A DNA stretch of 64,000 nucleotides, taken from Niastella koreensis GR20-10 (GTDB lineage: Bacteria; Bacteroidota; Bacteroidia; Chitinophagales; Chitinophagaceae). Below, in pieces: positions 1 to 64,000 of the stretch (positions within the stretch are counted from its first letter, which is position 1; each line of letters starts with the position of its first letter). The translations under genes were made by a program, and so were the position numbers. The stretch is from NCBI RefSeq assembly GCF_000246855.1, contig NC_016609.1:5654744-5718743 (forward strand), read 5' to 3'. Under the pieces are notes generated by a model. The model searched no databases. It saw nothing but the letters and a program-made list of their open reading frames with translations, and was not told the DNA's origin.

Positions 1-98
1 TTGTGAGTAGTGAGTGTGCTCGCTACCTTGAAGATGTTTGAAAAATTGGAAACCCACTGGCCACTTCACTTTCGTATTGTGACTTAGTGACTTAGCTG
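1..98. repeat. quasi-repetitive intergenic spacer
   Basis: No gene is visible here. The stretch contains short words repeated with variation, for example gtgagtagtgagtg near the start and gtgacttagtgacttagc just before the stop of the neighbouring gene. It belongs to the class of degenerate tandem-word spacers that recurs throughout the window. No terminator hairpin for the M16 peptidase gene is evident in it. Confidence 0.5.
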
Positions 99-2957
99 TT
101 AAAATCCTTTTTTCGGTTCCTCTGCTGGGGTGCCTTTGGCATTCTCGGGTAACTGTATGGCCAGGAACTCGTTACCGGCCAGCACCAGTTTGGCGGCCTC
201 CTGTATGTCTTTAGGCGTTAGCATGTTCACATACTTCTCATAATGAACAAACCTGTCGGGGTCATTGCCTTGCGATTTAACCTGCAACAGCTTTTCAACC
301 CATGCCCCGTTATCTTTTATGTCCAGCTTATGTTGTTCAAGCCATTGCTTTTTCACCTTATTCAGGTAAGTGGTATCAGGCCCTTTTGCAACCATCTCAT
401 TGAATTCAATTTGAATGGCTTTTATCAGGGTATCAACCTTTTGTGGCCCACAGGGTAATTGTACTACAAAACTATAATTGCTGTAGGGATACTTTTCCAG
501 CTCGGCATAGGTGCCGCCACCATAAATACCCTGGATCTTTTCACGCAACTCCTCAATGATGCGAATGTTCAGCACTTCACTCAATGCATGGGCTTTCATT
601 TCAACAGCTTCACTATAAGGCGTTTCGCCGGTAAAAAACCCAAGAATCAGGCTTTGCTGTTCCTTGCCTTTACTAACCGTTAGTGTTTTTTTACCTTCTA
701 CCGGGCGCACTTTATTATCTACAAAGCTGAATTTTTTACCGGTAGCCGGTAAACTGGCAATGTATTTTTCAATCAACGGCTTTATCTCCCCTTCTTTAAA
801 GCTGCCGCTAAATACGAACTGCATGCCACTGACATCGCCAAAATGTTCTTTGCGAATGGCCAGCACCCGGTCGTAGCTGATTTGATCGAAGTACTCACTG
901 TTAGGTACGACAACGGGCGCCAAAGGGTTGTTATTGAACAATAATTTATACAGCGTATCGGCAAAAGCCGCCCGCGGGTTGGCACTGATGTTGGCATACT
1001 GCAGTTTATTCTTTTGAATAAATGCCCTGAATAAAGCGGTATCAGCGCGTGGGGCCGTACATTGCAGGTAAACGAGTTGAAGCATAGCTTCCAGGTCTTT
1101 TACGCTGCTGCTGCCACGGAAACCTTCTGAGATGGGTGAAAACACAGGTTCCAGGCTAACGGTTTTACCAGCCAGTACCTTACTTAAATCGGTAGGCGAA
1201 AACTGGCCCAGGCCCATGGCGGTGGTAACTGGTACCATATACTCTGCATTATATTTATCGGCCACGCCATATTCGTTTTTACCACCGGGGCGGGTAGCGC
1301 CCATAATGATCTGGTCGCCCTTGAAATCGGTTGATTTCAGGGTTACGGTAACACCATTGCTTAATTTATATTCAGTGGTGCCCAGCAGTGCATTTTTTGT
1401 AACCGACAACACTTTACCGGGAGTGGGTGCTTTACTCAATAACGTAGCGGCCACCGCTTTTTCTTCATAAGGCATTATATCGGCTTTTGCCTTTGCATCG
1501 ATGATGGCCAGCAGCTCTTTATCAGTTGGCGCGGTGTTGTCGTTTGTTTCGGGACCGCTCATGTACACAAACAGGTTTTGCTGGTCTTTTATCTCCTTCG
1601 ACACCTCATTCACTTCGTTGAGGGTAATAGCAGGTAACATAACCTTTACATACTCAAATTCCTTTTCAATACCGGGTATGGGTTCCTGGTCTAAAAAGTT
1701 ATTCATGTATTCCTCTACCAGGTCGGCCGATTCAGTTTTAGTACGGTTGTTATACGTTCGTTCATATTGCGCCATTACTGTTTTCTTGGCACGTTGTAAT
1801 TCAGGCTGCGTAAACCCAAACCGTTTTACCCGCTCAATTTCCTCCGCCAAAGCATTGGTGGCCTTTCTTATATCGCCGGTGCCTGCCGCCGCCATGGCGT
1901 TAAAGCTTTCATACCCGCGGGCATACGAATCAAAATCAGCGCTGCCATAAATGAACGGCGGGTTTTCTTTCTGCGTTATTTCCTGCAGGCGTTCATTCAG
2001 CATGGAAATAAACATCTGTTGAATCAGCTCCTTGCGATAATCGCTGAGAGTTACCGAAACCGGTTTTTTAATAGCGGGATAATTAATGGAAACCCGGTAA
2101 CCGGTAGCTTCCTTATCGGTTACCACCATGGCCTTTGAAGAATTGTAAGAGGGCACATCGGCATATTCCCTTTTACGTTCGGTGGGCGGGTTGGTTAATG
2201 AAGCAAAATGTTTTTTTACCATTTCCTCTGCCTTCAGGGGATCAATGTCGCCCACTACGATCACAGCCATCAGATCGGGCCGGTACCAGTCTTTATAAAA
2301 ACGGCGAATGTTATCAACCGGGAAGTTCTGGATAATGCTATCGATACCTATTGGTAAGCGCTTGGCATACTTTGAACCTTCAAACAAATGCGGATACACT
2401 TTTCTGAAAATGCGGTCATTGGCTCCCTTACCCATCCGGCTTTCTTCCAGGATAATAGCCCGCTCACCATTGATGTCATCGGTAAGGTAGGTTACATTAT
2501 GCGCCCAGTCTTCCAGCACCTGGAAGCCTTTTTCGAGGTTACCGGGTTTATCGGTAGGAATGGGCAGAATGTATACCGTTTCATCAAAACCGGTATAGGC
2601 ATTCAGGTCGTTCCCAAAGCCTACGCCGATATTCTGCAAAAAGGAAACGATGTCGTTCTTTTTGAAATGGGTAGTGCCGTTAAAGGCCATGTGCTCGGCC
2701 ATGTGGGCCAGCCCCTGCTGGTCTTCTTCTTCCTGGATAGAACCGGCATTCAAAACCAAGCGCAATTCAACCTTCTGCTCAGGCTTTTTATTCTGCCGGA
2801 TGTAATAGGTTAATCCATTCGGCAGCTTTCCGATCTTAACTTTTGCATCAACCGGTAACTTGCTTTGCCCGTTCAATTGTGCGGTAGTATGCTGAATAAC
2901 CAACATACCAACCAGCAGCAACAGCCACCGGCATGCAATACGCAGGGAGTACATCAT
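99..2957 (-). CDS. M16 family zinc peptidase (two-domain, secreted)
   Basis: A 952-residue protein of the pitrilysin/insulinase (M16) family, which cleaves peptides in a closed chamber formed by two homologous halves. An N-terminal signal peptide ends near TTAQ (residue about 27), so it is exported. The inverted zinc motif HxxEH is seen as HMAEH at about residues 85-89. A downstream glutamate in the EESRMG segment (around residue 170) is the expected third zinc ligand. The C-terminal half lacks this motif, as is usual for the non-catalytic half. The length fits full-length two-domain M16 enzymes of Bacteroidota. It appears to be a single-gene unit with a possible -7 box just upstream. The substrate cannot be told from the sequence. 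Confidence 0.9.
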   Translation of the reverse strand: MMYSLRIACRWLLLLVGMLVIQHTTAQLNGQSKLPVDAKVKIGKLPNGLTYYIRQNKKPEQKVELRLVLNAGSIQEEEDQQGLAHMAEHMAFNGTTHFKKNDIVSFLQNIGVGFGNDLNAYTGFDETVYILPIPTDKPGNLEKGFQVLEDWAHNVTYLTDDINGERAIILEESRMGKGANDRIFRKVYPHLFEGSKYAKRLPIGIDSIIQNFPVDNIRRFYKDWYRPDLMAVIVVGDIDPLKAEEMVKKHFASLTNPPTERKREYADVPSYNSSKAMVVTDKEATGYRVSINYPAIKKPVSVTLSDYRKELIQQMFISMLNERLQEITQKENPPFIYGSADFDSYARGYESFNAMAAAGTGDIRKATNALAEEIERVKRFGFTQPELQRAKKTVMAQYERTYNNRTKTESADLVEEYMNNFLDQEPIPGIEKEFEYVKVMLPAITLNEVNEVSKEIKDQQNLFVYMSGPETNDNTAPTDKELLAIIDAKAKADIMPYEEKAVAATLLSKAPTPGKVLSVTKNALLGTTEYKLSNGVTVTLKSTDFKGDQIIMGATRPGGKNEYGVADKYNAEYMVPVTTAMGLGQFSPTDLSKVLAGKTVSLEPVFSPISEGFRGSSSVKDLEAMLQLVYLQCTAPRADTALFRAFIQKNKLQYANISANPRAAFADTLYKLLFNNNPLAPVVVPNSEYFDQISYDRVLAIRKEHFGDVSGMQFVFSGSFKEGEIKPLIEKYIASLPATGKKFSFVDNKVRPVEGKKTLTVSKGKEQQSLILGFFTGETPYSEAVEMKAHALSEVLNIRIIEELREKIQGIYGGGTYAELEKYPYSNYSFVVQLPCGPQKVDTLIKAIQIEFNEMVAKGPDTTYLNKVKKQWLEQHKLDIKDNGAWVEKLLQVKSQGNDPDRFVHYEKYVNMLTPKDIQEAAKLVLAGNEFLAIQLPENAKGTPAEEPKKGF

Positions 2958-2976
2958 GATAGTTTTTTTTGTGCTA

Positions 2977-2984
2977 CAAAATTA
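2977..2984 (-). promoter_or_regulatory. possible -7 box of the M16 peptidase gene
   Basis: On the minus strand the bases read TAATTTTG, matching the Bacteroidota -7 consensus TAnnTTTG, 19 nt before the start codon. No convincing -33 TTTG lies at the usual 19-21 nt distance, so this rests on one element only. Confidence 0.35.
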
Positions 2985-3050
2985 TTAGGGACGATCAAAT
3001 AACTAATGGCCGTTGATAAAAAAAGGCCCTCCTACGCTAAAGCTTCGGCG

Positions 3051-3143
3051 GGCAAGGCAGACGGCAGGCGGCAAACGGCAAACAGCCCCGTCGCGGCAAC
3101 AAAGAACTCAGAACTGAGAACAGAGAACTAAGGACTAAGGACT
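3051..3143. repeat. quasi-repetitive spacer (GGCAAACGG and GAACT words)
   Basis: Two word families follow one another. The first is gcagacggcaggcggcaaa..., built on GGCAAACGG/GCAGACGG. The second is gaactcagaactgagaac followed by aaggactaaggacta. The first family is the same text that occurs inside prmC and fmt further along the window. No reading frame of note is present. Confidence 0.7.
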
Positions 3144-3171
3144 AAAAAAGCCTGGCATTACTACCAGGCTT
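3144..3171 (-). terminator. rho-independent terminator of the phosphatase gene
   Basis: An 8-bp stem AAGCCTGG/CCAGGCTT encloses an 8-nt loop and, read on the minus strand, is followed by a run of T. It lies 28 nt beyond the stop of the PafA-like gene. Confidence 0.8.
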
Positions 3172-3198
3172 CTTTGTTATAACATCTTTCAATAATGT

Positions 3199-4863
3199 CT
3201 ACTTAGCCACTTCTTCTATCACATGTCCTATACAACCGCTGGGCATCTGGATGTGCAGCATAGCCGCCACGGTAGCCGCTATATCGGTCATATAAACTTC
3301 GCGGTTGGTTTTGCCTTTTGGAACGTTCCAGCCGTAAAACAGTAAGGGAATGTGAGAATCATATGGGTTCCAGGCACTGTGAGTGGTACCTGTACCGCTT
3401 CCTTCCATATAGCCCGATTGCAGCATTACCTGGATATCGCCACTTAAATGCTGGTTATACCCATTGGCTATCATATCACGCTGTTTTGCGTTTAAAGGCA
3501 CTTCCATCAGTTTATTCAGGTCAATTACCTGGCCAACTTCGGGTTGAAGAATGAGGTATTGCATGATCGCTTTCTTTACCGCATTTGCATCCAGTTTCAT
3601 GCTGTCCATCAGCTGGTGGTTGAGGTAGATCTGGTGATTGAAGTTCCCAATGATCAGTTTTGAAGAACCGAACTTCTCATTCAGGATCTTACCCAGGTCG
3701 GTAGACCAGCGGGCTGCAGGCGCTATACCACCGGGCAGTTTATTTTCTTTGCTGAAGCCGGGAACGTGGGCTACCGCATGGTCGGCAGATAAAAACACCA
3801 CATATTGTCCTTTGCCAACTTTGGCGTCGAGGAAATTAAAGAAGCTGCCGAGGTCTTTATCGAGACGCAGGTAATCATCTTCCTGCTCTACCGAATTAGG
3901 ACCAAATGCGTGACCGATATAATCTGGTGAAGAAAAGCTTACAGCCAGCATATCGGTGATATTGTCAGCGCCCAGTTGTTCGCCAATAACCGCGGCTTTG
4001 GCTATTTCAACCGTCATGGAATTACCATAAGGTGTGCTGCAGATGGCGCCGTAGTTGGTACCGGCAAATTTCTTAAGATCGTACGGGAAAGCTTTTTGTT
4101 CTACACCAAAGGGAGTGCCTTCGTAGCTTTTTTCATCAGCAGTACTTTGTATATACGAGTTAATGGGATACAAAGTATTCCAGCCCATGCTATAGTATTT
4201 ATCAGCCAGCTTTTGTGCATTGAAGTCCTGCATCCATTTAGGAAGTTCCTTCATGTAATAGGTTGAGGTGATCCAGTTTCCGTTGCGGCTGTCGTACCAG
4301 TATGCAGCGTTCGCTGAATGACCGGCTGGTAAAATACCGCCTCTGTCCTTAACGGCAACGCCAATCACTTTACCTTTAAAATTGGTGGCCATTCTCAACT
4401 CGTCGCCAATAGTGGTAACCTTCATGTTAAAAGGGCTCATGGCACCGGGAGCGCCAGCTTCCGCACCAACAGTTGATACGGTTGAGTCTTCTGTACAATA
4501 CACATTCTTGTTCCGCTGCGGATCGTACCAGCCATTACCAACAATGCCATGAATAGCGGGCACGCTGCCGGTGTAAATACAGGTATGGCCGCAGGCAGTG
4601 ATCGTTGGCACGTAAGGTACCATCGTGTTCTCGCAGGAAAAGCCCTGGTTCAGGAAACGTTTAAAACCACCATCGGCAGCATAACGATCATAAAACCGGT
4701 ACAGGTAATCCCAACGCATTTGGTCTATAACAATTCCTACAACTAATTTAGGTCGGTTAACAGTAGTTGAAGCGGCTGTGGTTGCAGCTGTGCCTGTTTT
4801 GGTTTGAGCGGGTGTTACAAACCAAAACAGCATAAAACAACTTGTTGCTAAAAGAAGGCGCAT
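3199..4863 (-). CDS. PafA-like alkaline phosphatase superfamily protein
   Basis: A 554-residue secreted phosphomonoesterase of the alkaline phosphatase superfamily, resembling the calcium-independent PafA enzymes of Bacteroidota. A signal peptide (MRLLLATSC...TPAQ) begins at the chosen start. An upstream in-frame ATG at 4905 lies before the likely promoter and lacks a signal-peptide shape, so it is not used. Visible motifs are the metal aspartate in VIDQMRWDY, the nucleophile threonine in PTITACGHT, NGWYD after it, and KDRGG, which resembles the Lys-x-Arg pair of PafA. Metal ligands follow in SPDYIGHAFGP and SADHAVAHVP. It probably releases phosphate from organic esters in the periplasm. A terminator follows it. 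Confidence 0.88.
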   Translation of the reverse strand: MRLLLATSCFMLFWFVTPAQTKTGTAATTAASTTVNRPKLVVGIVIDQMRWDYLYRFYDRYAADGGFKRFLNQGFSCENTMVPYVPTITACGHTCIYTGSVPAIHGIVGNGWYDPQRNKNVYCTEDSTVSTVGAEAGAPGAMSPFNMKVTTIGDELRMATNFKGKVIGVAVKDRGGILPAGHSANAAYWYDSRNGNWITSTYYMKELPKWMQDFNAQKLADKYYSMGWNTLYPINSYIQSTADEKSYEGTPFGVEQKAFPYDLKKFAGTNYGAICSTPYGNSMTVEIAKAAVIGEQLGADNITDMLAVSFSSPDYIGHAFGPNSVEQEDDYLRLDKDLGSFFNFLDAKVGKGQYVVFLSADHAVAHVPGFSKENKLPGGIAPAARWSTDLGKILNEKFGSSKLIIGNFNHQIYLNHQLMDSMKLDANAVKKAIMQYLILQPEVGQVIDLNKLMEVPLNAKQRDMIANGYNQHLSGDIQVMLQSGYMEGSGTGTTHSAWNPYDSHIPLLFYGWNVPKGKTNREVYMTDIAATVAAMLHIQMPSGCIGHVIEEVAK

Positions 4864-4878
4864 TAAAAAAAGTTTTGG

Positions 4879-4886
4879 CAAAGATA
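4879..4886 (-). promoter_or_regulatory. -7 promoter box of the PafA-like gene
   Basis: Reads TATCTTTG on the minus strand (consensus TAnnTTTG), 15 nt before the chosen ATG. A TTTG lies 16 nt further upstream (4903-4906), slightly closer than ideal. It supports the start at 4863 over the longer in-frame start. Confidence 0.55.
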
Positions 4887-5085
4887 ACCGGCTACATAAC
4901 CCCAAACATTAAAATTTGATAAAATCATGAACTCAAACGATTGCTTAATGTTTTGACAAACAGGTTATTTGAAGGGTCCATATTTTCTAAGTTTTAGAAT
5001 ATCATTTCCAATATTCGCCGTCATTCTCCGTTAAACGATACAGCCATTAAACCGTCCTGCAAGGTTATCAAAACATTAAAAACGT

Positions 5086-5093
5086 TACCTTTG
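5086..5093 (+). promoter_or_regulatory. -7 promoter box of the oxoamine synthase gene
   Basis: TACCTTTG matches the Bacteroidota -7 consensus and stands 47 nt before the ATG at 5141. No clear -33 TTTG is seen upstream. The 5064-5085 stretch is A-rich. Confidence 0.5.
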
Positions 5094-5140
5094 CGCCATT
5101 CGCCAAAAACAGCAATAACCCTATAAATAAAATCCATATT

Positions 5141-6397
5141 ATGGCAGATATTTTTGAAAGATTACTAAAGAATCAAGGTCCTATAGGTCAACATCGCGAA
5201 AGAGCTCATGGTTATTTTGCATTTCCTAAACTGGAAGGTGAGATTGGAAGCAGAATGAAGTTCAGAGGTAAAGAAATGATTGTGTGGAGTTTAAATAATT
5301 ATCTGGGGTTAGCTAATCATCCTGAAGTACGGAAAGCCGATGCAGACGGCGCTGCTCAGTATGGCCTGGCATTGCCGATGGGCGCCCGCATGATGAGTGG
5401 AAACAGTAATAACCACGAGTTGCTGGAAAAAAAGCTGGCCGCTTTCGAAAGTAAAGAAGATGCCATTTTATTGAATTTTGGTTATCAGGGTATGGTAAGC
5501 CTTATCGATGTGTTGTGCAGCCGTCACGACATCATTGTTTACGATGCGGAGAGCCACGCCTGTATCATAGATGGTGTTCGTTTGCACCCCGGTCACCGGT
5601 ATGTATTCAAACACAACGACATGGAAGACCTGGAAAAGCAGCTGCAACGCGCTACTGCCCTGATCGAAAAACAAAAAGCAGGTGGTATCCTGGTTATTAC
5701 TGAAGGGGTATTTGGTATGGCCGGCGACCAGGGAAAACTGAAAGAGATCGCAGACCTGAAATCTAAATATGAGTTCCGTTTGCTGGTTGATGACGCCCAT
5801 GGTTTTGGTACCCTGGGTAAAACCGGCGCAGGCGCCGGCGAAGCACAGGGTGTACAGGACGCCATTGATGTGTACTTCTCTACGTTCGCCAAATCTATGG
5901 CTTCTATCGGCGCTTTCATCGCCGGACCTAAGGCAATCATCGATTATATCCGTTATAACATCCGCAGCCAGATCTTCGCTAAAAGCTTACCCATGCCATT
6001 GGTAGTTGGTAACCTGAAGCGCCTGGAGCTGTTGCAAACCCGTCCTGAGTTGAAGGAAAAACTGTGGGATGTGGCCACCAAACTGCAAAAAGGTTTGAAA
6101 GAAAGAGGTTTCGACATTGGTAATACCGACTCTGTGGTTACACCGGTATACATGAAAGGTGGAGTTGAAGAAGCTACCGCCATGGTAATGGACCTGCGTG
6201 AGAATTATGGTATTTTCTGCTCAATTGTGGTTTACCCGGTAATTCCAAAAGGACATATCATTTACCGCCTTATTCCTACCGCGGTTCATACCGATGAGGA
6301 TATTCAAAAAACGCTCACTGCCTTCTCAGAAACCAAACAAAAGCTGGATGCCGGTGCTTACAAAGTATCGGCCATTCCTGATATGGCAGAAGCTTAG
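5141..6397 (+). CDS. alpha-oxoamine synthase: serine palmitoyltransferase or cysteate acyltransferase
   Basis: A 418-residue PLP-dependent fold-type I enzyme of the alpha-oxoamine synthase family (relatives: serine palmitoyltransferase, KBL, BioF). It condenses an amino acid with an acyl thioester, with loss of CO2. Visible features are the N-terminal NNYLGLANHP segment, GARMMSGNSNNHELLE, the cofactor aspartate region LLVDDAHGFGTLG, and the Schiff-base lysine in STFAKSMAS (about residue 249). In Bacteroidota this type of enzyme starts sphingolipid synthesis. Close relatives use cysteate instead of serine and start capnine/sulfonolipid synthesis. The sequence alone does not decide between these. 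It is a monocistronic cytosolic enzyme with its own promoter box and a strong terminator. Confidence 0.82.
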   Translation: MADIFERLLKNQGPIGQHRERAHGYFAFPKLEGEIGSRMKFRGKEMIVWSLNNYLGLANHPEVRKADADGAAQYGLALPMGARMMSGNSNNHELLEKKLAAFESKEDAILLNFGYQGMVSLIDVLCSRHDIIVYDAESHACIIDGVRLHPGHRYVFKHNDMEDLEKQLQRATALIEKQKAGGILVITEGVFGMAGDQGKLKEIADLKSKYEFRLLVDDAHGFGTLGKTGAGAGEAQGVQDAIDVYFSTFAKSMASIGAFIAGPKAIIDYIRYNIRSQIFAKSLPMPLVVGNLKRLELLQTRPELKEKLWDVATKLQKGLKERGFDIGNTDSVVTPVYMKGGVEEATAMVMDLRENYGIFCSIVVYPVIPKGHIIYRLIPTAVHTDEDIQKTLTAFSETKQKLDAGAYKVSAIPDMAEA

Positions 6398-6463
6398 TCG
6401 TTGATTTTATCTTAACATGGTGTAAAGCCCATAAAACATATTGATTCTCAATATAAATTTTTG

Positions 6464-6493
6464 ATCCCGGAGCAACGCTTCGGGATTTTTTTT
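6464..6493 (+). terminator. rho-independent terminator of the oxoamine synthase gene
   Basis: Stem ATCCCG/CGGGAT, with an inner AGCAACGCTT that can pair further, is followed by eight T. It lies 66 nt after the stop codon. Confidence 0.85.
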
Positions 6494-6644
6494 GTTAATT
6501 ACCCAAAAGCCCGGAATATTAAATAAGAAATTATACGAATAAGCGTTATTACTTATTATAGATCAAGGTTTCAAGTGTATATTGAAGAAGTAAAATTGCC
6601 AGGCATGTAATGAACTTTATTCCGGTACCCAAACATCAATATCT

Positions 6645-7088
6645 ATGAAAGCGGTCTGCGTGCTGGCCCTGCTGATGCTTTTGACGGCTAAAACAGCAAC
6701 CGCACAAAGTAATAGGCTACCAGACAGTGTAAATGTGCTGATCCGTTTACACCCGCGGGATGTTAAAAATCCGCTGGTAGATAGTGTATTAGTGATATTC
6801 GACCGCTTTGACCGTACCGGCGCCGGCATTGTAAAACACGTTTACCACCCCACCGATAATCAGTTCACCGTTTTCAAAGTTCCGGAAGGAAAATATTACA
6901 TCAGCATTTATTGCCTGGGCTTTTACCGCGATACTTTCAACGATCTTATGTTCATCAGCAAACGGCATAGCAATAACCTGCGCTATAAATTAAAGCGGAA
7001 TGAAGCGTATATGCCAGGCACCTACCTTCCCGATATGGAAGTTGATTTTACCAATTTAGCTATTACCAATATTAAGTCATTCAGGTAG
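6645..7088 (+). CDS. small secreted protein of unknown function
   Basis: A 147-residue protein with a clear signal peptide (MKAVCVLALLMLLTAKTATA, cut after AQ). The mature part, about 125 residues, looks like a single beta-rich domain. Segments such as FTVFKVPEGKYYISIYCLGF resemble prealbumin-like or Cna-B-like surface modules, in which a value is formatted and extended. I do not recognise a named family. It lies alone between a terminator and the unusual 7.1-7.5 kb gap. No lipobox and no sorting domain are seen, so it is probably periplasmic. Confidence 0.6.
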   Translation: MKAVCVLALLMLLTAKTATAQSNRLPDSVNVLIRLHPRDVKNPLVDSVLVIFDRFDRTGAGIVKHVYHPTDNQFTVFKVPEGKYYISIYCLGFYRDTFNDLMFISKRHSNNLRYKLKRNEAYMPGTYLPDMEVDFTNLAITNIKSFR

Positions 7089-7141
7089 TCTGAACCGGAG
7101 TGAGATGCTTGGAATGGTTGGGAAATGTCCACGCTTACGGC

Positions 7142-7212
7142 AAAAAAAATAGCCTCCCGGAGGGGAGGCTGCACTAATCAAATACCATTAACCATTAAAC
7201 CTTATCCTATGA
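7142..7212 (-). ncRNA. candidate small RNA with intrinsic terminator
   Basis: Lies in a 456-base gap (7089-7544) between convergent genes. On the minus strand, TATATTTG at 7218-7225 (a good -7 box) is followed about 50 nt later by a perfect 8-bp stem AGCCTCCC/GGGAGGCT with a 4-nt loop (7151-7170) and then a run of eight T. This gives a compact transcript of about 70 nt with no open frame. Because the hairpin is nearly 375 nt from the stop of the thioredoxin-like gene, it is an unlikely terminator for that gene alone. The alternative is a leader left from a lost plus-strand gene, since ATGAAA at 7209 opens a five-codon frame. The remaining gap is AT-rich with no gene. Confidence 0.4.
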
Positions 7213-7285
7213 AAATTCAAATATAGTGTGAATATCTCAAAGCATAGGTCTTATCGTTATGAAATTTTATGCGTTGATAAGTATA

Positions 7286-7301
7286 ATTGATTTAAATCAA
7301 T
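7286..7301. promoter_or_regulatory. FNR/CRP-like palindrome
   Basis: A perfect 16-bp palindrome, ATTGATTTAAATCAAT. Its core TTGAT-N4-ATCAA is the classical FNR-type half-site arrangement. It lies about 60 nt upstream (minus direction) of the TATATTTG box of the candidate small RNA, and in no promoter of an annotated protein gene. A chance occurrence in AT-rich DNA is possible. Confidence 0.4.
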
Positions 7302-7544
7302 GCTAAGATAAGTTTATTTATTTATCAAAAACGGCAATGTTTTCCACGCTGCAACCCGTTACAATGACATATAATTACTTTATATATTTTGTTGTTTAAT
7401 TGCCCCAACTCACGCCTATCTACACTGTTTTACATAATATACTGAGAACATAGTTTTTAAATGTGAAGCCCGGCACCTCTTGATGATGGTCAAGAATAAC
7501 CGACAACTACCGGGTAAGTTATTATGGATGGTTTATATATCTTA

Positions 7545-8102
7545 CTACCATTGCGACTTAAAGCTTTTCTGATACTCGTCAAACGAAACCTTGCCATATT
7601 TGCCTTCACCGAAATATTTAGCGATCAGTTCAAACTCATTGGGCGCCAGGAAACCGGGTATGGCCTGTGGCTCTCCATCCACCGGAATAATTACCGTTGT
7701 AGGATATGATAAATTGCCATTGGTAAGATAGATGGCAAAATCGTGGGTCTTATGTCTTTGGTTGAAATCAAAGGTCCGGCCATTCCAGGTAATGCTTTTG
7801 TGCCCCTCTGCATCGAACTTAACGGGGTAGAACTTCTGCTGTACATAGGCCGTTACATCCTTATTGTTGTATGTTTTTTTATCCATTGCTTTACACCAGC
7901 CACACCAGTCGGTATACAGGTCAATCAACACGGGGCGCTTTTCCTTCTTCAGGCCAGCCGTTGCCTCATCCAGGCTCATCCATTTCAATTTCTCCGCTGT
8001 ATTTTTATCAAAGCTCTTTTTCTCTGCTTTAAGGGCCGGCTTTTCAGCACATGAAAAAACAATTAACCAACAAAACAAAACCGACAATTTCAATGTTTGC
8101 AT
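7545..8102 (-). CDS. thioredoxin-like lipoprotein (DsbD-gamma/thioredoxin_7 type)
   Basis: A 185-residue lipoprotein whose N-terminus carries a lipobox ending at the cysteine in LIVFSC. The body is a thioredoxin fold with the CxxC centre in YTDWCGWCKAMDKKTY (about residues 64-79), preceded by PVLIDLY. The typical cis-proline is in SYPTTVIIPVDG. The WCGWC form is common in periplasmic thiol-disulfide proteins that act in cytochrome or envelope protein maturation. It is probably a reductase or an isomerase facing the periplasm. It is divergent from ubiX with 37 bp between the starts. Confidence 0.82.
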   Translation of the reverse strand: MQTLKLSVLFCWLIVFSCAEKPALKAEKKSFDKNTAEKLKWMSLDEATAGLKKEKRPVLIDLYTDWCGWCKAMDKKTYNNKDVTAYVQQKFYPVKFDAEGHKSITWNGRTFDFNQRHKTHDFAIYLTNGNLSYPTTVIIPVDGEPQAIPGFLAPNEFELIAKYFGEGKYGKVSFDEYQKSFKSQW

Positions 8103-8105
8103 GTG

Positions 8106-8113
8106 TATTTTTG
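8106..8113 (+). promoter_or_regulatory. -7 promoter box of ubiX
   Basis: TATTTTTG matches TAnnTTTG and stands 26 nt before the ubiX start. No -33 TTTG is found at the ideal spacing. Confidence 0.4.
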
Positions 8114-8139
8114 TTTAACACCTAAATTTAAGTCATTCC

Positions 8140-8706
8140 ATGCACAAAATAGTGTTGGCCATTACGGGCGCCAGTGGCAGTATTTACGCCCGCTTACTGA
8201 TTGAAAAACTGTTGACCATTAAACAACAATGGCAGGATGTTGCTGTAGTAATGACCGATAACGCCAAACAGGTGTGGGAAACCGAATTGGGAAATAACGA
8301 CTATACCCAATACCCCATTCAATTTTATTCTAAAAACGACTTCAACGCGCCTTTTGCTTCCGGTTCGGGCCGGTATAATACCATGATCATCGCTCCCTGC
8401 TCTATGGGCACCCTGGGCCGGATTGCCGGCGGCATTTCAAGCGACCTTATTTCCCGTGCGGCCGATGTAGTGTTAAAAGAACGCCGCAAGCTAATTTGCC
8501 TGGTACGTGATACGCCTTATAACCTTATTCATATTCGCAATATGGAAACTGTTACCCTGGCCGGCGGTATCATTTGCCCCGCTACCCCTTCGTTTTACAG
8601 CCGTCCCACTACCATTGAAGAGGTAGTGGCCACAGTAACTGACAGGGTGCTTGATTTGGCGGGGTTGGACATTAGCACTTATCGATGGGGAAATGAACCC
8701 CAATAA
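8140..8706 (+). CDS. ubiX: UbiX-type flavin prenyltransferase
   Basis: A 188-residue flavoprotein of the UbiX/Pad1 family. It prenylates FMN to make the cofactor used by UbiD-type decarboxylases. Diagnostic stretches are the N-terminal AITGASGSIYARLL flavin-binding loop, IIAPCSMGTLGRIAGGISSDLISRAADVVLKER split through the centre, and the C-terminal LVRDTPYNLIHIRNM. All are standard for the family, and the length is normal. No ubiD gene lies beside it in this window. The stop runs directly into a quasi-repetitive spacer. Confidence 0.95.
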   Translation: MHKIVLAITGASGSIYARLLIEKLLTIKQQWQDVAVVMTDNAKQVWETELGNNDYTQYPIQFYSKNDFNAPFASGSGRYNTMIIAPCSMGTLGRIAGGISSDLISRAADVVLKERRKLICLVRDTPYNLIHIRNMETVTLAGGIICPATPSFYSRPTTIEEVVATVTDRVLDLAGLDISTYRWGNEPQ

Positions 8707-8800
8707 ATATTGAATGTTGAATGTCCAATGTCGAATTAAATACAAAATGTAAAGATCAAATACTTCAAGATTCAATATTGGACATTCGATATTCGACATT
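8706..8800. repeat. inverted quasi-repeat spacer (class A words)
   Basis: Starts at the ubiX stop. The left arm is built of ttgaatgttgaatgtccaatgtcgaa. The right arm (about 8771-8800) contains ttcaatattggacattcgatattcgac, roughly the reverse complement of the left with several mismatches around the core ATTGGACATTC. The two arms could pair into a long imperfect hairpin. The same words recur near 36940, 40870, 50800, 53790 and 59445. Confidence 0.7.
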
Positions 8801-8832
8801 AAAAAAGGGACTGTATAATTACAATCCCTTTT
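8801..8832. terminator. bidirectional terminator between ubiX and lolA
   Basis: Stem AAAAGGGA/TCCCTTTT with inner TGTA/TACA pairing. A-rich and T-rich flanks on both sides let it act for lolA on the minus strand and for ubiX on the plus strand. Confidence 0.75.
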
Positions 8833-8853
8833 CTTGTATAAATAAGCTTCTTA

Positions 8854-9507
8854 TTATCGTAAGTCTACCACTTCTACCCCGGGAAACTTGGCTTTATCAA
8901 ACACAAACTGGTTGTCGGGAATGTTGGCGTTTCCGTTCATGGTATTGATGGTATACACCATTACGTTACCTGATTTATCCAGGATGCGGGTGCTGTTGAT
9001 AGTCTGGCTTTTTTTATCAACCAGTACATATACTTTGTGGAATGGTTTGTTTTTATCGGTGGGGGTCATTTCAATTTCCTGCAGTGTTTTTTTGTTCACC
9101 ACTTTATCGCCGTTCAGCTTGTACAGGAAATCCTTGTCGTAAAAGCTGGTGAAGATCTTCTGCATGCTGATGGTGCTGGCAGAAGGATCGGGTTTGGTGA
9201 TGGTTACTTCATTGGCCGATTTATCGTACGTCCAGATGTTGGTGCCATCGCAGAATATTTCCTGGCCTGTACCGGCAATGCTAACCCGGTAGCGGCTGCC
9301 TTTCAATGACACGGTACCTTTCTTGGTTCCCAGTAAACCGCCTTTGGCATCTTCCTGACGCAGGGTAAATGCTGCTTGTACCGCTTTAAACGTTTTGAAC
9401 TTCGCGCTTACACCGTCCAGTACTTTCTTGGCGGCGGGGTCGTTTTGCTGACTAAAACTTATGGTGGCTATAAAAAAAGTAGAAATTAATACAATTAGGC
9501 TTTTCAT
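8854..9507 (-). CDS. lolA: outer-membrane lipoprotein carrier protein LolA
   Basis: A 217-residue periplasmic chaperone with signal peptide MKSLIVLISTFFIATISFSQ. The mature part has the LolA half-barrel pattern: VLDGVSAKFKTFKAVQAAFTL near the start, GTVSLKGSRYRVS and FCDGTNIWTYDKSANEVTI in the centre. LolA carries lipoproteins from the inner membrane to the outer membrane, a task needed by the many lipoproteins in this window. Its promoter can be seen upstream. The next gene upstream is ftsK, separated by 113 nt. Confidence 0.9.
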   Translation of the reverse strand: MKSLIVLISTFFIATISFSQQNDPAAKKVLDGVSAKFKTFKAVQAAFTLRQEDAKGGLLGTKKGTVSLKGSRYRVSIAGTGQEIFCDGTNIWTYDKSANEVTITKPDPSASTISMQKIFTSFYDKDFLYKLNGDKVVNKKTLQEIEMTPTDKNKPFHKVYVLVDKKSQTINSTRILDKSGNVMVYTINTMNGNANIPDNQFVFDKAKFPGVEVVDLR

Positions 9508-9533
9508 TATATGAATACTTTGTGTAAAGGCCG

Positions 9534-9564
9534 CAAAGATAATTGGTTAAACCTATTGCGGCAA
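9534..9564 (-). promoter_or_regulatory. lolA promoter
   Basis: On the minus strand TTG (9562-9564) is followed after 20 nt by TATCTTTG (9534-9541), a complete Bacteroidota sigma-ABfr-type promoter. The start codon of lolA is 26 nt further on. Confidence 0.7.
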
Positions 9565-9620
9565 TAATAAGACGTGATTTGTTGCCCCGGGTTGTAAAAT
9601 ATGGCCACCTTAACAAAATT

Positions 9621-12155
9621 CTAACCTATATCGTTTAGCAGCATTTCCAGGTCGGCTTCCGTCTTAACCAGCACGTCGCGGGCCTTACTACCCTGGCTGG
9701 GGCCTACAATCCCGGCTGCTTCCAGCTGGTCCATCAGGCGGCCGGCCCGGTTATAACCCAGTTTCATGCGCCGTTGCAATAAGGAAGTGGAGCCCATCTG
9801 GCTGTTTACGATCATCCGAGCGGCACTTTCAAACAGGGTATCCCTGTCTTCCAGGTTCAGTTCCTTCCCTTCAAATTGCTTCTCGTCCACATATTCCGGC
9901 AAAAAGAATGCCTGGGGGTACCCTTCCTGAGTCCCAATAAAGTCGCAGATACTGTCTACTTCGGGGGTATCCACAAAAGCGCACTGCAAGCGCGTAATTT
10001 CCCCATTATAGCTGATAAGCATGTCTCCCTTACCAATCAACTGTTCGGCACCGCCTGCATCCAGGATGGTCCGGGAGTCGATCTTGGAGGATACTTTAAA
10101 GGCTATCCGCACGGGGAAGTTGGCTTTGATAGTCCCCGTAATGATGTTTACCGACGGGCGCTGGGTGGCAATGATCAAATGGATGCCTACCGCACGCGCC
10201 AGCTGCGCCAACCGGGCAATGGGCATTTCCACTTCTTTACCGGCCGTCATGATAAGGTCGGCAAACTCATCCACCACCAGTACTATAAACGGCAGAAACT
10301 GGTGACCTTTTTGCGGGTTCAGTTTGCGCTTTATAAATTTCTCGTTGTATTCCCGGATGTTACGGGCGCCGGCTTCCTTCAACAGGTCGTACCGGTTATC
10401 CATTTCAATACAAAGGGCATTCAGGGTATGAATTACCTTTTTGGTATCGGTGATGATGGCTTCATCTTCACCCGGTAATTTGGCCAGAAAATGCGTTTCA
10501 ATATGGCGGTACAGGCTCAACTCCACCTTCTTGGGGTCAACCAGTACCAGCTTTATCTGCGAAGGATGTTTTTTATACAATAACGACACCAGGATGGCGT
10601 TCAAACCAACTGATTTACCCTGACCGGTAGCACCCGCCATCAACAGGTGCGGCATGGTGGTAAGGTCAACGATAAAATTCTCGTTATCGATCTTCTTCCC
10701 AATTGCGATGGGTAAACTGAAACTGTTGTTCTGGAATTTTTCCGACGACAGCATGCTGCGCATACTCACTACCGTCTTCTTCACATTAGGCACTTCTATA
10801 CCCACGGTACCTTTACCGGGGATGGGTGCAATAATACGTATACCAAGCGCCGCCAAACTTAACGCAATATCATCTTCCAGGTTTTTGATGCGCGAAATAC
10901 GCACCCCGGCCGCCGGTACAATTTCATACAGGGTTACAGTAGGCCCTACCGTGGCGCTGATCTTCTGGATCTCGATATCGTAATTCTTCAGCGTATTGAT
11001 GATCTGGTTCTTGTTGGTCTCCAGTTCTTGTGGGTCCTGGATAATGCGTTCGCTGCCATGCAGCTCCAACAGTTCAAGACTGGGGAATTTATAATCGCGC
11101 AGTTCGAGCGACGGATCGTACGGTTCCTGCGAAATAACTTTCTCGATCTTTGGCTCTTCAATGGGAACTTCAGGCTGGTCTACCTCGGGATACGCTTTTA
11201 TTTCCAGTTCCAGTTGAGCAGGATCAGGCTTTTTATTCCGGCCATTTTTCCCAATTACCGGTGTTACTTCTACAGGCGCTTCTTCTACATCCTCTTCCAT
11301 TTCTTCTACCTCCTCATCCCAGGGCGCCTCGTCCCCTTCTCCATCTTTTTCAACCAACTGCAAATCCATTGGTTCTTCTTCGGGTTCTGTAAGGGGTGAT
11401 TTTTTAAGCACGCCCAGTCCTTCTTTCAGTTTATTGCCAAGTGGTTTTACAACCGGTGTTTCTTTATCTTCTTTAGCTAATACCGGTACTACTTCTTTAA
11501 CCGGTTCTGCTGGTTTGGGTTTGGATAATGTTGGTGCTTTGAAAACGGGGTTAAACCGCCAGATCACGTAGGCCAGTCCGCCCAACAATAATAAAGCGGC
11601 CGTACCAACGCTGCCAATCATTCGCACCAGCCAGTCGCTGCCCATATTACCTACAGCCCCGCCCCAGGCGAATGCACCGCCCCGGAAAATAAATGCCAGC
11701 ACCACACTAAAAAACAACAGGCTTACGATTACGTAACGCACGTTGCGCCAAAGGTTAAATACTTTGGCACCCAGCAATGCATTTACCCCGATTACAAAAA
11801 ACAGGCTGCAGAACATGAAGCTGGCTGCACCAAATCCTTTATAGAAAAACAAGTGTGAAATATACGCGCCGAGGTTGCCGAGCAAATTCGTGGTTTTCAC
11901 GTCTTCACCGGGCAATAAGATAGCTGCACCCCTGAATACCTTGTCCTGGTCTTCCTTCCAGGTAAACAGGTATGATGCAAAGGCGATAAATAAGAAAAGG
12001 CTGATCAGGATGGAGAAAGCACCAGCAATTTTATGGGTACGCTCGTCTTTTACTAATTGCTTAACCGTAACCTGAGCTTCTTTTTCAGGCTTGAAACTGT
12101 CCGATTTTGCTGGCTTTTTCTTTTCTGCTTTGTCTGCTTTTAAGCGGTTGGCCAT
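9621..12155 (-). CDS. ftsK: DNA translocase FtsK/SpoIIIE
   Basis: An 844-residue membrane-anchored DNA pump that moves chromosome ends through the division septum. An N-terminal four-helix membrane domain covers about residues 40-200. A charged, proline- and glutamate-rich linker follows (about 215-340). The RecA-like motor contains Walker A GATGQGKS and Walker B VLVVDEFADL. A C-terminal winged-helix gamma domain (RRMKLGYNRAGRLMDQLE) recognises oriented chromosomal sites. The start is set at 12155 because a promoter box lies 5 nt before it. An in-frame ATG at 12206 would lie upstream of that promoter, inside a repeat spacer, and is not used. The linker is much shorter than in E. coli FtsK, as in other Bacteroidota. 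Confidence 0.93.
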   Translation of the reverse strand: MANRLKADKAEKKKPAKSDSFKPEKEAQVTVKQLVKDERTHKIAGAFSILISLFLFIAFASYLFTWKEDQDKVFRGAAILLPGEDVKTTNLLGNLGAYISHLFFYKGFGAASFMFCSLFFVIGVNALLGAKVFNLWRNVRYVIVSLLFFSVVLAFIFRGGAFAWGGAVGNMGSDWLVRMIGSVGTAALLLLGGLAYVIWRFNPVFKAPTLSKPKPAEPVKEVVPVLAKEDKETPVVKPLGNKLKEGLGVLKKSPLTEPEEEPMDLQLVEKDGEGDEAPWDEEVEEMEEDVEEAPVEVTPVIGKNGRNKKPDPAQLELEIKAYPEVDQPEVPIEEPKIEKVISQEPYDPSLELRDYKFPSLELLELHGSERIIQDPQELETNKNQIINTLKNYDIEIQKISATVGPTVTLYEIVPAAGVRISRIKNLEDDIALSLAALGIRIIAPIPGKGTVGIEVPNVKKTVVSMRSMLSSEKFQNNSFSLPIAIGKKIDNENFIVDLTTMPHLLMAGATGQGKSVGLNAILVSLLYKKHPSQIKLVLVDPKKVELSLYRHIETHFLAKLPGEDEAIITDTKKVIHTLNALCIEMDNRYDLLKEAGARNIREYNEKFIKRKLNPQKGHQFLPFIVLVVDEFADLIMTAGKEVEMPIARLAQLARAVGIHLIIATQRPSVNIITGTIKANFPVRIAFKVSSKIDSRTILDAGGAEQLIGKGDMLISYNGEITRLQCAFVDTPEVDSICDFIGTQEGYPQAFFLPEYVDEKQFEGKELNLEDRDTLFESAARMIVNSQMGSTSLLQRRMKLGYNRAGRLMDQLEAAGIVGPSQGSKARDVLVKTEADLEMLLNDIG

Positions 12156-12160
12156 GGGCA

Positions 12161-12192
12161 CAAAGATAAGTAGTTTAAGGTTCAAGGCACAA
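12161..12192 (-). promoter_or_regulatory. ftsK promoter implying a leaderless mRNA
   Basis: Minus-strand TTG (12190-12192), 21 nt spacer, then TATCTTTG (12161-12168). Only 5 nt separate the box from the ATG at 12155, so transcription should begin at or next to the start codon. The TTG lies inside the caag/acaagg quasi-repeat. Confidence 0.55.
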
Positions 12193-12405
12193 GAAAGAAG
12201 ACACAAGGAAATGCCCTGATACTATATGTTAACTTTTTGTTTGAAGAAGGAAAACCTGTTTCAGGTTTCAGGTTACAGGGGAAACAGCCTGTTACAACTT
12301 TGCATTCCCTGCAACCTGTAACTTGTAACCTGCAACCGGCATCAGGTAACCGGGAACGGCCCTACCATTGGCACATTAGCTAATTATCACATTAGCACAT
12401 TGTTC
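12172..12405. repeat. quasi-repetitive spacer between ftsK and the kinase gene
   Basis: A gap of about 296 nt with no gene. It is filled by three word families in series: aaggcacaag/agacacaagg (12178-12210), tttcaggtttcaggttacag and ctgcaacctgtaacttgtaac (12255-12345), and cacattagctaattatcac near 12370-12400. All three families recur elsewhere in the window. Confidence 0.7.
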
Positions 12406-12451
12406 TTTTTTGTATTTTCACCCTAGAAACTAACGCCCTACGGGGCAATTT

Positions 12452-14446
12452 ATGAGCACTAACAGCCATCCCCGATTTGTATCTGCTAACACTAATCGCT
12501 ACCATCCTTTTCATAAGGCCTTCAAACATACATTTTTTTATATCCTGCTTTTTTGTTTTGTAAACAATAGTTATTCACAGTGGGCAGATTCGATGGTGGT
12601 GGAAGCATCTGACATCCGCTTTCAGAAAGCAATAGGCAAACAAACGCTGTTCACTTCCGCTCCTAAAAACGAAGTAAAGGATGCAGATATATACAAATTA
12701 CCCTATAAACAAACCCCGGGTCATTATTTACCGCATCAACTGCCGAGCAAGCTGGTTGAACGGGATTGTTTTTTAGAATTTGCTTTAAAGAACAGCGCCG
12801 ATACCGCCATTTCCGTTTGTTTTATTCCTGGCTCCTACTGCCGCCTTATCACCCTGTTTAAAGCGCAGATCGATAATATTCCGGGCACGTTAATCCGGTT
12901 GCCCGACAGTCTTATAAACGACGACCGGAATAACGGCGTAAAACGCATTCATTTGCTGCCGCATGAAAAAGCCGTGTTCTTTTCCCGGTTCAACTTTGTG
13001 CGTACCAACGTAAACTCCCTGATTCCCCGCCTTATCATGGACGACTACCTGAAGCAATGGACCACATTACAACGTGAACGCGATGGCATGCTGTATGTGT
13101 TTACCTATACCGTGTCGGGCGTATTGTTGTTCATGATCTTTTATTCACTGGCGGTGTATATTCAAAGCAGGAACAAGGAATTTGTTTTTTATGCCGGGTA
13201 TACTTTTCTTACCTGCTCGTTGTTGTTCCTGAAATCTTACTTCGACACCACCGCCAACTGGTTCAATTTTTTCTATGAGGAGTACCTCGATTTTATGATC
13301 ATGACGGCCAGCGTGGTCGTTTACCAGATCTTCATGCGCAAATTCACCAACAGCAAAGAAGTGTATCCCCTGCTTGATAAAATACTTCGTTATTTCAACA
13401 TCCTGCTTATTTGCGCCAGTATTGTTTTCTCTGTTGTTTACTTTTTTACCGACTGGTACATTATGCTGAACATTATGGAGAACGCAATTAAACAACTGTT
13501 CTTTGTAACCGGTGTAGTATTTATTGCCTATAGCATTAAGAAGAAGAACCCGCTGCTGAATTACCTGGCGGCCGGTAATTTCTCCCTGATCTTTTTGTCA
13601 GTTATCTCCTATATCATCATCCTTACCGGCTGGAAACTGGTGCAGAAAGATCCTACTTCTATTTTTAACCGGGCGTTGTTCTATTATGAATTTGGACTGG
13701 TGTTGGAACTGGGGTTCTTTTTGTCGGGTTTGGCGTTCAAGAACCGCCGCGATATTATTGAGCGGGTAAAGGAACGCGAGCGGCTGAAACTGGAAAATGA
13801 ACGTAAGGAATTTGATAAACAAATGGCGGTAATGGCGGCCAAACAGGAAGAGAGGAACCGCATTTCGGCCGATATGCACGACGAACTGGGTTCGGGCGTT
13901 ACAGCCATCAGGCTGATGAGTGAGATCATGAAGAGCCGGTTAAAGGGCGATGTGGTACCCGAGCTGGAAAAGATCTCCAACTCAGCCAATGAACTGCTGG
14001 GTAAGATGAACACCATCATCTGGACCATGAAAAGCAGTAACGACACCCTTGAAAGCCTTATTGCCTACATCAGGGCGCACGCCATCGAATACTTCGACAG
14101 CACCCCTATTGAATGCAGAGTACAACTACCGGCGCTGATACCGCAGGCCGAAGTAAGCGGCGAAAAAAGAAGGAACATCTTCCTGAGTATAAAAGAAGCG
14201 CTGAACAATGCCATGAAACACTCCCAGGCATCGCAGATCCAGATCATTATTTCCACCAACGACAAATTGCTGATGATAAAGATCTGCGACAATGGCGTTG
14301 GCATCGACGCCGATAAACTGCGCCGTTTCGGGAACGGGCTCAGCAACATGCGCCGCCGGATGGAAAGCATTGACGGCTCTTTCAAAATTGAAAGTAAAAT
14401 TGAAGCTGAGAAGAATTGCGTGCTGACGTTTGAAGCTCCAATTTAA
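12452..14446 (+). CDS. 7TMR-DISM sensor histidine kinase (HisKA_3 type)
   Basis: A 664-residue sensor kinase. An N-terminal secretion signal precedes a periplasmic region of about 160 residues resembling the 7TMR-DISM extracellular sensory domain. Seven or so membrane helices follow (about 205-430), then a coiled coil rich in E, R and K. The dimerisation/phosphoacceptor segment is RISADMHDELGSGVTAIRLM, in which the histidine after MH is the likely phosphorylated residue. An HATPase domain with NNAMKHS, CDNGVGID and GNGLSNMRRRM ends the protein. This is the NarX/LytS-like layout common in Bacteroidota. No response regulator lies beside it, so its partner must be elsewhere. Confidence 0.85.
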   Translation: MSTNSHPRFVSANTNRYHPFHKAFKHTFFYILLFCFVNNSYSQWADSMVVEASDIRFQKAIGKQTLFTSAPKNEVKDADIYKLPYKQTPGHYLPHQLPSKLVERDCFLEFALKNSADTAISVCFIPGSYCRLITLFKAQIDNIPGTLIRLPDSLINDDRNNGVKRIHLLPHEKAVFFSRFNFVRTNVNSLIPRLIMDDYLKQWTTLQRERDGMLYVFTYTVSGVLLFMIFYSLAVYIQSRNKEFVFYAGYTFLTCSLLFLKSYFDTTANWFNFFYEEYLDFMIMTASVVVYQIFMRKFTNSKEVYPLLDKILRYFNILLICASIVFSVVYFFTDWYIMLNIMENAIKQLFFVTGVVFIAYSIKKKNPLLNYLAAGNFSLIFLSVISYIIILTGWKLVQKDPTSIFNRALFYYEFGLVLELGFFLSGLAFKNRRDIIERVKERERLKLENERKEFDKQMAVMAAKQEERNRISADMHDELGSGVTAIRLMSEIMKSRLKGDVVPELEKISNSANELLGKMNTIIWTMKSSNDTLESLIAYIRAHAIEYFDSTPIECRVQLPALIPQAEVSGEKRRNIFLSIKEALNNAMKHSQASQIQIIISTNDKLLMIKICDNGVGIDADKLRRFGNGLSNMRRRMESIDGSFKIESKIEAEKNCVLTFEAPI

Positions 14447-14476
14447 GTTCCGAGTTCAGAGTTCCGGGTTCCAGGT
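14447..14476. repeat. short GAGTTCC-type quasi-repeat
   Basis: Between two convergent stops lies gttccgagttcagagttccg, a short run of agttcc words of the same style as the other spacers. It is the only sequence separating the kinase gene from the DUF423 gene. Confidence 0.55.
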
Positions 14477-14481
14477 ATTTA

Positions 14482-14874
14482 TTATCCTTTTCCTTTCAAA
14501 ACTCCCAGGAACAGGAAGATCCAGCCTACAATAAAGAATACGCCGCCAATTGGTGTAATGGCGCCTATACCGCGCAGGCCAACTGTATTGGTAGCTGACA
14601 GGGCAGTTAATGCGTATAACGAACCGGAGAAGAGGATCATACCAATGATAAAGCACATACCTGCCCATTGCAGGTTCTTGCCGGGGAAACTTCCAAATAA
14701 AATAGCTACAGCTAATAACGCAAATACATGGTAGAATTGATAACGCACCCCGGTTTCAAAAGTAGTAACTGTTTCGGGGGGCACAATTTTCTTTAATCCG
14801 TGTGCGCCAAAAGCGCCCAACGCAACGGCCAGTGCACCTAAGAGGGCGGCCGTTTGCAGAAATCCTTTATGCAT
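14482..14874 (-). CDS. DUF423 family membrane protein
   Basis: A 130-residue protein with four membrane helices. The family pattern is plain: LGALAVALGAFGAHGLKK at the N-terminus, TGVRYQFYHVFALL next, then FSGSLYALTAL and ITPIGGVFFIVGWIFL. The biochemical role of DUF423 proteins (YgdD-like) is not known. Its start overlaps the end of the shikimate kinase gene by 8 nt, which suggests translational coupling, though the functions need not be related. Confidence 0.88.
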   Translation of the reverse strand: MHKGFLQTAALLGALAVALGAFGAHGLKKIVPPETVTTFETGVRYQFYHVFALLAVAILFGSFPGKNLQWAGMCFIIGMILFSGSLYALTALSATNTVGLRGIGAITPIGGVFFIVGWIFLFLGVLKGKG

Positions 14875-15376
14875 GTAAAACTGTTTGAATAAAGTCGTTC
14901 ATGGATATGGCATCTTCCTTATGGATCATTACATCGGCCTGCTCATAATACATGCGGCGTTCGTTCAGTTTACGAATGATGTAATGTTTCAGGTCTTCGT
15001 CCCCGATATCTTTCAGTAATGGCCGTTGTACGCGCTCTTTTAAAAGCCGGTGCAGCAACACATCCACTGATGTATTGAGCCATACCACCGTGCCATACTT
15101 TTTCATGAATTCGATGTTGTTAAAGAAACAGGGGGTGCCACCGCCGCAGCTCAATACCATGTTGGTATTTTCATCCACGATCTTCTCCAGCACTATTTTT
15201 TCCTTACTGCGAAAGTATTCTTCGCCCGACTCACCAAAAATGTCCGGGATGCTCCGCTTTTCTTCGTCTACGATCACCTCGTCCAGGTCATAGAACGGTA
15301 AACTTAACTTTTGCGCTACCTGCTTTCCCCAATGCGTTTTTCCGGAACCCATGAAACCGATTAAGAATATCCTCAT
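14867..15376 (-). CDS. aroK: shikimate kinase
   Basis: A 169-residue P-loop kinase that phosphorylates shikimate at the 3-hydroxyl, on the way to chorismate and the aromatic amino acids. Seen are Walker A GFMGSGKTHWGKQ, the shikimate-binding aspartate in FYDLDEVI, GESGEEYFRSKEKIVL with its substrate-binding arginine, LSCGGGTPCF, and the lid arginine in RPLL. The length is normal. It sits 11 nt after the acyl-CoA dehydrogenase gene and overlaps the DUF423 gene, so the three are probably cotranscribed. Confidence 0.93.
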   Translation of the reverse strand: MRIFLIGFMGSGKTHWGKQVAQKLSLPFYDLDEVIVDEEKRSIPDIFGESGEEYFRSKEKIVLEKIVDENTNMVLSCGGGTPCFFNNIEFMKKYGTVVWLNTSVDVLLHRLLKERVQRPLLKDIGDEDLKHYIIRKLNERRMYYEQADVMIHKEDAISMNDFIQTVLHA

Positions 15377-15387
15377 TACGTCGCAAG

Positions 15388-16572
15388 TTATTTAAAAGCG
15401 TTGAAACCGGTAACATCCATACCAGTGATCAGCAAATGTATGTCATGTGTGCCTTCGTAGGTAATAACACTTTCAATATTCATCATATGGCGCATAATGG
15501 AGTATTCGCCGGTAATGCCGGCGCCGCCGAGTATCTGCCGCGCCTCACGGGCAATAGCGGCTGCAATTTCGCATCCGTTGCGTTTGGCCATGCTAACCTG
15601 CTGGGGAGTGGCTTTTTCTTCATTCATCAAAATACCCAGCCGCCAGTTCAGTAACTGGGCCTTGGTGATCTCGGTGACCATTTCGGCCAGTTTTTTTTGC
15701 TGCAGTTGAAATGCCCCGATGGGTTTATCAAACTGATAGCGCTCTTTGGAATAGCGCAGGGCCGTATCGTAGCAATCCATGGCCGCCCCTACCACACCCC
15801 AGGCAATGCCATAGCGGGCGCGGGTTAAACAGCTCAATGGACCTTTTAAACCTTTTACATTGGGAAGAATATTTTCCTTGGGCACTTTTACATTATCAAA
15901 CACCAGTTCGCCGGTGGCAGAAGCCCGCAGGCTCCATTTATTATGGGTGAGCGGCGCTGTAAAGCCTTTCATACCTCTTTCCACGATCAGGCCGCGTACC
16001 TCTCCTTCTTCGTCCTTGGCCCATACAATGGCCACTTTTGCGTAGGGCGCATTGCTGATCCACATTTTGGCGCCGTTAAGGACCACATGGTCGCCGGCAT
16101 CGGTAAAATGGGTGGTCATGCTGCCCGGGTCGCTGCCATGGTCGGGTTCGGTTAACCCAAAACAACCCAGCCACTCGCCGTTCGCCAGTTTGGGCAGGTA
16201 TTTGCGCCGCTGGTCTTCACTGCCGTATTCAAAAATGGGAAACATTACCAGGGAACCCTGTACGGAGGCGGTTGAGCGCACGCCGCTATCGCCCCGCTCC
16301 AGTTCCTGCATCATTAACCCGTAGCTGACATAATCCAGCCCGCCTCCGCCGTATTCAACCGGAATGGTGGGGCCAAAGCAGCCGAGTTCGCCCATTTGCT
16401 GAACGATCTGTTCGGGAAACTCCGACTTCTGGGCATATTCTTCAATGATGGGGGAGATCTCTCTTTTTACGTAATTGCGAACAGACTCTCTGACAAGTTT
16501 CTGTTCGTCGGTCAATAGCTCATCCAATAAGAAGTAATCCGGGCTGGTGAACAAATCGGTTCTGGTACCCAT
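15388..16572 (-). CDS. acyl-CoA dehydrogenase, glutaryl-CoA dehydrogenase type
   Basis: A 394-residue FAD enzyme of the acyl-CoA dehydrogenase family. Seen are the FAD-binding segments CFGLTEPDHGSDPGSM and KMWISNAPYAKVAIVWAK, the FAD/helix part RYQFDKPIGAFQLQQ, the ILGGAGITGEYS stretch, and the catalytic glutamate in YEGTHDIH. The overall pattern (GVRSTASVQGSLVM, YGIAWGVVGAAMDCY) matches glutaryl-CoA dehydrogenases, which oxidise and decarboxylate glutaryl-CoA to crotonyl-CoA. This would suit lysine or tryptophan breakdown, together with kynU (35.6 kb) and the hydroxyacyl-CoA dehydrogenase (41.1 kb), but the genes are not adjacent. Substrate assignment is an inference. Confidence 0.85.
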   Translation of the reverse strand: MGTRTDLFTSPDYFLLDELLTDEQKLVRESVRNYVKREISPIIEEYAQKSEFPEQIVQQMGELGCFGPTIPVEYGGGGLDYVSYGLMMQELERGDSGVRSTASVQGSLVMFPIFEYGSEDQRRKYLPKLANGEWLGCFGLTEPDHGSDPGSMTTHFTDAGDHVVLNGAKMWISNAPYAKVAIVWAKDEEGEVRGLIVERGMKGFTAPLTHNKWSLRASATGELVFDNVKVPKENILPNVKGLKGPLSCLTRARYGIAWGVVGAAMDCYDTALRYSKERYQFDKPIGAFQLQQKKLAEMVTEITKAQLLNWRLGILMNEEKATPQQVSMAKRNGCEIAAAIAREARQILGGAGITGEYSIMRHMMNIESVITYEGTHDIHLLITGMDVTGFNAFK

Positions 16573-16726
16573 GACTGGCTGATTTTCGATATTAGGCTAA
16601 AAATAAGAAAAACTCCCTTCATCACCACATTTAACCATTCACCCCAACACCCCCACTAAAAAACCGTTCCATGCAACATGCGGTTAAAAGCCTTGTCTCT
16701 TATATAAACAACCTAAACAGATCATT

Positions 16727-17275
16727 TTGGAGCTGACTGCAAACATTATCCGGGATGAACTGGTGGAACGCTGTAAACAGGGTGATACCCAAAGCTTTCA
16801 GACGTTGTACCGGCAATATTCCAAAGCTATGTTTAACACCAGTTTACGTATCGTAAACAATACAGCCGACGCTGAGGACGTGCTGCAGGAGTCGTTCCTG
16901 GACGCATTTCGCTCCCTGCATGACTTTCATTACCGCAGCACCTTTGGGGCCTGGCTTAAAAAGATCGTGATCAACAAATCGATCAACATTCTGCGAAAAC
17001 GGCGGAATGACCTGGTTGATATGGAAAACACCGAATTGCAGGCTTTACCGGAGGAGGAAGGCATAAACGAGGAAGAAATAAAATACCGGGTGGAAGAAGT
17101 AAAGAAGATGATCACCCGGTTACCCGATGGCTACCGAACGGTGCTAAGCCTGTACCTGCTGGAAGGGTATGACCATGAGGAAATTTCACAGATCCTGAAT
17201 ATTTCCCATAACACGGTACGTACCCAGTACGTACGGGCCAAACAAAAACTGCTGTCTTTAATTAAACAAGTGTGA
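16727..17275 (+). CDS. ECF-type RNA polymerase sigma factor
   Basis: A 182-residue sigma-70 family protein of the ECF class with only regions 2 and 4. Region 2 contains MFNTSLRIVNNTADAEDVLQESFLDAF and W-LKKIVINKSINILRKRR, the -10 recognition helix area. Region 4 contains LPDGYRTVLSLYLLEGYDHEEISQIL followed by the helix-turn-helix SHNTVRTQYVRAKQKL. The frame opens with TTG. The nearest in-frame ATG is well inside region 2, so TTG is the best start. It is followed after 3 nt by a membrane protein likely to be its anti-sigma factor. Confidence 0.88.
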   Translation: MELTANIIRDELVERCKQGDTQSFQTLYRQYSKAMFNTSLRIVNNTADAEDVLQESFLDAFRSLHDFHYRSTFGAWLKKIVINKSINILRKRRNDLVDMENTELQALPEEEGINEEEIKYRVEEVKKMITRLPDGYRTVLSLYLLEGYDHEEISQILNISHNTVRTQYVRAKQKLLSLIKQV

Positions 17276-17278
17276 AAT

Positions 17279-17902
17279 ATGAGTAAAGGTTTAGAGCAAT
17301 TTATACGTGATAACCGCGACCAGTTTGATTCGGACGAACCCAGTGAACGGATTTGGAAAAAACTGGAACAGGAACTAACTGATGAACAAAACAAACAACA
17401 AAAAAGCAAGGGGCAGAAAACAATTGTACTAACCTTGCTGAGATGGAGCGCGGCAGCCGCCATACTGATCCTGGCCGGCATAGGCATATTCTCCCTGTTA
17501 AACAAGCGTTCATCCGATGGTGGCATTGTAAAGGAACAACCTGCATCCATCGATACCCCCAATGTAAATGATCAGTTGTTGAAAGAGATAAACCCCGGCT
17601 ATGCGCAGGAGGTGTCTCAATTCACCCGCCTCATTGAGATGAAACAAAATGAGTTGAAAGAAATTGAAAAGGAAAATCCCAACCTGTATAAAAAGTTTGT
17701 TACTGGTATCGATAAACTCGACAGCTCGTATAACGCGTTGAAAAAAGAGCTGCCGGAAAATCCTAACCGTGAACAATTACTGGAGGCTATGATTGAGAAC
17801 TTAAGGCTGCAGACTGAAATACTCAATCAACAATTAAGCATCATCAATCAAATCAAAGCATCAAAAAGCAACCATCATGAAAGTAATTCTAAGAGAGCAT
17901 AA
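17279..17902 (+). CDS. membrane-anchored anti-sigma-like protein
   Basis: A 207-residue protein with a cytoplasmic N-terminal part of about 60 residues (GLEQFIRDNRDQFDSDEPSERIWKKLE in two parts), one membrane helix (WSAAAAILILAGIGIFSLL, about 59-77) and a helical, charged periplasmic part ending in a glutamine- and asparagine-rich helix. The position directly behind the ECF gene and the topology fit an anti-sigma factor. The usual zinc HxxxCxxC motif is absent, so it belongs to the non-zinc type common in Bacteroidota. It overlaps the following gene by 26 nt. Confidence 0.6.
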   Translation: MSKGLEQFIRDNRDQFDSDEPSERIWKKLEQELTDEQNKQQKSKGQKTIVLTLLRWSAAAAILILAGIGIFSLLNKRSSDGGIVKEQPASIDTPNVNDQLLKEINPGYAQEVSQFTRLIEMKQNELKEIEKENPNLYKKFVTGIDKLDSSYNALKKELPENPNREQLLEAMIENLRLQTEILNQQLSIINQIKASKSNHHESNSKRA

Positions 17903-18896
17903 ATTCCCCTTATTTATCGCGCTGCTGCTACTGACGACGCAGGTATTTGCTGAAGACCCATTGGTTGAAAAAAAGAAAACTTACACCAAATCCTACCCCG
18001 TAAGCAACAGTGATAAAATTTCCTTGACCAACCAATTTGGTGAAATGAAAATAAGCACCTGGGACAAAAATGAAGTGAGTGTTACTGTAACCATTACCGC
18101 CGAAGCCAAAACTGATGAAAGGGCCCAGGCCATTCTTGATAACATCAGCGTTGAAGACGGCAAAGGCAGTGACGGCGTATACTTTAAAACAAAGCTCGAT
18201 AAAAACAAAGACAAAGACCAACAGTGGAGCAAGGGTGAAAAAACGAGTTTTCATATTGACTACGTAGTAAATCTGCCCGCACGCAATCCACTACAGGCAA
18301 AGAACGAGTTTGGCCCCATGACCATTGGCGATTACAATGGCGAGGTAACGTTGGAAAGTAAATTCGGCAGCCTTACTACCGGCAAGCTGAACAATGTAAA
18401 GAAAGTGGTAATTGAATTTGGCAAAGGCTCTATCGGCAGCATCAGCAACGGTAACCTGATAATTAAATTCTCAAAGGCGGCCATTGATAACCTGGACGGT
18501 TCGGTAAATGCTGTTTTTGAATATTGCGATATTGCCAAATTACGAGTCGATAACAGCACCAAAGCGCTTACCGTTAAAAACAGTTTCTCCAACCTGTACC
18601 TCGACCTGAACACCAATATCTCAGCCAACTTCGACATCAGCACCAACTTTGGCGAACTGCATAATAAAACCAGTTTCGACATCAAGGAAGAGGGCGATAA
18701 CGACGATCGCCATGGCCCCCGGTTTAACAAGCGCTACCAGGGCAAGGCCGGCAGCGGCAACACCGAAATGAAGATAAAATCAGAGTACGGTCAAATAACG
18801 CTGGGCCATAACCTGAACATCGATATGAACAAAGACAAGAACAAGGATAAAGATAAAGACAAGGATAAGGATAGGAAGGGCACGGTAAGAATATAA
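17877..18896 (+). CDS. secreted DUF4097-like beta-structure protein
   Basis: A 339-residue protein with signal peptide MKVILREHKFPLFIALLLL ending near VFA. The mature part is made of repeating short beta strands (for example ISLTNQFGEMKISTWDKNEVSV and AKNEFGPMTIGDYNGEVTL) that resemble the right-handed beta-helix of DUF4097/adhesin-like proteins. The C-terminus is a run of alternating K and D with a few N (about 20 residues), encoded by an aaggat/aaagac microrepeat. It is cotranscribed with the sigma and anti-sigma genes and is probably the envelope component or a target of that unit. Function unknown. Confidence 0.6.
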   Translation: MKVILREHKFPLFIALLLLTTQVFAEDPLVEKKKTYTKSYPVSNSDKISLTNQFGEMKISTWDKNEVSVTVTITAEAKTDERAQAILDNISVEDGKGSDGVYFKTKLDKNKDKDQQWSKGEKTSFHIDYVVNLPARNPLQAKNEFGPMTIGDYNGEVTLESKFGSLTTGKLNNVKKVVIEFGKGSIGSISNGNLIIKFSKAAIDNLDGSVNAVFEYCDIAKLRVDNSTKALTVKNSFSNLYLDLNTNISANFDISTNFGELHNKTSFDIKEEGDNDDRHGPRFNKRYQGKAGSGNTEMKIKSEYGQITLGHNLNIDMNKDKNKDKDKDKDKDRKGTVRI

Positions 18897-18945
18897 AGTA
18901 TAGCCAAAGTATAGCCATCAGTTGACAAGTTAACACGTTGACATG
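18897..18945. repeat. quasi-repetitive spacer (class C words)
   Basis: Contains tatagccaaagtatagcca and then gttgacaagttaacacgttgac, the same word as at 40810 and in related form at 49590. It lies between the last operon stop and the double terminator. Confidence 0.6.
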
Positions 18946-18994
18946 ACGTTTCACGATCTTCAACTTGCAGTCAGCAGAGTCTTTGACTCGCTAC

Positions 18995-19038
18995 AACGGG
19001 TCCCTCCCCCGACCTTTAAATCGGGGGATCCCGTTTTA
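18995..19038 (+). terminator. terminator of the sigma-factor operon
   Basis: A strong hairpin: inner stem CCCCCGA/TCGGGGG around an 8-nt loop, extended by outer AACGGG/CCCGTT, followed by a short T run. Confidence 0.75.
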
Positions 19039-19042
19039 CAAT

Positions 19043-19079
19043 AAAAAAGGCCCCGACTAAATCGTCAGGGCCTTTTTTA
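19043..19079. terminator. bidirectional terminator
   Basis: Stem AAAAAAGGCCC/GGGCCTTTTTT with inner GAC/GTC. The symmetric A and T runs let it stop transcription from the sigma operon and from the DUF4302 gene arriving on the other strand. Confidence 0.85.
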
Positions 19080-19145
19080 TTGTAATGATAATCTTCGGAA
19101 TTTCCCAAACATCCCATCCATCCCACAAATCGCAGTTCAGACAAA

Positions 19146-20495
19146 TTAGAACACCCAATACCAGGTTATCCAGGTAGAGGGATCATCTACACTTACCTGG
19201 TCGTAGGTAAGGTCGCTGCTTTGTACAAAATAGTAATTGCCGGTACCGCTATACATTTGGGTGCGCGTTTGCTGCGCCGGTCCGGTTGCGGGCCAGGGCA
19301 GTTTACTGTTTACAGAATCCTGCGTAACCCTGGTAAGCCCGGTGGTTTTGGTTATGGATTGTTTTGTCCATGAACCACTGATGGCCACCAATGACAGCGG
19401 AGTATGCAGGGTATCGAGGTAAATGGTAAAGAACGCATCGCTGCCCTGTGTATTAGGCGCATACAGCAGGAAATAAAATTCTGCCGAATCGTTCTTGAGC
19501 GATTTGATATTAAAGGCATCGTTCACCCCATTCTGATGAAATCCGTCAAACGACACCCAGTAATTACCACCGGCCTGAGCCTGGCTGCGCCACCTGGTGA
19601 TTGCATTTTTTACATCGGGGTTAAGCGGTGCAATATTAGGCCCTACCCCTTTAATGGTAGCGGCAGTACCATTTACCGTTACATTCATTACCTGGCTGGT
19701 AAGCGTACCGTCGGTAAAACTGGTAATACTAAAACCGGGAATAGTGTTTGAGCCATTAACTATAGGGTCAACAAAATATACCCCATTGGCCCAGAAATAA
19801 TATTTTCTGATAGCTGAGGTAGCGGAAGCGCCGGAACCCCAGGATACTGTTACCTGTTTTTTGGTGGTATCAAATTGCAATTCGTAATCGGTACCGCGGT
19901 AGTTCAACCTTTTCCAGTAAGACAGGAACTTCCAGTAGCTTTTAAAGTTCTGCACGCCATTGTACACCTGTTTGCTTGACCATACGGTTTTATCGGCCTG
20001 GGTAGCTTTTTTGAAAGTGAGTTTGCTGCCGTTAACGCGGCCGGTAAGACTGATGCTGTCAGCAGTAACAGAATCGATCGCAAATTCAAAATCAGAACTC
20101 AACCCCACCCCGTAGGTGCCACCATTTTTTGAAGCATCGGGATCGCTCAGAATATGGATGTAGGAATACGTATCGAAGATAAGACTGGGTTGTTGCAATG
20201 CTTTTAACCGGAAGCTGCTTTCCTTGAGCACAGAGGAAGTAGTGCTGTCGAAATCGCTGTACATCTGTACCCGGTTGCTGTCGGTGAAGCTGAAATAAAA
20301 CCGGAACAGGGTCCCCTGTGCCGTGTAAAGATTACCATTCCAGCCATATTGAGAACTGGTCATGGCAGTCTGGTAAGCTTTCAGTGTTTCGTTGATGCGC
20401 TCATCGGGCGATTTATCAAACACATTGTCGTCGCTGCGCTTACAGGAAGCCACCAGTATTATAGCGAGTAAATAATATAATATGTTCTTGTTCAT
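19146..20495 (-). CDS. DUF4302 family lipoprotein
   Basis: A 449-residue lipoprotein with the lipobox at the cysteine in LVASC. The N-terminal third has the pattern of DUF4302 proteins (DERINETLKAYQTAMTSSQYGWNGNLY in two parts, then FYFSFTDSNRVQMYSDFD). The function of the family is unknown. Members are encoded with SusC/SusD pairs and a zinc metallohydrolase lipoprotein, as here. It is the last gene of this unit, 24 nt after the metallohydrolase, and probably faces outward at the outer membrane. A bidirectional terminator follows. Confidence 0.82.
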   Translation of the reverse strand: MNKNILYYLLAIILVASCKRSDDNVFDKSPDERINETLKAYQTAMTSSQYGWNGNLYTAQGTLFRFYFSFTDSNRVQMYSDFDSTTSSVLKESSFRLKALQQPSLIFDTYSYIHILSDPDASKNGGTYGVGLSSDFEFAIDSVTADSISLTGRVNGSKLTFKKATQADKTVWSSKQVYNGVQNFKSYWKFLSYWKRLNYRGTDYELQFDTTKKQVTVSWGSGASATSAIRKYYFWANGVYFVDPIVNGSNTIPGFSITSFTDGTLTSQVMNVTVNGTAATIKGVGPNIAPLNPDVKNAITRWRSQAQAGGNYWVSFDGFHQNGVNDAFNIKSLKNDSAEFYFLLYAPNTQGSDAFFTIYLDTLHTPLSLVAISGSWTKQSITKTTGLTRVTQDSVNSKLPWPATGPAQQTRTQMYSGTGNYYFVQSSDLTYDQVSVDDPSTWITWYWVF

Positions 20496-20519
20496 ACCTG
20501 TTTTTTGTTGGGTGAGTGC

Positions 20520-21401
20520 CTACTTTATCAATAGGTCTATGGAACTACGCGTGCGGGTTTGCAAACTGGCGAAGTTGATGCTCCACACGTCTTTAAAGTA
20601 ATTTATAACGATTGCTTCTTTCTGACGCAATTTGGATACGGCAGCAGGGGTTTTAATTTTGCTTATCAAATCTTCATACTGCGGTTTTCCCAATGTGAGC
20701 ATGATAGAGATCGTTTCCACAAAATCTTCATCGGGAGCACTTTGGGCATAGGCAGAAATAAATCCTCTTTCATGAGCCGTTGAATCGGTATCGTTGTTCC
20801 AGTTTGAGGTGTAGTCCCCTACTGAGATCTGTTTCCAGGCTACAGGGTAGTACACGGTCTGGTGCATGATGTGGCCAAATTCGTGTTCTATGGTATGGAA
20901 CATTTGTATGATGTTGAAAGAATCGCTGGGCACATATCCCGCCATTCCTTTTATTCTGAAATCGTTCAGCACATACAGATCTATCTGGCGGCCTCCTTCA
21001 GCTGTACCCAATGTGATGGTACCATCGGTATTCCAACTGGCGCTGCCCACCAGTACAAAAAACTTAGGTATCAATTTCATCATAAAGGTTTTTCCCGCTT
21101 CTTTCACATAGTTATCTATCCATACTTTTTTTATGGAGCTCAGCACCGGGATGATCTTCGATTCATCGGGCGGGGTAAGTGTTTTATTAAAATCCAGTTC
21201 GCCCGCATCCCACTTGTATTTAGCGGTAACATTAAATGGAACGGTAAGGGTATCCCTGATCCAGGTATCTATGGGAGTGGTAGCCCAGGTATCGCCACCA
21301 AGGCCGGGGATCTGGCTCACATCGCCTAAATCGTCGCCCTTTTTACACGACGCAAAAACTGCGAGTGCCAGTACAACAAGGTATATTTTATGTTTGAACA
21401 T
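20520..21401 (-). CDS. substrate-import-associated zinc metallohydrolase lipoprotein
   Basis: A 293-residue lipoprotein (lipobox cysteine in FASC). The centre carries the zinc motif HEFGH (IEHEFGHIMHQ, about residues 170-180), with a candidate third ligand in DEDFVETISIM (about 232-242). This is the layout of the HExxH lipoproteins regularly found with SusC/SusD pairs (TIGR04549-like). They are thought to process a peptide-containing substrate at the cell surface before import, but no substrate is established. It stands 31 nt after the SusD gene and 24 nt before the DUF4302 gene. Confidence 0.85.
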   Translation of the reverse strand: MFKHKIYLVVLALAVFASCKKGDDLGDVSQIPGLGGDTWATTPIDTWIRDTLTVPFNVTAKYKWDAGELDFNKTLTPPDESKIIPVLSSIKKVWIDNYVKEAGKTFMMKLIPKFFVLVGSASWNTDGTITLGTAEGGRQIDLYVLNDFRIKGMAGYVPSDSFNIIQMFHTIEHEFGHIMHQTVYYPVAWKQISVGDYTSNWNNDTDSTAHERGFISAYAQSAPDEDFVETISIMLTLGKPQYEDLISKIKTPAAVSKLRQKEAIVINYFKDVWSINFASLQTRTRSSIDLLIK

Positions 21402-21432
21402 ATAGTAGGTTCTGTTTTGTTTATAGATATTG

Positions 21433-22899
21433 TTATCTGGGGTTCAGCGGCATACCAGATAACTTCACTGTTTCCGGCAACTGGAAAACCCGCATTTTAC
21501 TATCGGCAGGCAACGAAAGCGTTTGGCCTTCAAAAGTTTTATGCGTAACAGGAATGTTATAACGCAACAGATCGAACCAGCGCATACCTTCCTGTACATA
21601 CTCAGCCCGTTTAAAATCTATTACACAATTCAATGCCTGGTCAAGGCTGTTAGTGATACCCACATAATGCTTGGCCAGCTTAGCTGTTGTAATGGTATGC
21701 AGGGCGGGGTCATAATCCCTGATGCGGGTACTTGCATAAGCGTTTAAATCGGCCAAACAGCCATTGAGGTTGTTCTGGAACAGGTAGGCTTCTGCCCGGT
21801 TAAACAATGCTTCTTCTGCGGTAAATAAGGGCACCATTACATAGGGCACGCCAATATTGGCATTTACAGAATTACGTACGAAATATTCATTGATCTTGGG
21901 GATCAGGTAATTATTAGTACCTGCTGTATAAACGTGATTACTGAATTCCCAGTTTCCTCCGGTAGCGTTATCAGAAAAAACCTGATCGCGGATATCGGAG
22001 GTCATGGCATAACGAACGGTATAATAATTACGCGCCCAGTTAGAAGCCGTTTCCACCAGCAACAGGTTGGCCGGTTCTGTTGCCTTTTCATAAACGGCAA
22101 ACAGATCCTGCGGCGTCATGGTCCTGTAAGTAGTATTCCAGGGCCTTAGCAAGGTGGTTACATTACCTGCAGCAAACACGGCATTGGCATACGTGATCAC
22201 TTTGGCATAATCCTGTTTAAACAGGTAAAAGCGGGCCGCAAATGCGTTGGCGGCTAATTTGTTAAAGTGATAACGTGGTACGGTGTATTTGGTATCGTCT
22301 AAAAGTGGTAAACCCTGTAACAGGTCCTGCTCTATCATCTGGTAATCATAAGCCACAGTTTTACGATCGTACTGCTGGAACACTATTTTCTCGGGCGTAG
22401 TTACGTACGGGATGCCCAGATCGGTTTTTGAAGTACTGGTACTTAGTGAACTGTATGGTTTTGAGAAAAACGTAACCAGCATAAAATGCGCATAGGCTCT
22501 GCACACCAACGCTTCACCTTTTTGTGATTTGTACTGGATTGAATCGGCCCCGGCATTCCGGATGGTTTCCAGCGCCTGGTTGGCTGCTGCAATAGCGGTA
22601 TAACATCCATCCCAATAAAACTCGGGCGAATCCTGGTCCTTGTTGTTTACATCCTGGAAAAAGAAAGGATCGATGTTGGTCCTGTCCTGTACGCCTGCAC
22701 CCTTATCGGCCACATTATCTGAAATGGATTCGCAAAAGGCCATATAGTTAGCCTGTGGGTAAGCAGTTCCCAGCAATTGCGACACCTGGTCGGGCGTATT
22801 CAGCGATGCGCGGTTGTCTGGATTTTTATCGAGAAACTTTTTACAACCTGTGGTTGTAAAGAGCGCTGCAACGGTTGTATATAATAATATTTTTCGCAT
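21433..22899 (-). CDS. SusD/RagB family nutrient-binding lipoprotein
   Basis: A 488-residue outer-membrane lipoprotein of the SusD family that closes over the pore of the partner SusC transporter and captures substrate. The signal peptide ends in TTTGCKKFLDKNPDN, a typical SusD start. TPR-like helices form the body, and the C-terminal region contains the family stretch RAEYVQEGMRWFDLLRYN. The start is placed at 22899 (MRKILLY...) because the longer in-frame start adds an atypical KRKK stretch. Only 30 nt separate it from the SusC gene. Confidence 0.92.
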   Translation of the reverse strand: MRKILLYTTVAALFTTTGCKKFLDKNPDNRASLNTPDQVSQLLGTAYPQANYMAFCESISDNVADKGAGVQDRTNIDPFFFQDVNNKDQDSPEFYWDGCYTAIAAANQALETIRNAGADSIQYKSQKGEALVCRAYAHFMLVTFFSKPYSSLSTSTSKTDLGIPYVTTPEKIVFQQYDRKTVAYDYQMIEQDLLQGLPLLDDTKYTVPRYHFNKLAANAFAARFYLFKQDYAKVITYANAVFAAGNVTTLLRPWNTTYRTMTPQDLFAVYEKATEPANLLLVETASNWARNYYTVRYAMTSDIRDQVFSDNATGGNWEFSNHVYTAGTNNYLIPKINEYFVRNSVNANIGVPYVMVPLFTAEEALFNRAEAYLFQNNLNGCLADLNAYASTRIRDYDPALHTITTAKLAKHYVGITNSLDQALNCVIDFKRAEYVQEGMRWFDLLRYNIPVTHKTFEGQTLSLPADSKMRVFQLPETVKLSGMPLNPR

Positions 22900-22929
22900 T
22901 GTAATTACCTTTTTTCGTTTCACACCTGA

Positions 22930-25900
22930 TTATAAGCCCAGTTTTAAAGAAAACGTGAGCTGTTTTTGAACGGGCTGCGCAACTCCTCCGGTATTGAAGA
23001 ACTCAGGATCCTGCCCTTTCAGTTTCTTATCGGAATAAATGAGCCAGGGGTTATTGGCCACTGCCTGTAACGCCAGGCTGTTCAAACCGGCTCTCCTGAT
23101 CATTTTCTGCGGAACCTGCCAGGTCAATGAAACGTTCTTTAATCTTATCATATCCCCTTTTGCCACCCGCGCTGTTGAATAATTGTAGTCGTTATAAGGG
23201 GTAGCGCCATCCAGCTTCGAGTTTTCAAAGGCGCCCAGGATAGAAGGTACGGTAGTGTATTTTTCGTCGCCGGGCATTGACCAGCGGTCATAAAACTCTT
23301 TAGGCATGGCAGTAAGATCGGTATAAGTATTCTTGAATGCAGGATACAACCTGATCTTATTACCCCACTGGTAAGTAATGAATAAACTTAAAGTGAATTC
23401 TTTGTAATTAAAGCTGTTCAGCAAACCACCGGTAAGCCGGGGATCAACCGGGCCTTCATATACCAGGTAACTGGTGTTTTGGTCCTGCAGGTATACATTG
23501 TTGCCCAGTTTGCCGGTTTCATCAATAAACTGGGGCGTACCGGTAAAATGTTCCAGTCCTTTAAAGTTAAGCGAGAACAAACTGCGTACGGGATAACCCT
23601 GTTTGTTTCCGCCCTCTGCCGCAACCAGGTCCCATATATTCGGTTCGTTTTTGGCATTGGTTATTTTGTTGGTGTTATAACCGGCAGTAAGGTTGGTACG
23701 CCATTTAAAGTTTTTGTTATTTACTATTAAATAGCCTACCAGCAACTCGGCGCCCTGCGAGGTCATATCGGCATAGTTGGCGGCTTTATAAGGTTCGCCA
23801 CCCACGCCCGATGTTTTAACCAGGCTTATCAGGTCAAAGCTGTTGCGGTGATATACATCCATGCTTACGTTGAGGCGCTTGTTTAACATAGTAGCGTCAA
23901 CACCCACGTTGGCAGTATATAATTTCTCCCAGGTAAGCTGCGAGTTTTCGAGGTTAGCCAGTTGTATTACCGATTCTCTTTCGGTTAAATAGGTTCTGTT
24001 GGTGATCATGTTCTTAAGAACTATTTGTGAGTTGGTTGCAGGTCCCATGCTGGCTGTTAACCCATAGCTGCCGCGCAGGGTAAGGGCATCTATCCAGCTA
24101 ACATCTGCCAAAAATTTTTCCTGCTCTACGTTCCATGATCCAGCCACACTCCAGGTTGGCAGCCAACGGGCAGAGGTTGATTTACCCAGCCTGTTAGAAC
24201 CATCGTACCGGACGGTTCCTGTTAAGTTGTAACGGGAGTTGTAGGTATAGGTGCCTGAACTGTAAAATGCCACAAACCGGTCATAGTCTTTGGACATACC
24301 ATAATACGGGAAATTGTTCTCGATGGTTTGTTTCAGAATGCGGTAATCAACAAATGGTACGCCACCGTTATCATACTGATAGCCATAACCGGTATTGTTG
24401 AAGTTCTGGCGGTCGGCATACTTCACCTGCATACCACCCAGCACACTGATGGTATTTTTATCGTTGATGTTTTTTGTATAGTTAAGGCTGTTGCGGAAAT
24501 CGTAGCTAAGCAGCTGATCTTCTACCCGGTTATAAAAACCACCATAGGGCAATACCACCACAGGTTCTGCATCCGGGTTATCCGGGTCGCGGTACAGGAA
24601 CTTGTTGTTTTGTTTAATGGTGGTTGAACCTGCCGCCCGGTAGGCATTGGCCATATTGGAATTCTCGGTGATCTGGTGCTCCTGGGTTGATTTAACCACC
24701 CGCAAAGCGCCTACAAACTCGTAGCGCAGATCGGGGGTGATCTTATAGTTCAAACTTCCCTGTAAACGCAGGTCAATCACCCGCAGGTCGATATAGTTAT
24801 TCTCCAGTTCGGTGAAAATGTTGAACGGAGCAAAATTGCGACGGAAATATTCGCGGTTGCCACTCTGATCATAGGCCGTTAAGGTACGGCTGGTATTCAG
24901 CGCATAGCTGAAAGGATTGATGTCGAAGTCCCGGTCATAGCTGCCATCTACCGGGTTGCTTTGGCGCGTGAGTGAACCAGGCGCCCGTTGATTACGGTAA
25001 GACCCTACTGTTGTAAAGTCGGCAGACAGTTTATCGTTGAACTTATAGTTGTTGCGGAAGTTGAGGGTTAACCGGCTTACTTTATCGGCAATGGTCCAGC
25101 CATTGTCGCCATAATAACTGGTTGAGAAGTACGATTGAGACTTGTCGGTACCGCCTGAAAGACTTATTGAATGTTCCTGCTGGAAGTTCTGTTTGAACAA
25201 CAGATCGAACCAATCGGTATTGGCGGTTGCATAGCGGGTTAAAAATGCTTTGCGTGCCGGCTGCGTGTTCTGCAACACAAATCCTGAGCCATCCGGCGTC
25301 AGCGTATTCAACTCTTCATACATTTTACCAAAAACGCCATTATCCCCCTTGTCGAGAATGTTGGCATTGAGGTAACCTTTCCGCTCCAGCTCGGCCAGTA
25401 CCGACATTTGCTGGGCTGAATTCATGATATTGAAACTATTATAATTGGGTTTCAGGTAAGTACTGAAATTACCGATATAGTTTACATTGGTTTTACCCTG
25501 GCGGCCTTTTTTAGTGGTTATTACCACTACCCCGTTCATGGCGCGGGCGCCATACAGAGCAGCTGCAGAGGCGTCTTTCAATATGTCGAAGCTTTCGATG
25601 TCGTTCGCATTTAAGCCGGCTACCGCAGAACCTAACAGGGTTGTGGGATCACCGCTCGAAAGCTGGTCGTTCGAGATGTTTACAATGTCTTCGAGCACCA
25701 CGCCATCTACCACCCACAATGGTTTGTTATCGCCATTGATGGAGGTGGCGCCACGCACCCGAACTTTGGGCGCGGTACCAAATGTGCCCGATACGTTTTG
25801 AACCGATACCCCGGCGGCCCGTCCTTCGAGCATGCGGCTAACATCGGTTTGACCACTCAGTTTGGCATCATCCATTTTTACGGTTGCTGCGGAACCGGCG

Positions 25901-26340
25901 AATTTCTTTTTTTCAATTGTCTGGAAACCGGTTACAATTACTTCAGAAAGTGCTTTCCCGTCGTTCAGGTGCACCTCCAGGTATTTCTCACCCCGGTAAA
26001 TGATGGTTTGGGGCGTTTTGCCGGTGTAAGAGAACCGGATGCTATCGCCGCGGCGGGCTTTTATGGCAAATTCGCCCTGGACGTTTGTAAATGATCCCTT
26101 GCCGTTTACCAGGTTTTGAACAGACACCTGGGGAAGAATGCTTCCTTCCTCGGTGCCGGAAACCCTGCCTCGTAATACGGCAGTGTCCTGGAAGAACCGG
26201 GTATTGTAATTTATATGATGGGGGATGTCAGATGCGTGGGTAGTCACCGGCAAACAACCAGCTACCAGTACCACCAAGAACAGTCTTTTGCAGGTTGCCT
26301 GAAATGCCTTTGCCTCAAAAGCGTTTTGTTTAAAACGCAT
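22930..26340 (-). CDS. SusC/RagA family TonB-linked outer-membrane transporter
   Basis: A 1136-residue TonB-dependent transporter. Order of parts: a signal region up to about residue 36, a carboxypeptidase-regulatory-like beta domain (RGRVSGTEEGSILPQVSV onward), a TonB-box region (ALSEVIVTGF), the plug domain with VRVRGATSINGDNKPLWVVDG and DILKDASAAALYGARAMNGVVVI split across its centre, and a 22-strand barrel ending in QLTFSLKLGL. The start is set at 26340, where MRFKQNAF begins, rather than at 26409. Partner of the adjacent SusD. Substrate unknown, although the metallohydrolase suggests peptide or protein material. Confidence 0.93.
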   Translation of the reverse strand: MRFKQNAFEAKAFQATCKRLFLVVLVAGCLPVTTHASDIPHHINYNTRFFQDTAVLRGRVSGTEEGSILPQVSVQNLVNGKGSFTNVQGEFAIKARRGDSIRFSYTGKTPQTIIYRGEKYLEVHLNDGKALSEVIVTGFQTIEKKKFAGSAATVKMDDAKLSGQTDVSRMLEGRAAGVSVQNVSGTFGTAPKVRVRGATSINGDNKPLWVVDGVVLEDIVNISNDQLSSGDPTTLLGSAVAGLNANDIESFDILKDASAAALYGARAMNGVVVITTKKGRQGKTNVNYIGNFSTYLKPNYNSFNIMNSAQQMSVLAELERKGYLNANILDKGDNGVFGKMYEELNTLTPDGSGFVLQNTQPARKAFLTRYATANTDWFDLLFKQNFQQEHSISLSGGTDKSQSYFSTSYYGDNGWTIADKVSRLTLNFRNNYKFNDKLSADFTTVGSYRNQRAPGSLTRQSNPVDGSYDRDFDINPFSYALNTSRTLTAYDQSGNREYFRRNFAPFNIFTELENNYIDLRVIDLRLQGSLNYKITPDLRYEFVGALRVVKSTQEHQITENSNMANAYRAAGSTTIKQNNKFLYRDPDNPDAEPVVVLPYGGFYNRVEDQLLSYDFRNSLNYTKNINDKNTISVLGGMQVKYADRQNFNNTGYGYQYDNGGVPFVDYRILKQTIENNFPYYGMSKDYDRFVAFYSSGTYTYNSRYNLTGTVRYDGSNRLGKSTSARWLPTWSVAGSWNVEQEKFLADVSWIDALTLRGSYGLTASMGPATNSQIVLKNMITNRTYLTERESVIQLANLENSQLTWEKLYTANVGVDATMLNKRLNVSMDVYHRNSFDLISLVKTSGVGGEPYKAANYADMTSQGAELLVGYLIVNNKNFKWRTNLTAGYNTNKITNAKNEPNIWDLVAAEGGNKQGYPVRSLFSLNFKGLEHFTGTPQFIDETGKLGNNVYLQDQNTSYLVYEGPVDPRLTGGLLNSFNYKEFTLSLFITYQWGNKIRLYPAFKNTYTDLTAMPKEFYDRWSMPGDEKYTTVPSILGAFENSKLDGATPYNDYNYSTARVAKGDMIRLKNVSLTWQVPQKMIRRAGLNSLALQAVANNPWLIYSDKKLKGQDPEFFNTGGVAQPVQKQLTFSLKLGL

Positions 26341-26422
26341 AGCAATTAGTTTTTGATTACTGAAGAATAATAGATTAATACGTCCCGGGCCGCCCTGGCG
26401 GTTGCCCACTTTAACCAGTCAG

Positions 26423-26447
26423 GCCAGTGCATTGAATATGCACGGCC
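26423..26447. other. inverted repeat in the SusC leader region
   Basis: GGCC-A-GTGCAT ... ATGCAC-GGCC with a 5-nt loop, located 83 nt upstream of the SusC start. It could be an operator or a hairpin in the leader. No T run follows on either strand. Confidence 0.4.
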
Positions 26448-26503
26448 CGGACAGGTCAATATAGTAGTTCACTCTGATTTGAGATAATTCGCTTCTTCTT
26501 TTA

Positions 26504-26522
26504 CTCCCGCCCCGTGCGGGAG
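26504..26522. other. GC-rich hairpin upstream of the SusC gene
   Basis: CTCCCGC/GCGGGAG with a 5-nt loop, flanked by TTCTTC and GAAGAA that can extend the pairing. It lies 48 nt after the stop of the collagen-like lipoprotein gene. It may terminate or attenuate read-through into the SusC gene, but the T run is poor. Confidence 0.4.
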
Positions 26523-26569
26523 AAGAACGGTTTCTGAAGGGAACAAACTGTGTCTGATTCAGCTTTCTC

Positions 26570-27076
26570 TTAATCTTTAAGGTTCAACGCCTTTTTCACT
26601 TCTGCATAATCATTCCAGTTGATAGTTGCCTGACGGCCTCCGGATGCAGGAACAGAGCCTGTAAGAACAATGTAACGGTAAGGTGCGCTGGCATCAATGT
26701 TTGAGACCAGGTGGATCTTGCCGAGTTCATAATCCACGTTTACCCAAATACTGCTTATCACATCCAGGTAAGGAATGGGAACGATGTCAGGAGCTGCAGT
26801 GGTGCCAAAGTTTGCATATACGTGTACAGTACCTTTATTAAGCACATCGTTGGTAATTTCGGGGGCTGTAATGGTAGCTACGCCAACAGTATCGCCGGTT
26901 TGAAGTACTGCTCCGCCAAAAGTAACAGTTTTCCAGGCTGAGTATACTGCATTTGCAACACCTGTATCACCCTTGGGACCCGTATCGCCTTTTTTACAGC
27001 TAACGTTGGTCGTTGACAAAAAGAGCGTAAAAAAAGCAACACTGGCAACAGAGAGAACTGAGAAGACGTGTTTCAT
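26570..27076 (-). CDS. small lipoprotein with a collagen-like GxT segment
   Basis: A 168-residue protein with a signal sequence and the cysteine in TTNVSCKKGDTGPKGDTGVA, giving a lipid anchor followed by a short Gly-x-y collagen-like piece. The rest (about 120 residues) is beta-rich with no family I recognise. Proteins of this form, with a GDTG stretch straight after the lipid anchor, are common in Chitinophagaceae. It is upstream of and in the same orientation as the SusC gene, 229 nt away, and may be part of the same unit or separately controlled. Confidence 0.6.
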   Translation of the reverse strand: MKHVFSVLSVASVAFFTLFLSTTNVSCKKGDTGPKGDTGVANAVYSAWKTVTFGGAVLQTGDTVGVATITAPEITNDVLNKGTVHVYANFGTTAAPDIVPIPYLDVISSIWVNVDYELGKIHLVSNIDASAPYRYIVLTGSVPASGGRQATINWNDYAEVKKALNLKD

Positions 27077-27328
27077 AAAATGTAAATTTTGATTAAGTAG
27101 ATGATCCTCTATACGTAAAAAAGCCTTTAATCGCTGGGTATGGTTGCAATTTAAGGATTTTTAAACTCTATGTATTTAATATGACTTCGCCTCAAAAACA
27201 GGGTTAATTTTTTCCCAAAAGCATTCTTTTCCCAGCCCGGAGCCTTAAAATGACCTTCAGGATAGCTTTATACCAATGCTTATAATAAATTTAACGAAAA
27301 AAAAACCGGAATGTCCTTGACAAAAATA

Positions 27329-27372
27329 AGGCCCCCGGAGTATTCGATCATGCCGAATTCCGGGGGCTTTTT
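27329..27372 (-). terminator. terminator of the type IX secretion cassette
   Basis: A long stem AAGCCCCCGGAATTCGG on the minus strand pairs with its complement across CATGATC, followed by TTATTTTTG. It lies about 100 nt after the stop of the OmpA gene. The surrounding gap (27077-27471) contains nothing else I can identify. Confidence 0.75.
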
Positions 27373-27471
27373 GTTATAGTACTTTTCTGCCATGCTACCC
27401 AAACAGGTGGGGAAAGCCGTTTATCTATTTAAATCACGGCCTGGTCGGGTGCAGGTAGGCGTTTGTCTGTT

Positions 27472-29490
27472 CTAGTTGGTATTCTGGGTGCCATTAATGA
27501 TGGGCGTACCATTGTTGATCGTAGCGCCATTGTTCAACATTTTGAATACTACGCGTCTGTTTTTCTCCCGCGCTTCCGGAATGTCTTTTCCATCAGGCGT
27601 TGTTTCTTTCTCTATCGGACAGCATTCGCCAAATCCTACAGGTTTTAACTGTCTGGGCGATACGCCGGCGTTTATCAGGTACTCCGCACAGGCATTGGCT
27701 CGGCCTTTTGCCAGGAACTCGTTCGATTTTGGTGAACCCAACCCGTCGGTATGCACATCTATCTCCAGCACCACACCCGGGTTAGACTTTAAATAAGATG
27801 CAATGAGGTCAAGATATGGGTACGATTCCTTCGCGATCTCGGTTTTTAACTCAAACACGATCTGGTAGGTAACCTCGGTCTTGTTTTTGAACGGATCGGG
27901 CTTTTTTACCAGGCATAACTCCTGGGCAAACACGGTATCGCCTTTGGAGGGGTACGCCGTCAGCAATCCGCTCTGGTAATCATCCTGGGTACCGCTGATC
28001 TGCAGGGCCATTCCGGCATCGGTTTGAATGGTATAACGCCCGCCGGCCTGGGTTTTAATGGTAGCCACTTCAACACCCCGGGGATCTTTTGCCGAAACGA
28101 TGGCTCCTTCGAGCGGTTTTTTAGTATCACAATCAAGCACCACCCCGGTAAATACCTGGTGGTAGTTCTTATGTATGGAGAATAATTCCAAACAGCACAG
28201 GGAAGCCCGATCGGTACTGAAGATCGCATCTTCCAGCAGGCCCTTGCCGCGGCTTACAAAATAGATATCATCTTTTTCTGAATTCACCGGGTAGCCCAGG
28301 TTAAGCGACACCGTCCAGGAACCGGTGAAATTGCCGGTAGAACTGTACAGGTCGAAACCGCCCATCCCGGTTCTGCCATTGGAGGCAAATACCAGGTTTT
28401 GTGTGGGGCCATGGTAAAACGGCGCTTCCTCATCACCCGTGGTATTAATGGCAGGGCCGGCGTTGGTGATCTGGCCGGGCATGCCTTTGCTATCGAGGGT
28501 GGCATACCAGATGTCGAACCCGCCAATACCGTCTGAACGGTCGCTGGAGAATAACAGGTATTTTCCATCGGGGGTTACCTGGGGCTGCCGTGAGTTAAAT
28601 GATTGTTCGGTGAGTTTTCCATCAATGAGCACCGGTTCGCTCCACCGGCCACTATTTTGCTCACTGGTATAGATGGCTGATAGTTTTTTACCATTCTTCA
28701 CTATCCAGCCGGTAAAGAACATCCTGGAGCCATCAGGCGTAAAGGCCGGCGTACCCTGTTGGGTATTTTTGGGCGGCGTTACGTTCATTTTTTCCACTTT
28801 GTTGAAATTATCCTCACCCTGGAAAGCGGCCGTATACAAAGCGTTGGTATAACCTTCAGCCCGGGTAGACGTAAAAGCCAGCGTGTTGTTGTTTAACCAG
28901 CTGGCTGCATAGTTGGCCCCTTCTTTATTGATGTTGTTGTTAAGTCTTTCAATTTTAACCCCGGTAGGCCCATAACTTAACTGCTGCTGAATGAATACGC
29001 AGTTGTCAATCTCCTGCTGGGCCATTTTATTATACTGTTCACCTTCGGTGTTCTCCTTTACAAACCGGTCCAGCTCCTTTTGGGCAATGCTGTAGTTACC
29101 ATTGGAGCGCAAACAAATGCCGTAATAGTACCGGGCCAGCGGATGGGCCGTAGAGTCTTTTTGCAACAACAATTTATACCACTGCTCGGCATGGATAAAA
29201 TCGTTGAGGTTGTAATAACAATCGCCCATTTTATACAGCAGGTTGGCATCGAGGCCGCCCAGGTCGTTGTGGTTGAGCAATGCAGCTCCCTGCTTTTGCA
29301 CCACATAGGCATTATAACCTGAATGGCTGGGTGTTTTACCACTTAAGTATTTTTCAAAGTAATGTGCGGCTGAATAATAATCGCCCTTGGCATAAAATGT
29401 TTCTGCCACGCGTTTAAAGTTGCTTCCCTGCGCATTTACCGCAGTGGCAGACAATCCTAAACCAGCAATTATTAGTAGATGCTTAAACAT
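27472..29490 (-). CDS. TPR/PD40/OmpA-family protein (PorE-like)
   Basis: A 672-residue envelope protein. Order: signal peptide (cleaved near AVNAQ), TPR-type helices (about 20-165), a PD40/WD40-like beta-propeller (FTPDGSRMFFTG, VTPDGKYLLFSSDRSDGIGGFDIWYA), a carboxypeptidase-regulatory-like domain (FTGVVLDCDTKKPLEGAIV), and a C-terminal OmpA peptidoglycan-binding domain (IDVHTDGLGS, NEFLAKGRANACAEYL, NRRVVFKM). This resembles the PorE-type components linked to the type IX system. It is the third gene of a cassette with a PorP/SprF protein and a type B sorted protein, and probably anchors the assembly to the cell wall. Confidence 0.85.
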   Translation of the reverse strand: MFKHLLIIAGLGLSATAVNAQGSNFKRVAETFYAKGDYYSAAHYFEKYLSGKTPSHSGYNAYVVQKQGAALLNHNDLGGLDANLLYKMGDCYYNLNDFIHAEQWYKLLLQKDSTAHPLARYYYGICLRSNGNYSIAQKELDRFVKENTEGEQYNKMAQQEIDNCVFIQQQLSYGPTGVKIERLNNNINKEGANYAASWLNNNTLAFTSTRAEGYTNALYTAAFQGEDNFNKVEKMNVTPPKNTQQGTPAFTPDGSRMFFTGWIVKNGKKLSAIYTSEQNSGRWSEPVLIDGKLTEQSFNSRQPQVTPDGKYLLFSSDRSDGIGGFDIWYATLDSKGMPGQITNAGPAINTTGDEEAPFYHGPTQNLVFASNGRTGMGGFDLYSSTGNFTGSWTVSLNLGYPVNSEKDDIYFVSRGKGLLEDAIFSTDRASLCCLELFSIHKNYHQVFTGVVLDCDTKKPLEGAIVSAKDPRGVEVATIKTQAGGRYTIQTDAGMALQISGTQDDYQSGLLTAYPSKGDTVFAQELCLVKKPDPFKNKTEVTYQIVFELKTEIAKESYPYLDLIASYLKSNPGVVLEIDVHTDGLGSPKSNEFLAKGRANACAEYLINAGVSPRQLKPVGFGECCPIEKETTPDGKDIPEAREKNRRVVFKMLNNGATINNGTPIINGTQNTN

Positions 29491-29498
29491 AATCTGCT

Positions 29499-29541
29499 TA
29501 TTTGCTAATGAGATAATGTGCTAATGCTAATGGAATTCAAT
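29499..29541. repeat. class B quasi-repeat between the OmpA and PorP genes
   Basis: tttgctaatgagataatgtg followed by ctaatgctaatgg: gctaat/gataat words of the same kind as at 37790, 40770 and 45490. It sits inside an apparently single transcription unit. Confidence 0.65.
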
Positions 29542-29572
29542 TCCCCTCTATGCTTTCTGCGCTTTTATAGTA

Positions 29573-30574
29573 TTACAATCTCGGACACACAAACGGCACA
29601 GCATCCTGTTTAACCGATTTGCGGCCAATAAGCGTCAGGGATATTTCAAAGTTATTGGCATTGCCTCCTACCTTACCCAGGTCAGATGCGTTTACATCGT
29701 AACTCGCACTGATCATATAGTTCTTATAATAAACGCCTACATACGGAGCAAAGGCATCTTTAAACCGGTAGTTGGCGCCCACCAAAAAGTCGGTAACTTC
29801 ATTCACCCGCATCTGGCCATAAGCGCCTACCATTTTTTCCTGGCTTGCTCCCTGCCGCATGTATAATACGTTAGGCGTAATGCTGAAATCTTCGTTTACA
29901 TTGTATTTTAAACCGCCATGTACGGTAAGCCGCATGGGCATTTTTTCGCCATTGGCCGCAAAGAAGGGATCCTGCGGCTGCGTTAAATGGAAAGCTGAGA
30001 TACCGCCGAAAAAGTTCGCTTTTTTACCAGGGGTTGCATCAAAGTATACAGCTCCCACGCCTGCATCGAATGCGATGGCCGATGTTTTGGTCAGTGTTTC
30101 ACCGCTGCCTATCAAATCAGGATTATAACCGGTAACCTGGCTCCATTGGTCGCCTGTACGGAATTTGGATGGATCGAACTTGCGGTTCAGAATGCCGAAC
30201 GACATGCCCATGGAGATCTGGTGATAACCAAAGCGCACGCCATTGTAGCTCATAGACCCATACCCGGTGAGATAGCTGTAGCCAATATTACCTGCACGCT
30301 GGTTCATGATGTTTAAACCAAAGCTTACATTCTTATTTGTTACAATGTCTGCCGAAATACCGGGTGTGGCAAATGGGTTACTGATGCCTCCCCACTGGCT
30401 GCGGTACATGGCCGTAACCCGGTAGTTACCGTCGATGGCGCCCGTTAAACCGGGGTTCAGCCACAATGGGTATGCATAGTATTGTGAGAAATGAGGATCT
30501 GTTTGAGAATGACCTGTTATTGCTGCAGCAAGCGTCAACAATAACAAGCTGGTTTTTCTAAGACATCGTAGCAT
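29573..30574 (-). CDS. PorP/SprF family type IX secretion membrane protein
   Basis: A 333-residue outer-membrane barrel of the PorP/SprF family. The signal peptide ends near GHSQ. The typical start of the mature protein follows: TDPHFSQYYAYPLWLNPGLTG, then GNYRVTAMYRSQWGGI. Family members pair with specific secreted partners whose C-terminal domain is of type B, as does SprF with SprB. Here the partner is the protein encoded 20 nt upstream. The last residues end in PFVCPRL, which lacks the usual terminal aromatic residue. Confidence 0.9.
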   Translation of the reverse strand: MLRCLRKTSLLLLTLAAAITGHSQTDPHFSQYYAYPLWLNPGLTGAIDGNYRVTAMYRSQWGGISNPFATPGISADIVTNKNVSFGLNIMNQRAGNIGYSYLTGYGSMSYNGVRFGYHQISMGMSFGILNRKFDPSKFRTGDQWSQVTGYNPDLIGSGETLTKTSAIAFDAGVGAVYFDATPGKKANFFGGISAFHLTQPQDPFFAANGEKMPMRLTVHGGLKYNVNEDFSITPNVLYMRQGASQEKMVGAYGQMRVNEVTDFLVGANYRFKDAFAPYVGVYYKNYMISASYDVNASDLGKVGGNANNFEISLTLIGRKSVKQDAVPFVCPRL

Positions 30575-30594
30575 TGCAAACAGTTTTTGGGTTA

Positions 30595-33500
30595 TTACCG
30601 GACTAGATTAAAGGTTCCTTTTTGTGATACTTTGGTACCATCTGTTAACATTCCTGATACCACATATACATATACTCCAACAGGCATCGGTTTGCCTTTA
30701 TAAGTTCCATCCCATGCGCCAAATATATCGTTCGACTCAAATACTTTCTCCCCCCATTGGCTGAATACCATCCAGTGTATGGTTTTAACAACATTGCTGT
30801 ACACCATGAACTTGTCATTCCTGCTATCATTGTTTGGCGTAAACGTATTAGGTACAAACACCCCATCAGTAAGCGCCTGGCCAGGCGTAGCGTCGGAAAC
30901 ATATTCAGGACAATCTACCCGGGTTCCCAGCGCTTTCACCCACAAGGTTATTTTATCGGTAGGCTTAAGCCCGGTAACGGTATGGGTAAGGCCCATGGCG
31001 CCCGAGCTGGGTATTGCCCAGTTAAGACTGTCGCGCGATACGCGGTAACCAGTTGTATTGGGAACAGCGGTCCACGCAAATTTGATGACATTGGTTTCCT
31101 GACTTTCAACACTCACCATTGGTTTGGTAAGCGGGCGGCAGACAGTGAATTCAATAGCGCCCATATCGGGGCTGGTTGTATTCCTGGTTGCGTTCAACAG
31201 ATCGGTGATAACCCCAACATTGAACCCTTTGTTTTCAAACTGGATCTTGGTTGGCGTATAATCGCCTTTGGCCACATCATAGAATACCGGGTCAATTGAA
31301 ATAGAACTGGAATCCTTGCGGGTTTTGATCCAGTCGGATAAGAGCGGATAATCCTTGGTTAAAAACCCAATTAAATTGGCGCCGGAATAAGAATGTATAT
31401 AATAATTATTATAGTTAGCCACCAGGCCACTGTCGTTAATGTTAGAGTAGACACCATACTTGGCCCCGATGCCCCCGCGTCGGATAACAAAAATATTGTC
31501 TTTAACTTCCGTACCTACACTTGGGTCGCCAAAGGTGCCATAGCCACGGGTTAAACTGGGATCACCGGAAGAAGAGTCATCGAGCGAGATGGTGTTATGG
31601 TAATATTTTACATAATCTGAAGAGTAGTTGTCAATTCCATATTGCAGCCCGCTTCCTCTAAAGGTGTAGATCATATTGTTTGTGACCATGATAGGAGCTG
31701 TTGATGTAGGTTGCACATCATTAGACTTTATCCCATCAAACTGGGCAATGTTCAGCTTATTATTCTCACCCAGATTATGGATCACATTCTTTGAGACCGA
31801 AATACCAAAGTTTACTTCAGACAGGCAGACCCCTGAAAAATATTCCAGTGCTGTACGGGTTGGTTGACTGATATCGTTGCTGTCGATGGTGCAATAAGAT
31901 GCTCCGGTTACAAAGACCCCGTACTTGGAGTTATCTTTTAACTTATTATTTACGATATTATTTCCTACCGATCTGGCTACGCCGGGTGAAATTGCGTTAG
32001 AGGCAATGGTTATGCCATACACCCCTCCATTGACAGTATTGTTAATAATGAGATTAGAATCACAATTATTATAGCCGGTGTTTGTTATTGGGTTACTGGC
32101 GCTTGAGCTGATCACGATTCCACCATACGCAAGCGGAGATAATGTACTGTTGCTGAGATTTACCGTACAACGTTTGATGGTATTATGATCGGCATCGTTT
32201 GTGAGCAGCACACCCAAACCAAAGGTGGAAGACCCCTGTACATCCATGCTCAGGCTGTCGATGGTCACATAATCAGTGCCATCCAGTCTTACCAGTGAAC
32301 TTTGGGTAGAACTTGTTGGCGCATACCGCATGGTAACACCGTTACAATTAAAGGTGATGGTTTTGGTTGGCGATGTAGCCAATGCAGGCAGGATCAGTTG
32401 CTCGTTATAAGGTCCGCTGCCACTGGCCACATTAAATACAACAGAACCCGTGAAGCTACACTGAAGCGCCCGCGCAGCATCTGTGAATGAATTGAAGTTA
32501 ATACCACCGGTAGGCAATGCCGAGTTGATGGTATAAGTTCCTCCATTGAGCGTTGTATTTACCAGCACCCGAAGGGCGGGAGAAAAAACGGTAGAACCGC
32601 CACAGGTAAGCGCTACCCGGTAATATAAAGTGGTAGTAGGTATAGTTTCAAAGTAGGGAAACCCGAGCGGACTGGTAATATTGGTATAAGTACCCGTTGC
32701 CGAAGTAGAAGATTGCCAGGTATAGGTCTGCCCGCCTCCGGCTGAATTACCCGTTAATCCCAGTGAGATCTTTGGCCCTGAACATAAAATTGAATCAGGT
32801 AATACATTGGGCACACCGGGCGTAATGGAGGTAGCACATGCTGGAGAAGTGAACTCATAACAACCAGGATCGGGGTTGACGGTGCTTCGGACAGCGCCGG
32901 CAATATCGGTAGTAAGGCCCACATTGGCCGCCAAATTATCTATAGATTGCGCCTGCGGCCTGAAATTGAAAGCGGCCGGACTGGTGTATGACGGGTTAAC
33001 GTCGGTTGAATAATAATCAAGGCCGGTAGCCAGCTGCCAGGCAGCCATCGTATTATACACCAGGGAGAGATATTTTCCAACGGCAGCAGTAGAAACCGTA
33101 CCAGCGGGCACAAAAACAACATTACGCTGACTCGCAAATTGTTTCGGCGGTTTTCTAAAAACAAGCCCGATATTTTCGGTTGCACTATTGCGGGTGATTG
33201 TGATGATATTATTCATCAAATTCACGTTGGTGATTGTATCTACAAAGTACATCCCATAGGCCACATTGCCCGCAACACTTTGATCGTCGAGTGAAATGGT
33301 GTTATTATAAATATTCAGGTAAGTAGCGCCATACTTTGGTGCACCCTGCACCTGGGAATAAATCCCATATTGCGTCCAGTTGCTTTGAAAATCATAAATA
33401 AGGTTATTCGATATAGTACATTCCTTACCGGCAACACCCTGAGAGCAGATATAAAATCCATATGTCACGGACCCTGCATTTACGTGATAGCCATGGATCC

Positions 33501-34356
33501 GGTTATTGGTAATATTGGCGCTTTGATTATAATAGTCAAGATAAATCCCAAACATATTATAAACGGCAGCCGGTCCTCCTGAGAGATCATTGCCATCTAT
33601 TACTGCGCCATCGTTGTAATGCATCTGAATGCCATATACATCGGTATTGGAAATGGTATTGCCAATAACTTTATTGCCGGTCATAAATACCCCGGCGCCT
33701 GATGCCGGTATAGAACTCAACGTAATACCGGTAGAGCCACCGGTGATGGTATTATTCTGGATCAGGTTATTATCGCACAAACTGTTACCAACATCATAAG
33801 AAACACCATTATTACCATTTATCACAATGCCTTCATGATCATCGGTATTGTTATAATCATTTAAGTTGGTGATGCGGCAATTTTTGATGGTATTATTATC
33901 AGCATCATTCAACAGATGAAAGCCATAACCGTACTGGCCGCCTGTGGAAGCCAGTGGTGTAACAGTAAGATTATCGAATGTTACATAATCCGCACCATTC
34001 AGTTTAACTACAGCCCGTTGATTGAAATTGGTAGAAAGATACTTAATAGTCACTCCATTACAATTAAACGTAATGGTATTGGCTGCCGAAGTTCCGGCAA
34101 TGGAATTTATTATAACCTGTTCGTTATAAGGTCCACTTCCAGCCTGTACATTAAATATTACAGCACCATTAACACCAGCAGACAGGGAAGCTACTGCCGC
34201 AGAAAATGTTTGGAAATTTGTACCGCCGGTTGCCACGGCAGAATTGATGGTAAACGTACCGGACACCTGTGCATTGGTTGCAGCGTATGCAAAACCTAAA
34301 CAAAGGGTAAACAGAAATCTAATATTAAATACGTGCCCGCGTAAAATTTTTCGCAT
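30595..34356 (-). CDS. large beta-helix surface protein with type B T9SS C-terminal domain
   Basis: A 1253-residue secreted protein. After the signal (ending near AATNAQ) come two homologous parallel beta-helix modules of about 480 residues each (about 32-505 and 608-1105). Each starts with a GxYTINS/GTFTINS segment, contains NTITFNCNGVT/KTITFNCNGVT and asparagine-rich turns, and ends NVG-TD(I/L)...(Y/I)EF. Between them is an Ig-like domain, and after them a fibronectin-III-like domain. The C-terminus (FVPNTFTPNNDSRNDKF ... GVYVYVVSG ... KGTFNLVR) is the gliding-motility-associated type B sorting domain. It is probably displayed on the cell surface by the adjacent PorP/SprF protein, as an adhesin or polysaccharide-active protein. 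Confidence 0.88.
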   Translation of the reverse strand: MRKILRGHVFNIRFLFTLCLGFAYAATNAQVSGTFTINSAVATGGTNFQTFSAAVASLSAGVNGAVIFNVQAGSGPYNEQVIINSIAGTSAANTITFNCNGVTIKYLSTNFNQRAVVKLNGADYVTFDNLTVTPLASTGGQYGYGFHLLNDADNNTIKNCRITNLNDYNNTDDHEGIVINGNNGVSYDVGNSLCDNNLIQNNTITGGSTGITLSSIPASGAGVFMTGNKVIGNTISNTDVYGIQMHYNDGAVIDGNDLSGGPAAVYNMFGIYLDYYNQSANITNNRIHGYHVNAGSVTYGFYICSQGVAGKECTISNNLIYDFQSNWTQYGIYSQVQGAPKYGATYLNIYNNTISLDDQSVAGNVAYGMYFVDTITNVNLMNNIITITRNSATENIGLVFRKPPKQFASQRNVVFVPAGTVSTAAVGKYLSLVYNTMAAWQLATGLDYYSTDVNPSYTSPAAFNFRPQAQSIDNLAANVGLTTDIAGAVRSTVNPDPGCYEFTSPACATSITPGVPNVLPDSILCSGPKISLGLTGNSAGGGQTYTWQSSTSATGTYTNITSPLGFPYFETIPTTTLYYRVALTCGGSTVFSPALRVLVNTTLNGGTYTINSALPTGGINFNSFTDAARALQCSFTGSVVFNVASGSGPYNEQLILPALATSPTKTITFNCNGVTMRYAPTSSTQSSLVRLDGTDYVTIDSLSMDVQGSSTFGLGVLLTNDADHNTIKRCTVNLSNSTLSPLAYGGIVISSSASNPITNTGYNNCDSNLIINNTVNGGVYGITIASNAISPGVARSVGNNIVNNKLKDNSKYGVFVTGASYCTIDSNDISQPTRTALEYFSGVCLSEVNFGISVSKNVIHNLGENNKLNIAQFDGIKSNDVQPTSTAPIMVTNNMIYTFRGSGLQYGIDNYSSDYVKYYHNTISLDDSSSGDPSLTRGYGTFGDPSVGTEVKDNIFVIRRGGIGAKYGVYSNINDSGLVANYNNYYIHSYSGANLIGFLTKDYPLLSDWIKTRKDSSSISIDPVFYDVAKGDYTPTKIQFENKGFNVGVITDLLNATRNTTSPDMGAIEFTVCRPLTKPMVSVESQETNVIKFAWTAVPNTTGYRVSRDSLNWAIPSSGAMGLTHTVTGLKPTDKITLWVKALGTRVDCPEYVSDATPGQALTDGVFVPNTFTPNNDSRNDKFMVYSNVVKTIHWMVFSQWGEKVFESNDIFGAWDGTYKGKPMPVGVYVYVVSGMLTDGTKVSQKGTFNLVR

Positions 34357-34720
34357 AGCCGATGATTGGATTTTAAATTTCTATAGGATATCGGATCAGG
34401 TTTATTATATATTAACTCAGAACTTAAAACCAATTATCAGTAATACATAATTGATCATTGGTTAATGGTTCCCCCTTACAACAGCATAACCCATGTATGA
34501 ATACAGTATTCAAACAAGGGTGCGGCATTGGGGTGGTTAGGGCAAAGCACAACGTATCTTTACGTTGTGAACCCTTTAAGAACGCGTTTTAGAGCTTACA
34601 ATTGTGTATACCCCTATTTGATAAGGAAAAAATAATTCACATTTTCACCTTGGAACTGTGTGAAACTAAATTGCTTATGAGAGGCAACGGGGGGCAAAAA
34701 TTTGTACATGTCTTTGCTAT
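34357..34720. other. gap without a gene upstream of the beta-helix gene
   Basis: An AT-rich stretch holding the promoter region of the beta-helix gene and the approach to the pyrF terminator. I see no reading frame with coding character and no clear TAnnTTTG box on the minus strand. The text aattgatcattggttaatggtt lies in its centre (34448-34469). Confidence 0.4.
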
Positions 34721-34752
34721 AAAAAATAAAAGCCGCCCTGCGGGCGGCTTTT
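34721..34752 (-). terminator. pyrF terminator
   Basis: An 11-bp stem AAAAGCCGCCC/GGGCGGCTTTT with a 3-nt loop, followed by T-rich sequence on the minus strand, 21 nt after the pyrF stop. Confidence 0.88.
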
Positions 34753-34773
34753 AGGCACATAAGTATATTTATA

Positions 34774-35574
34774 TTACAGGTAACCGGCCATTTCCTGTTG
34801 GTACCCGGCGGCTATTTGTTTTGCTTTTTCGGCAAAATCTTCGTTCCCGGAAGCATAGATGATGGCCCGGCTGGCATTTACCAACAGGCCTACTTCTTTA
34901 TTCATGGCTTTTTCGGAGATCTCCTTCAGGCTGCCGCCCTGGGCCCCTACCCCCGGAACGAGATAAAAATGGTTAGGGGTAATGGCGCGGATGTTGGTAA
35001 ACTCCGATGCCTGCGTGGCGCCCACCACAAACATCAATTGGTCGGCAGTGCCCCATCCGGCAGCAGTACGCAATACTTTTTCATACAACAACTCCTCCCC
35101 TGCCTTTTGTAATTCAAAGTCACGGGCGCCTGTATTGGAGGTGAGGCCCAGTACAATTGTCCATTTGTCTTTGTATTCAAGAAAAGGTAGTACGCTGTCG
35201 GCGCCCATATAAGGGGCTACCGTTATGGCATCGAAGGGCAGTGCTTCAAAAAACGCTTTAGCGTATTGGGAAGAAGTATTGCCAATATCGCCGCGTTTGG
35301 CATCGGCTATTCTGAAATGGGTAGCAGGAATGTAGGCAGCCGTTTTTTCCATTGCCTGCCAACCGGGCATGCCCAATGCTTCATAAAAAGCCGTATTGAT
35401 CTTATACCCTACACAATGATCTTTGGTAGCATCGATGATCTGTTTATTAAACTCAAATACGGGATCCGGTGCAGACAGCAGGTGTTTGGGAATCTTTGTA
35501 ATGTCTGTATCAAGTCCTACTATGAGGTACGATTTTCTGTTGCGTATTTGTTCAACCAATTGCAGCCTTGTCAT
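34774..35574 (-). CDS. pyrF: orotidine 5'-phosphate decarboxylase (PyrF type 2)
   Basis: A 266-residue enzyme of pyrimidine synthesis that converts OMP to UMP. The catalytic Lys-Asp network is seen in FRIADAKRGDIGNTSSQYAKA (DAKRGD). VGLDTDITKIP stands at the N-terminus, VAPYMGADSV in the centre, and the phosphate-binding loop in LVPGVGAQGG with NASRAIIYAS near the end. The longer form and the GNTSSQYA text mark the type 2 subfamily. Its start overlaps the kynU stop by 4 nt (ATGA), implying coupled translation. A strong terminator follows. Confidence 0.95.
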   Translation of the reverse strand: MTRLQLVEQIRNRKSYLIVGLDTDITKIPKHLLSAPDPVFEFNKQIIDATKDHCVGYKINTAFYEALGMPGWQAMEKTAAYIPATHFRIADAKRGDIGNTSSQYAKAFFEALPFDAITVAPYMGADSVLPFLEYKDKWTIVLGLTSNTGARDFELQKAGEELLYEKVLRTAAGWGTADQLMFVVGATQASEFTNIRAITPNHFYLVPGVGAQGGSLKEISEKAMNKEVGLLVNASRAIIYASGNEDFAEKAKQIAAGYQQEMAGYL

Positions 35575-36875
35575 GCGTGTTGGAGTTGTAAAATTTGTCG
35601 CAAGATATTAGTGAATTGCCATACTTCCTCGAAACTGTTGTACAAAGGTACGGGCGCCAGCCTTATTACATTGGGTTCGCGCCAGTCTACTATAACTCCC
35701 GCCCGGGCCAGTTCGTCAAATACCTGCTTGCCCTGTTGCAACATTAACATAGACACCTGGCAGCCTCTTTCGGCCTCATTGCGGGGCGTAATAAATTCAA
35801 CCACCGGTTCTGTCTGCGCATTGTTCAAATCATCGAGCAAGAACCATAACCATTTGTTCAATAACTGTCTTTTATTTTGCAGCCTGTTGAAGCCTGCTTC
35901 CATAAACAGGTCCAGCGCCGCCCGGTGTGCTGCATACAACAGCGGCGAGGGCGTACTTAGCTGCCAGCCTTCGGCCGAACGGGTGGCATTGAACCCTTTC
36001 TGCATCAGGAAGCGGGTGGCTTTATCGTAGCCCCACCAGCCTGCAAAACGTGGTAAGCTGGTATCGTTATGGTAACGTTCATGAATATAGGCGCCACCAA
36101 TACCACCGGGACCAGAGTTCATATATTTATAACTGCACCAGGCGGCAAAATCCACATTCCAGTTGTGCAGCTGCAAAGGAACATTCCCTGCTGCATGCGC
36201 GAGGTCGAACCCTACTTTGGCGCCCACGGCCTGCGCCGCTTTGGTAATGGCCGCCATATCAAACAGCTGGCCGGTATAATAATTCATCCCGCCCCACAAA
36301 ACCAGGGCCAGTTCGTCTTTATGTTGTTGTATGGCCTGCAGAATGTCTTCATGGCGAATGGTATGCTCGCCTTTGCGGGGGCCCACTTCAACAATCACGT
36401 CATCCGGATTAAAGCCACAATATTTTACATGCGTTTCCAGCATATACTGATCGCTGGGAAATGCTTTGGCTTCACAAATGATCTTGTTCCGTTTACCATG
36501 GGGATTGTAAAAAGATACCAGCAGCAAATGCAGGTTCACCGTAAGCTGGTTCATGGCCACCACTTCATGCGGCAAGGCGCCTACAATGGTTGACAGTGGT
36601 TTGGTAAGATGGTCGTGGTATTGCAGCCAGGGTTGTTCACCCATAAAAAAGCCTTCCACGCCATAGTTGGCCCATTTGTTCAGCACCTGTTGCAGGTAGT
36701 CGTTGGTGCGTTTGGGTTGCAGGCCCAGGGAGTTACCCAGGAAATAGATCTGCTGCTTTCCGTCAATTACAGGCATTATAAATTGCTCCCGGAACGAACG
36801 CAGTTCATCCTGCTCATCAAGAACATACGCAAATGAATGAGAGTTTTCAAAAATCATGTAGTAGTTTGTTTTCAT
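35571..36875 (-). CDS. kynU: kynureninase
   Basis: A 434-residue PLP enzyme that cleaves kynurenine to anthranilate and alanine (or 3-hydroxykynurenine to 3-hydroxyanthranilate) in tryptophan breakdown or de novo NAD synthesis. Seen are IYFLGNSLGLQPK at the N-terminus, EVVAMNQLTVNLHLLL, GFDLAHAAGNVPLQLHNWNVDFAAWCSYKYMN split over the cofactor aspartate and the PLP lysine (in SYKYMN), and GWWGYDKATRF. The start is placed at 36875. A longer frame reaches 36944 but runs into repeat spacer. MIFENS at 36857 is another option. No kynurenine monooxygenase gene lies nearby. Confidence 0.92.
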   Translation of the reverse strand: MKTNYYMIFENSHSFAYVLDEQDELRSFREQFIMPVIDGKQQIYFLGNSLGLQPKRTNDYLQQVLNKWANYGVEGFFMGEQPWLQYHDHLTKPLSTIVGALPHEVVAMNQLTVNLHLLLVSFYNPHGKRNKIICEAKAFPSDQYMLETHVKYCGFNPDDVIVEVGPRKGEHTIRHEDILQAIQQHKDELALVLWGGMNYYTGQLFDMAAITKAAQAVGAKVGFDLAHAAGNVPLQLHNWNVDFAAWCSYKYMNSGPGGIGGAYIHERYHNDTSLPRFAGWWGYDKATRFLMQKGFNATRSAEGWQLSTPSPLLYAAHRAALDLFMEAGFNRLQNKRQLLNKWLWFLLDDLNNAQTEPVVEFITPRNEAERGCQVSMLMLQQGKQVFDELARAGVIVDWREPNVIRLAPVPLYNSFEEVWQFTNILRQILQLQHA

Positions 36876-36881
36876 GAATCG

Positions 36882-36998
36882 GGAAACAGCTTTAAGCTGC
36901 AAGCCGCAGGCAAATACAGCCAAAAGTTTTCTTCCCTTCAACATTCAATATTCGACATTTTCTTCTTTCCTTTCTAATTTCACATTCTTCATTTTTCA
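36882..36998. repeat. quasi-repetitive spacer upstream of kynU
   Basis: Words in series: aaacagctttaagctgcaag and caggcaaatacagcc (class E), ttcaacattcaatattcgac (class A), then ttctttcctttctaatttc and cattcttcatttttcattt (class J). The same order of A then J words occurs at 40870-41040, and in reverse complement at 59441-59520. Confidence 0.7.
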
Positions 36999-36999
36999 T

Positions 37000-37785
37000 T
37001 TAAAGAGCGCCCGTTTTACCACCGTCTACCGGAATACTAACTCCATTTACATAAGAGGCGGCGGGCGATGCCAGGAAGGCTGCTACGGCGCCCAGTTCCG
37101 ATGCCTCGCCAAACCGTTTCATGGGAATATCCTGTTGCATTTCGTGTTCAACAACTTCCCTTGATACGCCCCGCTTTTGGGCTGTGTTTTGGATCAAACT
37201 TTCCAGCCGTTGGGTTTTGGTTGAACCGGGTAAAATATTATTCACGGTTATATTGAACTGGCCTACTTCATTGGCCAGGATCTTGGACCAAACGGCTACT
37301 GCGCCGCGCACGGTGCCCGATACGGCCAAACCGGTAATGGGAATGCGGATGGAAGTTGAAATGATATTGATGATGCGGCCATAGCCGGCTTCTTTCATGG
37401 AGGGTACTACGGCCTGGGCCAGGATTTGATTTACGATCAGGTGCTGTTTGAACGCCTGTGTAAAGGCCTCCTCTGTAGCAGTGAGCACCGAGCCAGGCGC
37501 CGGCCCGCCTGTATTGTTTACCAGGATATGCACCGGGGTGTGTTGTACGTGTTGCCGAATTGCCTGTTTTACATTTTCTGTATTGGTAAAATCAGCTACC
37601 AGGTAACCGTGCTGCTGCCGTAAGGCAATGTCCAGGGTTTTAACGGCTGCCTGCAGGGTTTCTTCATTTCTGGCCATAAGGGTGCAGTTAGCGCCCAGTA
37701 ATGCCAGTTCTGCGGCAATGGCCAGGCCAATACCCTGGCTGCTTCCACAGATCACGGCGTTCTTACCTTCTAATGACAGGTTCAT
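37000..37785 (-). CDS. SDR family oxidoreductase
   Basis: A 261-residue short-chain dehydrogenase/reductase. The NAD(P)-binding motif is GSSQGIGLAIAAEL (about residues 14-27). NNTGGP is the second core motif, and the catalytic serine region is IINIISTSIRIPITG. The usual catalytic tyrosine motif YxxxK is not evident: after the serine segment the text reads GLAVSGTVRGAVAVWSKILA, where the tyrosine seems replaced. The protein is of the form often annotated as a 3-oxoacyl-ACP reductase-like SDR. Substrate unknown. The chosen start (MNLSLEGKNAVI) leaves a class B repeat upstream. Confidence 0.82.
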   Translation of the reverse strand: MNLSLEGKNAVICGSSQGIGLAIAAELALLGANCTLMARNEETLQAAVKTLDIALRQQHGYLVADFTNTENVKQAIRQHVQHTPVHILVNNTGGPAPGSVLTATEEAFTQAFKQHLIVNQILAQAVVPSMKEAGYGRIINIISTSIRIPITGLAVSGTVRGAVAVWSKILANEVGQFNITVNNILPGSTKTQRLESLIQNTAQKRGVSREVVEHEMQQDIPMKRFGEASELGAVAAFLASPAASYVNGVSIPVDGGKTGAL

Positions 37786-37788
37786 AAA

Positions 37789-37832
37789 ATATGTGATAAT
37801 TTGATAATTAACTAATGTGATAATGGAATACA
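37789..37832. repeat. class B quasi-repeat upstream of the SDR gene
   Basis: tatgtgataatttgataatt followed by aactaatgtgataatggaat: gataat/ctaat words, the whole distance between the GDPD stop and the SDR start. Confidence 0.7.
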
Positions 37833-37834
37833 CC

Positions 37835-38743
37835 TCATTTCAACAGGTCCGGGTAATCAGTAATAATGCCATCCACTCCTACCGCTTTCATTTTATCAAT
37901 AGATTCCTTGTCGTTCACCGTCCAGGGAATAACCCTGATTCCTTGCGCGTGGCATTGGGCTACCAGTTCGGGGGTAACCAAACTGTAGGCCGGGCTATAG
38001 ATAGTGGGGGTGAATCCCAGCGCTTTCAGGTGTTCATCCAGCGTTCGTTTATCATCTTCTTCTACCAGGGCTGCCGTTTTCATGTTCGGAAACCTTTTAT
38101 GCACCACCTGCAGCGTACGGTAATCGAACGACTGAATGATAACGCGCGCGCCGATCTTTTCTGAATGGATCACATTCATCAACGTTCTTACAAATTCTTC
38201 GGGCGCCGGATGGTATTTGTTATCAGTGGCCGGTTGTGTTTTGGTTTCGATATTATAAAACACTTCGCGGCCATCGTTTAATTTGTGGTAAGCTTCCACA
38301 TTCTCTATTACTTCGCGCAGCAGGGGCTTGGTGGCTTTTAACCGGCGCTGGTTGGGGAAACGCGGATGCGGCTTTAACCCCACATCATAGGTTTGCGTTT
38401 GCGCATAGGTCATTTTATAAATGTTCAGGTTGCGTTCATCCTGTTCAGTTATAAATTTCCCGTCGGGGCCGGTAGTGATCTCGTGGTTAAAAAATGGCTC
38501 GTGCGACAGGATCACCTGTTTGTCTTTGGTAATAACGGCATCCATTTCCAGGGTAGTAACGCCCAGTTCAAGCGCCTTCATCATGGCCGGAATGGTATTT
38601 TCGGGCATCAGTCCCCGGCAGCCGCGGTGCCCTTCGATGTCAAAAGCAGGTAACAAAGGATCGGTAACTTTTTTTGAAGCGTGACAGGCAAAGATCAATG
38701 CAACCAGTAACAGCAGCTCTGTTACTTCCCTAAATTTACTCAT
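37835..38743 (-). CDS. glycerophosphodiester phosphodiesterase lipoprotein
   Basis: A 302-residue GDPD-family hydrolase that splits glycerophosphodiesters into glycerol 3-phosphate and an alcohol. The catalytic and metal region is plain: EGHRGCRGLMPENTIPAM (His, Arg, Glu-Asn), then LEMDAVITKDKQVILSHEP with metal acids and the second histidine. An N-terminal hydrophobic segment ending in IFACHAS suggests a lipoprotein anchor. VIIQSFDYRTL and IRVIPWTVND are the usual C-terminal strands. It probably works in the periplasm to recycle phospholipid head groups. Confidence 0.9.
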   Translation of the reverse strand: MSKFREVTELLLLVALIFACHASKKVTDPLLPAFDIEGHRGCRGLMPENTIPAMMKALELGVTTLEMDAVITKDKQVILSHEPFFNHEITTGPDGKFITEQDERNLNIYKMTYAQTQTYDVGLKPHPRFPNQRRLKATKPLLREVIENVEAYHKLNDGREVFYNIETKTQPATDNKYHPAPEEFVRTLMNVIHSEKIGARVIIQSFDYRTLQVVHKRFPNMKTAALVEEDDKRTLDEHLKALGFTPTIYSPAYSLVTPELVAQCHAQGIRVIPWTVNDKESIDKMKAVGVDGIITDYPDLLK

Positions 38744-38775
38744 ATTAGATGTTTACAGTACTTGATTAGGGATAT

Positions 38776-38926
38776 TGGAGAACCAATAGGCAATAGACAA
38801 TTGGCAATAAGCAACATCAAAATTCATGCTTATTTGTGAACTGCAGGTTATTGGAAAAACAAAAACAACAGGCAATAGTCAGGGCTTATAATTGCCCATT
38901 GTCTATTGCCCATTGTCAATTGGCTA
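38776..38926. repeat. class H quasi-repeat between the GDPD and Mrp genes
   Basis: Words ccaataggcaatagacaatt and ggcaataagcaac, then, after a gap, attgcccattgtctattgcc and cattgtcaattggctatt. The two parts are roughly inverted copies of each other and could pair. The right-hand part reaches the stop codon of the Mrp gene. A similar text occurs inside the RsmF-like gene. Confidence 0.7.
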
Positions 38927-40024
38927 TTCTATTACTTCAGCCACTTTTGCAGCACTTACGTTGGCATTACGCATGGCAATACTACGGGTGGCATTGGCGG
39001 CAAATTCTTCAAATGCTTTGCGGGAAATCATATCATCACTTACCATAATGGGAATGCCCATATCTCCACCCTCACGAATGCTCTGCACCAATGGGATTTG
39101 TCCCAGGAAGGGCAGGTCATATTCTTCGGCCAGGCGTTTTCCGCCTTCTTTGCCAAAGATATAATACTTATTATCAGGTAATTCAGCAGGGGTAAAATAA
39201 CTCATGTTCTCTACCAGCCCAATAATAGGCACTTTTATCTGCGCCTGGCTGAACATCCCGATCGCTTTTTTTGCATCGGCCAGGGCCACATCCTGCGGCG
39301 TAGTAACAATTACCGCGCCGGTTACGGGCACCGTTTGCACCAATGTTAAGTGAATATCGCCGGTGCCGGGGGGCATATCAATAACCAGGTAATCGAGTTC
39401 ATCCCAATACACATCGGTCACAAATTGCTTGATGGCGCTGCTGGCCATGGGGCCGCGCCAGATCACCGCACTTTTTTCATCGACGAGTAAACCGATACTC
39501 ATCAGTTTTATGCCGTAACGCTCCAGGGGAACGATTTGCCCTTTTTGTCCCTCACCCATACTTTTCATCATGGGCCGTTCGCCGCGCACCCCAAACATGA
39601 TAGGTACACTGGGACCATAAATATCAGCATCCATCAGCCCCACTTTTGCCCCGCTTTGCGCCAGCGCCAGTGCCAGATTGGCGGAAACTGTACTTTTTCC
39701 CACACCGCCTTTACCGCTTATTACCGCAATGATATTTTTAACTTTGGGCAACACCGACCCCGGATCCTGCCGGTTTGTGCTGGTGTTGGAAGTAAAATTC
39801 ACTTTTACAATCGCGTCTTTATTAACCGACGATTTCACGGCATTTTCACAATTCCTGCCTATTAAATCTTTCATTGGACAAGCGGGTGTGGTAAGCACTA
39901 CAGTGAAAGACACCGTATTACCGCTAATCACAATATCTTTAACCATGTTAAGCGTAACAATATCCTGTCCTAAATCCGGTTCCTGAACGTTCCTCAATGC
40001 GTCTAAAACTTTCTCAGGCGTCAT
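38924..40024 (-). CDS. apbC: Mrp/NBP35 family iron-sulfur carrier ATPase (ApbC)
   Basis: A 366-residue P-loop ATPase that carries Fe-S clusters to target proteins. An N-terminal MIP18/DUF59 domain (about 1-80, ALRNVQEPDLGQDIVTL) precedes the deviant Walker A GKGGVGKSTVSANLALAL, MDADIYGPSVPIMFG, YLVIDMPPGTGDIHLTLVQ and TTPQDVALADA. The CxxC pair typical of the family is not obvious in the ENMSYFTPAELPDNKYYIFG stretch, where the cysteines are replaced; this is often so in Bacteroidota. It is divergent from the carboxypeptidase-regulatory-domain gene. Confidence 0.9.
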   Translation of the reverse strand: MTPEKVLDALRNVQEPDLGQDIVTLNMVKDIVISGNTVSFTVVLTTPACPMKDLIGRNCENAVKSSVNKDAIVKVNFTSNTSTNRQDPGSVLPKVKNIIAVISGKGGVGKSTVSANLALALAQSGAKVGLMDADIYGPSVPIMFGVRGERPMMKSMGEGQKGQIVPLERYGIKLMSIGLLVDEKSAVIWRGPMASSAIKQFVTDVYWDELDYLVIDMPPGTGDIHLTLVQTVPVTGAVIVTTPQDVALADAKKAIGMFSQAQIKVPIIGLVENMSYFTPAELPDNKYYIFGKEGGKRLAEEYDLPFLGQIPLVQSIREGGDMGIPIMVSDDMISRKAFEEFAANATRSIAMRNANVSAAKVAEVIE

Positions 40025-40113
40025 TCATCTAAGAGTTTTGTTAAAAAGATTTATTTGCTGCAAAATTAACCATTGGCATGAGTATTTTGTTGAAGTATTT
40101 TGGCCATTATGTA

Positions 40114-40121
40114 TATATTTG
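40114..40121 (+). promoter_or_regulatory. -7 promoter box implying a leaderless mRNA
   Basis: TATATTTG matches TAnnTTTG. Only 6 nt separate it from the ATG at 40128, so the transcript should start at or next to the start codon. A TTG at 40087-40089 stands 24 nt upstream, a little further than ideal. Confidence 0.5.
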
Positions 40122-40127
40122 ACGGGC

Positions 40128-40769
40128 ATGAAAAGACGTTTACTTTTTTTGATTTCCCTGGCGATTGCCATCCCCTTTGCTTCTAAAGCTCAGTTTGAAA
40201 AACTGAAAGACTCCGTAGTGCAATTATATGGCGTTGTAATGACGGCCGACAGTTTGAGGGCCATTCCTTCTGTTACTGTTATGATCAAAGGCCAGAACCG
40301 CGGTACCATCACCAATGAACAGGGTGTTTTCAGTATCGTGGTAATGAAAGGTGATATTGTTGAGTTTACGTCTATTGGCTATAAACCCAAGCTGGCCACC
40401 ATTCCCCGCAACCTGGAAGGCAATCAGTTCAGCTTGTTGCAATTGATGGTTACCGATACGGTTTACCTGCCGGCCACCATCATTAAACCACGCCCCACCA
40501 AAGAACAGTTTGAACGCGATTTTGTGAATGTCGATATTCCCGACGATGATCTGGAAACTGCCCGCAAAAATACCGATGAATCCAAACGCCGGGTGCTTGC
40601 CCGCACGCTCCCCCGCGACGGCCGCGAAAGTTCCAACATGTTTTTACGGAACAACGCTCAACGGTACTATTATAACGGACAAACACCTCCTCAGAACATA
40701 TTCAATCCCGCAGCCTGGGCTGAGTTTATTCAGGCGTGGAAGAGAGGGGATTTTAAGAATCAGAATTAG
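40128..40769 (+). CDS. secreted protein with a carboxypeptidase-regulatory-like domain
   Basis: A 213-residue protein with signal peptide MKRRLLFLISLAIAIPFASK ending near KAQ. The middle (about 30-110) is a carboxypeptidase-D-regulatory-like beta sandwich: LYGVVMTADSLRAIPSVTVMI, then GTITNEQGVFSIVVMKGDIVEFTSIGYK split by turns. The C-terminal half is charged and arginine-rich (DESKRRVLARTLPRDGRESS) and of unknown role. The start at 40128 is preferred to a longer frame from 40038, because the longer form would precede the promoter box. It is not a transporter, since it lacks the plug and barrel. Confidence 0.75.
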   Translation: MKRRLLFLISLAIAIPFASKAQFEKLKDSVVQLYGVVMTADSLRAIPSVTVMIKGQNRGTITNEQGVFSIVVMKGDIVEFTSIGYKPKLATIPRNLEGNQFSLLQLMVTDTVYLPATIIKPRPTKEQFERDFVNVDIPDDDLETARKNTDESKRRVLARTLPRDGRESSNMFLRNNAQRYYYNGQTPPQNIFNPAAWAEFIQAWKRGDFKNQN

Positions 40770-41102
40770 CTAATGTGATAATTTGATAATGTGCTAATGG
40801 AATACAATTGACAAGTTAACACGTTTATATAATTGGCCTCTGCATAATGCAGGGGCTTTTTCTTCACTTCAACATTCCATATTGGGCATTCAATATTCAA
40901 CATGCTGTATCCGCCTTTATCAACTCTGTCAACCCTATCAACGCTATCAACCTGTTAACCTATCAACTTGTCAACGTATTAACCGGTCAACCTGCATTTC
41001 CCTTTCTTATTCTTCCTTCCTGATTTTTCATTCTTCATTTCTCTGCCCTCTGCCCTGTATTCCATTTGCTAATTTTCACATTTGCTAATTTGTACATTGT
41101 CT
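40768..41102. repeat. dense block of quasi-repetitive spacer (classes B, C, A, J)
   Basis: A 376-nt gap filled almost entirely with degenerate words. In order: gctaatgtgataatttgata (B), gacaagttaacacg (C), a terminator (40835-40861), ttcaacattccatattgggc (A), tcaactctgtcaaccctatc and tcaacgctatcaacctgtta through tcaacttgtcaacg (C, about 40919-40998), cttcattcttc-type words (J), ctgccctctgccctg and catttgctaattttcacatt (B). It is the best single example of the family. Confidence 0.8.
40835..40861 (+). terminator. terminator of the carboxypeptidase-regulatory-domain gene
   Basis: Stem GCCTCTGCAT/ATGCAGGGGC with a 1-2 nt loop, followed by five T. It lies inside the repeat block. Confidence 0.7.
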
Positions 41103-41145
41103 TATTAACAGTCGTTAGTATATTAGCGCCTCATTAACTTACCAT

Positions 41146-42042
41146 ATGGATTTGAAAAATATAGCAGTAATTGGCGCCGGCACCATGGGTAATGGCATTG
41201 CGCATGTATTTGCACAAAATGGGTTTGCCGTAAACCTGGTAGATGTAAATGCCGGTCAGCTGGAAAAAGCCTTACAGACCATTCAAAAGAACTTTGACCG
41301 GCAGATAGCCAAAGGCGCCGCCACCGAAGAGCAGAAAAACAAGGCCCTGGCCAATCTTACCACTTATACCGATATGGCCCTGGGGGTTAAAGAAGCCCAG
41401 CTGATAGTAGAAGCTGCTACAGAAAATATCGATCTTAAACTGAACATCTTTAAACAACTCGATAGCCTGGCCCCGCCCCATGCATTACTGGCTACCAATA
41501 CTTCTTCTATTTCCATCACCCGCATGGCGGCTGTTACCAAACGCGCCTCCCAGGTGATAGGGATGCACTTTATGAACCCCGTGCCGGTAATGAAACTGGT
41601 GGAGATCATTAATGGTTACGCCACTTCTAAAACCGTTACCGATACCATTGTTGCGCTGAGCAAACAACTGGGCAAAGTTCCCTGTGTGGTGAACGATTAT
41701 CCCGGTTTTATCGCCAACCGTATTTTGATGCCCATGATCAACGAGGCCATCTACAGCCTGTACGAAGGCATTGCCGGCGTAAATGAAATTGATACCATCA
41801 TGAAGTTGGGAATGGCCCACCCCATGGGGCCCTTACAGTTAGCCGATTTTATTGGACTGGATACCTGCCATGCAATATTGAATGTGTTGTTTGAAGGCTT
41901 TGGCAACCCGAAATATGCTCCCTGTCCGTTATTAACGAATATGGTTACAGCGGGATATCTGGGAGTAAAGAGCGGGGAAGGGTTTTATAAGTATGAAGCC
42001 GGTAGCAAGGAGCTTATCGTCAGCGAAAGATTTTCATTGTGA
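41146..42042 (+). CDS. hbd: 3-hydroxyacyl-CoA (3-hydroxybutyryl-CoA) dehydrogenase
   Basis: A 298-residue NAD-dependent enzyme oxidising 3-hydroxyacyl-CoA to 3-ketoacyl-CoA. The Rossmann motif is VIGAGTMGNGIAHVFAQNG. The catalytic histidine and partner are in IGMHFMNPVPVMKLVEII, followed by NDYPGFIANRILMPMINEAI, and the C-terminal domain contains GLDTCHAILNVLFEGFGNPKY. The length is that of single-function Hbd enzymes. It fits downstream of crotonyl-CoA formed by the glutaryl-CoA dehydrogenase-like enzyme, with an enoyl-CoA hydratase elsewhere. The stop is only 5 nt from that of the convergent gene, with no terminator between. Confidence 0.92.
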   Translation: MDLKNIAVIGAGTMGNGIAHVFAQNGFAVNLVDVNAGQLEKALQTIQKNFDRQIAKGAATEEQKNKALANLTTYTDMALGVKEAQLIVEAATENIDLKLNIFKQLDSLAPPHALLATNTSSISITRMAAVTKRASQVIGMHFMNPVPVMKLVEIINGYATSKTVTDTIVALSKQLGKVPCVVNDYPGFIANRILMPMINEAIYSLYEGIAGVNEIDTIMKLGMAHPMGPLQLADFIGLDTCHAILNVLFEGFGNPKYAPCPLLTNMVTAGYLGVKSGEGFYKYEAGSKELIVSERFSL

Positions 42043-42047
42043 GGTAG

Positions 42048-42884
42048 TCACTTACCCCATCCAAACACCTGCTGCCATTTCTCAGGCAAAGGCAGGTTAG
42101 GAATAGTATAGGCCGGAACGCGTTCGCCATCGCAATAAATAAAGTGCTCCAGATGCCAGTTACAGGTATCGGTCTCGCTCCATTGGTTGCTGGCGTATTC
42201 TTCCTGGATCCGCAGTTTTCCATTTTCCCAGGCATATTTTCCATAAAAGCCTTTGCAGTGCTCGCCGAGGTAGATCGACTTTTCTTCGGCCGACAGGCCA
42301 AAATCGTAGTATGATCTTATCTCTGGTAAATGTTCCAGCCTGTCTGCTTCGTTGTTGTATAAGTACACGTCGTGGCAGCCAGGCGCGGAGCAGTTACAGA
42401 TGCCGGCTGAATAATTCCAGATTATTGATACATCTTTAAAACCATCAAAATTTACATCGCAGAACTGGATGGCGCTGTCTCTGATCTTTCCAAACCCATT
42501 CATTACCTGGCGCATACGCCAGTCATTGTCTTTTGTAAAGAAAAAGAACAGGTTCCTGTCTTCAAACCCCACTAATGCATGTTGCTTTTGATCGGTGCAG
42601 ATATTTCCTTTGTAGAATTGGATGCGGTTGGTATCGCCTTCAAAAACGGCCAGGGTGTAAAACTGGTTTTCCGCTTTGTGGCTGTCCAGTTTTCTAATAC
42701 AGTAATCCCTGAAAAAATCGAGCTGTTCGGCGCTGTCCATAGCCTTGGTTAACAGCACCTCGTAAGGAACGGCGTGTACCGATAAGGTGTCAGTTGACTT
42801 ATTTTTGCCCCAGGGCCCTTTACCTGGTTTACAGGCTTGAATCAATACGAGGGACAGGATTATTACCGAAATAAACCGTTTCAT
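42048..42884 (-). CDS. lipoprotein of unknown function
   Basis: A 278-residue protein with signal sequence MKRFISVIILSLVLIQAC and a lipid-anchored cysteine. The middle has FCDVNFDGFKDVSIIWNYSAGICNCSAPG, in which DVNFDGFKDV resembles the FG-GAP/XAC2610-like pattern of a calcium-binding loop. Two cysteine-rich turns (CNCSAPGC) are notable. The C-terminal part has many W and Y. XAC2610-related proteins are periplasmic. I can support only the lipid anchor and the D-rich loop. No operon partner is evident. Confidence 0.6.
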   Translation of the reverse strand: MKRFISVIILSLVLIQACKPGKGPWGKNKSTDTLSVHAVPYEVLLTKAMDSAEQLDFFRDYCIRKLDSHKAENQFYTLAVFEGDTNRIQFYKGNICTDQKQHALVGFEDRNLFFFFTKDNDWRMRQVMNGFGKIRDSAIQFCDVNFDGFKDVSIIWNYSAGICNCSAPGCHDVYLYNNEADRLEHLPEIRSYYDFGLSAEEKSIYLGEHCKGFYGKYAWENGKLRIQEEYASNQWSETDTCNWHLEHFIYCDGERVPAYTIPNLPLPEKWQQVFGWGK

Positions 42885-42915
42885 ACGCTTTCAGACCTCA
42901 GTTAGAAGAAAGATA

Positions 42916-43527
42916 CTACAAATTCTTCACCACAATTTCCACTCCGCGTATTTCTTTAAACTTATAAATGGCTTCGTCGATCCGGCCTTTGGGTATGCCG
43001 ATCACCAGGTGGCAAAACAGGCTCATGTCTTTTTCCAGCACGGTGCAGTTCAGCTGTTTTACCTGCATCATCACCTCGTTCATCTGCGAATAATCGAACT
43101 GGAGGGTATAGGCCACTTCAATGGGTTTTTGAACAATGGGCGTTACCTGCAGGGCCATGGAAGCGGCTGATTTATAAGCATTGATCAATCCTGGTACTCC
43201 CAGCAACGTGCCGCCGAAATAACGCACTACTACTACCAGCACGTTGGTGAGTCTTTTACTATCTATCTGGCCCAGGATGGGTTTACCGGCGGTGCCTGAC
43301 GGTTCGCCGTCATCGCTAACGCGGTATGTATTATTATCCAATCCTATGCGATAGGCAAAACAGTGATGGGTAGCTTTGGGGTGTTCTTTCTTGATGGCTT
43401 CCAGGCACTTTTTAAAATCGTCAACCGACTGTACCGGGTAGGTGTAGGCAATAAATTTACTGCCCCGGTCTTTAAATTCCGCGGAGGTTGATTTTTCTAT
43501 GGTGTAAAAGAATTCGAGGTCGGTCAT
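42916..43527 (-). CDS. yigZ: YigZ/IMPACT family protein
   Basis: A 203-residue protein of the UPF0029/IMPACT family. It has the expected segments: GSKFIAYTYPVQSVDDFK, ATHHCFAYRIG, VSDDGEPSGTAGKPILGQI, VVVVRYFGGTLLGVPGLI and the C-terminal ferredoxin-like DUF1949 domain. Roles in translation control or protease-like functions have been proposed for the family, but the reaction is not known. It lies 33 nt downstream of the DMT transporter gene in the same direction. Confidence 0.9.
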   Translation of the reverse strand: MTDLEFFYTIEKSTSAEFKDRGSKFIAYTYPVQSVDDFKKCLEAIKKEHPKATHHCFAYRIGLDNNTYRVSDDGEPSGTAGKPILGQIDSKRLTNVLVVVVRYFGGTLLGVPGLINAYKSAASMALQVTPIVQKPIEVAYTLQFDYSQMNEVMMQVKQLNCTVLEKDMSLFCHLVIGIPKGRIDEAIYKFKEIRGVEIVVKNL

Positions 43528-43560
43528 AATTGAATGTTATTGATAAATGGCGCCGCGCTG

Positions 43561-44445
43561 CTATCCATACGCGATCAATGCAATGGCGCCGAGCGACAGG
43601 GCAATTCCCAGCCAGTTAACGGCCGACAATTTTTCTTTAAAGATCAACCAGGCTACCAAAGCCGTCAACAGCACAATGCCCATGTTATTGATGGGAATAA
43701 TGGCCGAACTGTTGCCGGAATAACCTTTTAAGGCTTTCAGCAAGGTCCAGATGGAAAAATAGTTTGGCACCCCGATGCCGATGCCTGCCAGTATTGCCCG
43801 GCCCGACATTTTCTGCCGCCCGGTAGCAAACAGGTAAAATAACAGGAGCCAGCCTATAGATGCAGCCACACAAAACGCCGTGATCAGGTAAGCGTTCTGG
43901 TTAGCCGGGTTTATAAATGCCTGTTCAACATATTTTATCATGGTATCAAGCAAGCCACTCCCCACAAATAACAACAGCGGCATGGCCCAAATGAGCCACG
44001 ATACTTTTTTATCCTGCTTTTTACCCGCCGCAGGCCGGGTGGTGAACCAAACCGCCAGCAGTGCCAGCGCCACGCCTGCAAACTTCAACACCGTTGATTT
44101 TTCGTGATACAGGTACAGCGAAAACACGAAGGGTATCACCATCGATAACTTATACGCCACGGTTGCAGCCGCTACCCCAATCTTTTGCACCGTATAGGCC
44201 GCCAGGTTAAACAACGAAATAAAACAGGCGCCCATAAACAATGCCCAGCCAAACCAGGGCTGATGAACCAGCGCTCCGTTTATGGGAAAACTGCCGTTCA
44301 CCATACTTCCGGTTATCACACACACCGTATAGTTGTAAACAATAGCCTGCAGGTTATTGATGCCCAACCGTTCGATTATTTTAAAGGAAATAGTAAGCCA
44401 CGCAGTCAGTACGATACTGGCAATGAGAAATAATAAACTGCTCAA
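43561..44445 (-). CDS. DMT/EamA-family membrane transporter
   Basis: A 294-residue protein with about ten membrane helices arranged as two five-helix EamA repeats. The second repeat begins near FSIWTLLKALKGYSGNSSAIIPI and ends with the typical LIFKEKLSAVNWLGIALSLGAIALIA, the E-K-L signature of drug/metabolite transporters. The substrate is unknown. The start overlaps the ribD stop by 4 nt, so it may be cotranslated with ribD; a link to riboflavin is possible but not shown. Confidence 0.82.
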   Translation of the reverse strand: MSSLLFLIASIVLTAWLTISFKIIERLGINNLQAIVYNYTVCVITGSMVNGSFPINGALVHQPWFGWALFMGACFISLFNLAAYTVQKIGVAAATVAYKLSMVIPFVFSLYLYHEKSTVLKFAGVALALLAVWFTTRPAAGKKQDKKVSWLIWAMPLLLFVGSGLLDTMIKYVEQAFINPANQNAYLITAFCVAASIGWLLLFYLFATGRQKMSGRAILAGIGIGVPNYFSIWTLLKALKGYSGNSSAIIPINNMGIVLLTALVAWLIFKEKLSAVNWLGIALSLGAIALIAYG

Positions 44446-45494
44446 GATGCCAGGGTTTGCGGGTTCACAAAATATTGGAGGGTATCTGAAAACAATGTTT
44501 CCTGGTGTAACAGCTGGCCGGTTTGCATGCGTGGTGCAGGTAAACCCTGCGGCACCACCAGTTCGTTATTGGTGATGATGCGTATTTCATCCCACATGCC
44601 TTCATCGATAAACGATTGCAGCAATTGCGCCCCGCCTTCCACCAGCACACTCTGGATCTTTAACTGGTATAATGCATGCACTAGCTGATGAACAAGGCTT
44701 ACATCCTGCGTTACCTGGTAATACAGCAGGTTCTCTTTTTCCTCCTGCTTTACACTGTTGAACACAATGGTTTTCACCTGCTGGTTAAACAGCTGTAACG
44801 ATGACGGCAATCGCAAATTCATATCTACCACCAGCCGCATCGGATCGGGCCCATTCCATAAACGGGTGGTCAATGCCGGATCGTCAAAAAGCGCGGTATT
44901 GGTGCCTACCAGGATGGCCGCTTCTTCACTGCGCCATTTATGCACCAGCCGGTTAGTAAATTCATTGCTAATCAACAGGCGTTCCCCGCCAGCTTCCCCC
45001 GCCATTTTCCCATTGGCTGTTTGGGCCCATTTTAAAATGAGGTAAGGACGGTGTCGGGTATTGAAAGTGATGAACCGTTTATTGAGGGTTTTACAATCCT
45101 GTTCCAGCACACCCAGGGTAACCTTCACCCCGGCGGCTTTTAATTTTTCCACTCCTTTGCCATCCACCTGTTTAAACGGATCGCGCACGCCTATAACCAC
45201 TTCGGGGATCTTTTTTTCAATGATCAGATCGGCGCAGGGCGGTGTTTTGCCAAAATGCGCACAAGGCTCCAGCGACACATACATAACCGATTGGGCAATC
45301 AAATGCCGGTCGGCTTGGGCTACCGAATTTACGCAGTGCACTTCGGCATGCGGACCGCCATATTTTTGATGGTACCCCTCCCCTATGATGCGGTTTTCGT
45401 GCACCAGCACCGCGCCTACCATGGGGTTGGGCGCTACGTAGCCTGCCCCGGCTTTCGCCAGTTCAATACAACGCTGCATGTATGATTCGGTCAA
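44442..45494 (-). CDS. ribD: bifunctional riboflavin biosynthesis protein RibD
   Basis: A 350-residue enzyme with an N-terminal cytidine-deaminase-like domain and a C-terminal reductase. The zinc site is GGPHAEVHCVNSV (HAE) plus SLEPCAHFGKTPPCADLI (PC...PPC). Upstream, YVAPNPMVGAVLV is the family start. The reductase domain follows from about residue 145 with LKWAQTANGKMAGEAG, AAILVGTNTALFDDPALTTR and VLVEGGAQLL. It converts the GTP cyclohydrolase II product through deamination and reduction. Other rib genes are not in this window. Confidence 0.94.
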   Translation of the reverse strand: MTESYMQRCIELAKAGAGYVAPNPMVGAVLVHENRIIGEGYHQKYGGPHAEVHCVNSVAQADRHLIAQSVMYVSLEPCAHFGKTPPCADLIIEKKIPEVVIGVRDPFKQVDGKGVEKLKAAGVKVTLGVLEQDCKTLNKRFITFNTRHRPYLILKWAQTANGKMAGEAGGERLLISNEFTNRLVHKWRSEEAAILVGTNTALFDDPALTTRLWNGPDPMRLVVDMNLRLPSSLQLFNQQVKTIVFNSVKQEEKENLLYYQVTQDVSLVHQLVHALYQLKIQSVLVEGGAQLLQSFIDEGMWDEIRIITNNELVVPQGLPAPRMQTGQLLHQETLFSDTLQYFVNPQTLAS

Positions 45495-45536
45495 TGTGAT
45501 AATGTGATAATTTGCTAATACGATAATGGAATACAG
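45491..45536. repeat. class B quasi-repeat upstream of ribD
   Basis: tcaatgtgataatgtgataa and tttgctaatacgataatgga: gataat words that run up to the ATG of ribD and into its first codon. The ribD promoter must lie in or across them. Confidence 0.65.
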
Positions 45537-45586
45537 GTCTAATAAAGCCGCAAATATAAATCAAAATACCTGCATCTTTGCCCCTT

Positions 45587-46480
45587 ATGACGTTCTACGA
45601 AGCGCAACAGCAATTGCAAAAGGCCCTGACTGAATTGTATGATGACCGCGAGGCGGCCAATATTGCCGACTGGGTAATGGAGCATGTTACCGGACTGCGC
45701 AAAATTGATCGCATTATCCATAAGCAGTCGCCCCTGGCCCCTGAAAAGGTGAACCTGCTACAGGAATACACCCGGCAATTGCTGACCCATAAACCGGTGC
45801 AATACGTTTTACACGAGGCCTGGTTTTGTGGAATGCCTTTCTATGTGGATGAGAATGTGTTGATTCCGCGACCGGAAACGGAGGAGCTGGTGGAGTGGGT
45901 ATCTGCAATCGGCAATCGGCATTCGGTAGACGGCAAACGGCAGACGGCAGAAACGCTTCGCATTTTGGATGTTGGTACGGGAAGTGGATGTATACCGGTT
46001 TCTTTAAAGAAGAAACTGCCGCAGGCAGAGGTGTATGCCTGTGATGTAAGTGAAGGGGCGCTGGCGGTGGCGGCGCGTAATGCGGCGGCTCAGGAAACGC
46101 CTGTTAATTTTATTAAGATTGATTTTTTAGATGCGGGTAGCTGGTCATTGCTCCCGGAGGTTGATATTATCGTAAGTAACCCGCCCTATATTCCGCAAAG
46201 CGATAAAAACACCATGTTCCAAAATGTGCTGGCCCATGAGCCACACCTGGCTTTGTTTGTGCCCGATAATGATGCCCTGGTGTTCTATGACGCCATTGCG
46301 CGTTTTGCGCAAAGTAATTTGGTTAGCCAGGGTTGTGTTTTTGTAGAAATTCATGAGGAACTGGGTCAAAAAACAAAGGAGTTGTTTGAAGGGAAAGGGT
46401 TTTATGCGGAGGTAAAGAAGGACTTTCAGGGGAAGGACAGGATGGTGAAGGCAGTTCTCAGTTCTCAGTTCTCAGTTTAA
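45587..46480 (+). CDS. prmC: release factor glutamine methyltransferase PrmC
   Basis: A 297-residue SAM-dependent methyltransferase that methylates the GGQ glutamine of peptide release factors. Seen are the N-terminal helical domain, VLIPRPETEELVEWV, the SAM-binding loop ILDVGTGSGCIPV and the catalytic NPPY in IIVSNPPYIPQ. The ATG at 45587 is chosen over a TTG at 45578. A near -7 box (CATCTTTG, 45573-45580) stands 6 nt before it. Odd feature: between EELVEWV and ILDVGTGSG lies an extra stretch, SAIGNRHSVDGKRQTAET, longer than the usual linker and encoded by a quasi-repeat like those in intergenic DNA. The C-terminus also ends in a tcagttctcag repeat. Confidence 0.93.
   Translation: MTFYEAQQQLQKALTELYDDREAANIADWVMEHVTGLRKIDRIIHKQSPLAPEKVNLLQEYTRQLLTHKPVQYVLHEAWFCGMPFYVDENVLIPRPETEELVEWVSAIGNRHSVDGKRQTAETLRILDVGTGSGCIPVSLKKKLPQAEVYACDVSEGALAVAARNAAAQETPVNFIKIDFLDAGSWSLLPEVDIIVSNPPYIPQSDKNTMFQNVLAHEPHLALFVPDNDALVFYDAIARFAQSNLVSQGCVFVEIHEELGQKTKELFEGKGFYAEVKKDFQGKDRMVKAVLSSQFSV
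45903..45951 (+). repeat. quasi-repeat inside prmC
   Basis: Coding bases gcaatcggcaatcggcatt and then gacggcaaacggcagacg. The last 23 nt (45929-45951) match 59082-59104 in fmt with one mismatch. It keeps the reading frame and lies in a linker between the two PrmC domains. Confidence 0.75.
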
Positions 46481-46728
46481 AGTTCAAGGTTTACTATTTT
46501 CAGTTTATTCGACCCTGTTTTCAACTGAAATCGGGGTGTTTTCAGTTGGCAGCATACCGTTTCTAACTGAAAATGGGGCGTTTTCAGTTGGCAGCATACC
46601 GTTTCTAACTGAAAATGGGGCGTTTTCAGTTGGTAGCGTACCGTTTCTAACTGAAAACGGGTCGATTTCAGTTGGTGGCGTACTGTTTCTAACTGAAAAC
46701 AGGGTGTTTTCAGTTGGCAGCGCACCAT
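46477..46728 (-). CDS. possible heptad-repeat small protein
   Basis: An 83-residue open frame made almost wholly of alternating heptads QLKTPxF and QLETVxx. The two heptad types use different synonymous codons (CAA CTG against CAG TTA) and keep exact phase, as expected if the peptide were selected. It is in frame with the upstream membrane protein gene (46759-47253) after a tandem TAA TAA, and the heptad text already starts directly after those stops. Its own stop overlaps the prmC stop. It may be only a by-product of a structural DNA repeat. No signal peptide or family is known. Confidence 0.3.
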   Translation of the reverse strand: MVRCQLKTPCFQLETVRHQLKSTRFQLETVRYQLKTPHFQLETVCCQLKTPHFQLETVCCQLKTPRFQLKTGSNKLKIVNLEL

Positions 46729-46757
46729 TTTAAACTGAAATCGGGGTGATTTCAGTT
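46497..46757. repeat. 42-bp tandem repeat array of hairpin-forming units
   Basis: TTTTCAGTT (or ATTTCAGTT) recurs at 46497, 46539, 46581, 46623, 46665, 46707 and 46749, exactly 42 nt apart with no indel. Between copies lies AACTGAAAA, so each junction AACTGAAAA-7 nt-TTTTCAGTT is an inverted repeat with a 9-bp stem. Each 42-nt unit is itself two diverged 21-nt halves. Loops and spacers vary. No CRISPR-like unique spacers are present. Confidence 0.9.
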
Positions 46758-46758
46758 A

Positions 46759-47253
46759 TTATTCTCCCCGGATAAAACTCAATACGTAAGGCATAGCAAA
46801 ATAACACGAGGCACCCAGCACAGCATAAAGCATGGTAGTTAGCCATCTCTTTTTATACTTTATATCTACTGCAACGGGAAAGGCCAAAGCGGCTGCAAAT
46901 AAAGGCATACCTATCACGGCAATGAGGAAGATCCTTATGCGATCCTGATCCGTATATGTTTCATCGAAAGCTAGCTGCCGGTAGGTTTGAAATAGTATTT
47001 CACTGAACAAGACTATCAAACAGGCAAATACAGTCAAATACAAAACACTGATATAATCATGTTGTTTTAATATTCTCCTGAACACAACATGAAACAGTAC
47101 TTCCCAACATACTATTATGAACAATCCGAAAACATTTATTGGAGTACCAGGAATGTGCTCAGGCAGATATTCACGCACCAATAACAGATCAATAAACAAT
47201 ATGGCGGTTAGCACCAGTACGCAGACAAGCAGTAATTTTCTATGGTCGGGCAA
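46759..47253 (-). CDS. small integral membrane protein of unknown function
   Basis: A 164-residue protein with four to five membrane helices: LLLVCVLVLTAILFIDLLLV, then INVFGLFIIVCWEVLFHVVF, VLYLTVFACLIVLFSEILF, IFLIAVIGMPLFAAALAFPV and TMLYAVLGASCYFAMPYVL. Charged turns (RRILKQHD, DETYTDQDRIR) separate them. No family recognised. The frame ends in a double stop TAA TAA, directly followed by the heptad-coding repeat array in the same frame. It has 60 nt between it and the ExbD gene upstream, with a terminator in that space. Confidence 0.6.
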   Translation of the reverse strand: MPDHRKLLLVCVLVLTAILFIDLLLVREYLPEHIPGTPINVFGLFIIVCWEVLFHVVFRRILKQHDYISVLYLTVFACLIVLFSEILFQTYRQLAFDETYTDQDRIRIFLIAVIGMPLFAAALAFPVAVDIKYKKRWLTTMLYAVLGASCYFAMPYVLSFIRGE

Positions 47254-47276
47254 GGGAGTGGGTTTAGATAAGGGGT

Positions 47277-47306
47277 AAAAAGAACCCCCGACGGTACTGT
47301 CGGGGG
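47277..47306 (-). terminator. terminator of the ExbB/ExbD operon
   Basis: Stem CCCCCGAC/GTCGGGGG with a 6-nt loop, followed on the minus strand by TTCTTTTTACC. It lies 8 nt after the ExbD stop. Confidence 0.75.
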
Positions 47307-47313
47307 AAGTAAT

Positions 47314-47715
47314 TTATTTCACTTTTGTATCTACAAGTAGGGTTGACCGGGCACCGAGCTCGCGGGCTACCCGCATTACCGCCACTACATCTTCGAGCGG
47401 AACCGTTTTATCGGCATTGATCGCAATGGTGGCCTGCGAAGAATCTTTCATTACATAAGGCTGCATAAAGGCCTTCATTTCTTCTATCGTGATCTGTTTA
47501 CCATTGATGATGTATTCACCGGTTGGTTTTATGTTCACGATAACCGTTTGTTTGGCCTTGGTATCGCTCTTGGCCTTGGGCTGTGATAACTTGATCACAT
47601 TCGGATTGGCCAGCGTAGATACGATGAGGAAGAAGAACAACAGGATGAACAGGATGTCGTTCAACGCACCTGCATGCAGTTCCGGATGTCCTTTTAATCT
47701 TCTTCTTAAATTCAT
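47314..47715 (-). CDS. exbD: ExbD/TolR-type biopolymer transport protein
   Basis: A 133-residue protein with a short cytoplasmic N-terminus, one membrane helix (LNDILFILLFFFLIVSTLA) and a periplasmic domain. The proton-path aspartate expected in the helix is the D of LNDILF. The periplasmic part has VIVNIKPTGEYIINGKQI and IAINADKTVPLEDVVAVM, normal for ExbD/TolR. With ExbB it converts proton flow into work for TonB-type transport, which is needed by SusC-like receptors, or for cell-wall linkage by TolR-like partners. It follows the ExbB gene by 16 nt. Confidence 0.88.
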   Translation of the reverse strand: MNLRRRLKGHPELHAGALNDILFILLFFFLIVSTLANPNVIKLSQPKAKSDTKAKQTVIVNIKPTGEYIINGKQITIEEMKAFMQPYVMKDSSQATIAINADKTVPLEDVVAVMRVARELGARSTLLVDTKVK

Positions 47716-47731
47716 TTATCTGTGTTTAGAA

Positions 47732-48448
47732 TTATCGTGTTGGTTCCTGCAAAATATCAATGAATTCTGCACTGGCAGCTTCCATGCGGTTCACTGTTTT
47801 ATCTATCTGGGCATTTAGGAAGTTGTATCCTACATACGCCAGCAAACCGATGATCAACCCGGATGCAGAGGTGATCATTTTCGTATAAATACCACCTGCG
47901 ATCTGGGCCGGGGTAAACTCGCCCGATGCATTGATATTATAGAACAACTGCAACATCCCGAAGATGGTTCCCAGGAACCCGAACATGGGCGCAATACCAT
48001 ACACCAATGATAAAACCGACAGGTTACGTTCCATTTTATACACTTCCAATTTGCCTACATTTTCCATGCTCTTTTCAATAGCCTCGATAGGCTTGCCTAT
48101 ACGTTGTAACCCTTTGTCGATGATGCGGGCAACGGGGTTGGGCGTATTTTTAGCCAGTGACCGTGCTGCCGACACATTACCACTAAAGATATTATCACGT
48201 ATAATATACATGAAATTGGGGTCAATTTTACTGGCCTTGCTAATGGCAATAAGCCGTTCAAAAAAGAAAAATACGGCCAGTACGAACAACAATCCCAGCG
48301 GGATCATAATGGGACCACCATTGCTAAGCATATCCATTACATTCATAGTATGCTCGCCCTGAGGGGCGCCGGCAGTGGCTGCTTTTTGTAAAGAGTCGGC
48401 GGTAGCGGTGGTAGCGGGATTGGTGACTTGTAACAAAAACCAATTCAT
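47732..48448 (-). CDS. exbB: MotA/TolQ/ExbB proton channel protein
   Basis: A 238-residue membrane protein with three helices. The N-terminus has a helix (GPIMIPLGLLFVLAVFFFFERLIAI). The C-terminal channel helices contain LSLVYGIAPMFGFLGTIFGMLQLF and ITSASGLIIGLLAYVGYNFL, the usual family signature GxLGTxxGM. The C-terminal acidic helix follows. The first 30 residues are a Q/A/T-rich extra segment. It forms an operon with ExbD and is probably the energising channel for TonB in this organism. Confidence 0.92.
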   Translation of the reverse strand: MNWFLLQVTNPATTATADSLQKAATAGAPQGEHTMNVMDMLSNGGPIMIPLGLLFVLAVFFFFERLIAISKASKIDPNFMYIIRDNIFSGNVSAARSLAKNTPNPVARIIDKGLQRIGKPIEAIEKSMENVGKLEVYKMERNLSVLSLVYGIAPMFGFLGTIFGMLQLFYNINASGEFTPAQIAGGIYTKMITSASGLIIGLLAYVGYNFLNAQIDKTVNRMEAASAEFIDILQEPTR

Positions 48449-48596
48449 CCAGAATGTTTTTTAAATAATTGAAAGTAAATCACAATGTACTGTAAATGTA
48501 GGCAAATGTGTGCCTAAAACGTTTGGAACGATTTAATATTTCTTAAAAGTTTGCTAATTGAATTACCTGATACTCAAAACATAAGCCAACTAAAAG

Positions 48597-49550
48597 TTAA
48601 TTCTGGCCTAAGTTCTGGCCTCCTCTGTTATTCGTTTGCTGCTGCATCATGGCCATGATCTGTTGCATATTGCGCTGCATGCTTTCACTGCTGCCATCGA
48701 GGAAGATGACGTTGCCTTTACCCACTTCAGCAAAATTCTTGATGGCTTCCGTCCACATACTGAACAGGATCACATTGGTATCGAGGTTAGCCTGTTTCAT
48801 TTGCTCTGCCGCCTGGCTCATCCCACGCGCTACCTCTTCCCGGAACAACGCTACCCCCTGACCGCGTAACTGAGCGGCAGTACGTTCAGCCTCAGCCGCA
48901 ATTTTAATGGCATTACCTTCTGCCTCGGCCGATTTTGTTTTAGTGATCAACAGGGCCTGGCCTTCGTTTTCGGCTGCCGCCTTCAGGTTATTACTGGCCA
49001 CTACCCGGCTCATGCTGTCCATAATGGCTTTATCGAATGTAATGTCGTTTATCTGCAGGTCGAGCAGGTGATAACCCCAGTCCTCCAGCAAATGATCTAT
49101 CTGCTCTTTTACATATTCAATGATTTCCTTGCGTAATCCCAGGATCTCGGCCTGGCGCTTGGTAGCAACAAATGAGCGCATGGTTCCCTCAATGGTGCGG
49201 GTGAGCGCCTGCATCAGGTCGCGTTCGCTCAGGAATTTAAAGGCCACTTTTTTAATGGTTTCCTCTTCGGCGTTTTGTACGGCATACAACAGCATACTTT
49301 TAAAATATACGTTTGCCTGGTCGGCCGTTACCGCCTGGAACTCCATTTCAACCGAACGGTTCTGGATACTCACCTTGCGGCTGATCGTTTCCAGAAATGG
49401 TATTAAAAAATTCAGACCAGGCCGTAAGATGCGGCGGTAGCTGCCAAACATGGTTACCACCCCGATAAAACCCTGGTTAATGGTTTTTAACCCGGTAAAT
49501 AATAAGAGAACGATAAGAATGACCCACCAATAATTCGCTAGCAAATCCAT
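48597..49550 (-). CDS. SPFH-domain (stomatin/prohibitin-like) membrane protein
   Basis: A 317-residue protein with one N-terminal membrane helix (WWVILIVLLLFTGLKT) and a band-7/SPFH domain (GVVTMFGSYRRILRPGLNFLIPF, about 25-195). An alanine- and glutamate-rich helix follows (AEGNAIKIAAEAERTAAQLRGQG), the coiled-coil flotillin-like region. The C-terminus is Q/N/M-rich (MQQIMAMMQQQ), probably disordered. Members form ring-like membrane assemblies and regulate proteases or membrane domains. No HflK/HflC or NfeD partner is near, so its function is open. Confidence 0.85.
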   Translation of the reverse strand: MDLLANYWWVILIVLLLFTGLKTINQGFIGVVTMFGSYRRILRPGLNFLIPFLETISRKVSIQNRSVEMEFQAVTADQANVYFKSMLLYAVQNAEEETIKKVAFKFLSERDLMQALTRTIEGTMRSFVATKRQAEILGLRKEIIEYVKEQIDHLLEDWGYHLLDLQINDITFDKAIMDSMSRVVASNNLKAAAENEGQALLITKTKSAEAEGNAIKIAAEAERTAAQLRGQGVALFREEVARGMSQAAEQMKQANLDTNVILFSMWTEAIKNFAEVGKGNVIFLDGSSESMQRNMQQIMAMMQQQTNNRGGQNLGQN

Positions 49551-49577
49551 AGAATTAAATTTTAATGAAAGATAGGT

Positions 49578-49696
49578 ATTAGTTAACGAGTTGGCAAGTT
49601 AACCGGTTGATGAGGAAGTTGACAGAGTTGATAGCGTTGATAAAGGTTGCCGGGTTGAGGCCTTGGCCTTTTGCCCTTTGCCGTCTGCCAATTCCT
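49578..49696. repeat. quasi-repetitive spacer (classes C and D)
   Basis: gttggcaagttaaccggttg, gaggaagttgacagagttg and gatagcgttgataaaggttg, then ttggccttttgccctttgcc and gtctgcc. The end is the reverse complement of the GCAGACGGCAAA words found in prmC and fmt. The block lies between divergent genes and contains TTTG words that could serve as -33 elements. Confidence 0.7.
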
Positions 49697-49709
49697 TAAC
49701 TTTACACCA

Positions 49710-50684
49710 ATGAGCTCAACCAATCAATTCGACATTATCATCGTCGGCGGCGGCCCCATCGGTTTGGCCTGTGCCCTGGAAGCAAAAAAAGCCGGTTTGC
49801 ACTATTGTATCCTGGAAAAAGGCTGTCTTACTAATTCATTATATAACTACCCCATAAATATGACCTTTTTTTCTACTTCAGAAAAACTGGAAATAGGCGG
49901 GATCCCTTTTGTAAGTAATAATATCAAACCTACCCGGCCCGAGGCACTGGAATATTATCGCCGGGTAGCCACCAGCAATAAGGTCACCATTCACCTGCAG
50001 GAAGAAGTAAAACTCATTTCTCCGCTCGATGGTAAATACCAGGTCATCACCTCCAAACAAACCTATCTCGCAAAGTTTGTGGTGATCGCCACCGGTTTTT
50101 ATGATATCCCCAACACCATGAATATTCCGGGTGAGGACCTGCCTAAAGTGGTTCACTATTATAAAGACCCGCATTTTTATGCCATGCAAAAAGTAGTAGT
50201 GGTGGGCGCCAATAATTCGGCGGTTGATGCCGCGCTGGAAACCTACCGCAAAGGCGCCACTGTAAGCATGGTCATTCGCGAAGAAGGGATTGGCAAACGA
50301 GTAAAATACTGGGTAAAACCCGATATCGAGAACCGCATCAAGGAAGGCAGCATTACGGCATATACCCATTCCACGTTGATGGCCATTCGAGAAAAGGAAG
50401 TGGACATTCTTACACCTGAGGGCATAGTTACCATTGAGAACGATTACGTGATTGCCATGACGGGTTACCAACCTAATTTCAATCTTTTACAGGATACGGG
50501 CATCCTGCTATCGAATGATGAGGTACTGCAACCGGCCTATGATCCCGAAACCATGGAAACCAACTTACCCAATATTTACCTGGCCGGCGTGGTATGCGGA
50601 GGGATGAATACCCATGTGTGGTTTATTGAGAACAGCAGAATACATGCGGAAATGATTATGAAGGCGGTGAAGAAGAAGGCGTAG
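49710..50684 (+). CDS. YpdA-like FAD-dependent disulfide reductase
   Basis: A 324-residue two-domain flavoprotein. The FAD-binding loop is DIIIVGGGPIGLACALEA at the N-terminus, and the second nucleotide loop (NADPH) is VVVVGANNSAVDAALE. VIAMTGYQPNF and AGVVCGGMNTHVWF complete the family text. YpdA proteins reduce bacillithiol disulfide in Firmicutes. In Bacteroidota the same fold is annotated likewise, but the thiol used is not certain. The start at 49710 is preferred to a longer frame from 49671. A near -7 box (TAACTTTA) stands 5 nt before it. Confidence 0.85.
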   Translation: MSSTNQFDIIIVGGGPIGLACALEAKKAGLHYCILEKGCLTNSLYNYPINMTFFSTSEKLEIGGIPFVSNNIKPTRPEALEYYRRVATSNKVTIHLQEEVKLISPLDGKYQVITSKQTYLAKFVVIATGFYDIPNTMNIPGEDLPKVVHYYKDPHFYAMQKVVVVGANNSAVDAALETYRKGATVSMVIREEGIGKRVKYWVKPDIENRIKEGSITAYTHSTLMAIREKEVDILTPEGIVTIENDYVIAMTGYQPNFNLLQDTGILLSNDEVLQPAYDPETMETNLPNIYLAGVVCGGMNTHVWFIENSRIHAEMIMKAVKKKA

Positions 50685-50836
50685 AAAACAGCTGCAGGCC
50701 ACAAGCAAATACAGGCTGAAAGCCGAAAGGTTAAAGCTAAAAGCAAATACACTCCGGTTTTGGCTTTGGCCTTTACCCATTAGGCTTTAACCCGTTTTCT
50801 TCACTTCAACATTCGATACTCACTATTTTTTCTATC
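50685..50836. repeat. class E/A quasi-repetitive spacer (copy 1)
   Basis: acagctgcaggccacaagc, ggctgaaagccgaaaggtta, then ctccggttttggctttggcc and taggctttaaccc followed by ttcacttcaacattcgata. From 50753 to 50815 it is nearly the same as 53744-53806. The rest contains degenerate agctgaaagc words. Confidence 0.75.
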
Positions 50837-50838
50837 TC

Positions 50839-51978
50839 CTATTCTCTCCTATAAACAAATATCTCCACCCTCCTGTTCTTCTTCCTGCCAGAAGAGGTTT
50901 TATTGCTGGCTATGGGTTCTAAAAAAGCATAGCCCCTTGCAATAAAGGGTACGCCCAGGGAAGGGAGTTTTGTCATGAGGTATTGTTTTACCGATACGGC
51001 CCGGCTCTGCGACAGCTCCTGGTTGTATTGCAGGTTGCCGATACTATCGGTATGGCCTTTTACAACAACCGAATCCATAGATCCGGTTATTTTATGTGCA
51101 AAGCTATCGAGCAGGTCAAAGCTTTTCTTCGATAATTCATAGCTGGCCGATACAAAATAAATATCCGGGATTATCAACGTGTCAATGTGCTGTACATAGG
51201 GTGTACGGGTAAGCCCTAATTTGGGCCGTGGTACCGGTGGCTTTTTTAAATGCGCGCTGATGGTTTTATCTAACCGCTCATGCCGGTCGTCCTGCGCATA
51301 GATCTCCCCCGTTTCCTGTTCTGCTTCTGTACATATTTTTTCATTAGGGTTTACCGGCGTCACCGATACTTTATCGAGCAGGAATAAATATTCATCCTGG
51401 AAATCGGGTTTAAAAACACCGGAATAATCGGTTCTTTTAAAAAGCCCGATGGTAAGATAGGCTTCATTGCCCGTAGCAGTATATACATAATGCACCTTTT
51501 GCCATTTATTCGGGGGCTGCGACAGCGCCGCGCCGCTTCTTACATACCAGTAAACAGGTTGAATGTCGCGATAACTGCGTTGTTCGTATAAGAAGTCTTC
51601 GGGTGAAAAATAGATCCCTATACTGTCGAGCACTTTATTGGTGGCGCTTACATAAAAATCCACATTATACTGGCTCCCTTTTCGTAGCCCGCATATCAAC
51701 TGGGTCCTGATGAAATTGCGCGCCCCCTTCTTATTTACACTTCCTGCAGTGAGCCCAACATACCGATACCCATCATAGGCAACCTTCATATCACTGTAAT
51801 AATAATTGGCTTCATGCGAGGTGGCGATCCAGGCTTCGGGGGCGCAATACTTATGAAACTCGGTGCAGAGGTTGGCATCTTCAAAGCTGCCATTGGCAAT
51901 CAGGTTCTGGGAACGCCCGTTTATACCTGCCAGCAGCAGTACGGAAATAACAGGAACGAATTGCAATATTTGTTTCAT
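50839..51978 (-). CDS. OmpA-family outer-membrane protein with N-terminal ligand-binding-like domain
   Basis: A 379-residue protein with a signal peptide (MKQILQFVPVISVLLLAGI, cut near RSQ). The N-terminal two thirds (LIANGSFEDANLCTEFHKYCAPEAW onward) resembles a jelly-roll domain with paired cysteines. The C-terminus is an OmpA domain (VVKGHTDSIGNLQYNQELSQSRA, YLMTKLPSLGV, GRKKNRRVEIFVY) that binds peptidoglycan. The start at 51978 is chosen because the frame to 52068 adds a non-signal stretch. It is probably outer-membrane associated and linked to the wall. No PorP partner is adjacent. Confidence 0.82.
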   Translation of the reverse strand: MKQILQFVPVISVLLLAGINGRSQNLIANGSFEDANLCTEFHKYCAPEAWIATSHEANYYYSDMKVAYDGYRYVGLTAGSVNKKGARNFIRTQLICGLRKGSQYNVDFYVSATNKVLDSIGIYFSPEDFLYEQRSYRDIQPVYWYVRSGAALSQPPNKWQKVHYVYTATGNEAYLTIGLFKRTDYSGVFKPDFQDEYLFLLDKVSVTPVNPNEKICTEAEQETGEIYAQDDRHERLDKTISAHLKKPPVPRPKLGLTRTPYVQHIDTLIIPDIYFVSASYELSKKSFDLLDSFAHKITGSMDSVVVKGHTDSIGNLQYNQELSQSRAVSVKQYLMTKLPSLGVPFIARGYAFLEPIASNKTSSGRKKNRRVEIFVYRRE

Positions 51979-52084
51979 AGACTGGTTGACAATGGGTGAT
52001 CCTAAATTAACGAAAATTGCTACTTGTTGATTTGTAGACACATGTAGACGAGTTTTGATCTGTATCAATTATATTTCCATTCAC

Positions 52085-52115
52085 TTGCATATCACAAATC
52101 CTTTATATACTTTTG
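52085..52115 (+). promoter_or_regulatory. promoter of the type A sorted protein gene
   Basis: TTG at 52085-52087, a 20-nt spacer, then TACTTTTG at 52108-52115, a full Bacteroidota promoter. It implies a leader of about 185 nt before the ATG at 52305. I see no strong hairpin in that leader. The rest of the 51979-52304 gap shows nothing else. Confidence 0.65.
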
Positions 52116-52304
52116 ATCTCAGCTTACTTCTACCACAACATCCTTCGAAAACTCCAAACATTACATCATAGCCTCTCAAGATATTTTTCATTCATCCTTT
52201 TGAAGACCTGCTAATAGCCTTTTCTATTAACATGTATTAGAAAAGCAAATCCTCCAATTTTCCTCTGGGGCCACCCCTAATTATTTCATCCCAAACAAAA
52301 CGAA

Positions 52305-53642
52305 ATGAAAAAGATCTACTCTTTAGTCATGATGACTATTATTGCCATGACTGTAAACGCTCAATTGGTATTTAATGAAAACTTTTCCGGCTATACAGTA
52401 AACGCCAATCTCTCTGGTCAAAACTCCTGGAGTAACGGTGGCACCACCGGCACAGATGTAAGAGTTTTAAACACCACTCCACTTGTTTATTCAGGTTATC
52501 AAAGTGGTAGTGAGTATGTGCAAACAACTACCGGAAGCGGCACAGCTCCCCGCAAAACTTTCATAAGCGCCGCCACCCTCCCTACCAATACTACCGGGGT
52601 TATTTATATGTCGTTTGTAGTGAACGTAACCTCCGCGTCAACCGGTAACCCCGGCAGTGGCTTTCAAAGTGTTTCATTGTTAACGGCGAGCGGCAGTACC
52701 CCTGCCAGGTTTTATATTGACAGAAACGCAGGCAATACTGCTGTACGGTTTGGAGTTGCCGTTGGTTCTGAAGCTCCGGCCTGGACTGGCGGCGCCAGCA
52801 CTTATAGCTATAACTTCAATACCACTTACCTGATCGTAATGCAATACAATGTAGCAAATGGCAACAATAACGATGATGTTTACTTATGGGTAAATCCTTC
52901 GCTTTCCGGGGTACCCAACACAGCGTCACCAGATGCCTCTCATCTTAGCAGCAATGGAGAGGTGAGCAACGGCAGTACATTCACCGGGCTTATTTTCAAC
53001 CAGGCCACCAGCGGTGGTGGCTATAATACCGCCAATGCGGGCTTTGATGCATTCCGTGTTTCTTATGGTGCTACTCCATCTATAGCCTGGACAAACCTGG
53101 CTGCTGCCAGCGGATCCCTGCCAGTTACACTCACCAGCTTTAATGCTGATAATGATGGCGTGAGCACTAAACTCATCTGGAACGTAACTCAGGAAACCAA
53201 CTTCGCCAGCTATGTTATTGAAAAAAGCACTGATGGCAGATCGTTCACCGCTATCGGCACCGTAAAAGCTACCAATCAAAACACCTATAGTTTTACTGAT
53301 GGCTCTAACAGTGATAACAACAGCTACTACCGGTTGAAAATGGTTGACATTGACGGTGGATTTAAATATAGTTACATCGTGAGCATTAAGAGCAGGCTGA
53401 ATGCCAATATTTCCCTGTCGCCCAATCCGGTTAAGAACAATGTGATGATCCAGCACCCGAAAGTGATTACAGAAGGGCATATTCAAATCTTCAGCTCTAA
53501 CGGACAATTATTCAAAGATGTTAAACTGGCGCCCAACGCAGTTATAACTAATATTGATATGAGCGGTTTCACAAGCGGCCTTTACCACATAATATTTAAG
53601 AGTGGTTCAGATATGTTTAATAAAACGGTAATTAAGCAGTAA
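52305..53642 (+). CDS. secreted protein with type A T9SS C-terminal sorting domain
   Basis: A 445-residue protein. The signal peptide is MKKIYSLVMMTIIAMTVNAQ. The N-terminal domain (about 20-270) has LVFNENFSGYTVNANLSGQNSW and the beta-sandwich look of laminin-G or carbohydrate-binding-like domains. A linker domain follows, with LPVTLTSFNADNDGVSTKLIW and NFASYVIEKSTDGRSFTAIG (fibronectin-like). The C-terminal SLSPNPVKNNVMIQH ... GFTSGLYHIIFKSG ... KTVIKQ is a type A sorting domain, cut off on export by the type IX system. It is an exported surface or released protein of unknown target. A terminator follows. Confidence 0.85.
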   Translation: MKKIYSLVMMTIIAMTVNAQLVFNENFSGYTVNANLSGQNSWSNGGTTGTDVRVLNTTPLVYSGYQSGSEYVQTTTGSGTAPRKTFISAATLPTNTTGVIYMSFVVNVTSASTGNPGSGFQSVSLLTASGSTPARFYIDRNAGNTAVRFGVAVGSEAPAWTGGASTYSYNFNTTYLIVMQYNVANGNNNDDVYLWVNPSLSGVPNTASPDASHLSSNGEVSNGSTFTGLIFNQATSGGGYNTANAGFDAFRVSYGATPSIAWTNLAAASGSLPVTLTSFNADNDGVSTKLIWNVTQETNFASYVIEKSTDGRSFTAIGTVKATNQNTYSFTDGSNSDNNSYYRLKMVDIDGGFKYSYIVSIKSRLNANISLSPNPVKNNVMIQHPKVITEGHIQIFSSNGQLFKDVKLAPNAVITNIDMSGFTSGLYHIIFKSGSDMFNKTVIKQ

Positions 53643-53661
53643 GGTAGAGCCGCTGTTACTA

Positions 53662-53697
53662 AAATGCCATCCTGACTAAGTTGGGATGGCATTTTTC
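53662..53697 (+). terminator. terminator of the type A sorted protein gene
   Basis: Stem AATGCCATCC/GGATGGCATT with an 11-nt loop, followed by TTTC. 20 nt after the stop codon. Confidence 0.85.
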
Positions 53698-53702
53698 TTT
53701 GG

Positions 53703-53908
53703 GCGAGAACAGCTGCAAGCTGTAAGCTGCAAACAAATACAATTCCGGTTTTGGCTTTGGCCTTTAACCTTTAGGCTTTAACCCATTTTCTTCACTTCAA
53801 CATTCAATATTTATAAAGAATAATCTCCCCCCCTTCGATTCAGCTGCCTTCCTTTTGCGTTTTACCTGTAACCTGTAACTTTTCCTTACTATCTACTTGC
53901 TTATCTTA
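53703..53908. repeat. class E/A/F quasi-repetitive spacer (copy 2)
   Basis: Contains acagctgcaagctgtaagct, ccggttttggctttggcct and ttaggctttaaccc, ttcacttcaacattcaat, then ctgtaacctgtaactttt near the end. The central part repeats 50753-50815 closely. It lies between convergent genes and reaches the pepT stop. Confidence 0.75.
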
Positions 53909-53912
53909 TTAA

Positions 53913-55163
53913 CTATCGGCCTTTTTCCTCCCAGATACAAGCTAAGTGTACGATCGTCTCAACGCTCTTTTGCATATCCTGCACGCTCACATATTCGTGT
54001 TTGCCATGAAAAGCCATTTCACCGGTGAAGATATTCGGACAGGGCAAACCCATAAACGATAAGCGTGAGCCATCTGTACCGCCCCGGGCGCTCATTTCCA
54101 GCAAGGGTACGCCTGCACGCGCAATGGCTTCTTTTGCATAAGCAGATACCTGCGGATATTTAACCAGTACTTCCTTCATATTGCGGTATTGTTCGCGCAC
54201 GTCAAAATCGGCTTTGGCGCCGGGAAAGCGTTGCAGCGTAGCCGCCAGCTTTTCCTTTAAAATATTTTCATATTCAGCCAGCTTCGCTGTGATAAAATCG
54301 CGGATGATAAACTCCAGCGTTACTTTTTCAGCAATCCCGTTTATACGAACCGGATGCACAAAACCCTGGCGTTTTTCAGTTGTTTCGGGCGACAGGGTAT
54401 CTTTTGGTAATGATTCCAGGAAGGCGCCGGCCACCTTCATTGCGTTCACCAGTTTGTCTTTTGCATAACCGGGGTGCGCACTGATGCCATGAAATGTTAT
54501 GGTTACGCCATCGGCAGAAAAAGTTTCATCTTCATACGCACCACGTTCGCCTGCGTCGAGGGTATAGGCAAATTCAGCACCCAGCTTTTTAAGATCAGCC
54601 TTATCAACTCCACGGCCAATTTCTTCATCGGGCGTGAACAGTATTTTGATGATCCCGTGTTTTACCGTGGGGTTCGTGATAAAGAAATGCGCCATATCCA
54701 TGATCACGGCTACCCCGGCTTTATCATCAGCGCCCAGCAAGGTGGTGCCGGAAGCAGTGATGATGTCGTCCCCTTTCTTTTTCAGCAAATAGGGATGATC
54801 TGCCGGCGAGATCACCTGCGTGGGATCATCGGGCAATACAATATCGCCACCATTGTAATTGGCGTGCACGATAGGTTTTACATCTTTTCCGGTACAATCA
54901 GGCGCCGTATCAACATGCGAACAAAAACAGATCACGGGCACCTGTTTTGTAGTATTGGCAGGTATGGTGGCGTACACATAACCATTATCATCGAGCTGTG
55001 CATCGGTAATGCCCATGGCCTGTAACTCCTGCACCAGTAAACGGCTGAGGTCTTTTTGTTTTTCGGTGCTGGGGCAGGTAGCGGATTGCGGATCACTTTG
55101 CGTATCAATCTGCACATATCTCAAAAACCTGTCCTTTGTGGTAAAACTATAATTGGTAAACAT
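53913..55163 (-). CDS. pepT: peptidase T (tripeptide aminopeptidase)
   Basis: A 416-residue zinc aminopeptidase of the M20 family that removes the N-terminal residue of tripeptides in the cytosol. Metal motifs are CFCSHVDTAPD (HxD), LLGADDKAGVAV, the catalytic TPDEEIGRG and the C-terminal FHGKHEYVSV. NLVNAMKVAGAF and RGGTDGSRLSFMGLPCPNIF are standard for the family. The start at 55163 (MFTNYSF) is chosen over 55193, because homologues begin here. It is divergent from the CPBP protease gene, with 52 nt between the starts. Confidence 0.93.
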   Translation of the reverse strand: MFTNYSFTTKDRFLRYVQIDTQSDPQSATCPSTEKQKDLSRLLVQELQAMGITDAQLDDNGYVYATIPANTTKQVPVICFCSHVDTAPDCTGKDVKPIVHANYNGGDIVLPDDPTQVISPADHPYLLKKKGDDIITASGTTLLGADDKAGVAVIMDMAHFFITNPTVKHGIIKILFTPDEEIGRGVDKADLKKLGAEFAYTLDAGERGAYEDETFSADGVTITFHGISAHPGYAKDKLVNAMKVAGAFLESLPKDTLSPETTEKRQGFVHPVRINGIAEKVTLEFIIRDFITAKLAEYENILKEKLAATLQRFPGAKADFDVREQYRNMKEVLVKYPQVSAYAKEAIARAGVPLLEMSARGGTDGSRLSFMGLPCPNIFTGEMAFHGKHEYVSVQDMQKSVETIVHLACIWEEKGR

Positions 55164-55215
55164 GTAAGCTGTATTTTTGGCAATATAACTCAAATATCGT
55201 TCAACTCATTTCCCC

Positions 55216-56091
55216 ATGACGCCCGGTGTTACCACCCCACGTATTAAACAAGGCTGGCTACGAGCTGTAGTGCTTTTTGTGGCTTTTATTATTGCGGGTG
55301 CGCTGGCAGGTATGGCCGGCGGGTTGTTTACGTTAACATCGGCTGGTGGCGAAGGTTTTAATAAATCGCTGCTGAACAGCGTTACCCTGGCCTTATTTAT
55401 TTTCGAGCTGGTGGGCATTGCCCTGGTCATTGTCTTCCGCCGGTACATCGATCGCCAGCCGGTTAAAAGCATGGGGTTTCAGTGGCAAACTTTTCAACCA
55501 GAGGCCCTAACGGGTTTCTGTTTGGGCCTGGCTCTGTTAGGCGCCGGTTCCCTGGTGCTGCTGGCCAGTGACAATCTTGAATGGACCGATGCGCATTTTG
55601 CCCCTGCTGATCTTTTTACAGGACTGGTGCTGATGATAGTGATAGCCTTTACAGAAGAAATGGTTTTCAGGGGATACATACTCAACAACCTGATGGAATC
55701 GATGAATAAATGGGCTGCACTGGGCGTATCGGCTGCGCTGTTTACTTTTGCTCATGGCAGCAACCCGGGCATTTCATTTATTGCCGTTATTAACCTGGCT
55801 TTAGCGGGGCTGCTGCTGGGCATTAACTTCATCTATACCCGCAATATCTGGTTTGCCATTTTTTTTCACTTCAGCTGGAACTTTATACAGGGCCCCGTTT
55901 TAGGTTATGAAGTAAGCGGACTGCCTTTACAAAGTGTATTACAACCTTCGTTACACGGTCCCTGGTGGATAACCGGCGGCTCGTTTGGGCTGGAAGGTTC
56001 GTTTGTTGCTACGGGTCTTTTGTTATTTGCCCTGCTGCTGTTATATGCTGCGTATGAAAAAAGATATGTAAAGCCAGTAACTGCCAGCTAA
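55216..56091 (+). CDS. CPBP-family intramembrane metalloprotease
   Basis: A 291-residue membrane protein of the CAAX-protease/bacteriocin-processing (ABI) family. Motif 1 is FTEEMVFRGYILNNLMES (EExxxR), motif 2 is FTFAHGSNPG (FxxxH), and motif 3 is FFHFSWNFIQG (HxxxN/B type). About eight helices enclose these. It is thought to cut membrane peptides, but bacterial members have few known substrates. The neighbouring gene (56153) is in the same direction at 61 nt. Confidence 0.85.
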   Translation: MTPGVTTPRIKQGWLRAVVLFVAFIIAGALAGMAGGLFTLTSAGGEGFNKSLLNSVTLALFIFELVGIALVIVFRRYIDRQPVKSMGFQWQTFQPEALTGFCLGLALLGAGSLVLLASDNLEWTDAHFAPADLFTGLVLMIVIAFTEEMVFRGYILNNLMESMNKWAALGVSAALFTFAHGSNPGISFIAVINLALAGLLLGINFIYTRNIWFAIFFHFSWNFIQGPVLGYEVSGLPLQSVLQPSLHGPWWITGGSFGLEGSFVATGLLLFALLLLYAAYEKRYVKPVTAS

Positions 56092-56152
56092 TAACATATT
56101 TGTAAAATCGGGTAATTCTGGTTATCTTTTTACAAACTAAAGCTGGCTAAAT

Positions 56153-56698
56153 ATGAAAAAACTCCTCATCGGTGCCCTCATAGGGGGTATCATTTTATTC
56201 TTCTGTCAATTTCTTTCCTGGACTGTTTTAAACTGGCACAGCAACGCTTACCAGTACACTCCCAAACAGGATGCTATCATGAGCGCCTTGAGTGCTCAAC
56301 TTGATAAAGACGGGCAATTTATGATCCCTAACCTGCCGCCCAATTCCACCATGGAAGAGCATAAGGCGGCTATGAAAACGTATGATGGCAAGCCCTGGGC
56401 CACCATTGCCTATCACACTTCCAAGAGCATGAACATGACGCCAAACATTATTCGCGGGCTGATCATTGATATCTTGATAATTGGCTTTTTCTGCGCCCTT
56501 ATCAGCCGCATGAATGCATTGAATTTTACCGCTATACTTATTTCTGCCATATTTGTTGGCATGATCGTTTTCTTTAATGTGCCTTATACGCACCATATCT
56601 GGTTCCAGGATGCAGACCTGATGGCTTATTTCTGGGATAGTGTCCTCGGCTGGGGGTTGGTAGGCATTTGGCTGGGGTTTCTATACCGAAAAGTCTGA
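56153..56698 (+). CDS. membrane protein of unknown function
   Basis: A 181-residue protein with an N-terminal helix (LLIGALIGGIILFFCQFLSW), a periplasmic loop of about 70 residues rich in polar residues (DKDGQFMIPNLPPNSTMEEHK) and three more helices (IIRGLIIDILIIGFFCALI, ILISAIFVGMIVFFNV, VLGWGLVGIWLGFLY). No named family recognised. The C-terminal end carries positively charged YRKV. It is probably cotranscribed with the CPBP gene. A terminator follows at 56778. Confidence 0.65.
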   Translation: MKKLLIGALIGGIILFFCQFLSWTVLNWHSNAYQYTPKQDAIMSALSAQLDKDGQFMIPNLPPNSTMEEHKAAMKTYDGKPWATIAYHTSKSMNMTPNIIRGLIIDILIIGFFCALISRMNALNFTAILISAIFVGMIVFFNVPYTHHIWFQDADLMAYFWDSVLGWGLVGIWLGFLYRKV

Positions 56699-56777
56699 AC
56701 CGGGATTTTTAAGATGCATGGGATTTTTGGGATAGGACGTCTGAGTTTTAAGATTTACTACTATCATTCAGCATAAT

Positions 56778-56814
56778 AAAAAGGCGGAGCCATTTTGAAT
56801 GACTCCGCCTTTTT
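56778..56814. terminator. bidirectional terminator
   Basis: A 12-bp stem AAAAAGGCGGAG/CTCCGCCTTTTT with a 13-nt loop, between convergent genes. Confidence 0.88.
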
Positions 56815-56867
56815 CATGTAATCCTGTATCTCATCCCTCCCAAAAATCTCACAAATCCCAGTTCAGA

Positions 56868-57518
56868 TTACTTTTTTGCGGGTTTCTTCTTAGGGGCAGG
56901 TTGCGCGGCCTTAGTTGCCGCTTTTGCTGCTTCCTGGGCGGCTACTTCGTCTACATATATCATTTTGCCTTCGGGTATTTCCAGTTTGCTAAAAACTGAT
57001 GGCATAATGTAAATAAGATTTTCCAGGGAGTTTTGGCTGGCGTCCACGAACTTCCAGGTAAGGCCGTTGTCGGTTGATTCGCCTATCAGGTAAGAAGTGG
57101 TCTTTACCTTGCCGCGGCTTTCATCCCATGAGTCGCGTACTTTTTCAATTACGCATTGCCAGGTCTCGATGTCGTTCAGCATGCTCCGCATTTGCAGCTT
57201 TTCGGGTTTCTCATCCGTTTTGGGTTCATTGCGAAAATGGAGAGTGATCACATTCTGTTTAAACCCTTCCTTGCCGCCATAAAACTTAAAGGCGCTGGGT
57301 TGGCTTAAATTTAGGTAGGTGTCCCACTCGGTGTAAAAATTGGCCCTGGTTAAGCTATCGGCAAATTTCAGGGCATTACGGGTAGCAATGGCCGTATCCG
57401 ATTCGGGCAATGCGGGGTCGGTAGTTGAAGGCGTTGTGGTTTGGTCCTGGGCATTAACAATAACAGATAAACAGATAAATAGTGCACACGTAACCATGTG
57501 CATCGTGGTTTTTATCAT
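56868..57518 (-). CDS. secreted protein of unknown function
   Basis: A 216-residue protein with a signal peptide (MIKTTMHMVTCALFICLSVI, cut near VNAQ). After a threonine/aspartate-rich segment comes a domain with LTRANFYTEWDTYLNLSQPSAFKFYGG and NDIETWQCVIEKVRDSWDESRGK. The C-terminus is alanine-, lysine- and proline-rich (AAQEAAKAATKAAQPAPKKK) and probably disordered. It resembles small periplasmic stress-type proteins but no family can be named. It stands alone. Confidence 0.6.
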   Translation of the reverse strand: MIKTTMHMVTCALFICLSVIVNAQDQTTTPSTTDPALPESDTAIATRNALKFADSLTRANFYTEWDTYLNLSQPSAFKFYGGKEGFKQNVITLHFRNEPKTDEKPEKLQMRSMLNDIETWQCVIEKVRDSWDESRGKVKTTSYLIGESTDNGLTWKFVDASQNSLENLIYIMPSVFSKLEIPEGKMIYVDEVAAQEAAKAATKAAQPAPKKKPAKK

Positions 57519-57595
57519 AGGGTATAAATTAGTGCGGCAAAATAGAGAAAAAATCCGGGCAGGTCAAGATGGGAAAAATACTTGGGAAGTTGACG

Positions 57596-57655
57596 TGGTG
57601 GAGGTGGGATGCAGGAAGTTGAAAAGTTGATAGCGTTGATATAGTTGATAAGGGA
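57596..57655. repeat. class C quasi-repeat
   Basis: gaagttgaaaagttgatagc and gttgatatagttgataaggg. The matching reverse word ctatcaaccttatcaac stands at 57761-57783, so the two sides of the terminator between them could pair. Lies in the 266-nt gap before the FKBP gene, which has no gene. Confidence 0.6.
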
Positions 57656-57692
57656 AGAATACAAGCAGAGATATCAATAAGAAACAGCCGAA

Positions 57693-57733
57693 AAAAATTA
57701 AAGGCAAGAAGTTTTATTTCGCACTTCTTGCCT
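57693..57733 (-). terminator. terminator of the FKBP gene
   Basis: A 10-bp stem AGGCAAGAAG/CTTCTTGCCT with a 12-nt loop, followed by TTTAATTTTTTT on the minus strand, 51 nt after the FKBP stop. Confidence 0.8.
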
Positions 57734-57784
57734 CTAACATAATTACTTATTATTTGTCCCCGCTATCAACCTTATCAACTAATG

Positions 57785-58240
57785 TTACGGCATGATAATA
57801 CGGGAAGGAGCTGCGCCAATTTCAACCAGTTCAATATCAAAAACCAGGTCTTCACCGGCCAAAGGATGGTTGGCATCCAGCATTACATTTTCTTCACCTA
57901 TTTCGGTAACCACTACAGGAATTACGTGTCCTTCAGAGTTGGTCATATTCAACCGCATGCCTACTTCCAGTTCCATATCTTCAGGAAACTCGGTCACGGG
58001 GAAGGCAACGATCATATCGGGGTTTTTAGGACCATAAGCTTCGGCAACCGGGATGTTGATGGTTCTTTTATCACCTACTACCATTCCCATAACACCATTG
58101 TCGAAACCAGGAATAACCATTCCGCTTCCTACTTCAAATTGCAGCGGTTCACGGCCTGCAGAGGAATCGAAAGTTGTTCCATCGGTTAAACGGCCATGAT
58201 AATGAACTTTTACAGTATCGCCGCTTTTTACTTGTTGCAT
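57785..58240 (-). CDS. SlyD-like FKBP-type peptidyl-prolyl cis-trans isomerase
   Basis: A 151-residue cytosolic isomerase/chaperone. The FKBP domain has GDTVKVHYHGRLTDGTTFDSS, then GSGMVIPGFDNGVMGMVVGDKR, interrupted by an IF (insert-in-flap) chaperone domain (PVTEFPEDMELEVGMRLN), and closes with DANHPLAGEDLVFDIELVEIG, the SlyD signature. The histidine-rich metal tail of E. coli SlyD is missing. A longer open frame continues upstream to 59185, but it is the reverse of fmt and not coding. The start at 58240 (MQQVKSGDTV) is the natural one. Confidence 0.92.
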   Translation of the reverse strand: MQQVKSGDTVKVHYHGRLTDGTTFDSSAGREPLQFEVGSGMVIPGFDNGVMGMVVGDKRTINIPVAEAYGPKNPDMIVAFPVTEFPEDMELEVGMRLNMTNSEGHVIPVVVTEIGEENVMLDANHPLAGEDLVFDIELVEIGAAPSRIIMP

Positions 58241-58418
58241 ATAAACTTTATTAGTATTTAAAATTGTAAGGAAAGCCAATCTCCCGTCCCACATCGCCGT
58301 ATCCGCTTGAGAGCTGGTGAATAGAAGCGAGAAAATAAAAAGCCCAATTCCCTTGGCTGCAAAGTAAAAGGAATATTTTGGGGCAGCCAATAAAAGTTTT
58401 TTATTGACATTTGGGGCC

Positions 58419-58463
58419 AAAAGGCACAAGCGACAAGGTTTAAGACACAAGAAAATACAAGGA
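58419..58463. repeat. class I quasi-repeat upstream of fmt
   Basis: aaaaggcacaagcgacaagg followed by taagacacaagaaaatacaa: the same acaagg words as at 12178-12210 upstream of ftsK, and in the same direction relative to the gene start there only after inversion. Confidence 0.6.
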
Positions 58464-58466
58464 AAA

Positions 58467-59435
58467 ATGACAGAAAATACACAACAATCAAATATCATAC
58501 CCCGCATCGTATTTATGGGCACGCCCGAATTTGCCGTAGCCTCACTCGATGCGCTGGTGCAGGCCGGGTGTAACATTGTAGGGGTAATTACCGCACCCGA
58601 TAAACCAGCAGGCCGGGGCATGAAATTAACCGAAAGCGCCGTAAAGAAATATGCTGTTGAAAAACAGCTGCACATTCTGCAACCGGTTAAGCTGAAAGAC
58701 CCATTATTCTTAGAAGAACTAAAGAACCTGCACGCCGATCTGCAGATAGTAGTGGCGTTTCGTATGTTGCCCGAAGTGGTTTGGGACATGCCGCCTATGG
58801 GCACCATTAACCTGCATGGCTCGCTGTTGCCACAATACCGCGGTGCGGCGCCCATTAACTGGGCGGTGATAAATGGTGAGAAAGAAACCGGTGTAACCAC
58901 CTTTAAACTGCAGCACGAAATTGATACCGGCAATATTCTGTTACAGGACAGTTTTCCTATTGGCGATGATGAAACCGCCGGTGAAGTGCATGATAAAATG
59001 AAAGAGATCGGGGCACGGTTGCTGGTGAAAACGGTAGAAGGTTTGGCGAAAGGCACGTTAATAGAAATGCCGCAGGAGGCAGACGGCAAACGGCAAACGG
59101 CAGACATAAATAAAGAACTAAAGCACGCACCTAAGATCTTCACTGAAACCTGTGAGATTGACTGGAAGAATTCTATAAATTCCATTTATAATCTCATACG
59201 AGGCTTATCCCCCTACCCCGCTGCATTTACGCGACTGGATGCGAAAATTCTGAAAATATATAAGGCAAAGAAGGAGCTGCACAATGCCCCTAAAAGCGCC
59301 GGTTCATTTGAAACAGACAATAAAACCTATCTTAAGTTCGCCGGTTCCGATGGTTATATTTATGTTACCGAGCTGCAGCTGGAAGGAAAGAAACGAATGA
59401 CTATTGAAGAGTTTTTGAGAGGATACCGGTTTTAA
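58467..59435 (+). CDS. fmt: methionyl-tRNA formyltransferase
   Basis: A 322-residue enzyme that formylates initiator Met-tRNA using 10-formyl-THF. Motifs: IVFMGTPEFAVASLDALV, TAPDKPAGRGMKLTESAVK, GTINLHGSLLPQYRGAAPINWAV (catalytic N/H/D region), DTGNILLQDSF, and the C-terminal tRNA-binding domain beginning near the LKHAPKI segment. The start at 58467 fits homologues better than a longer frame to 58404. Odd feature: between the catalytic and C-terminal domains lies the stretch QEADGKRQTADINKELKH, in which EADGKRQTAD is encoded by quasi-repeat text shared with prmC. Homologues have a shorter or different linker there. Confidence 0.93.
   Translation: MTENTQQSNIIPRIVFMGTPEFAVASLDALVQAGCNIVGVITAPDKPAGRGMKLTESAVKKYAVEKQLHILQPVKLKDPLFLEELKNLHADLQIVVAFRMLPEVVWDMPPMGTINLHGSLLPQYRGAAPINWAVINGEKETGVTTFKLQHEIDTGNILLQDSFPIGDDETAGEVHDKMKEIGARLLVKTVEGLAKGTLIEMPQEADGKRQTADINKELKHAPKIFTETCEIDWKNSINSIYNLIRGLSPYPAAFTRLDAKILKIYKAKKELHNAPKSAGSFETDNKTYLKFAGSDGYIYVTELQLEGKKRMTIEEFLRGYRF
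59082..59104 (+). repeat. quasi-repeat inside fmt
   Basis: Coding bases gacggcaaacggcaaacgg then caga, differing by one base from 45929-45951 in prmC, in the same reading frame and giving the same peptide DGKRQTA. It sits in the linker between the two Fmt domains. Confidence 0.75.
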
Positions 59436-59440
59436 AAATA

Positions 59441-59536
59441 TCGCATGTTGAGTATTGAACGCTGAATGTTGAAGTGAAAGGCACGGAAATGAAAAATTAA
59501 AAATGAAGAATAAAAAATTAGAAAATAAAGGCAAAA
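59441..59536. repeat. class A/J quasi-repetitive spacer after fmt
   Basis: atgttgagtattgaacgctg and aatgttgaagtgaaaggcac, then atgaaaaattaaaaatgaag and aataaaaaattagaaaataa. This is roughly the reverse complement of the block at 36930-36998 in the same order of parts. Confidence 0.65.
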
Positions 59537-59537
59537 C

Positions 59538-59570
59538 AAAAGCCCACTCCGGTAACCAGGGTGGGCTTTT
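59538..59570. terminator. bidirectional terminator after fmt
   Basis: Stem AAAAGCCCAC/GTGGGCTTTT with the loop tccggtaaccagg, between convergent fmt and the LysM gene. Confidence 0.82.
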
Positions 59571-59632
59571 ACTCTTTGCTTTAGGCTTTTGCCTTTAAGC
59601 TGTATTCGCCTGAAGCTTGTAGCTTGCTGCTT
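59571..59632. repeat. class E quasi-repetitive spacer
   Basis: tgctttaggcttttgccttt and aagctgtattcgcctgaagc then ttgtagcttgctgcttaa: aagct/gctt words, up to the stop of the LysM gene. Confidence 0.55.
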
Positions 59633-60707
59633 AATAAGCTACATCCACATAAAACTTCCCCATCTCAGCCCCTAATTCAGCCGCAGCGGCATCGCTGAGG
59701 CGAACGGTTAATCCAACACTTTCACGCATATCGGGTAATTGTCCCAGTACTTTGGCAAAAACCGATTTATTGGTAGAGCTATAAGTGATCTTCACTATGG
59801 TACCCACCGGTACATTGTTCATGAGCGCATAATATTTACCATCTTTCCAGCCGCTGGTGCTTCTGAAAATGCCTGCATTACCTGCGGTTGATTTTCCGCT
59901 GCCATTGTATGATGGTTTGAAATAACCACCTTTATAGCCGGAATAATTGCCTTCAGTAGTGGTAGTGGCAACATTGGTAACAGGAGTGGTTGCCGGCGGT
60001 GCGCCCAGGTCTTTTTTGGGTTCTTCTTTCTCTTCTTTCAGGTCTTCTTTTTTGGCTTCAACCGCTTTATGATCTGCTGCCTTTGTATCGGCAGGCTTTG
60101 TTTCCGTGGCTTTTGTATCGGCTGGTTTTGTTTCGGCTGGCTTTTCTGTTTTTACCACCGGTGTTTCGGTAGCCGGTTTGGTACTGGTGCCACCTGTTGC
60201 AGCCGGCACTATCAGTTTTTTAAGCCCGTTGGCGGCCAGTGGCGAAGTAGCTGTTTTTACCTTCAGGTAACCAACTATCAGCTTCATGCCAGCCTGTAAC
60301 TGGTCGTTGGTAACACTGTTCCATTTTTCCAGCGATTCAATGGGGATCTTATTATGATTCTGGCTAATGCGGTACATCCATTCTTTCTCGCCCACAATAT
60401 GATAAACCGGTACAAACACTTCATCGGCGCCCTTTTTACCATCCTGCGAAAAGTTGTGCGCGGTAAGCGGCACTTTTAACTCCTGGCCAATGGAAAGCTT
60501 ATCCATGGTTACCCCGCTTAAGGCGGCTATATCCTTGGGTGCTGCATTGTATAACCGCCCAATAGCAAACCAGGTTTCTTTGGGTTGAACCGTATGCATG
60601 AGGTAAAGGTCAGGCGAAGTACCCTGCACGGTCATGTCGGACTGCGACCAGGCAAATTGGGTAAATACCAACAACGCAATAACTAAAACTCCTTTAAACT
60701 TCAACAT
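59631..60707 (-). CDS. LysM-domain protein with RlpA-like C-terminal domain
   Basis: A 358-residue secreted protein. The signal peptide is MLKFKGVLVIALLVFTQFAW (cut near SQS). Two LysM-type segments bind peptidoglycan: HTVQPKETWFAIGRLYNAAPKDIAALSG (about 38-65, in part) and YHIVGEKEWMYRISQNHNK (about 105-125). A low-complexity linker rich in K, P, T, E, A (about 180-245; KPAETKPADTKATETKPADT) follows. The C-terminal 90 residues (KYYALMNNVPVGTIVKITYS ... VGLTVRLSDAAAAELG) resemble the double-psi beta-barrel of RlpA. It probably acts at the cell wall. Catalytic residues for lysis are not obvious. Confidence 0.78.
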   Translation of the reverse strand: MLKFKGVLVIALLVFTQFAWSQSDMTVQGTSPDLYLMHTVQPKETWFAIGRLYNAAPKDIAALSGVTMDKLSIGQELKVPLTAHNFSQDGKKGADEVFVPVYHIVGEKEWMYRISQNHNKIPIESLEKWNSVTNDQLQAGMKLIVGYLKVKTATSPLAANGLKKLIVPAATGGTSTKPATETPVVKTEKPAETKPADTKATETKPADTKAADHKAVEAKKEDLKEEKEEPKKDLGAPPATTPVTNVATTTTEGNYSGYKGGYFKPSYNGSGKSTAGNAGIFRSTSGWKDGKYYALMNNVPVGTIVKITYSSTNKSVFAKVLGQLPDMRESVGLTVRLSDAAAAELGAEMGKFYVDVAY

Positions 60708-60755
60708 AGGCTATGCATTTCGTATTCGTTTGCAAAGATGTAGAATTAATTTTAA

Positions 60756-62174
60756 TTAGCTGTTTTCATTTGCACTATCGGCAGTGCCCCTTTTCAGTAT
60801 CCGCCAACCCTGGGGATAATAATTATTGATCCGGTTTGGCAACACCTTTATCCAGCCTACATTATAATGCTCAAACTGTACTAAAGTCCACCCTTTTTGG
60901 CCTATAGATAAGCTAACTTCTTCCCGCCGCAAATATTGCAACGCTTCTTCCCTTTTTAACGTTACTGCAACAGTTGCGGGGTTAATAATGTTGCTTAGTG
61001 CCAGGGCATGATCGGGAACCAGGTCATTGCCGGCTATCTTACCAATTGCTATGCCAGCTCTTCTAACATACACATTATCCACAATAGTAAGCAGTTCTTT
61101 TTCCAGTTGTTGCGGAAAAGCCAGGATCTCTTCTTTCTGCTTCCATAATTGTACCGGTGCGCCAGCCAGCAGCCAGGGCTGAATAATGACTGTTTCGTTT
61201 TTAGAAGCCTTTTGCAGCAATGATTTCTTCGGGGGCTTCACTACACTGTTGCCGCCTTCCTGCTTGCGAAAACAGCTGATAAAAAAGCCTTCGCCCCTTA
61301 CTTTATATGGGAAGAACCGGTATCCGTACGCGCGGTGTTTGTCTGATTGCGTTTCAACAATACCCCACGACGCCTCCGTTGCCAACGGCAAACTGCCTAC
61401 GCTGAAGGTATCCATCAGCCAGTCGGCAATGTGTTCATCTTCCTCTTTTGAATACGAACAGGTGGAATAGATCAGCACACCGCCTTCCTTCAGGGAAGGT
61501 AAAACGGCCGATAGAATGCGTTGCTGGCGTTGATAACACAGGTCTACATTCTGTTCGCTCCACTCCCCGATGGCTTCCCGGTCCCGCCTGAACAGGCCCG
61601 AGCCCGAACAGGGTGCATCTATTACAACCACATCAAAGAAATTGGGCAGCTTTTCAAAAGCGGTAGGGTCGGCATTGGTTACAATTACATTCGCCCCGCC
61701 CCATTTTACGCTGTTCTCTTCCAGGATGGCCGCTCTTGATTTTATCACCTCATTGCTCACCAGTAAACTATCCGCGCTGATAAGCGATTGCAGCAAGGTT
61801 GATTTACCACCCGGCGCAGCGCACAGGTCCAACACACGCAGGGGCTGGCTTACATCGGTTGTTTGAGTAAGCGCCTGCTCTACAAACATGCTCGATGCCT
61901 CCTGTACATAATACGCACCCGCATGGATCAATGGATCGAAAATAAAGGCCGGCCGCTCGGGCAAATAATAACCATTAGACGACCAGGAAATCTTTGCAGA
62001 CCGGGGCGATAAAAACTGTTCAATTGCCGGTTGCCTGTTGTCAATTGACGCTTTGGCGCTATTTATTCTTACCGAGGTAACCTGTTCGCCGCTTTCATGC
62101 ACCCGGATGAACGCCTCTCTATCGAAGCCTGCGACACCGGTTAGTGAATCAAGAAGTTGTTGAGGAAGTTGCAC
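60756..62174 (-). CDS. NOP2/Sun-type 16S rRNA (cytosine-5) methyltransferase (RsmF-like)
   Basis: A 472-residue RNA methyltransferase of the RsmB/RsmF/NOP2 family. Seen are YYVQEASSMFVEQAL, the SAM loop LDLCAAPGGKSTLLQSL, VVIDAPCSGSGLFRRD (catalytic PC), YSTCSYSKEEDE (second cysteine, TCS) and a C-terminal PUA-like domain with KEEALQYLRREEVSL. Between the N-terminal SVRINSAKA and ISWSSNGYYLPERPAF lies SIDNRQPAIEQFLSPRSAK. The first part of it is encoded by a caattgcc/gttgtcaattg word like those between genes (62019-62050). The start at 62174 is reasonable. Confidence 0.9.
   Translation of the reverse strand: MQLPQQLLDSLTGVAGFDREAFIRVHESGEQVTSVRINSAKASIDNRQPAIEQFLSPRSAKISWSSNGYYLPERPAFIFDPLIHAGAYYVQEASSMFVEQALTQTTDVSQPLRVLDLCAAPGGKSTLLQSLISADSLLVSNEVIKSRAAILEENSVKWGGANVIVTNADPTAFEKLPNFFDVVVIDAPCSGSGLFRRDREAIGEWSEQNVDLCYQRQQRILSAVLPSLKEGGVLIYSTCSYSKEEDEHIADWLMDTFSVGSLPLATEASWGIVETQSDKHRAYGYRFFPYKVRGEGFFISCFRKQEGGNSVVKPPKKSLLQKASKNETVIIQPWLLAGAPVQLWKQKEEILAFPQQLEKELLTIVDNVYVRRAGIAIGKIAGNDLVPDHALALSNIINPATVAVTLKREEALQYLRREEVSLSIGQKGWTLVQFEHYNVGWIKVLPNRINNYYPQGWRILKRGTADSANENS
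62019..62050 (-). repeat. possible quasi-repeat inside the RsmF-like gene
   Basis: ttcaattgccggttgcctg and gttgtcaattgacg resemble the class H words at 38890-38926 (ttgcccattgtcaattggc). It keeps the frame and codes SIDNRQPAIEQ. The match is weaker than that of the prmC/fmt pair. Confidence 0.4.
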
Positions 62175-62387
62175 CCCGCGAAATTATGAAATAATGATCA
62201 AGTCGGCGTTCTATGTCAAAGAGCTGTTTTCAGTGACTGATAAAGTAAAGGTAGCGCAGCTACCCGCCTGTATTTTCCAATATGTGATGCGGTCCGGGAT
62301 ATGAGGTGACGGGTACCTTGAATCGGTGGGGTGGTTGGTTGTTTTTCCTCAGAAATTACATTTTTTGTGTGATGGGTTATGTATATA

Positions 62388-62428
62388 AAAAGCGAATACC
62401 GTTCCACAGCGGCGCGGAACGGTATTCG
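62388..62428 (-). terminator. terminator of the YwqK-like gene
   Basis: A 13-bp stem CGAATACCGTTCC/GGAACGGTATTCG with a 10-nt loop, followed by CTTTTTAT on the minus strand, 29 nt after the stop. Confidence 0.88.
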
Positions 62429-62456
62429 GCATTATAACAGCCCGGTTTCCCGGGTA

Positions 62457-63062
62457 TTATTTTACTACTTTATCGGCTTTGAACTTTCTGGAGGTAATCA
62501 ACTGGCCACGTACGTCAAAAAACTTGAAGGTGCCTTCGCGTTTATCGTTGGTGTAGTTTCCGGTTTCTTTCACAGTGCCATTTGGGTTATATTCCGTAGT
62601 GTTACCATCTCTTTTTCCGTTTTTGTAATGGATGATGATCCTTCTGCCACCACCTTCAAAAAAGGCGCTGTACCAATCAACGGCGCTACTATCATCGCGG
62701 TGTTCCATTTCCTTGGGTTTACCATTGGGATAATAGGTTGTGGTAGTACCTACCAGCTTATTGAAGTTAACAATGGTATCGGTTTTTATTAAACGGCCGG
62801 TTTTTGTATCGTATGACTGGGCAGCCTGAAATTTACCTTTTTCTTTAAAATGGATCTCTGTTTTCAGTTTTCCGAACAGGAATGATTTCTCAACCCCTTC
62901 CGAATGATCGTCATTCATGTACTGGTACTCGTAGGTAAGTTGGCTTTTTGGCTTCGACACGGCGGAATCATCTACTTTCTGGAATGAATTATCCTGGGCT
63001 TTGCTGACCTGACAGGTAACGAATAAAACAACAGCAGCGAGGAAAGCACTTTTTGGGTTCAT
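62457..63062 (-). CDS. secreted YwqK/MORN-like repeat protein
   Basis: A 201-residue protein with a signal peptide (MNPKSAFLAAVVLFVTCQVS, cut near KAQ). The centre and C-terminus carry four or so short repeats of the MORN/YwqK type: YYPNGKPKEMEHRDD, IHYKNGKRDGNTTEYNPNG, TVKETGNYTNDKREGTFKFF and DVRGQLITSRKF. Proteins of this form are widespread in Bacteroidota and often annotated as toxin-antitoxin YwqK family, without real evidence for a toxin pair here. It has a signal peptide, so periplasmic. The function is unknown. Confidence 0.72.
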   Translation of the reverse strand: MNPKSAFLAAVVLFVTCQVSKAQDNSFQKVDDSAVSKPKSQLTYEYQYMNDDHSEGVEKSFLFGKLKTEIHFKEKGKFQAAQSYDTKTGRLIKTDTIVNFNKLVGTTTTYYPNGKPKEMEHRDDSSAVDWYSAFFEGGGRRIIIHYKNGKRDGNTTEYNPNGTVKETGNYTNDKREGTFKFFDVRGQLITSRKFKADKVVK

Positions 63063-63236
63063 ATAGTACGATTAACAATTAATTGCGGCTAAGATAATGG
63101 AGAAAATCTGTGTTTACAATGCACGTAACTCATTCTTTTACAAACGCCTAAACCGCTTTCCGCACACAAAAAACAGGCAGTTTCCCCAAGGTATAGCCCC
63201 TATAACGGTGTACCCGGGATGTTTAGTGTTTGCCTT

Positions 63237-63447
63237 TTATAACTCATTTAAAAAATCATTGGCTTCCTGGCTTGGTGTAGAATTTTTGTAGGAAAAACTA
63301 CGAACAATGGTTACAATGAAGAATATATGACCGATAACACAACCCACCCAAAAGGAGTAAATTCTAATATTATTAATAGCACTCAATGCCCAGCATAAAC
63401 CAAAAAGGCAGCATCCAGGGCTTCGATCTGTTCGGGGTTGGTTCCAT
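63237..63447 (-). pseudogene. small membrane-protein gene, possibly frameshifted
   Basis: Begins 4 nt after the pntB stop. From ATG at 63447 a frame reads MEPTPNRSKPWMLPFWFMLG, then stops after four more codons (63373). A second frame, open without a start, continues with SAINNIRIYSFWVGCVIGH and FFIVTIVRSFSYKNSTPSQE, ending at 63237. The two pieces together look like one protein of about 65-70 residues with two membrane helices, split by a one-base shift near 63385. Alternatively only the downstream part is translated from a TTG (giving about 49 residues). The rest of the 389-nt gap (63063-63236) shows no gene. Confidence 0.35.
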
Positions 63448-63451
63448 TCAA

Positions 63452-64000
63452 TTAAATACTCTTGATCTCGCCAATTAAATCCTGCAATACCTTTTTGGCA
63501 TCGCCAAACAACATGGAGGTTTTGGGTTGAAAGAAAAGATCGTTCTCAATACCGGCATAACCGGGTTTCATACTGCGCTTATTCACGATCACATTTTTGG
63601 CCAGCTCCACATCGAGAATAGGCATACCATATATTGGGGAAGAAGGATCGGTTTTAGCGGCAGGGTTCACCACATCGTTCGCCCCTAAGATCAACACCAC
63701 ATCGGTGGTTGGAAACTCGTCATTGGCCTGTTCCATCTCCATCAGTTTATCGTAGCTAACATCCGCTTCGGCCAGCAATACGTTCATGTGGCCGGGCATG
63801 CGGCCCGCTACGGGGTGAATGGCATACTTTACCTCTACCCCTTTGCTTTCGAGTAATTTTTCCAGTTCATGACAGGCATGTTGCGCCTGCGCAACGGCCA
63901 GTCCGTACCCGGGAACGATCAACACTTTATGGGCATAGCTCATTATTACAGCCGTATCGCTTAAGGTAATTTCTTTATAGGCGCCCTGATCTTTTTTAGC
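63452..64000 (-). CDS. pntB: NAD(P) transhydrogenase subunit beta, C-terminal part
   Basis: A partial gene. The window ends inside it; the frame is open to base 64000 and beyond the ATG at 63943, so 182 C-terminal residues of a protein of about 460 are seen. The visible part is the NADP(H)-binding dIII domain: AVIMSYAHKVLIVPGYGLAVAQAQHACHEL in two pieces, YAIHPVAGRMPGHMNVLLAEADVSYDKL, DVVLILGANDVVNPAAKTDP, MKPGYAGIENDLFF and FGDAKKVLQDLI, all standard. With PntA it couples proton flow to NADPH formation from NADH. The membrane part and pntA would lie beyond the window. Confidence 0.95.
   Translation of the reverse strand, partial: AKKDQGAYKEITLSDTAVIMSYAHKVLIVPGYGLAVAQAQHACHELEKLLESKGVEVKYAIHPVAGRMPGHMNVLLAEADVSYDKLMEMEQANDEFPTTDVVLILGANDVVNPAAKTDPSSPIYGMPILDVELAKNVIVNKRSMKPGYAGIENDLFFQPKTSMLFGDAKKVLQDLIGEIKSI

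Follow-up and report, generated by a model that had tools for sequence, protein, structure and literature searches.

Dispersed arrays of degenerate 7-9-nt tandem words in the spacers of Niastella koreensis

The intergenic DNA of Niastella koreensis GR20-10 contains arrays of degenerate tandem words with units of 7-9 nt. The observation itself, which goes back to a preliminary description of the region, is confirmed: such words occur at the majority of the positions named there, as judged by inspection of the sequence, by TRF run on the window, and by an array criterion of 12 of 14 positions matching within a counting window. We estimate a probability of about 0.5 that the arrays are dispersed, often hairpin-forming modules with a fast turnover that stem mainly from replication errors, and the best reading is that they are mostly tolerated and not selected.

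The window, i.e. the whole analysed stretch of 64,000 nt, covers positions 5654744-5718743 of contig C1 of the single-contig genome (G000, 9,033,684 bases). Ten Niastella genomes were included in total, G000 and nine sisters, of which G005, G009, and G007 served for the comparison of orthologous spacers. Genes are longest-ORF calls, and no gene finder was used. One call (57785-59185) is wrong, as it overlaps Fmt at 58404-59435, and the stretch 59186-59435 was counted as spacer, yet is Fmt coding DNA. The word families, about a dozen, were sorted by eye. The features of the window are listed in Table 1.

Table 1. Tandem-word arrays and associated features in the window (positions within the 64,000 nt)
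Feature	Position	Strand	Remarks
GGCARAC heptamer array	3056..3083	+	
AGAACTN / ACTAAGG heptamer array	3102..3145	+	
TTGAAT heptamer hairpin	8707..8800		left array 8710-8732, inverted 8777-8796; DNA fold -13 kcal/mol, z -2.5
GGTTTCA/GGTTACA hairpin	12255..12340		left array 12255-12280, inverted 12308-12329; DNA fold z -3.8
CATTAGCA octamer array, GATAAT family inverted	12366..12402	-	
AGTTCNG heptamer array	14452..14472	+	family nearly confined to N. koreensis
GTTGAC/GTTAAC octamer array	18920..18939	+	
GATAAT-family words with GGAATTC end	29499..29540	+	array 29506-29526
GATAAT-family octamer array	37790..37832	+	anchor GGAATACA
CAATAGG heptamer hairpin	38783..38923		arrays 38783-38814 and 38890-38922; DNA fold z -3.1
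GATAAT-family octamer array	40770..40806	+	terminal anchor GGAATACA; starts at the upstream gene's stop
GTTGAC/GTTAAC octamer words	40807..40823	+	common to orthologous spacers of G005, G009, G007
Intrinsic-terminator-like hairpin and T-run	40837..40862	+	kept in G005 and G009; filler behind it not kept
TTCAAC-family heptamer words	40862..40903	-	right C-rich polarity; anchor TTCACTTCAAC
TATCAAC-family array	40916..40994	-	9-mers and 8-mers
TTCATT and CTCTGCC heptamer words	41004..41056	-	
Inverted partner of the GATAAT array (ATTTGCTAATTTTCACATTTGCTAATTTG)	41063..41098	-	reverse anchor TGTATTCC directly before
GATAAT-family octamer array	45490..45535	+	anchor GGAATACA
GGCAATC/GGCARAC heptamer array inside PrmC	45901..45951	+	linker between PrmC_N and methyltransferase domain (Pfam)
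CAGTTCT heptamer array	46452..46477	+	encodes the last PrmC residues
GTTGATAGC 9-mer array	49617..49642	+	
Composite	50685..50838		AAGC words, CAAATACA linkers, GGCTTTA words, TTCACTTCAAC words
Second window copy of the composite	53710..53800		AAGC - AAATACAATTCCGG - GGCTTTA - TTCACTTCAAC
GTTGATAGC 9-mer array	57617..57650	+	inverted TATCAAC words 57764-57779 at the opposite spacer end
GGCAAAC heptamer array inside Fmt	59078..59102	+	interdomain linker
GCTTTA / AAGCTT words	59575..59630	-	joined via reverse anchor TGTATTCGCC

Unit size of the tandem words

The periodicity was estimated from exact 5-mer self-matches per lag, compared with dinucleotide shuffles. For the 30 spacers of the window (6,533 b), the z values are 14.9 at lag 7, 5.6 at lag 8, and 6.9 at lag 9, and multiples of these lags are raised as well, i.e. 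14 (9.5), 16 (7.9), 18 (4.1), and 21 (5.0). The remaining lags from 2 to 23 have z values between -0.7 and 1.3 and thus no excess. In a larger sample, 282 spacers from 459 kb of the genome, lag 7 has an observed/shuffled ratio of 10.2, lag 8 one of 4.1, and lag 9 one of 1.9, while lags 4-6 and 10-13 are flat (0.69-1.25), and some sums of 7, 8, and 9 (15, 20, 22, and 25) are slightly up, with z of about 3. In 150 genes the ratios are 1.02 at lag 7 and 0.87 at lag 8, and only codon multiples are raised. The proposed unit size of 8-12 nt was not borne out by these values, which place it at 7-9 nt, and one proposed family, the cacaagg words at 12178 and 58419, failed the array criterion. The word counts did prove to be above those of shuffled controls, a check suggested in the preliminary description.

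By the 12/14 criterion, 83 arrays have lag 7, 38 have lag 8, and 11 have lag 9. Each of the lags 4-6 and 10-13 has 0-4 arrays, and shuffles give <1 per lag. Arrays are present in 130 of the 523 spacers found in 859 kb of G000. The likeness of neighbouring units is 0.862, compared with 0.848 for second neighbours (72 arrays, p = 0.017), and some near-perfect arrays exist, e.g. in G005. Inspection of the arrays showed degenerate units standing head to tail without spacers, in agreement with the earlier statement that they are not CRISPRs.

The STRR heptamers of cyanobacteria are 7-nt tandem arrays next to gene ends, and their units mostly follow a single consensus word in a given genome. In a comparison that, for the cyanobacteria, rests on published descriptions, N. 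koreensis shares the enrichment of 7-nt tandem units in intergenic DNA and has 8- and 9-mers too, but instead of one consensus word per genome there are many families with internal variants.

Inverted partners and dispersed copies

Inverted partners within the same spacer are frequent. An 8-mer from the left third was found inverted in the right third of the same spacer 317 times, compared with 88.6 +/- 16 after permutation (maximum 140 in 300), and direct 8-mer sharing between the spacer ends is likewise up (184 vs 74 +/- 13). A complementary partner (score of at least 10) is present in the own spacer for 113 of 284 arrays and in a random spacer for 11; 171 of the 284 are partnerless at this threshold. 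For 192 array spacers of G000 and the three sisters, the best inverted match has a mean of 13.1, compared with 8.0 for shuffled spacers, and it reaches at least 12 in 99 of the 192 and in none of the shuffles. The layout is of the REPIN type, i.e. an inverted doublet and an extragenic hairpin. The RNA fold predicted at B127507 has -63.1 kcal/mol for 97 nt, and three hairpins of the window are predicted to fold as DNA with z values of -2.5 to -3.8. No folding was predicted for the lone array at 40770-40800.

The paired arms have a characteristic GC skew. In G000, 37 of 39 5' arms are G-rich and 28 of 37 3' arms are C-rich; in the three sister genomes the skew is positive for 19 of 22 5' arms and negative for 14 of 15 3' arms. 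Lone arrays of G000 have the same, weaker polarity, and array-free spacers have a faint skew of like sign (+0.07/-0.08). These tests supersede an early count based on eye-sorted families (120 versus 23). It had been claimed that families recur in both orientations; both indeed occur, but the orientation is non-random, with a tendency to G-rich words on the left and C-rich words on the right of a spacer.

The mirroring of an element's own arms is 0.63, compared with 0.58 for the arms of other copies from the same genome, and is higher in 26 of 43 cases (p = 0.027). When both orthologues have arrays, arms have at least one 8-mer in common in 11 of 48 cases if they belong to one genome and in 10 of 48 if they belong to different genomes (68 vs 47 8-mers). 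When only one orthologue has arrays, the values are 10 of 50 within and 7 of 50 across (52 vs 18). Both arms switch family together in the examples A184574, A175173, and A253487, but the counts do not show such a tendency.

Words recur in many spacers. The number of 12-mers present in at least four spacers is 456, compared with 4-6 in five shuffled sets and 1-9 when fragments of coding DNA were drawn three times without overlap; the corresponding values for 14-mers are 528 in spacers and 1-14 in three non-overlapping coding sets. A blastn comparison among 548 spacers resulted in 393 matching pairs that involve 141 spacers, and in 0 pairs for one shuffled set. Both members bear arrays in 292 of the 393 pairs. 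The best copy has 98% identity over 110 bp, and its two spacers are separated by 3 kb. An AGAACT array forms the end of the composite common to both; it is long in C154406 and short in the partner. Positions 40858-40975 of the window match the spacer at genome positions 5637185-5637302 with 93% over 118 bp (blastn), and the first composite of Table 1 matches three sampled composites, A178835, A197182, and A268386, the last being window 53643-53912. Several spacers of the AGTAGTGAG subfamily have arms and an imperfect palindromic core in common over 65-95 bp (e.g. B127448 and C143960, 91.6% over 95 bp; the core in C143960 is GGCTCGCGATTATTTAG), and the strict core consensus, used as a pattern, has 0 matches in the G000 sample. 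Variable positions differ between families: AGTNGT has no C at N in 43 matches, N of TTCAANA is C or T except in 2 of 51 matches, and all four bases are seen in AGTTCNG.

Related copies are clustered regionally. Strong matches (at least 45 identical bases) among 131 array spacers were found for 14 of 532 pairs separated by <20 kb, compared with 52 of 7,983 pairs farther apart, and 34 sharing pairs lie within 20 kb, compared with 18.1 +/- 4.1 after permutation (maximum 34 in 500). For single families the reference was uniform placement, which takes no account of the uneven density of spacers: 19 of 33 AGTTC loci have a neighbour at most 20 kb away (mean of 4.5 for random positions, maximum 14 in 2000), and 13 of 35 AGTNGT loci (P = 0.0066) and 14 of 40 TTCAANA loci (P = 0.017) are clustered within this distance. 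Within 10 kb, the clustering of TTCAANA loci is not significant (P = 0.23). The strong near copies include 14 direct and 9 inverted ones, the far copies 32 and 31, respectively. The recurrence of word families, the near-identical ectopic copies, and the regional clustering show that the arrays are not independent products of local slippage.

Placement at gene ends and turnover between species

The fraction of array-bearing spacers is highest between convergent genes (36 of 95), intermediate between codirectional genes (29 of 116 and 49 of 194, i.e. 78 of 310), and lowest between divergent genes (16 of 118). Arrays had been described as often joining stop or start codons. Both were seen, but stops are commoner: 38 of 116 codirectional arrays lie at most 12 nt from the upstream stop, and 11 of 116 have the downstream start within 12 nt, a value from which the choice of starts in the ORF calls may hide some start-proximal arrays. 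In four orthologous sets inspected by eye (A197182, A198049, A256786, and A265428) the words enter the last codons or the stop codon. Together with the arrays inside prmC and fmt, which encode two translation enzymes, this shows a route from repeat words to protein C-termini and domain linkers. The PrmC and Fmt orthologues are 69-83% identical, yet their linkers have other words. The PrmC linker has GGCAGAGG and GGCAATGG words in G005 and G009 and TTACCTCC words in G007; the Fmt linker has CAATCGG words in G007 and a different dispersed repeat module in G009, and it is nearly empty in G005. Of 192 array spacers up to 600 nt long, 27 have terminator-like sites (GC stem and T-run), and an Rfam scan of the window gave no match at the gathering score, so that the arrays were not classified as intrinsic terminators or Rfam RNAs.

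Alignment of orthologous spacers, which had been proposed as a check, showed that array spacers match their orthologues to about the same low degree as shuffled sequences do. Relative to the longer spacer, the matched fraction has a median of 0.49-0.61 where arrays are present, 0.69-0.80 where they are absent, and 0.54 for shuffled spacers. The analysis comprised 192 syntenic spacer pairs with G005, G009, and G007, and both spacers have at least 60 nt in 110 of these, with arrays in both (24), in one (25), or in neither (61). Arrays or hairpins are also found where the orthologous gene pairs of other species have spacers of 0-6 nt, and in place of the CAATAGG hairpin at 38783-38923 the three sisters have GGTTACC/GGTTTCA-type hairpins.

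The spacer at 40768-41102, between the genes for a CarboxypepD_reg-like protein and a 3-hydroxyacyl-CoA dehydrogenase, contains seven of the features in Table 1. The 37-nt GATAAT unit right after the stop codon in G000 is missing at this site in G005, G009, and G007. G005 and G009 have kept the terminator and the promoter side, and the filler differs, i.e. a long near-perfect GGCAGAC array and CTACAGC words in G005 and GAGTAGT words in G009. GATAAT-like words follow the stop codon in G001-G004 and G008, and most of these genomes, as judged by eye, have inverted ones before the start; the G006 contig comprises the promoter side only.

Some families are largely confined to one species. A triple-unit pattern of AGTTC was matched 105 times in G000, 5 times in G005, and never in the eight others (one of them 61% complete), and its reversed control has 0 matches in G000 and up to 8 in other genomes. 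The AGAAGTA pattern is missing from G000 and has its highest number of matches, up to 131, in G008, where many lie inside one long array. The same period with other words has a patchy distribution in other Chitinophagaceae and in Pontibacter. For 28 relatives pooled, which were sampled at 8-40 kb each (G016, G043, G052, and G053, with 1-5 kb fetched, were left out), the observed/shuffled values are 489/136 at lag 7, 261/133 at lag 8, and 215/142 at lag 9, compared with 177/143 at lag 5, 180/143 at lag 6, 155/137 at lag 10, and 141/130 at lag 11.

Related repeats and possible origins

The Niastella modules belong with the heptameric array repeats; their layout is REPIN-like, and the RAYT test failed. 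GGGAATC / GGGGA(C/T)T heptamers of Xanthomonas and Nostoc form degenerate, mostly intergenic arrays (Rehm et al. 2015, PMC4692102). According to the sections of that paper used here, the Xanthomonas heptamers lie near the upstream ORF (mean 28 nt) and include 70 and 75 inverted pairs in two species, few pairs exist in Nostoc, the heptamers are scarce between divergent genes, their length and sequence vary strongly among related species, and the family studied in each genome is a single G-rich, quadruplex-capable one; a polymerase-footprint hypothesis is relayed. The Niastella arrays resemble the Xanthomonas heptamers, as described there, in period, upstream-ORF placement, inverted pairs, and scarcity between divergent genes. 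They differ in the number of families, about a dozen, many of which have no G-runs, by three unit sizes and recurrent anchors and cores, and also by family replacement at orthologous sites, ectopic copies, and the invasion of coding linkers. Heptamer arrays and inverted pairs are thus already known in Xanthomonas, while the many families, the hairpin units, and the turnover are new here.

TAACTGA repeats are 7-nt tandem arrays near gene ends that also occur in five Bacteroidetes, where some spacers have other heptamers and relatives have no repeats at the site (MacGregor 2015, PMC4679880). They consist of one exact word, mostly just upstream of starts in the main species, and the portions of that account used here do not describe hairpin units or family turnover, both of which are present in Niastella. 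REP/REPIN elements, as characterised by Bertels and Rainey (2011, PMC3116915), are likewise dispersed, extragenic, and organised in inverted pairs that form hairpins. Unlike these, the Niastella modules have no RAYT proximity, arms of 7-9-nt tandem words, several unrelated families, and regional clustering. The earlier statement that the arrays are not REP elements holds for the tested REP/RAYT feature, which is absent, yet the arrays are dispersed palindromic repeats. One replication event with template switching can yield a reverse-complement arm (Monttinen and Loytynoja 2022, PMC8794818); coupling to heptamer arrays or dispersed families is not described in the passages of that paper used here. 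Among the matches listed in a search of open-licence literature by titles and abstract starts, there was no description of such arrays in Niastella. The over-representation of heptamers in bacteria has been noted without a tested cause in the portions of the literature examined, and the Niastella arrays could help to explain it. The process becomes measurable in a genome that combines about a dozen families with three neighbouring unit sizes, a polarity of the arms, and a regional spread, and for which nine sisters exist.

If replication errors are the main source, a slippage step of 7-9 nt, compatible with the measured period, would expand words into arrays. A nascent array may then fold back and be copied, which would yield the inverted partner; as a nascent array rich in G would in each case end up as the 5' arm, fold-back would also result in the polarity. 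Template switching or ectopic recombination may carry modules to other spacers, mostly over less than about 20 kb, as the copies and their clustering suggest. New modules would replace old filler between stop codon, terminator, and promoter, and such overwriting would lead to orthologous spacers with different families and to species-own bursts. Selection would mostly purge the modules, with survivors at gene 3' ends, C-termini, interdomain linkers, and in convergent spacers, and the fewest in divergent spacers. The faint skew of array-free spacers and the polarity of lone arrays indicate that fold-back is not the sole cause of polarity. Under fold-back, own arms should show the closest mirroring, and this effect is small. 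Further points against the overall reading are the strong near copies, which are not chiefly inverted, the raised direct sharing between spacer ends, the 171 partnerless arrays, the counts on joint family switches, and the TTCAANA loci within 10 kb. The proposal of repeated local copying or slippage stands in part: slippage fits the growth of units, as seen in the similarity of neighbours and in the C154406 array (long vs short), but local copying alone does not account for words in non-homologous spacers, inverted partners, and rewriting between species. Purely local, neutral slippage in each spacer without copying between loci would agree with the slightly higher likeness of neighbouring units and with the near-perfect GGCAGAC array of G005; it is strongly disfavoured by the 456 recurrent 12-mers, the near-identical copies of 118 bp and 110 bp in non-homologous spacers, and the inverted partners.

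It is unlikely, but deserves consideration, that the modules are MITE- or REPIN-like elements moved in trans by a transposase, e.g. of the Y1/IS200 type, with the heptamer arrays as their ends. They are dispersed and palindromic, occur in species-specific bursts, and in the AGTAGTGAG subfamily share arms and core, but the strict core pattern is missing from the G000 sample, related copies cluster regionally, and present/absent pairs inspected by eye have ragged ends and no target-site duplication. Y1 genes were located in G000 and 58 relatives. An excess periodicity of at least 6 per kb was found in 8 of 20 relatives with a Y1 gene and in 0 of 8 without, which is suggestive only, and in one of the 8, G036, the signal comes from a TTG microsatellite. 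A hairpin adjoins the IS200-type Y1 gene in nine of the ten Niastella genomes, the exception being G009. However, an array lies within 700 nt at only 2 of 19 Y1 loci, mostly of the RAYT type, a RAYT-like pair in G000 has no arrays (by eye), and the eye-sorted families number about a dozen, compared with two Y1 hits in G000. Mobilisation of the RAYT/REPIN kind was rejected after the negative flanking test, and a trans-acting transposase in general is possible. Rather improbable are selected RNA hairpins at transcript 3' ends, i.e. terminators or mRNA stabilisers in which selection maintains the complementarity of the arms. The preference for stop-proximal and convergent positions and the strong predicted folds (B127507 as RNA, three window hairpins as DNA) are compatible with them. 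Points against them are the arm mismatches, with 67 G-T and 58 A-C in codirectional and 60 and 44 in other spacers. Moreover, ordinary terminators are not significantly rarer with arrays, in convergent (16 of 61 vs 30 of 75, p = 0.10) or codirectional spacers (11 of 107 vs 54 of 335, p = 0.16). Some orthologous pairs have the 0-6-nt spacers mentioned above, words occur in coding linkers, and Rfam gave no match. The earlier suggestion of some selection was thus not supported, as there is neither a clear G-T over A-C excess in the arms nor a significant loss of terminators.

A dedicated enzyme that makes or templates 7-9-nt words with a fixed step, e.g. of the reverse-transcriptase or terminal-transferase type, appears very unlikely. 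The narrow range of unit sizes, which is also found in other Bacteroidota and is 7 nt in the published Xanthomonas and Nostoc repeats (PMC4692102), would fit, as would AGTNGT and TTCAANA, which vary within limits only; AGTTCNG accepts all four bases. A search for the Y1 and RVT_1 families resulted in three reverse-transcriptase hits in G000 and in no candidate, and Ku is missing in the array-rich relatives G030, G054, and G058. It would be a bold and quite improbable extension that hairpin cassettes in Bacteroidota, be it in spacers, in gene tails, or in domain linkers, are continually made and remade by an unrecognised DNA-writing process with an intrinsic 7-9-nt step, and that the heptamers of cyanobacteria and Xanthomonas go back to this process as well. 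Two candidate repair genes were compared with the array density. SbcD_C was found in 0 of 10 Niastella and in 4 of 59 genomes, and its measured carriers, G014, G024, and G027, are array-poor. It is absent in all eight array-rich relatives, but also in most array-poor ones, and therefore does not discriminate between them. Ku is present in all ten Niastella and in 26 of the 59 genomes.

Y1 gene and adjoining hairpin

An IS200-type Y1 gene gave one strong match per genome in all ten Niastella genomes. It is adjoined by a GTGAATC/GGCAATC/GTGAATGG hairpin, and related words are kept in nine of the ten.

Features discussed, with their coordinates
Feature	Sequence	Position
IS200-type Y1 gene	L177 (locus of the gene)	A182941-183369 (N. 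koreensis sample; about 5622941-5623369 in the genome)
Dispersed repeat GGCCCTCCTACGCTAAAGCTTCGGCGGGC	window	3020-3060 (one site)
Non-coding block	window	7150-7260
Conserved stretch	window	18960-19060
42-bp tandem array	window	46519-46757
Pseudobacter spacer	L011	5830-5999
Reverse-transcriptase pair	G000:C1 (N. koreensis)	7487833-7490264

Conserved stretches in spacers

The non-coding block, in which a terminator-like CCTCCCGGAGGGGAGG is followed by ACCATTAACCATTAAACCTTATCCTATGAAAATTCAAATATAG, is near-identical between N. koreensis and its sister genome G007, while the flanking DNA has diverged. The ACCATTA array of this region is also present in the sister genomes G005 and G009. A comparison of the window with Rfam returned no match for the block, which is perhaps a small RNA or leader. 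At another spacer, AACTTGCAGTCAGCAGAGTC...CTACAACGGG is kept upstream of a terminator in N. koreensis, G005, G009, and G007, and the adjoining filler is different in each of the four.

Other repeats and a reverse-transcriptase pair

GGCCCTCCTACGCTAAAGCTTCGGCGGGC is a dispersed repeat located in spacers as well as, in frame, within the Fmt linker of G009 (RGPSYAKASAGD). Directly downstream of prmC lies a tandem array (5.7 copies of a 42-bp unit, 87% match, TRF score 324), the unit of which contains an inverted repeat, CTGAAAAC...GTTTTCAG. The Pseudobacter spacer upstream of the 3-hydroxyacyl-CoA dehydrogenase gene, the same gene as at the central window spacer, carries by eye a 34-bp perfect inverted repeat with one arm at each spacer end. 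Elsewhere in N. koreensis, two adjacent reverse-transcriptase matches are spaced by about 1.1 kb, an arrangement that may resemble a two-RT defence locus.
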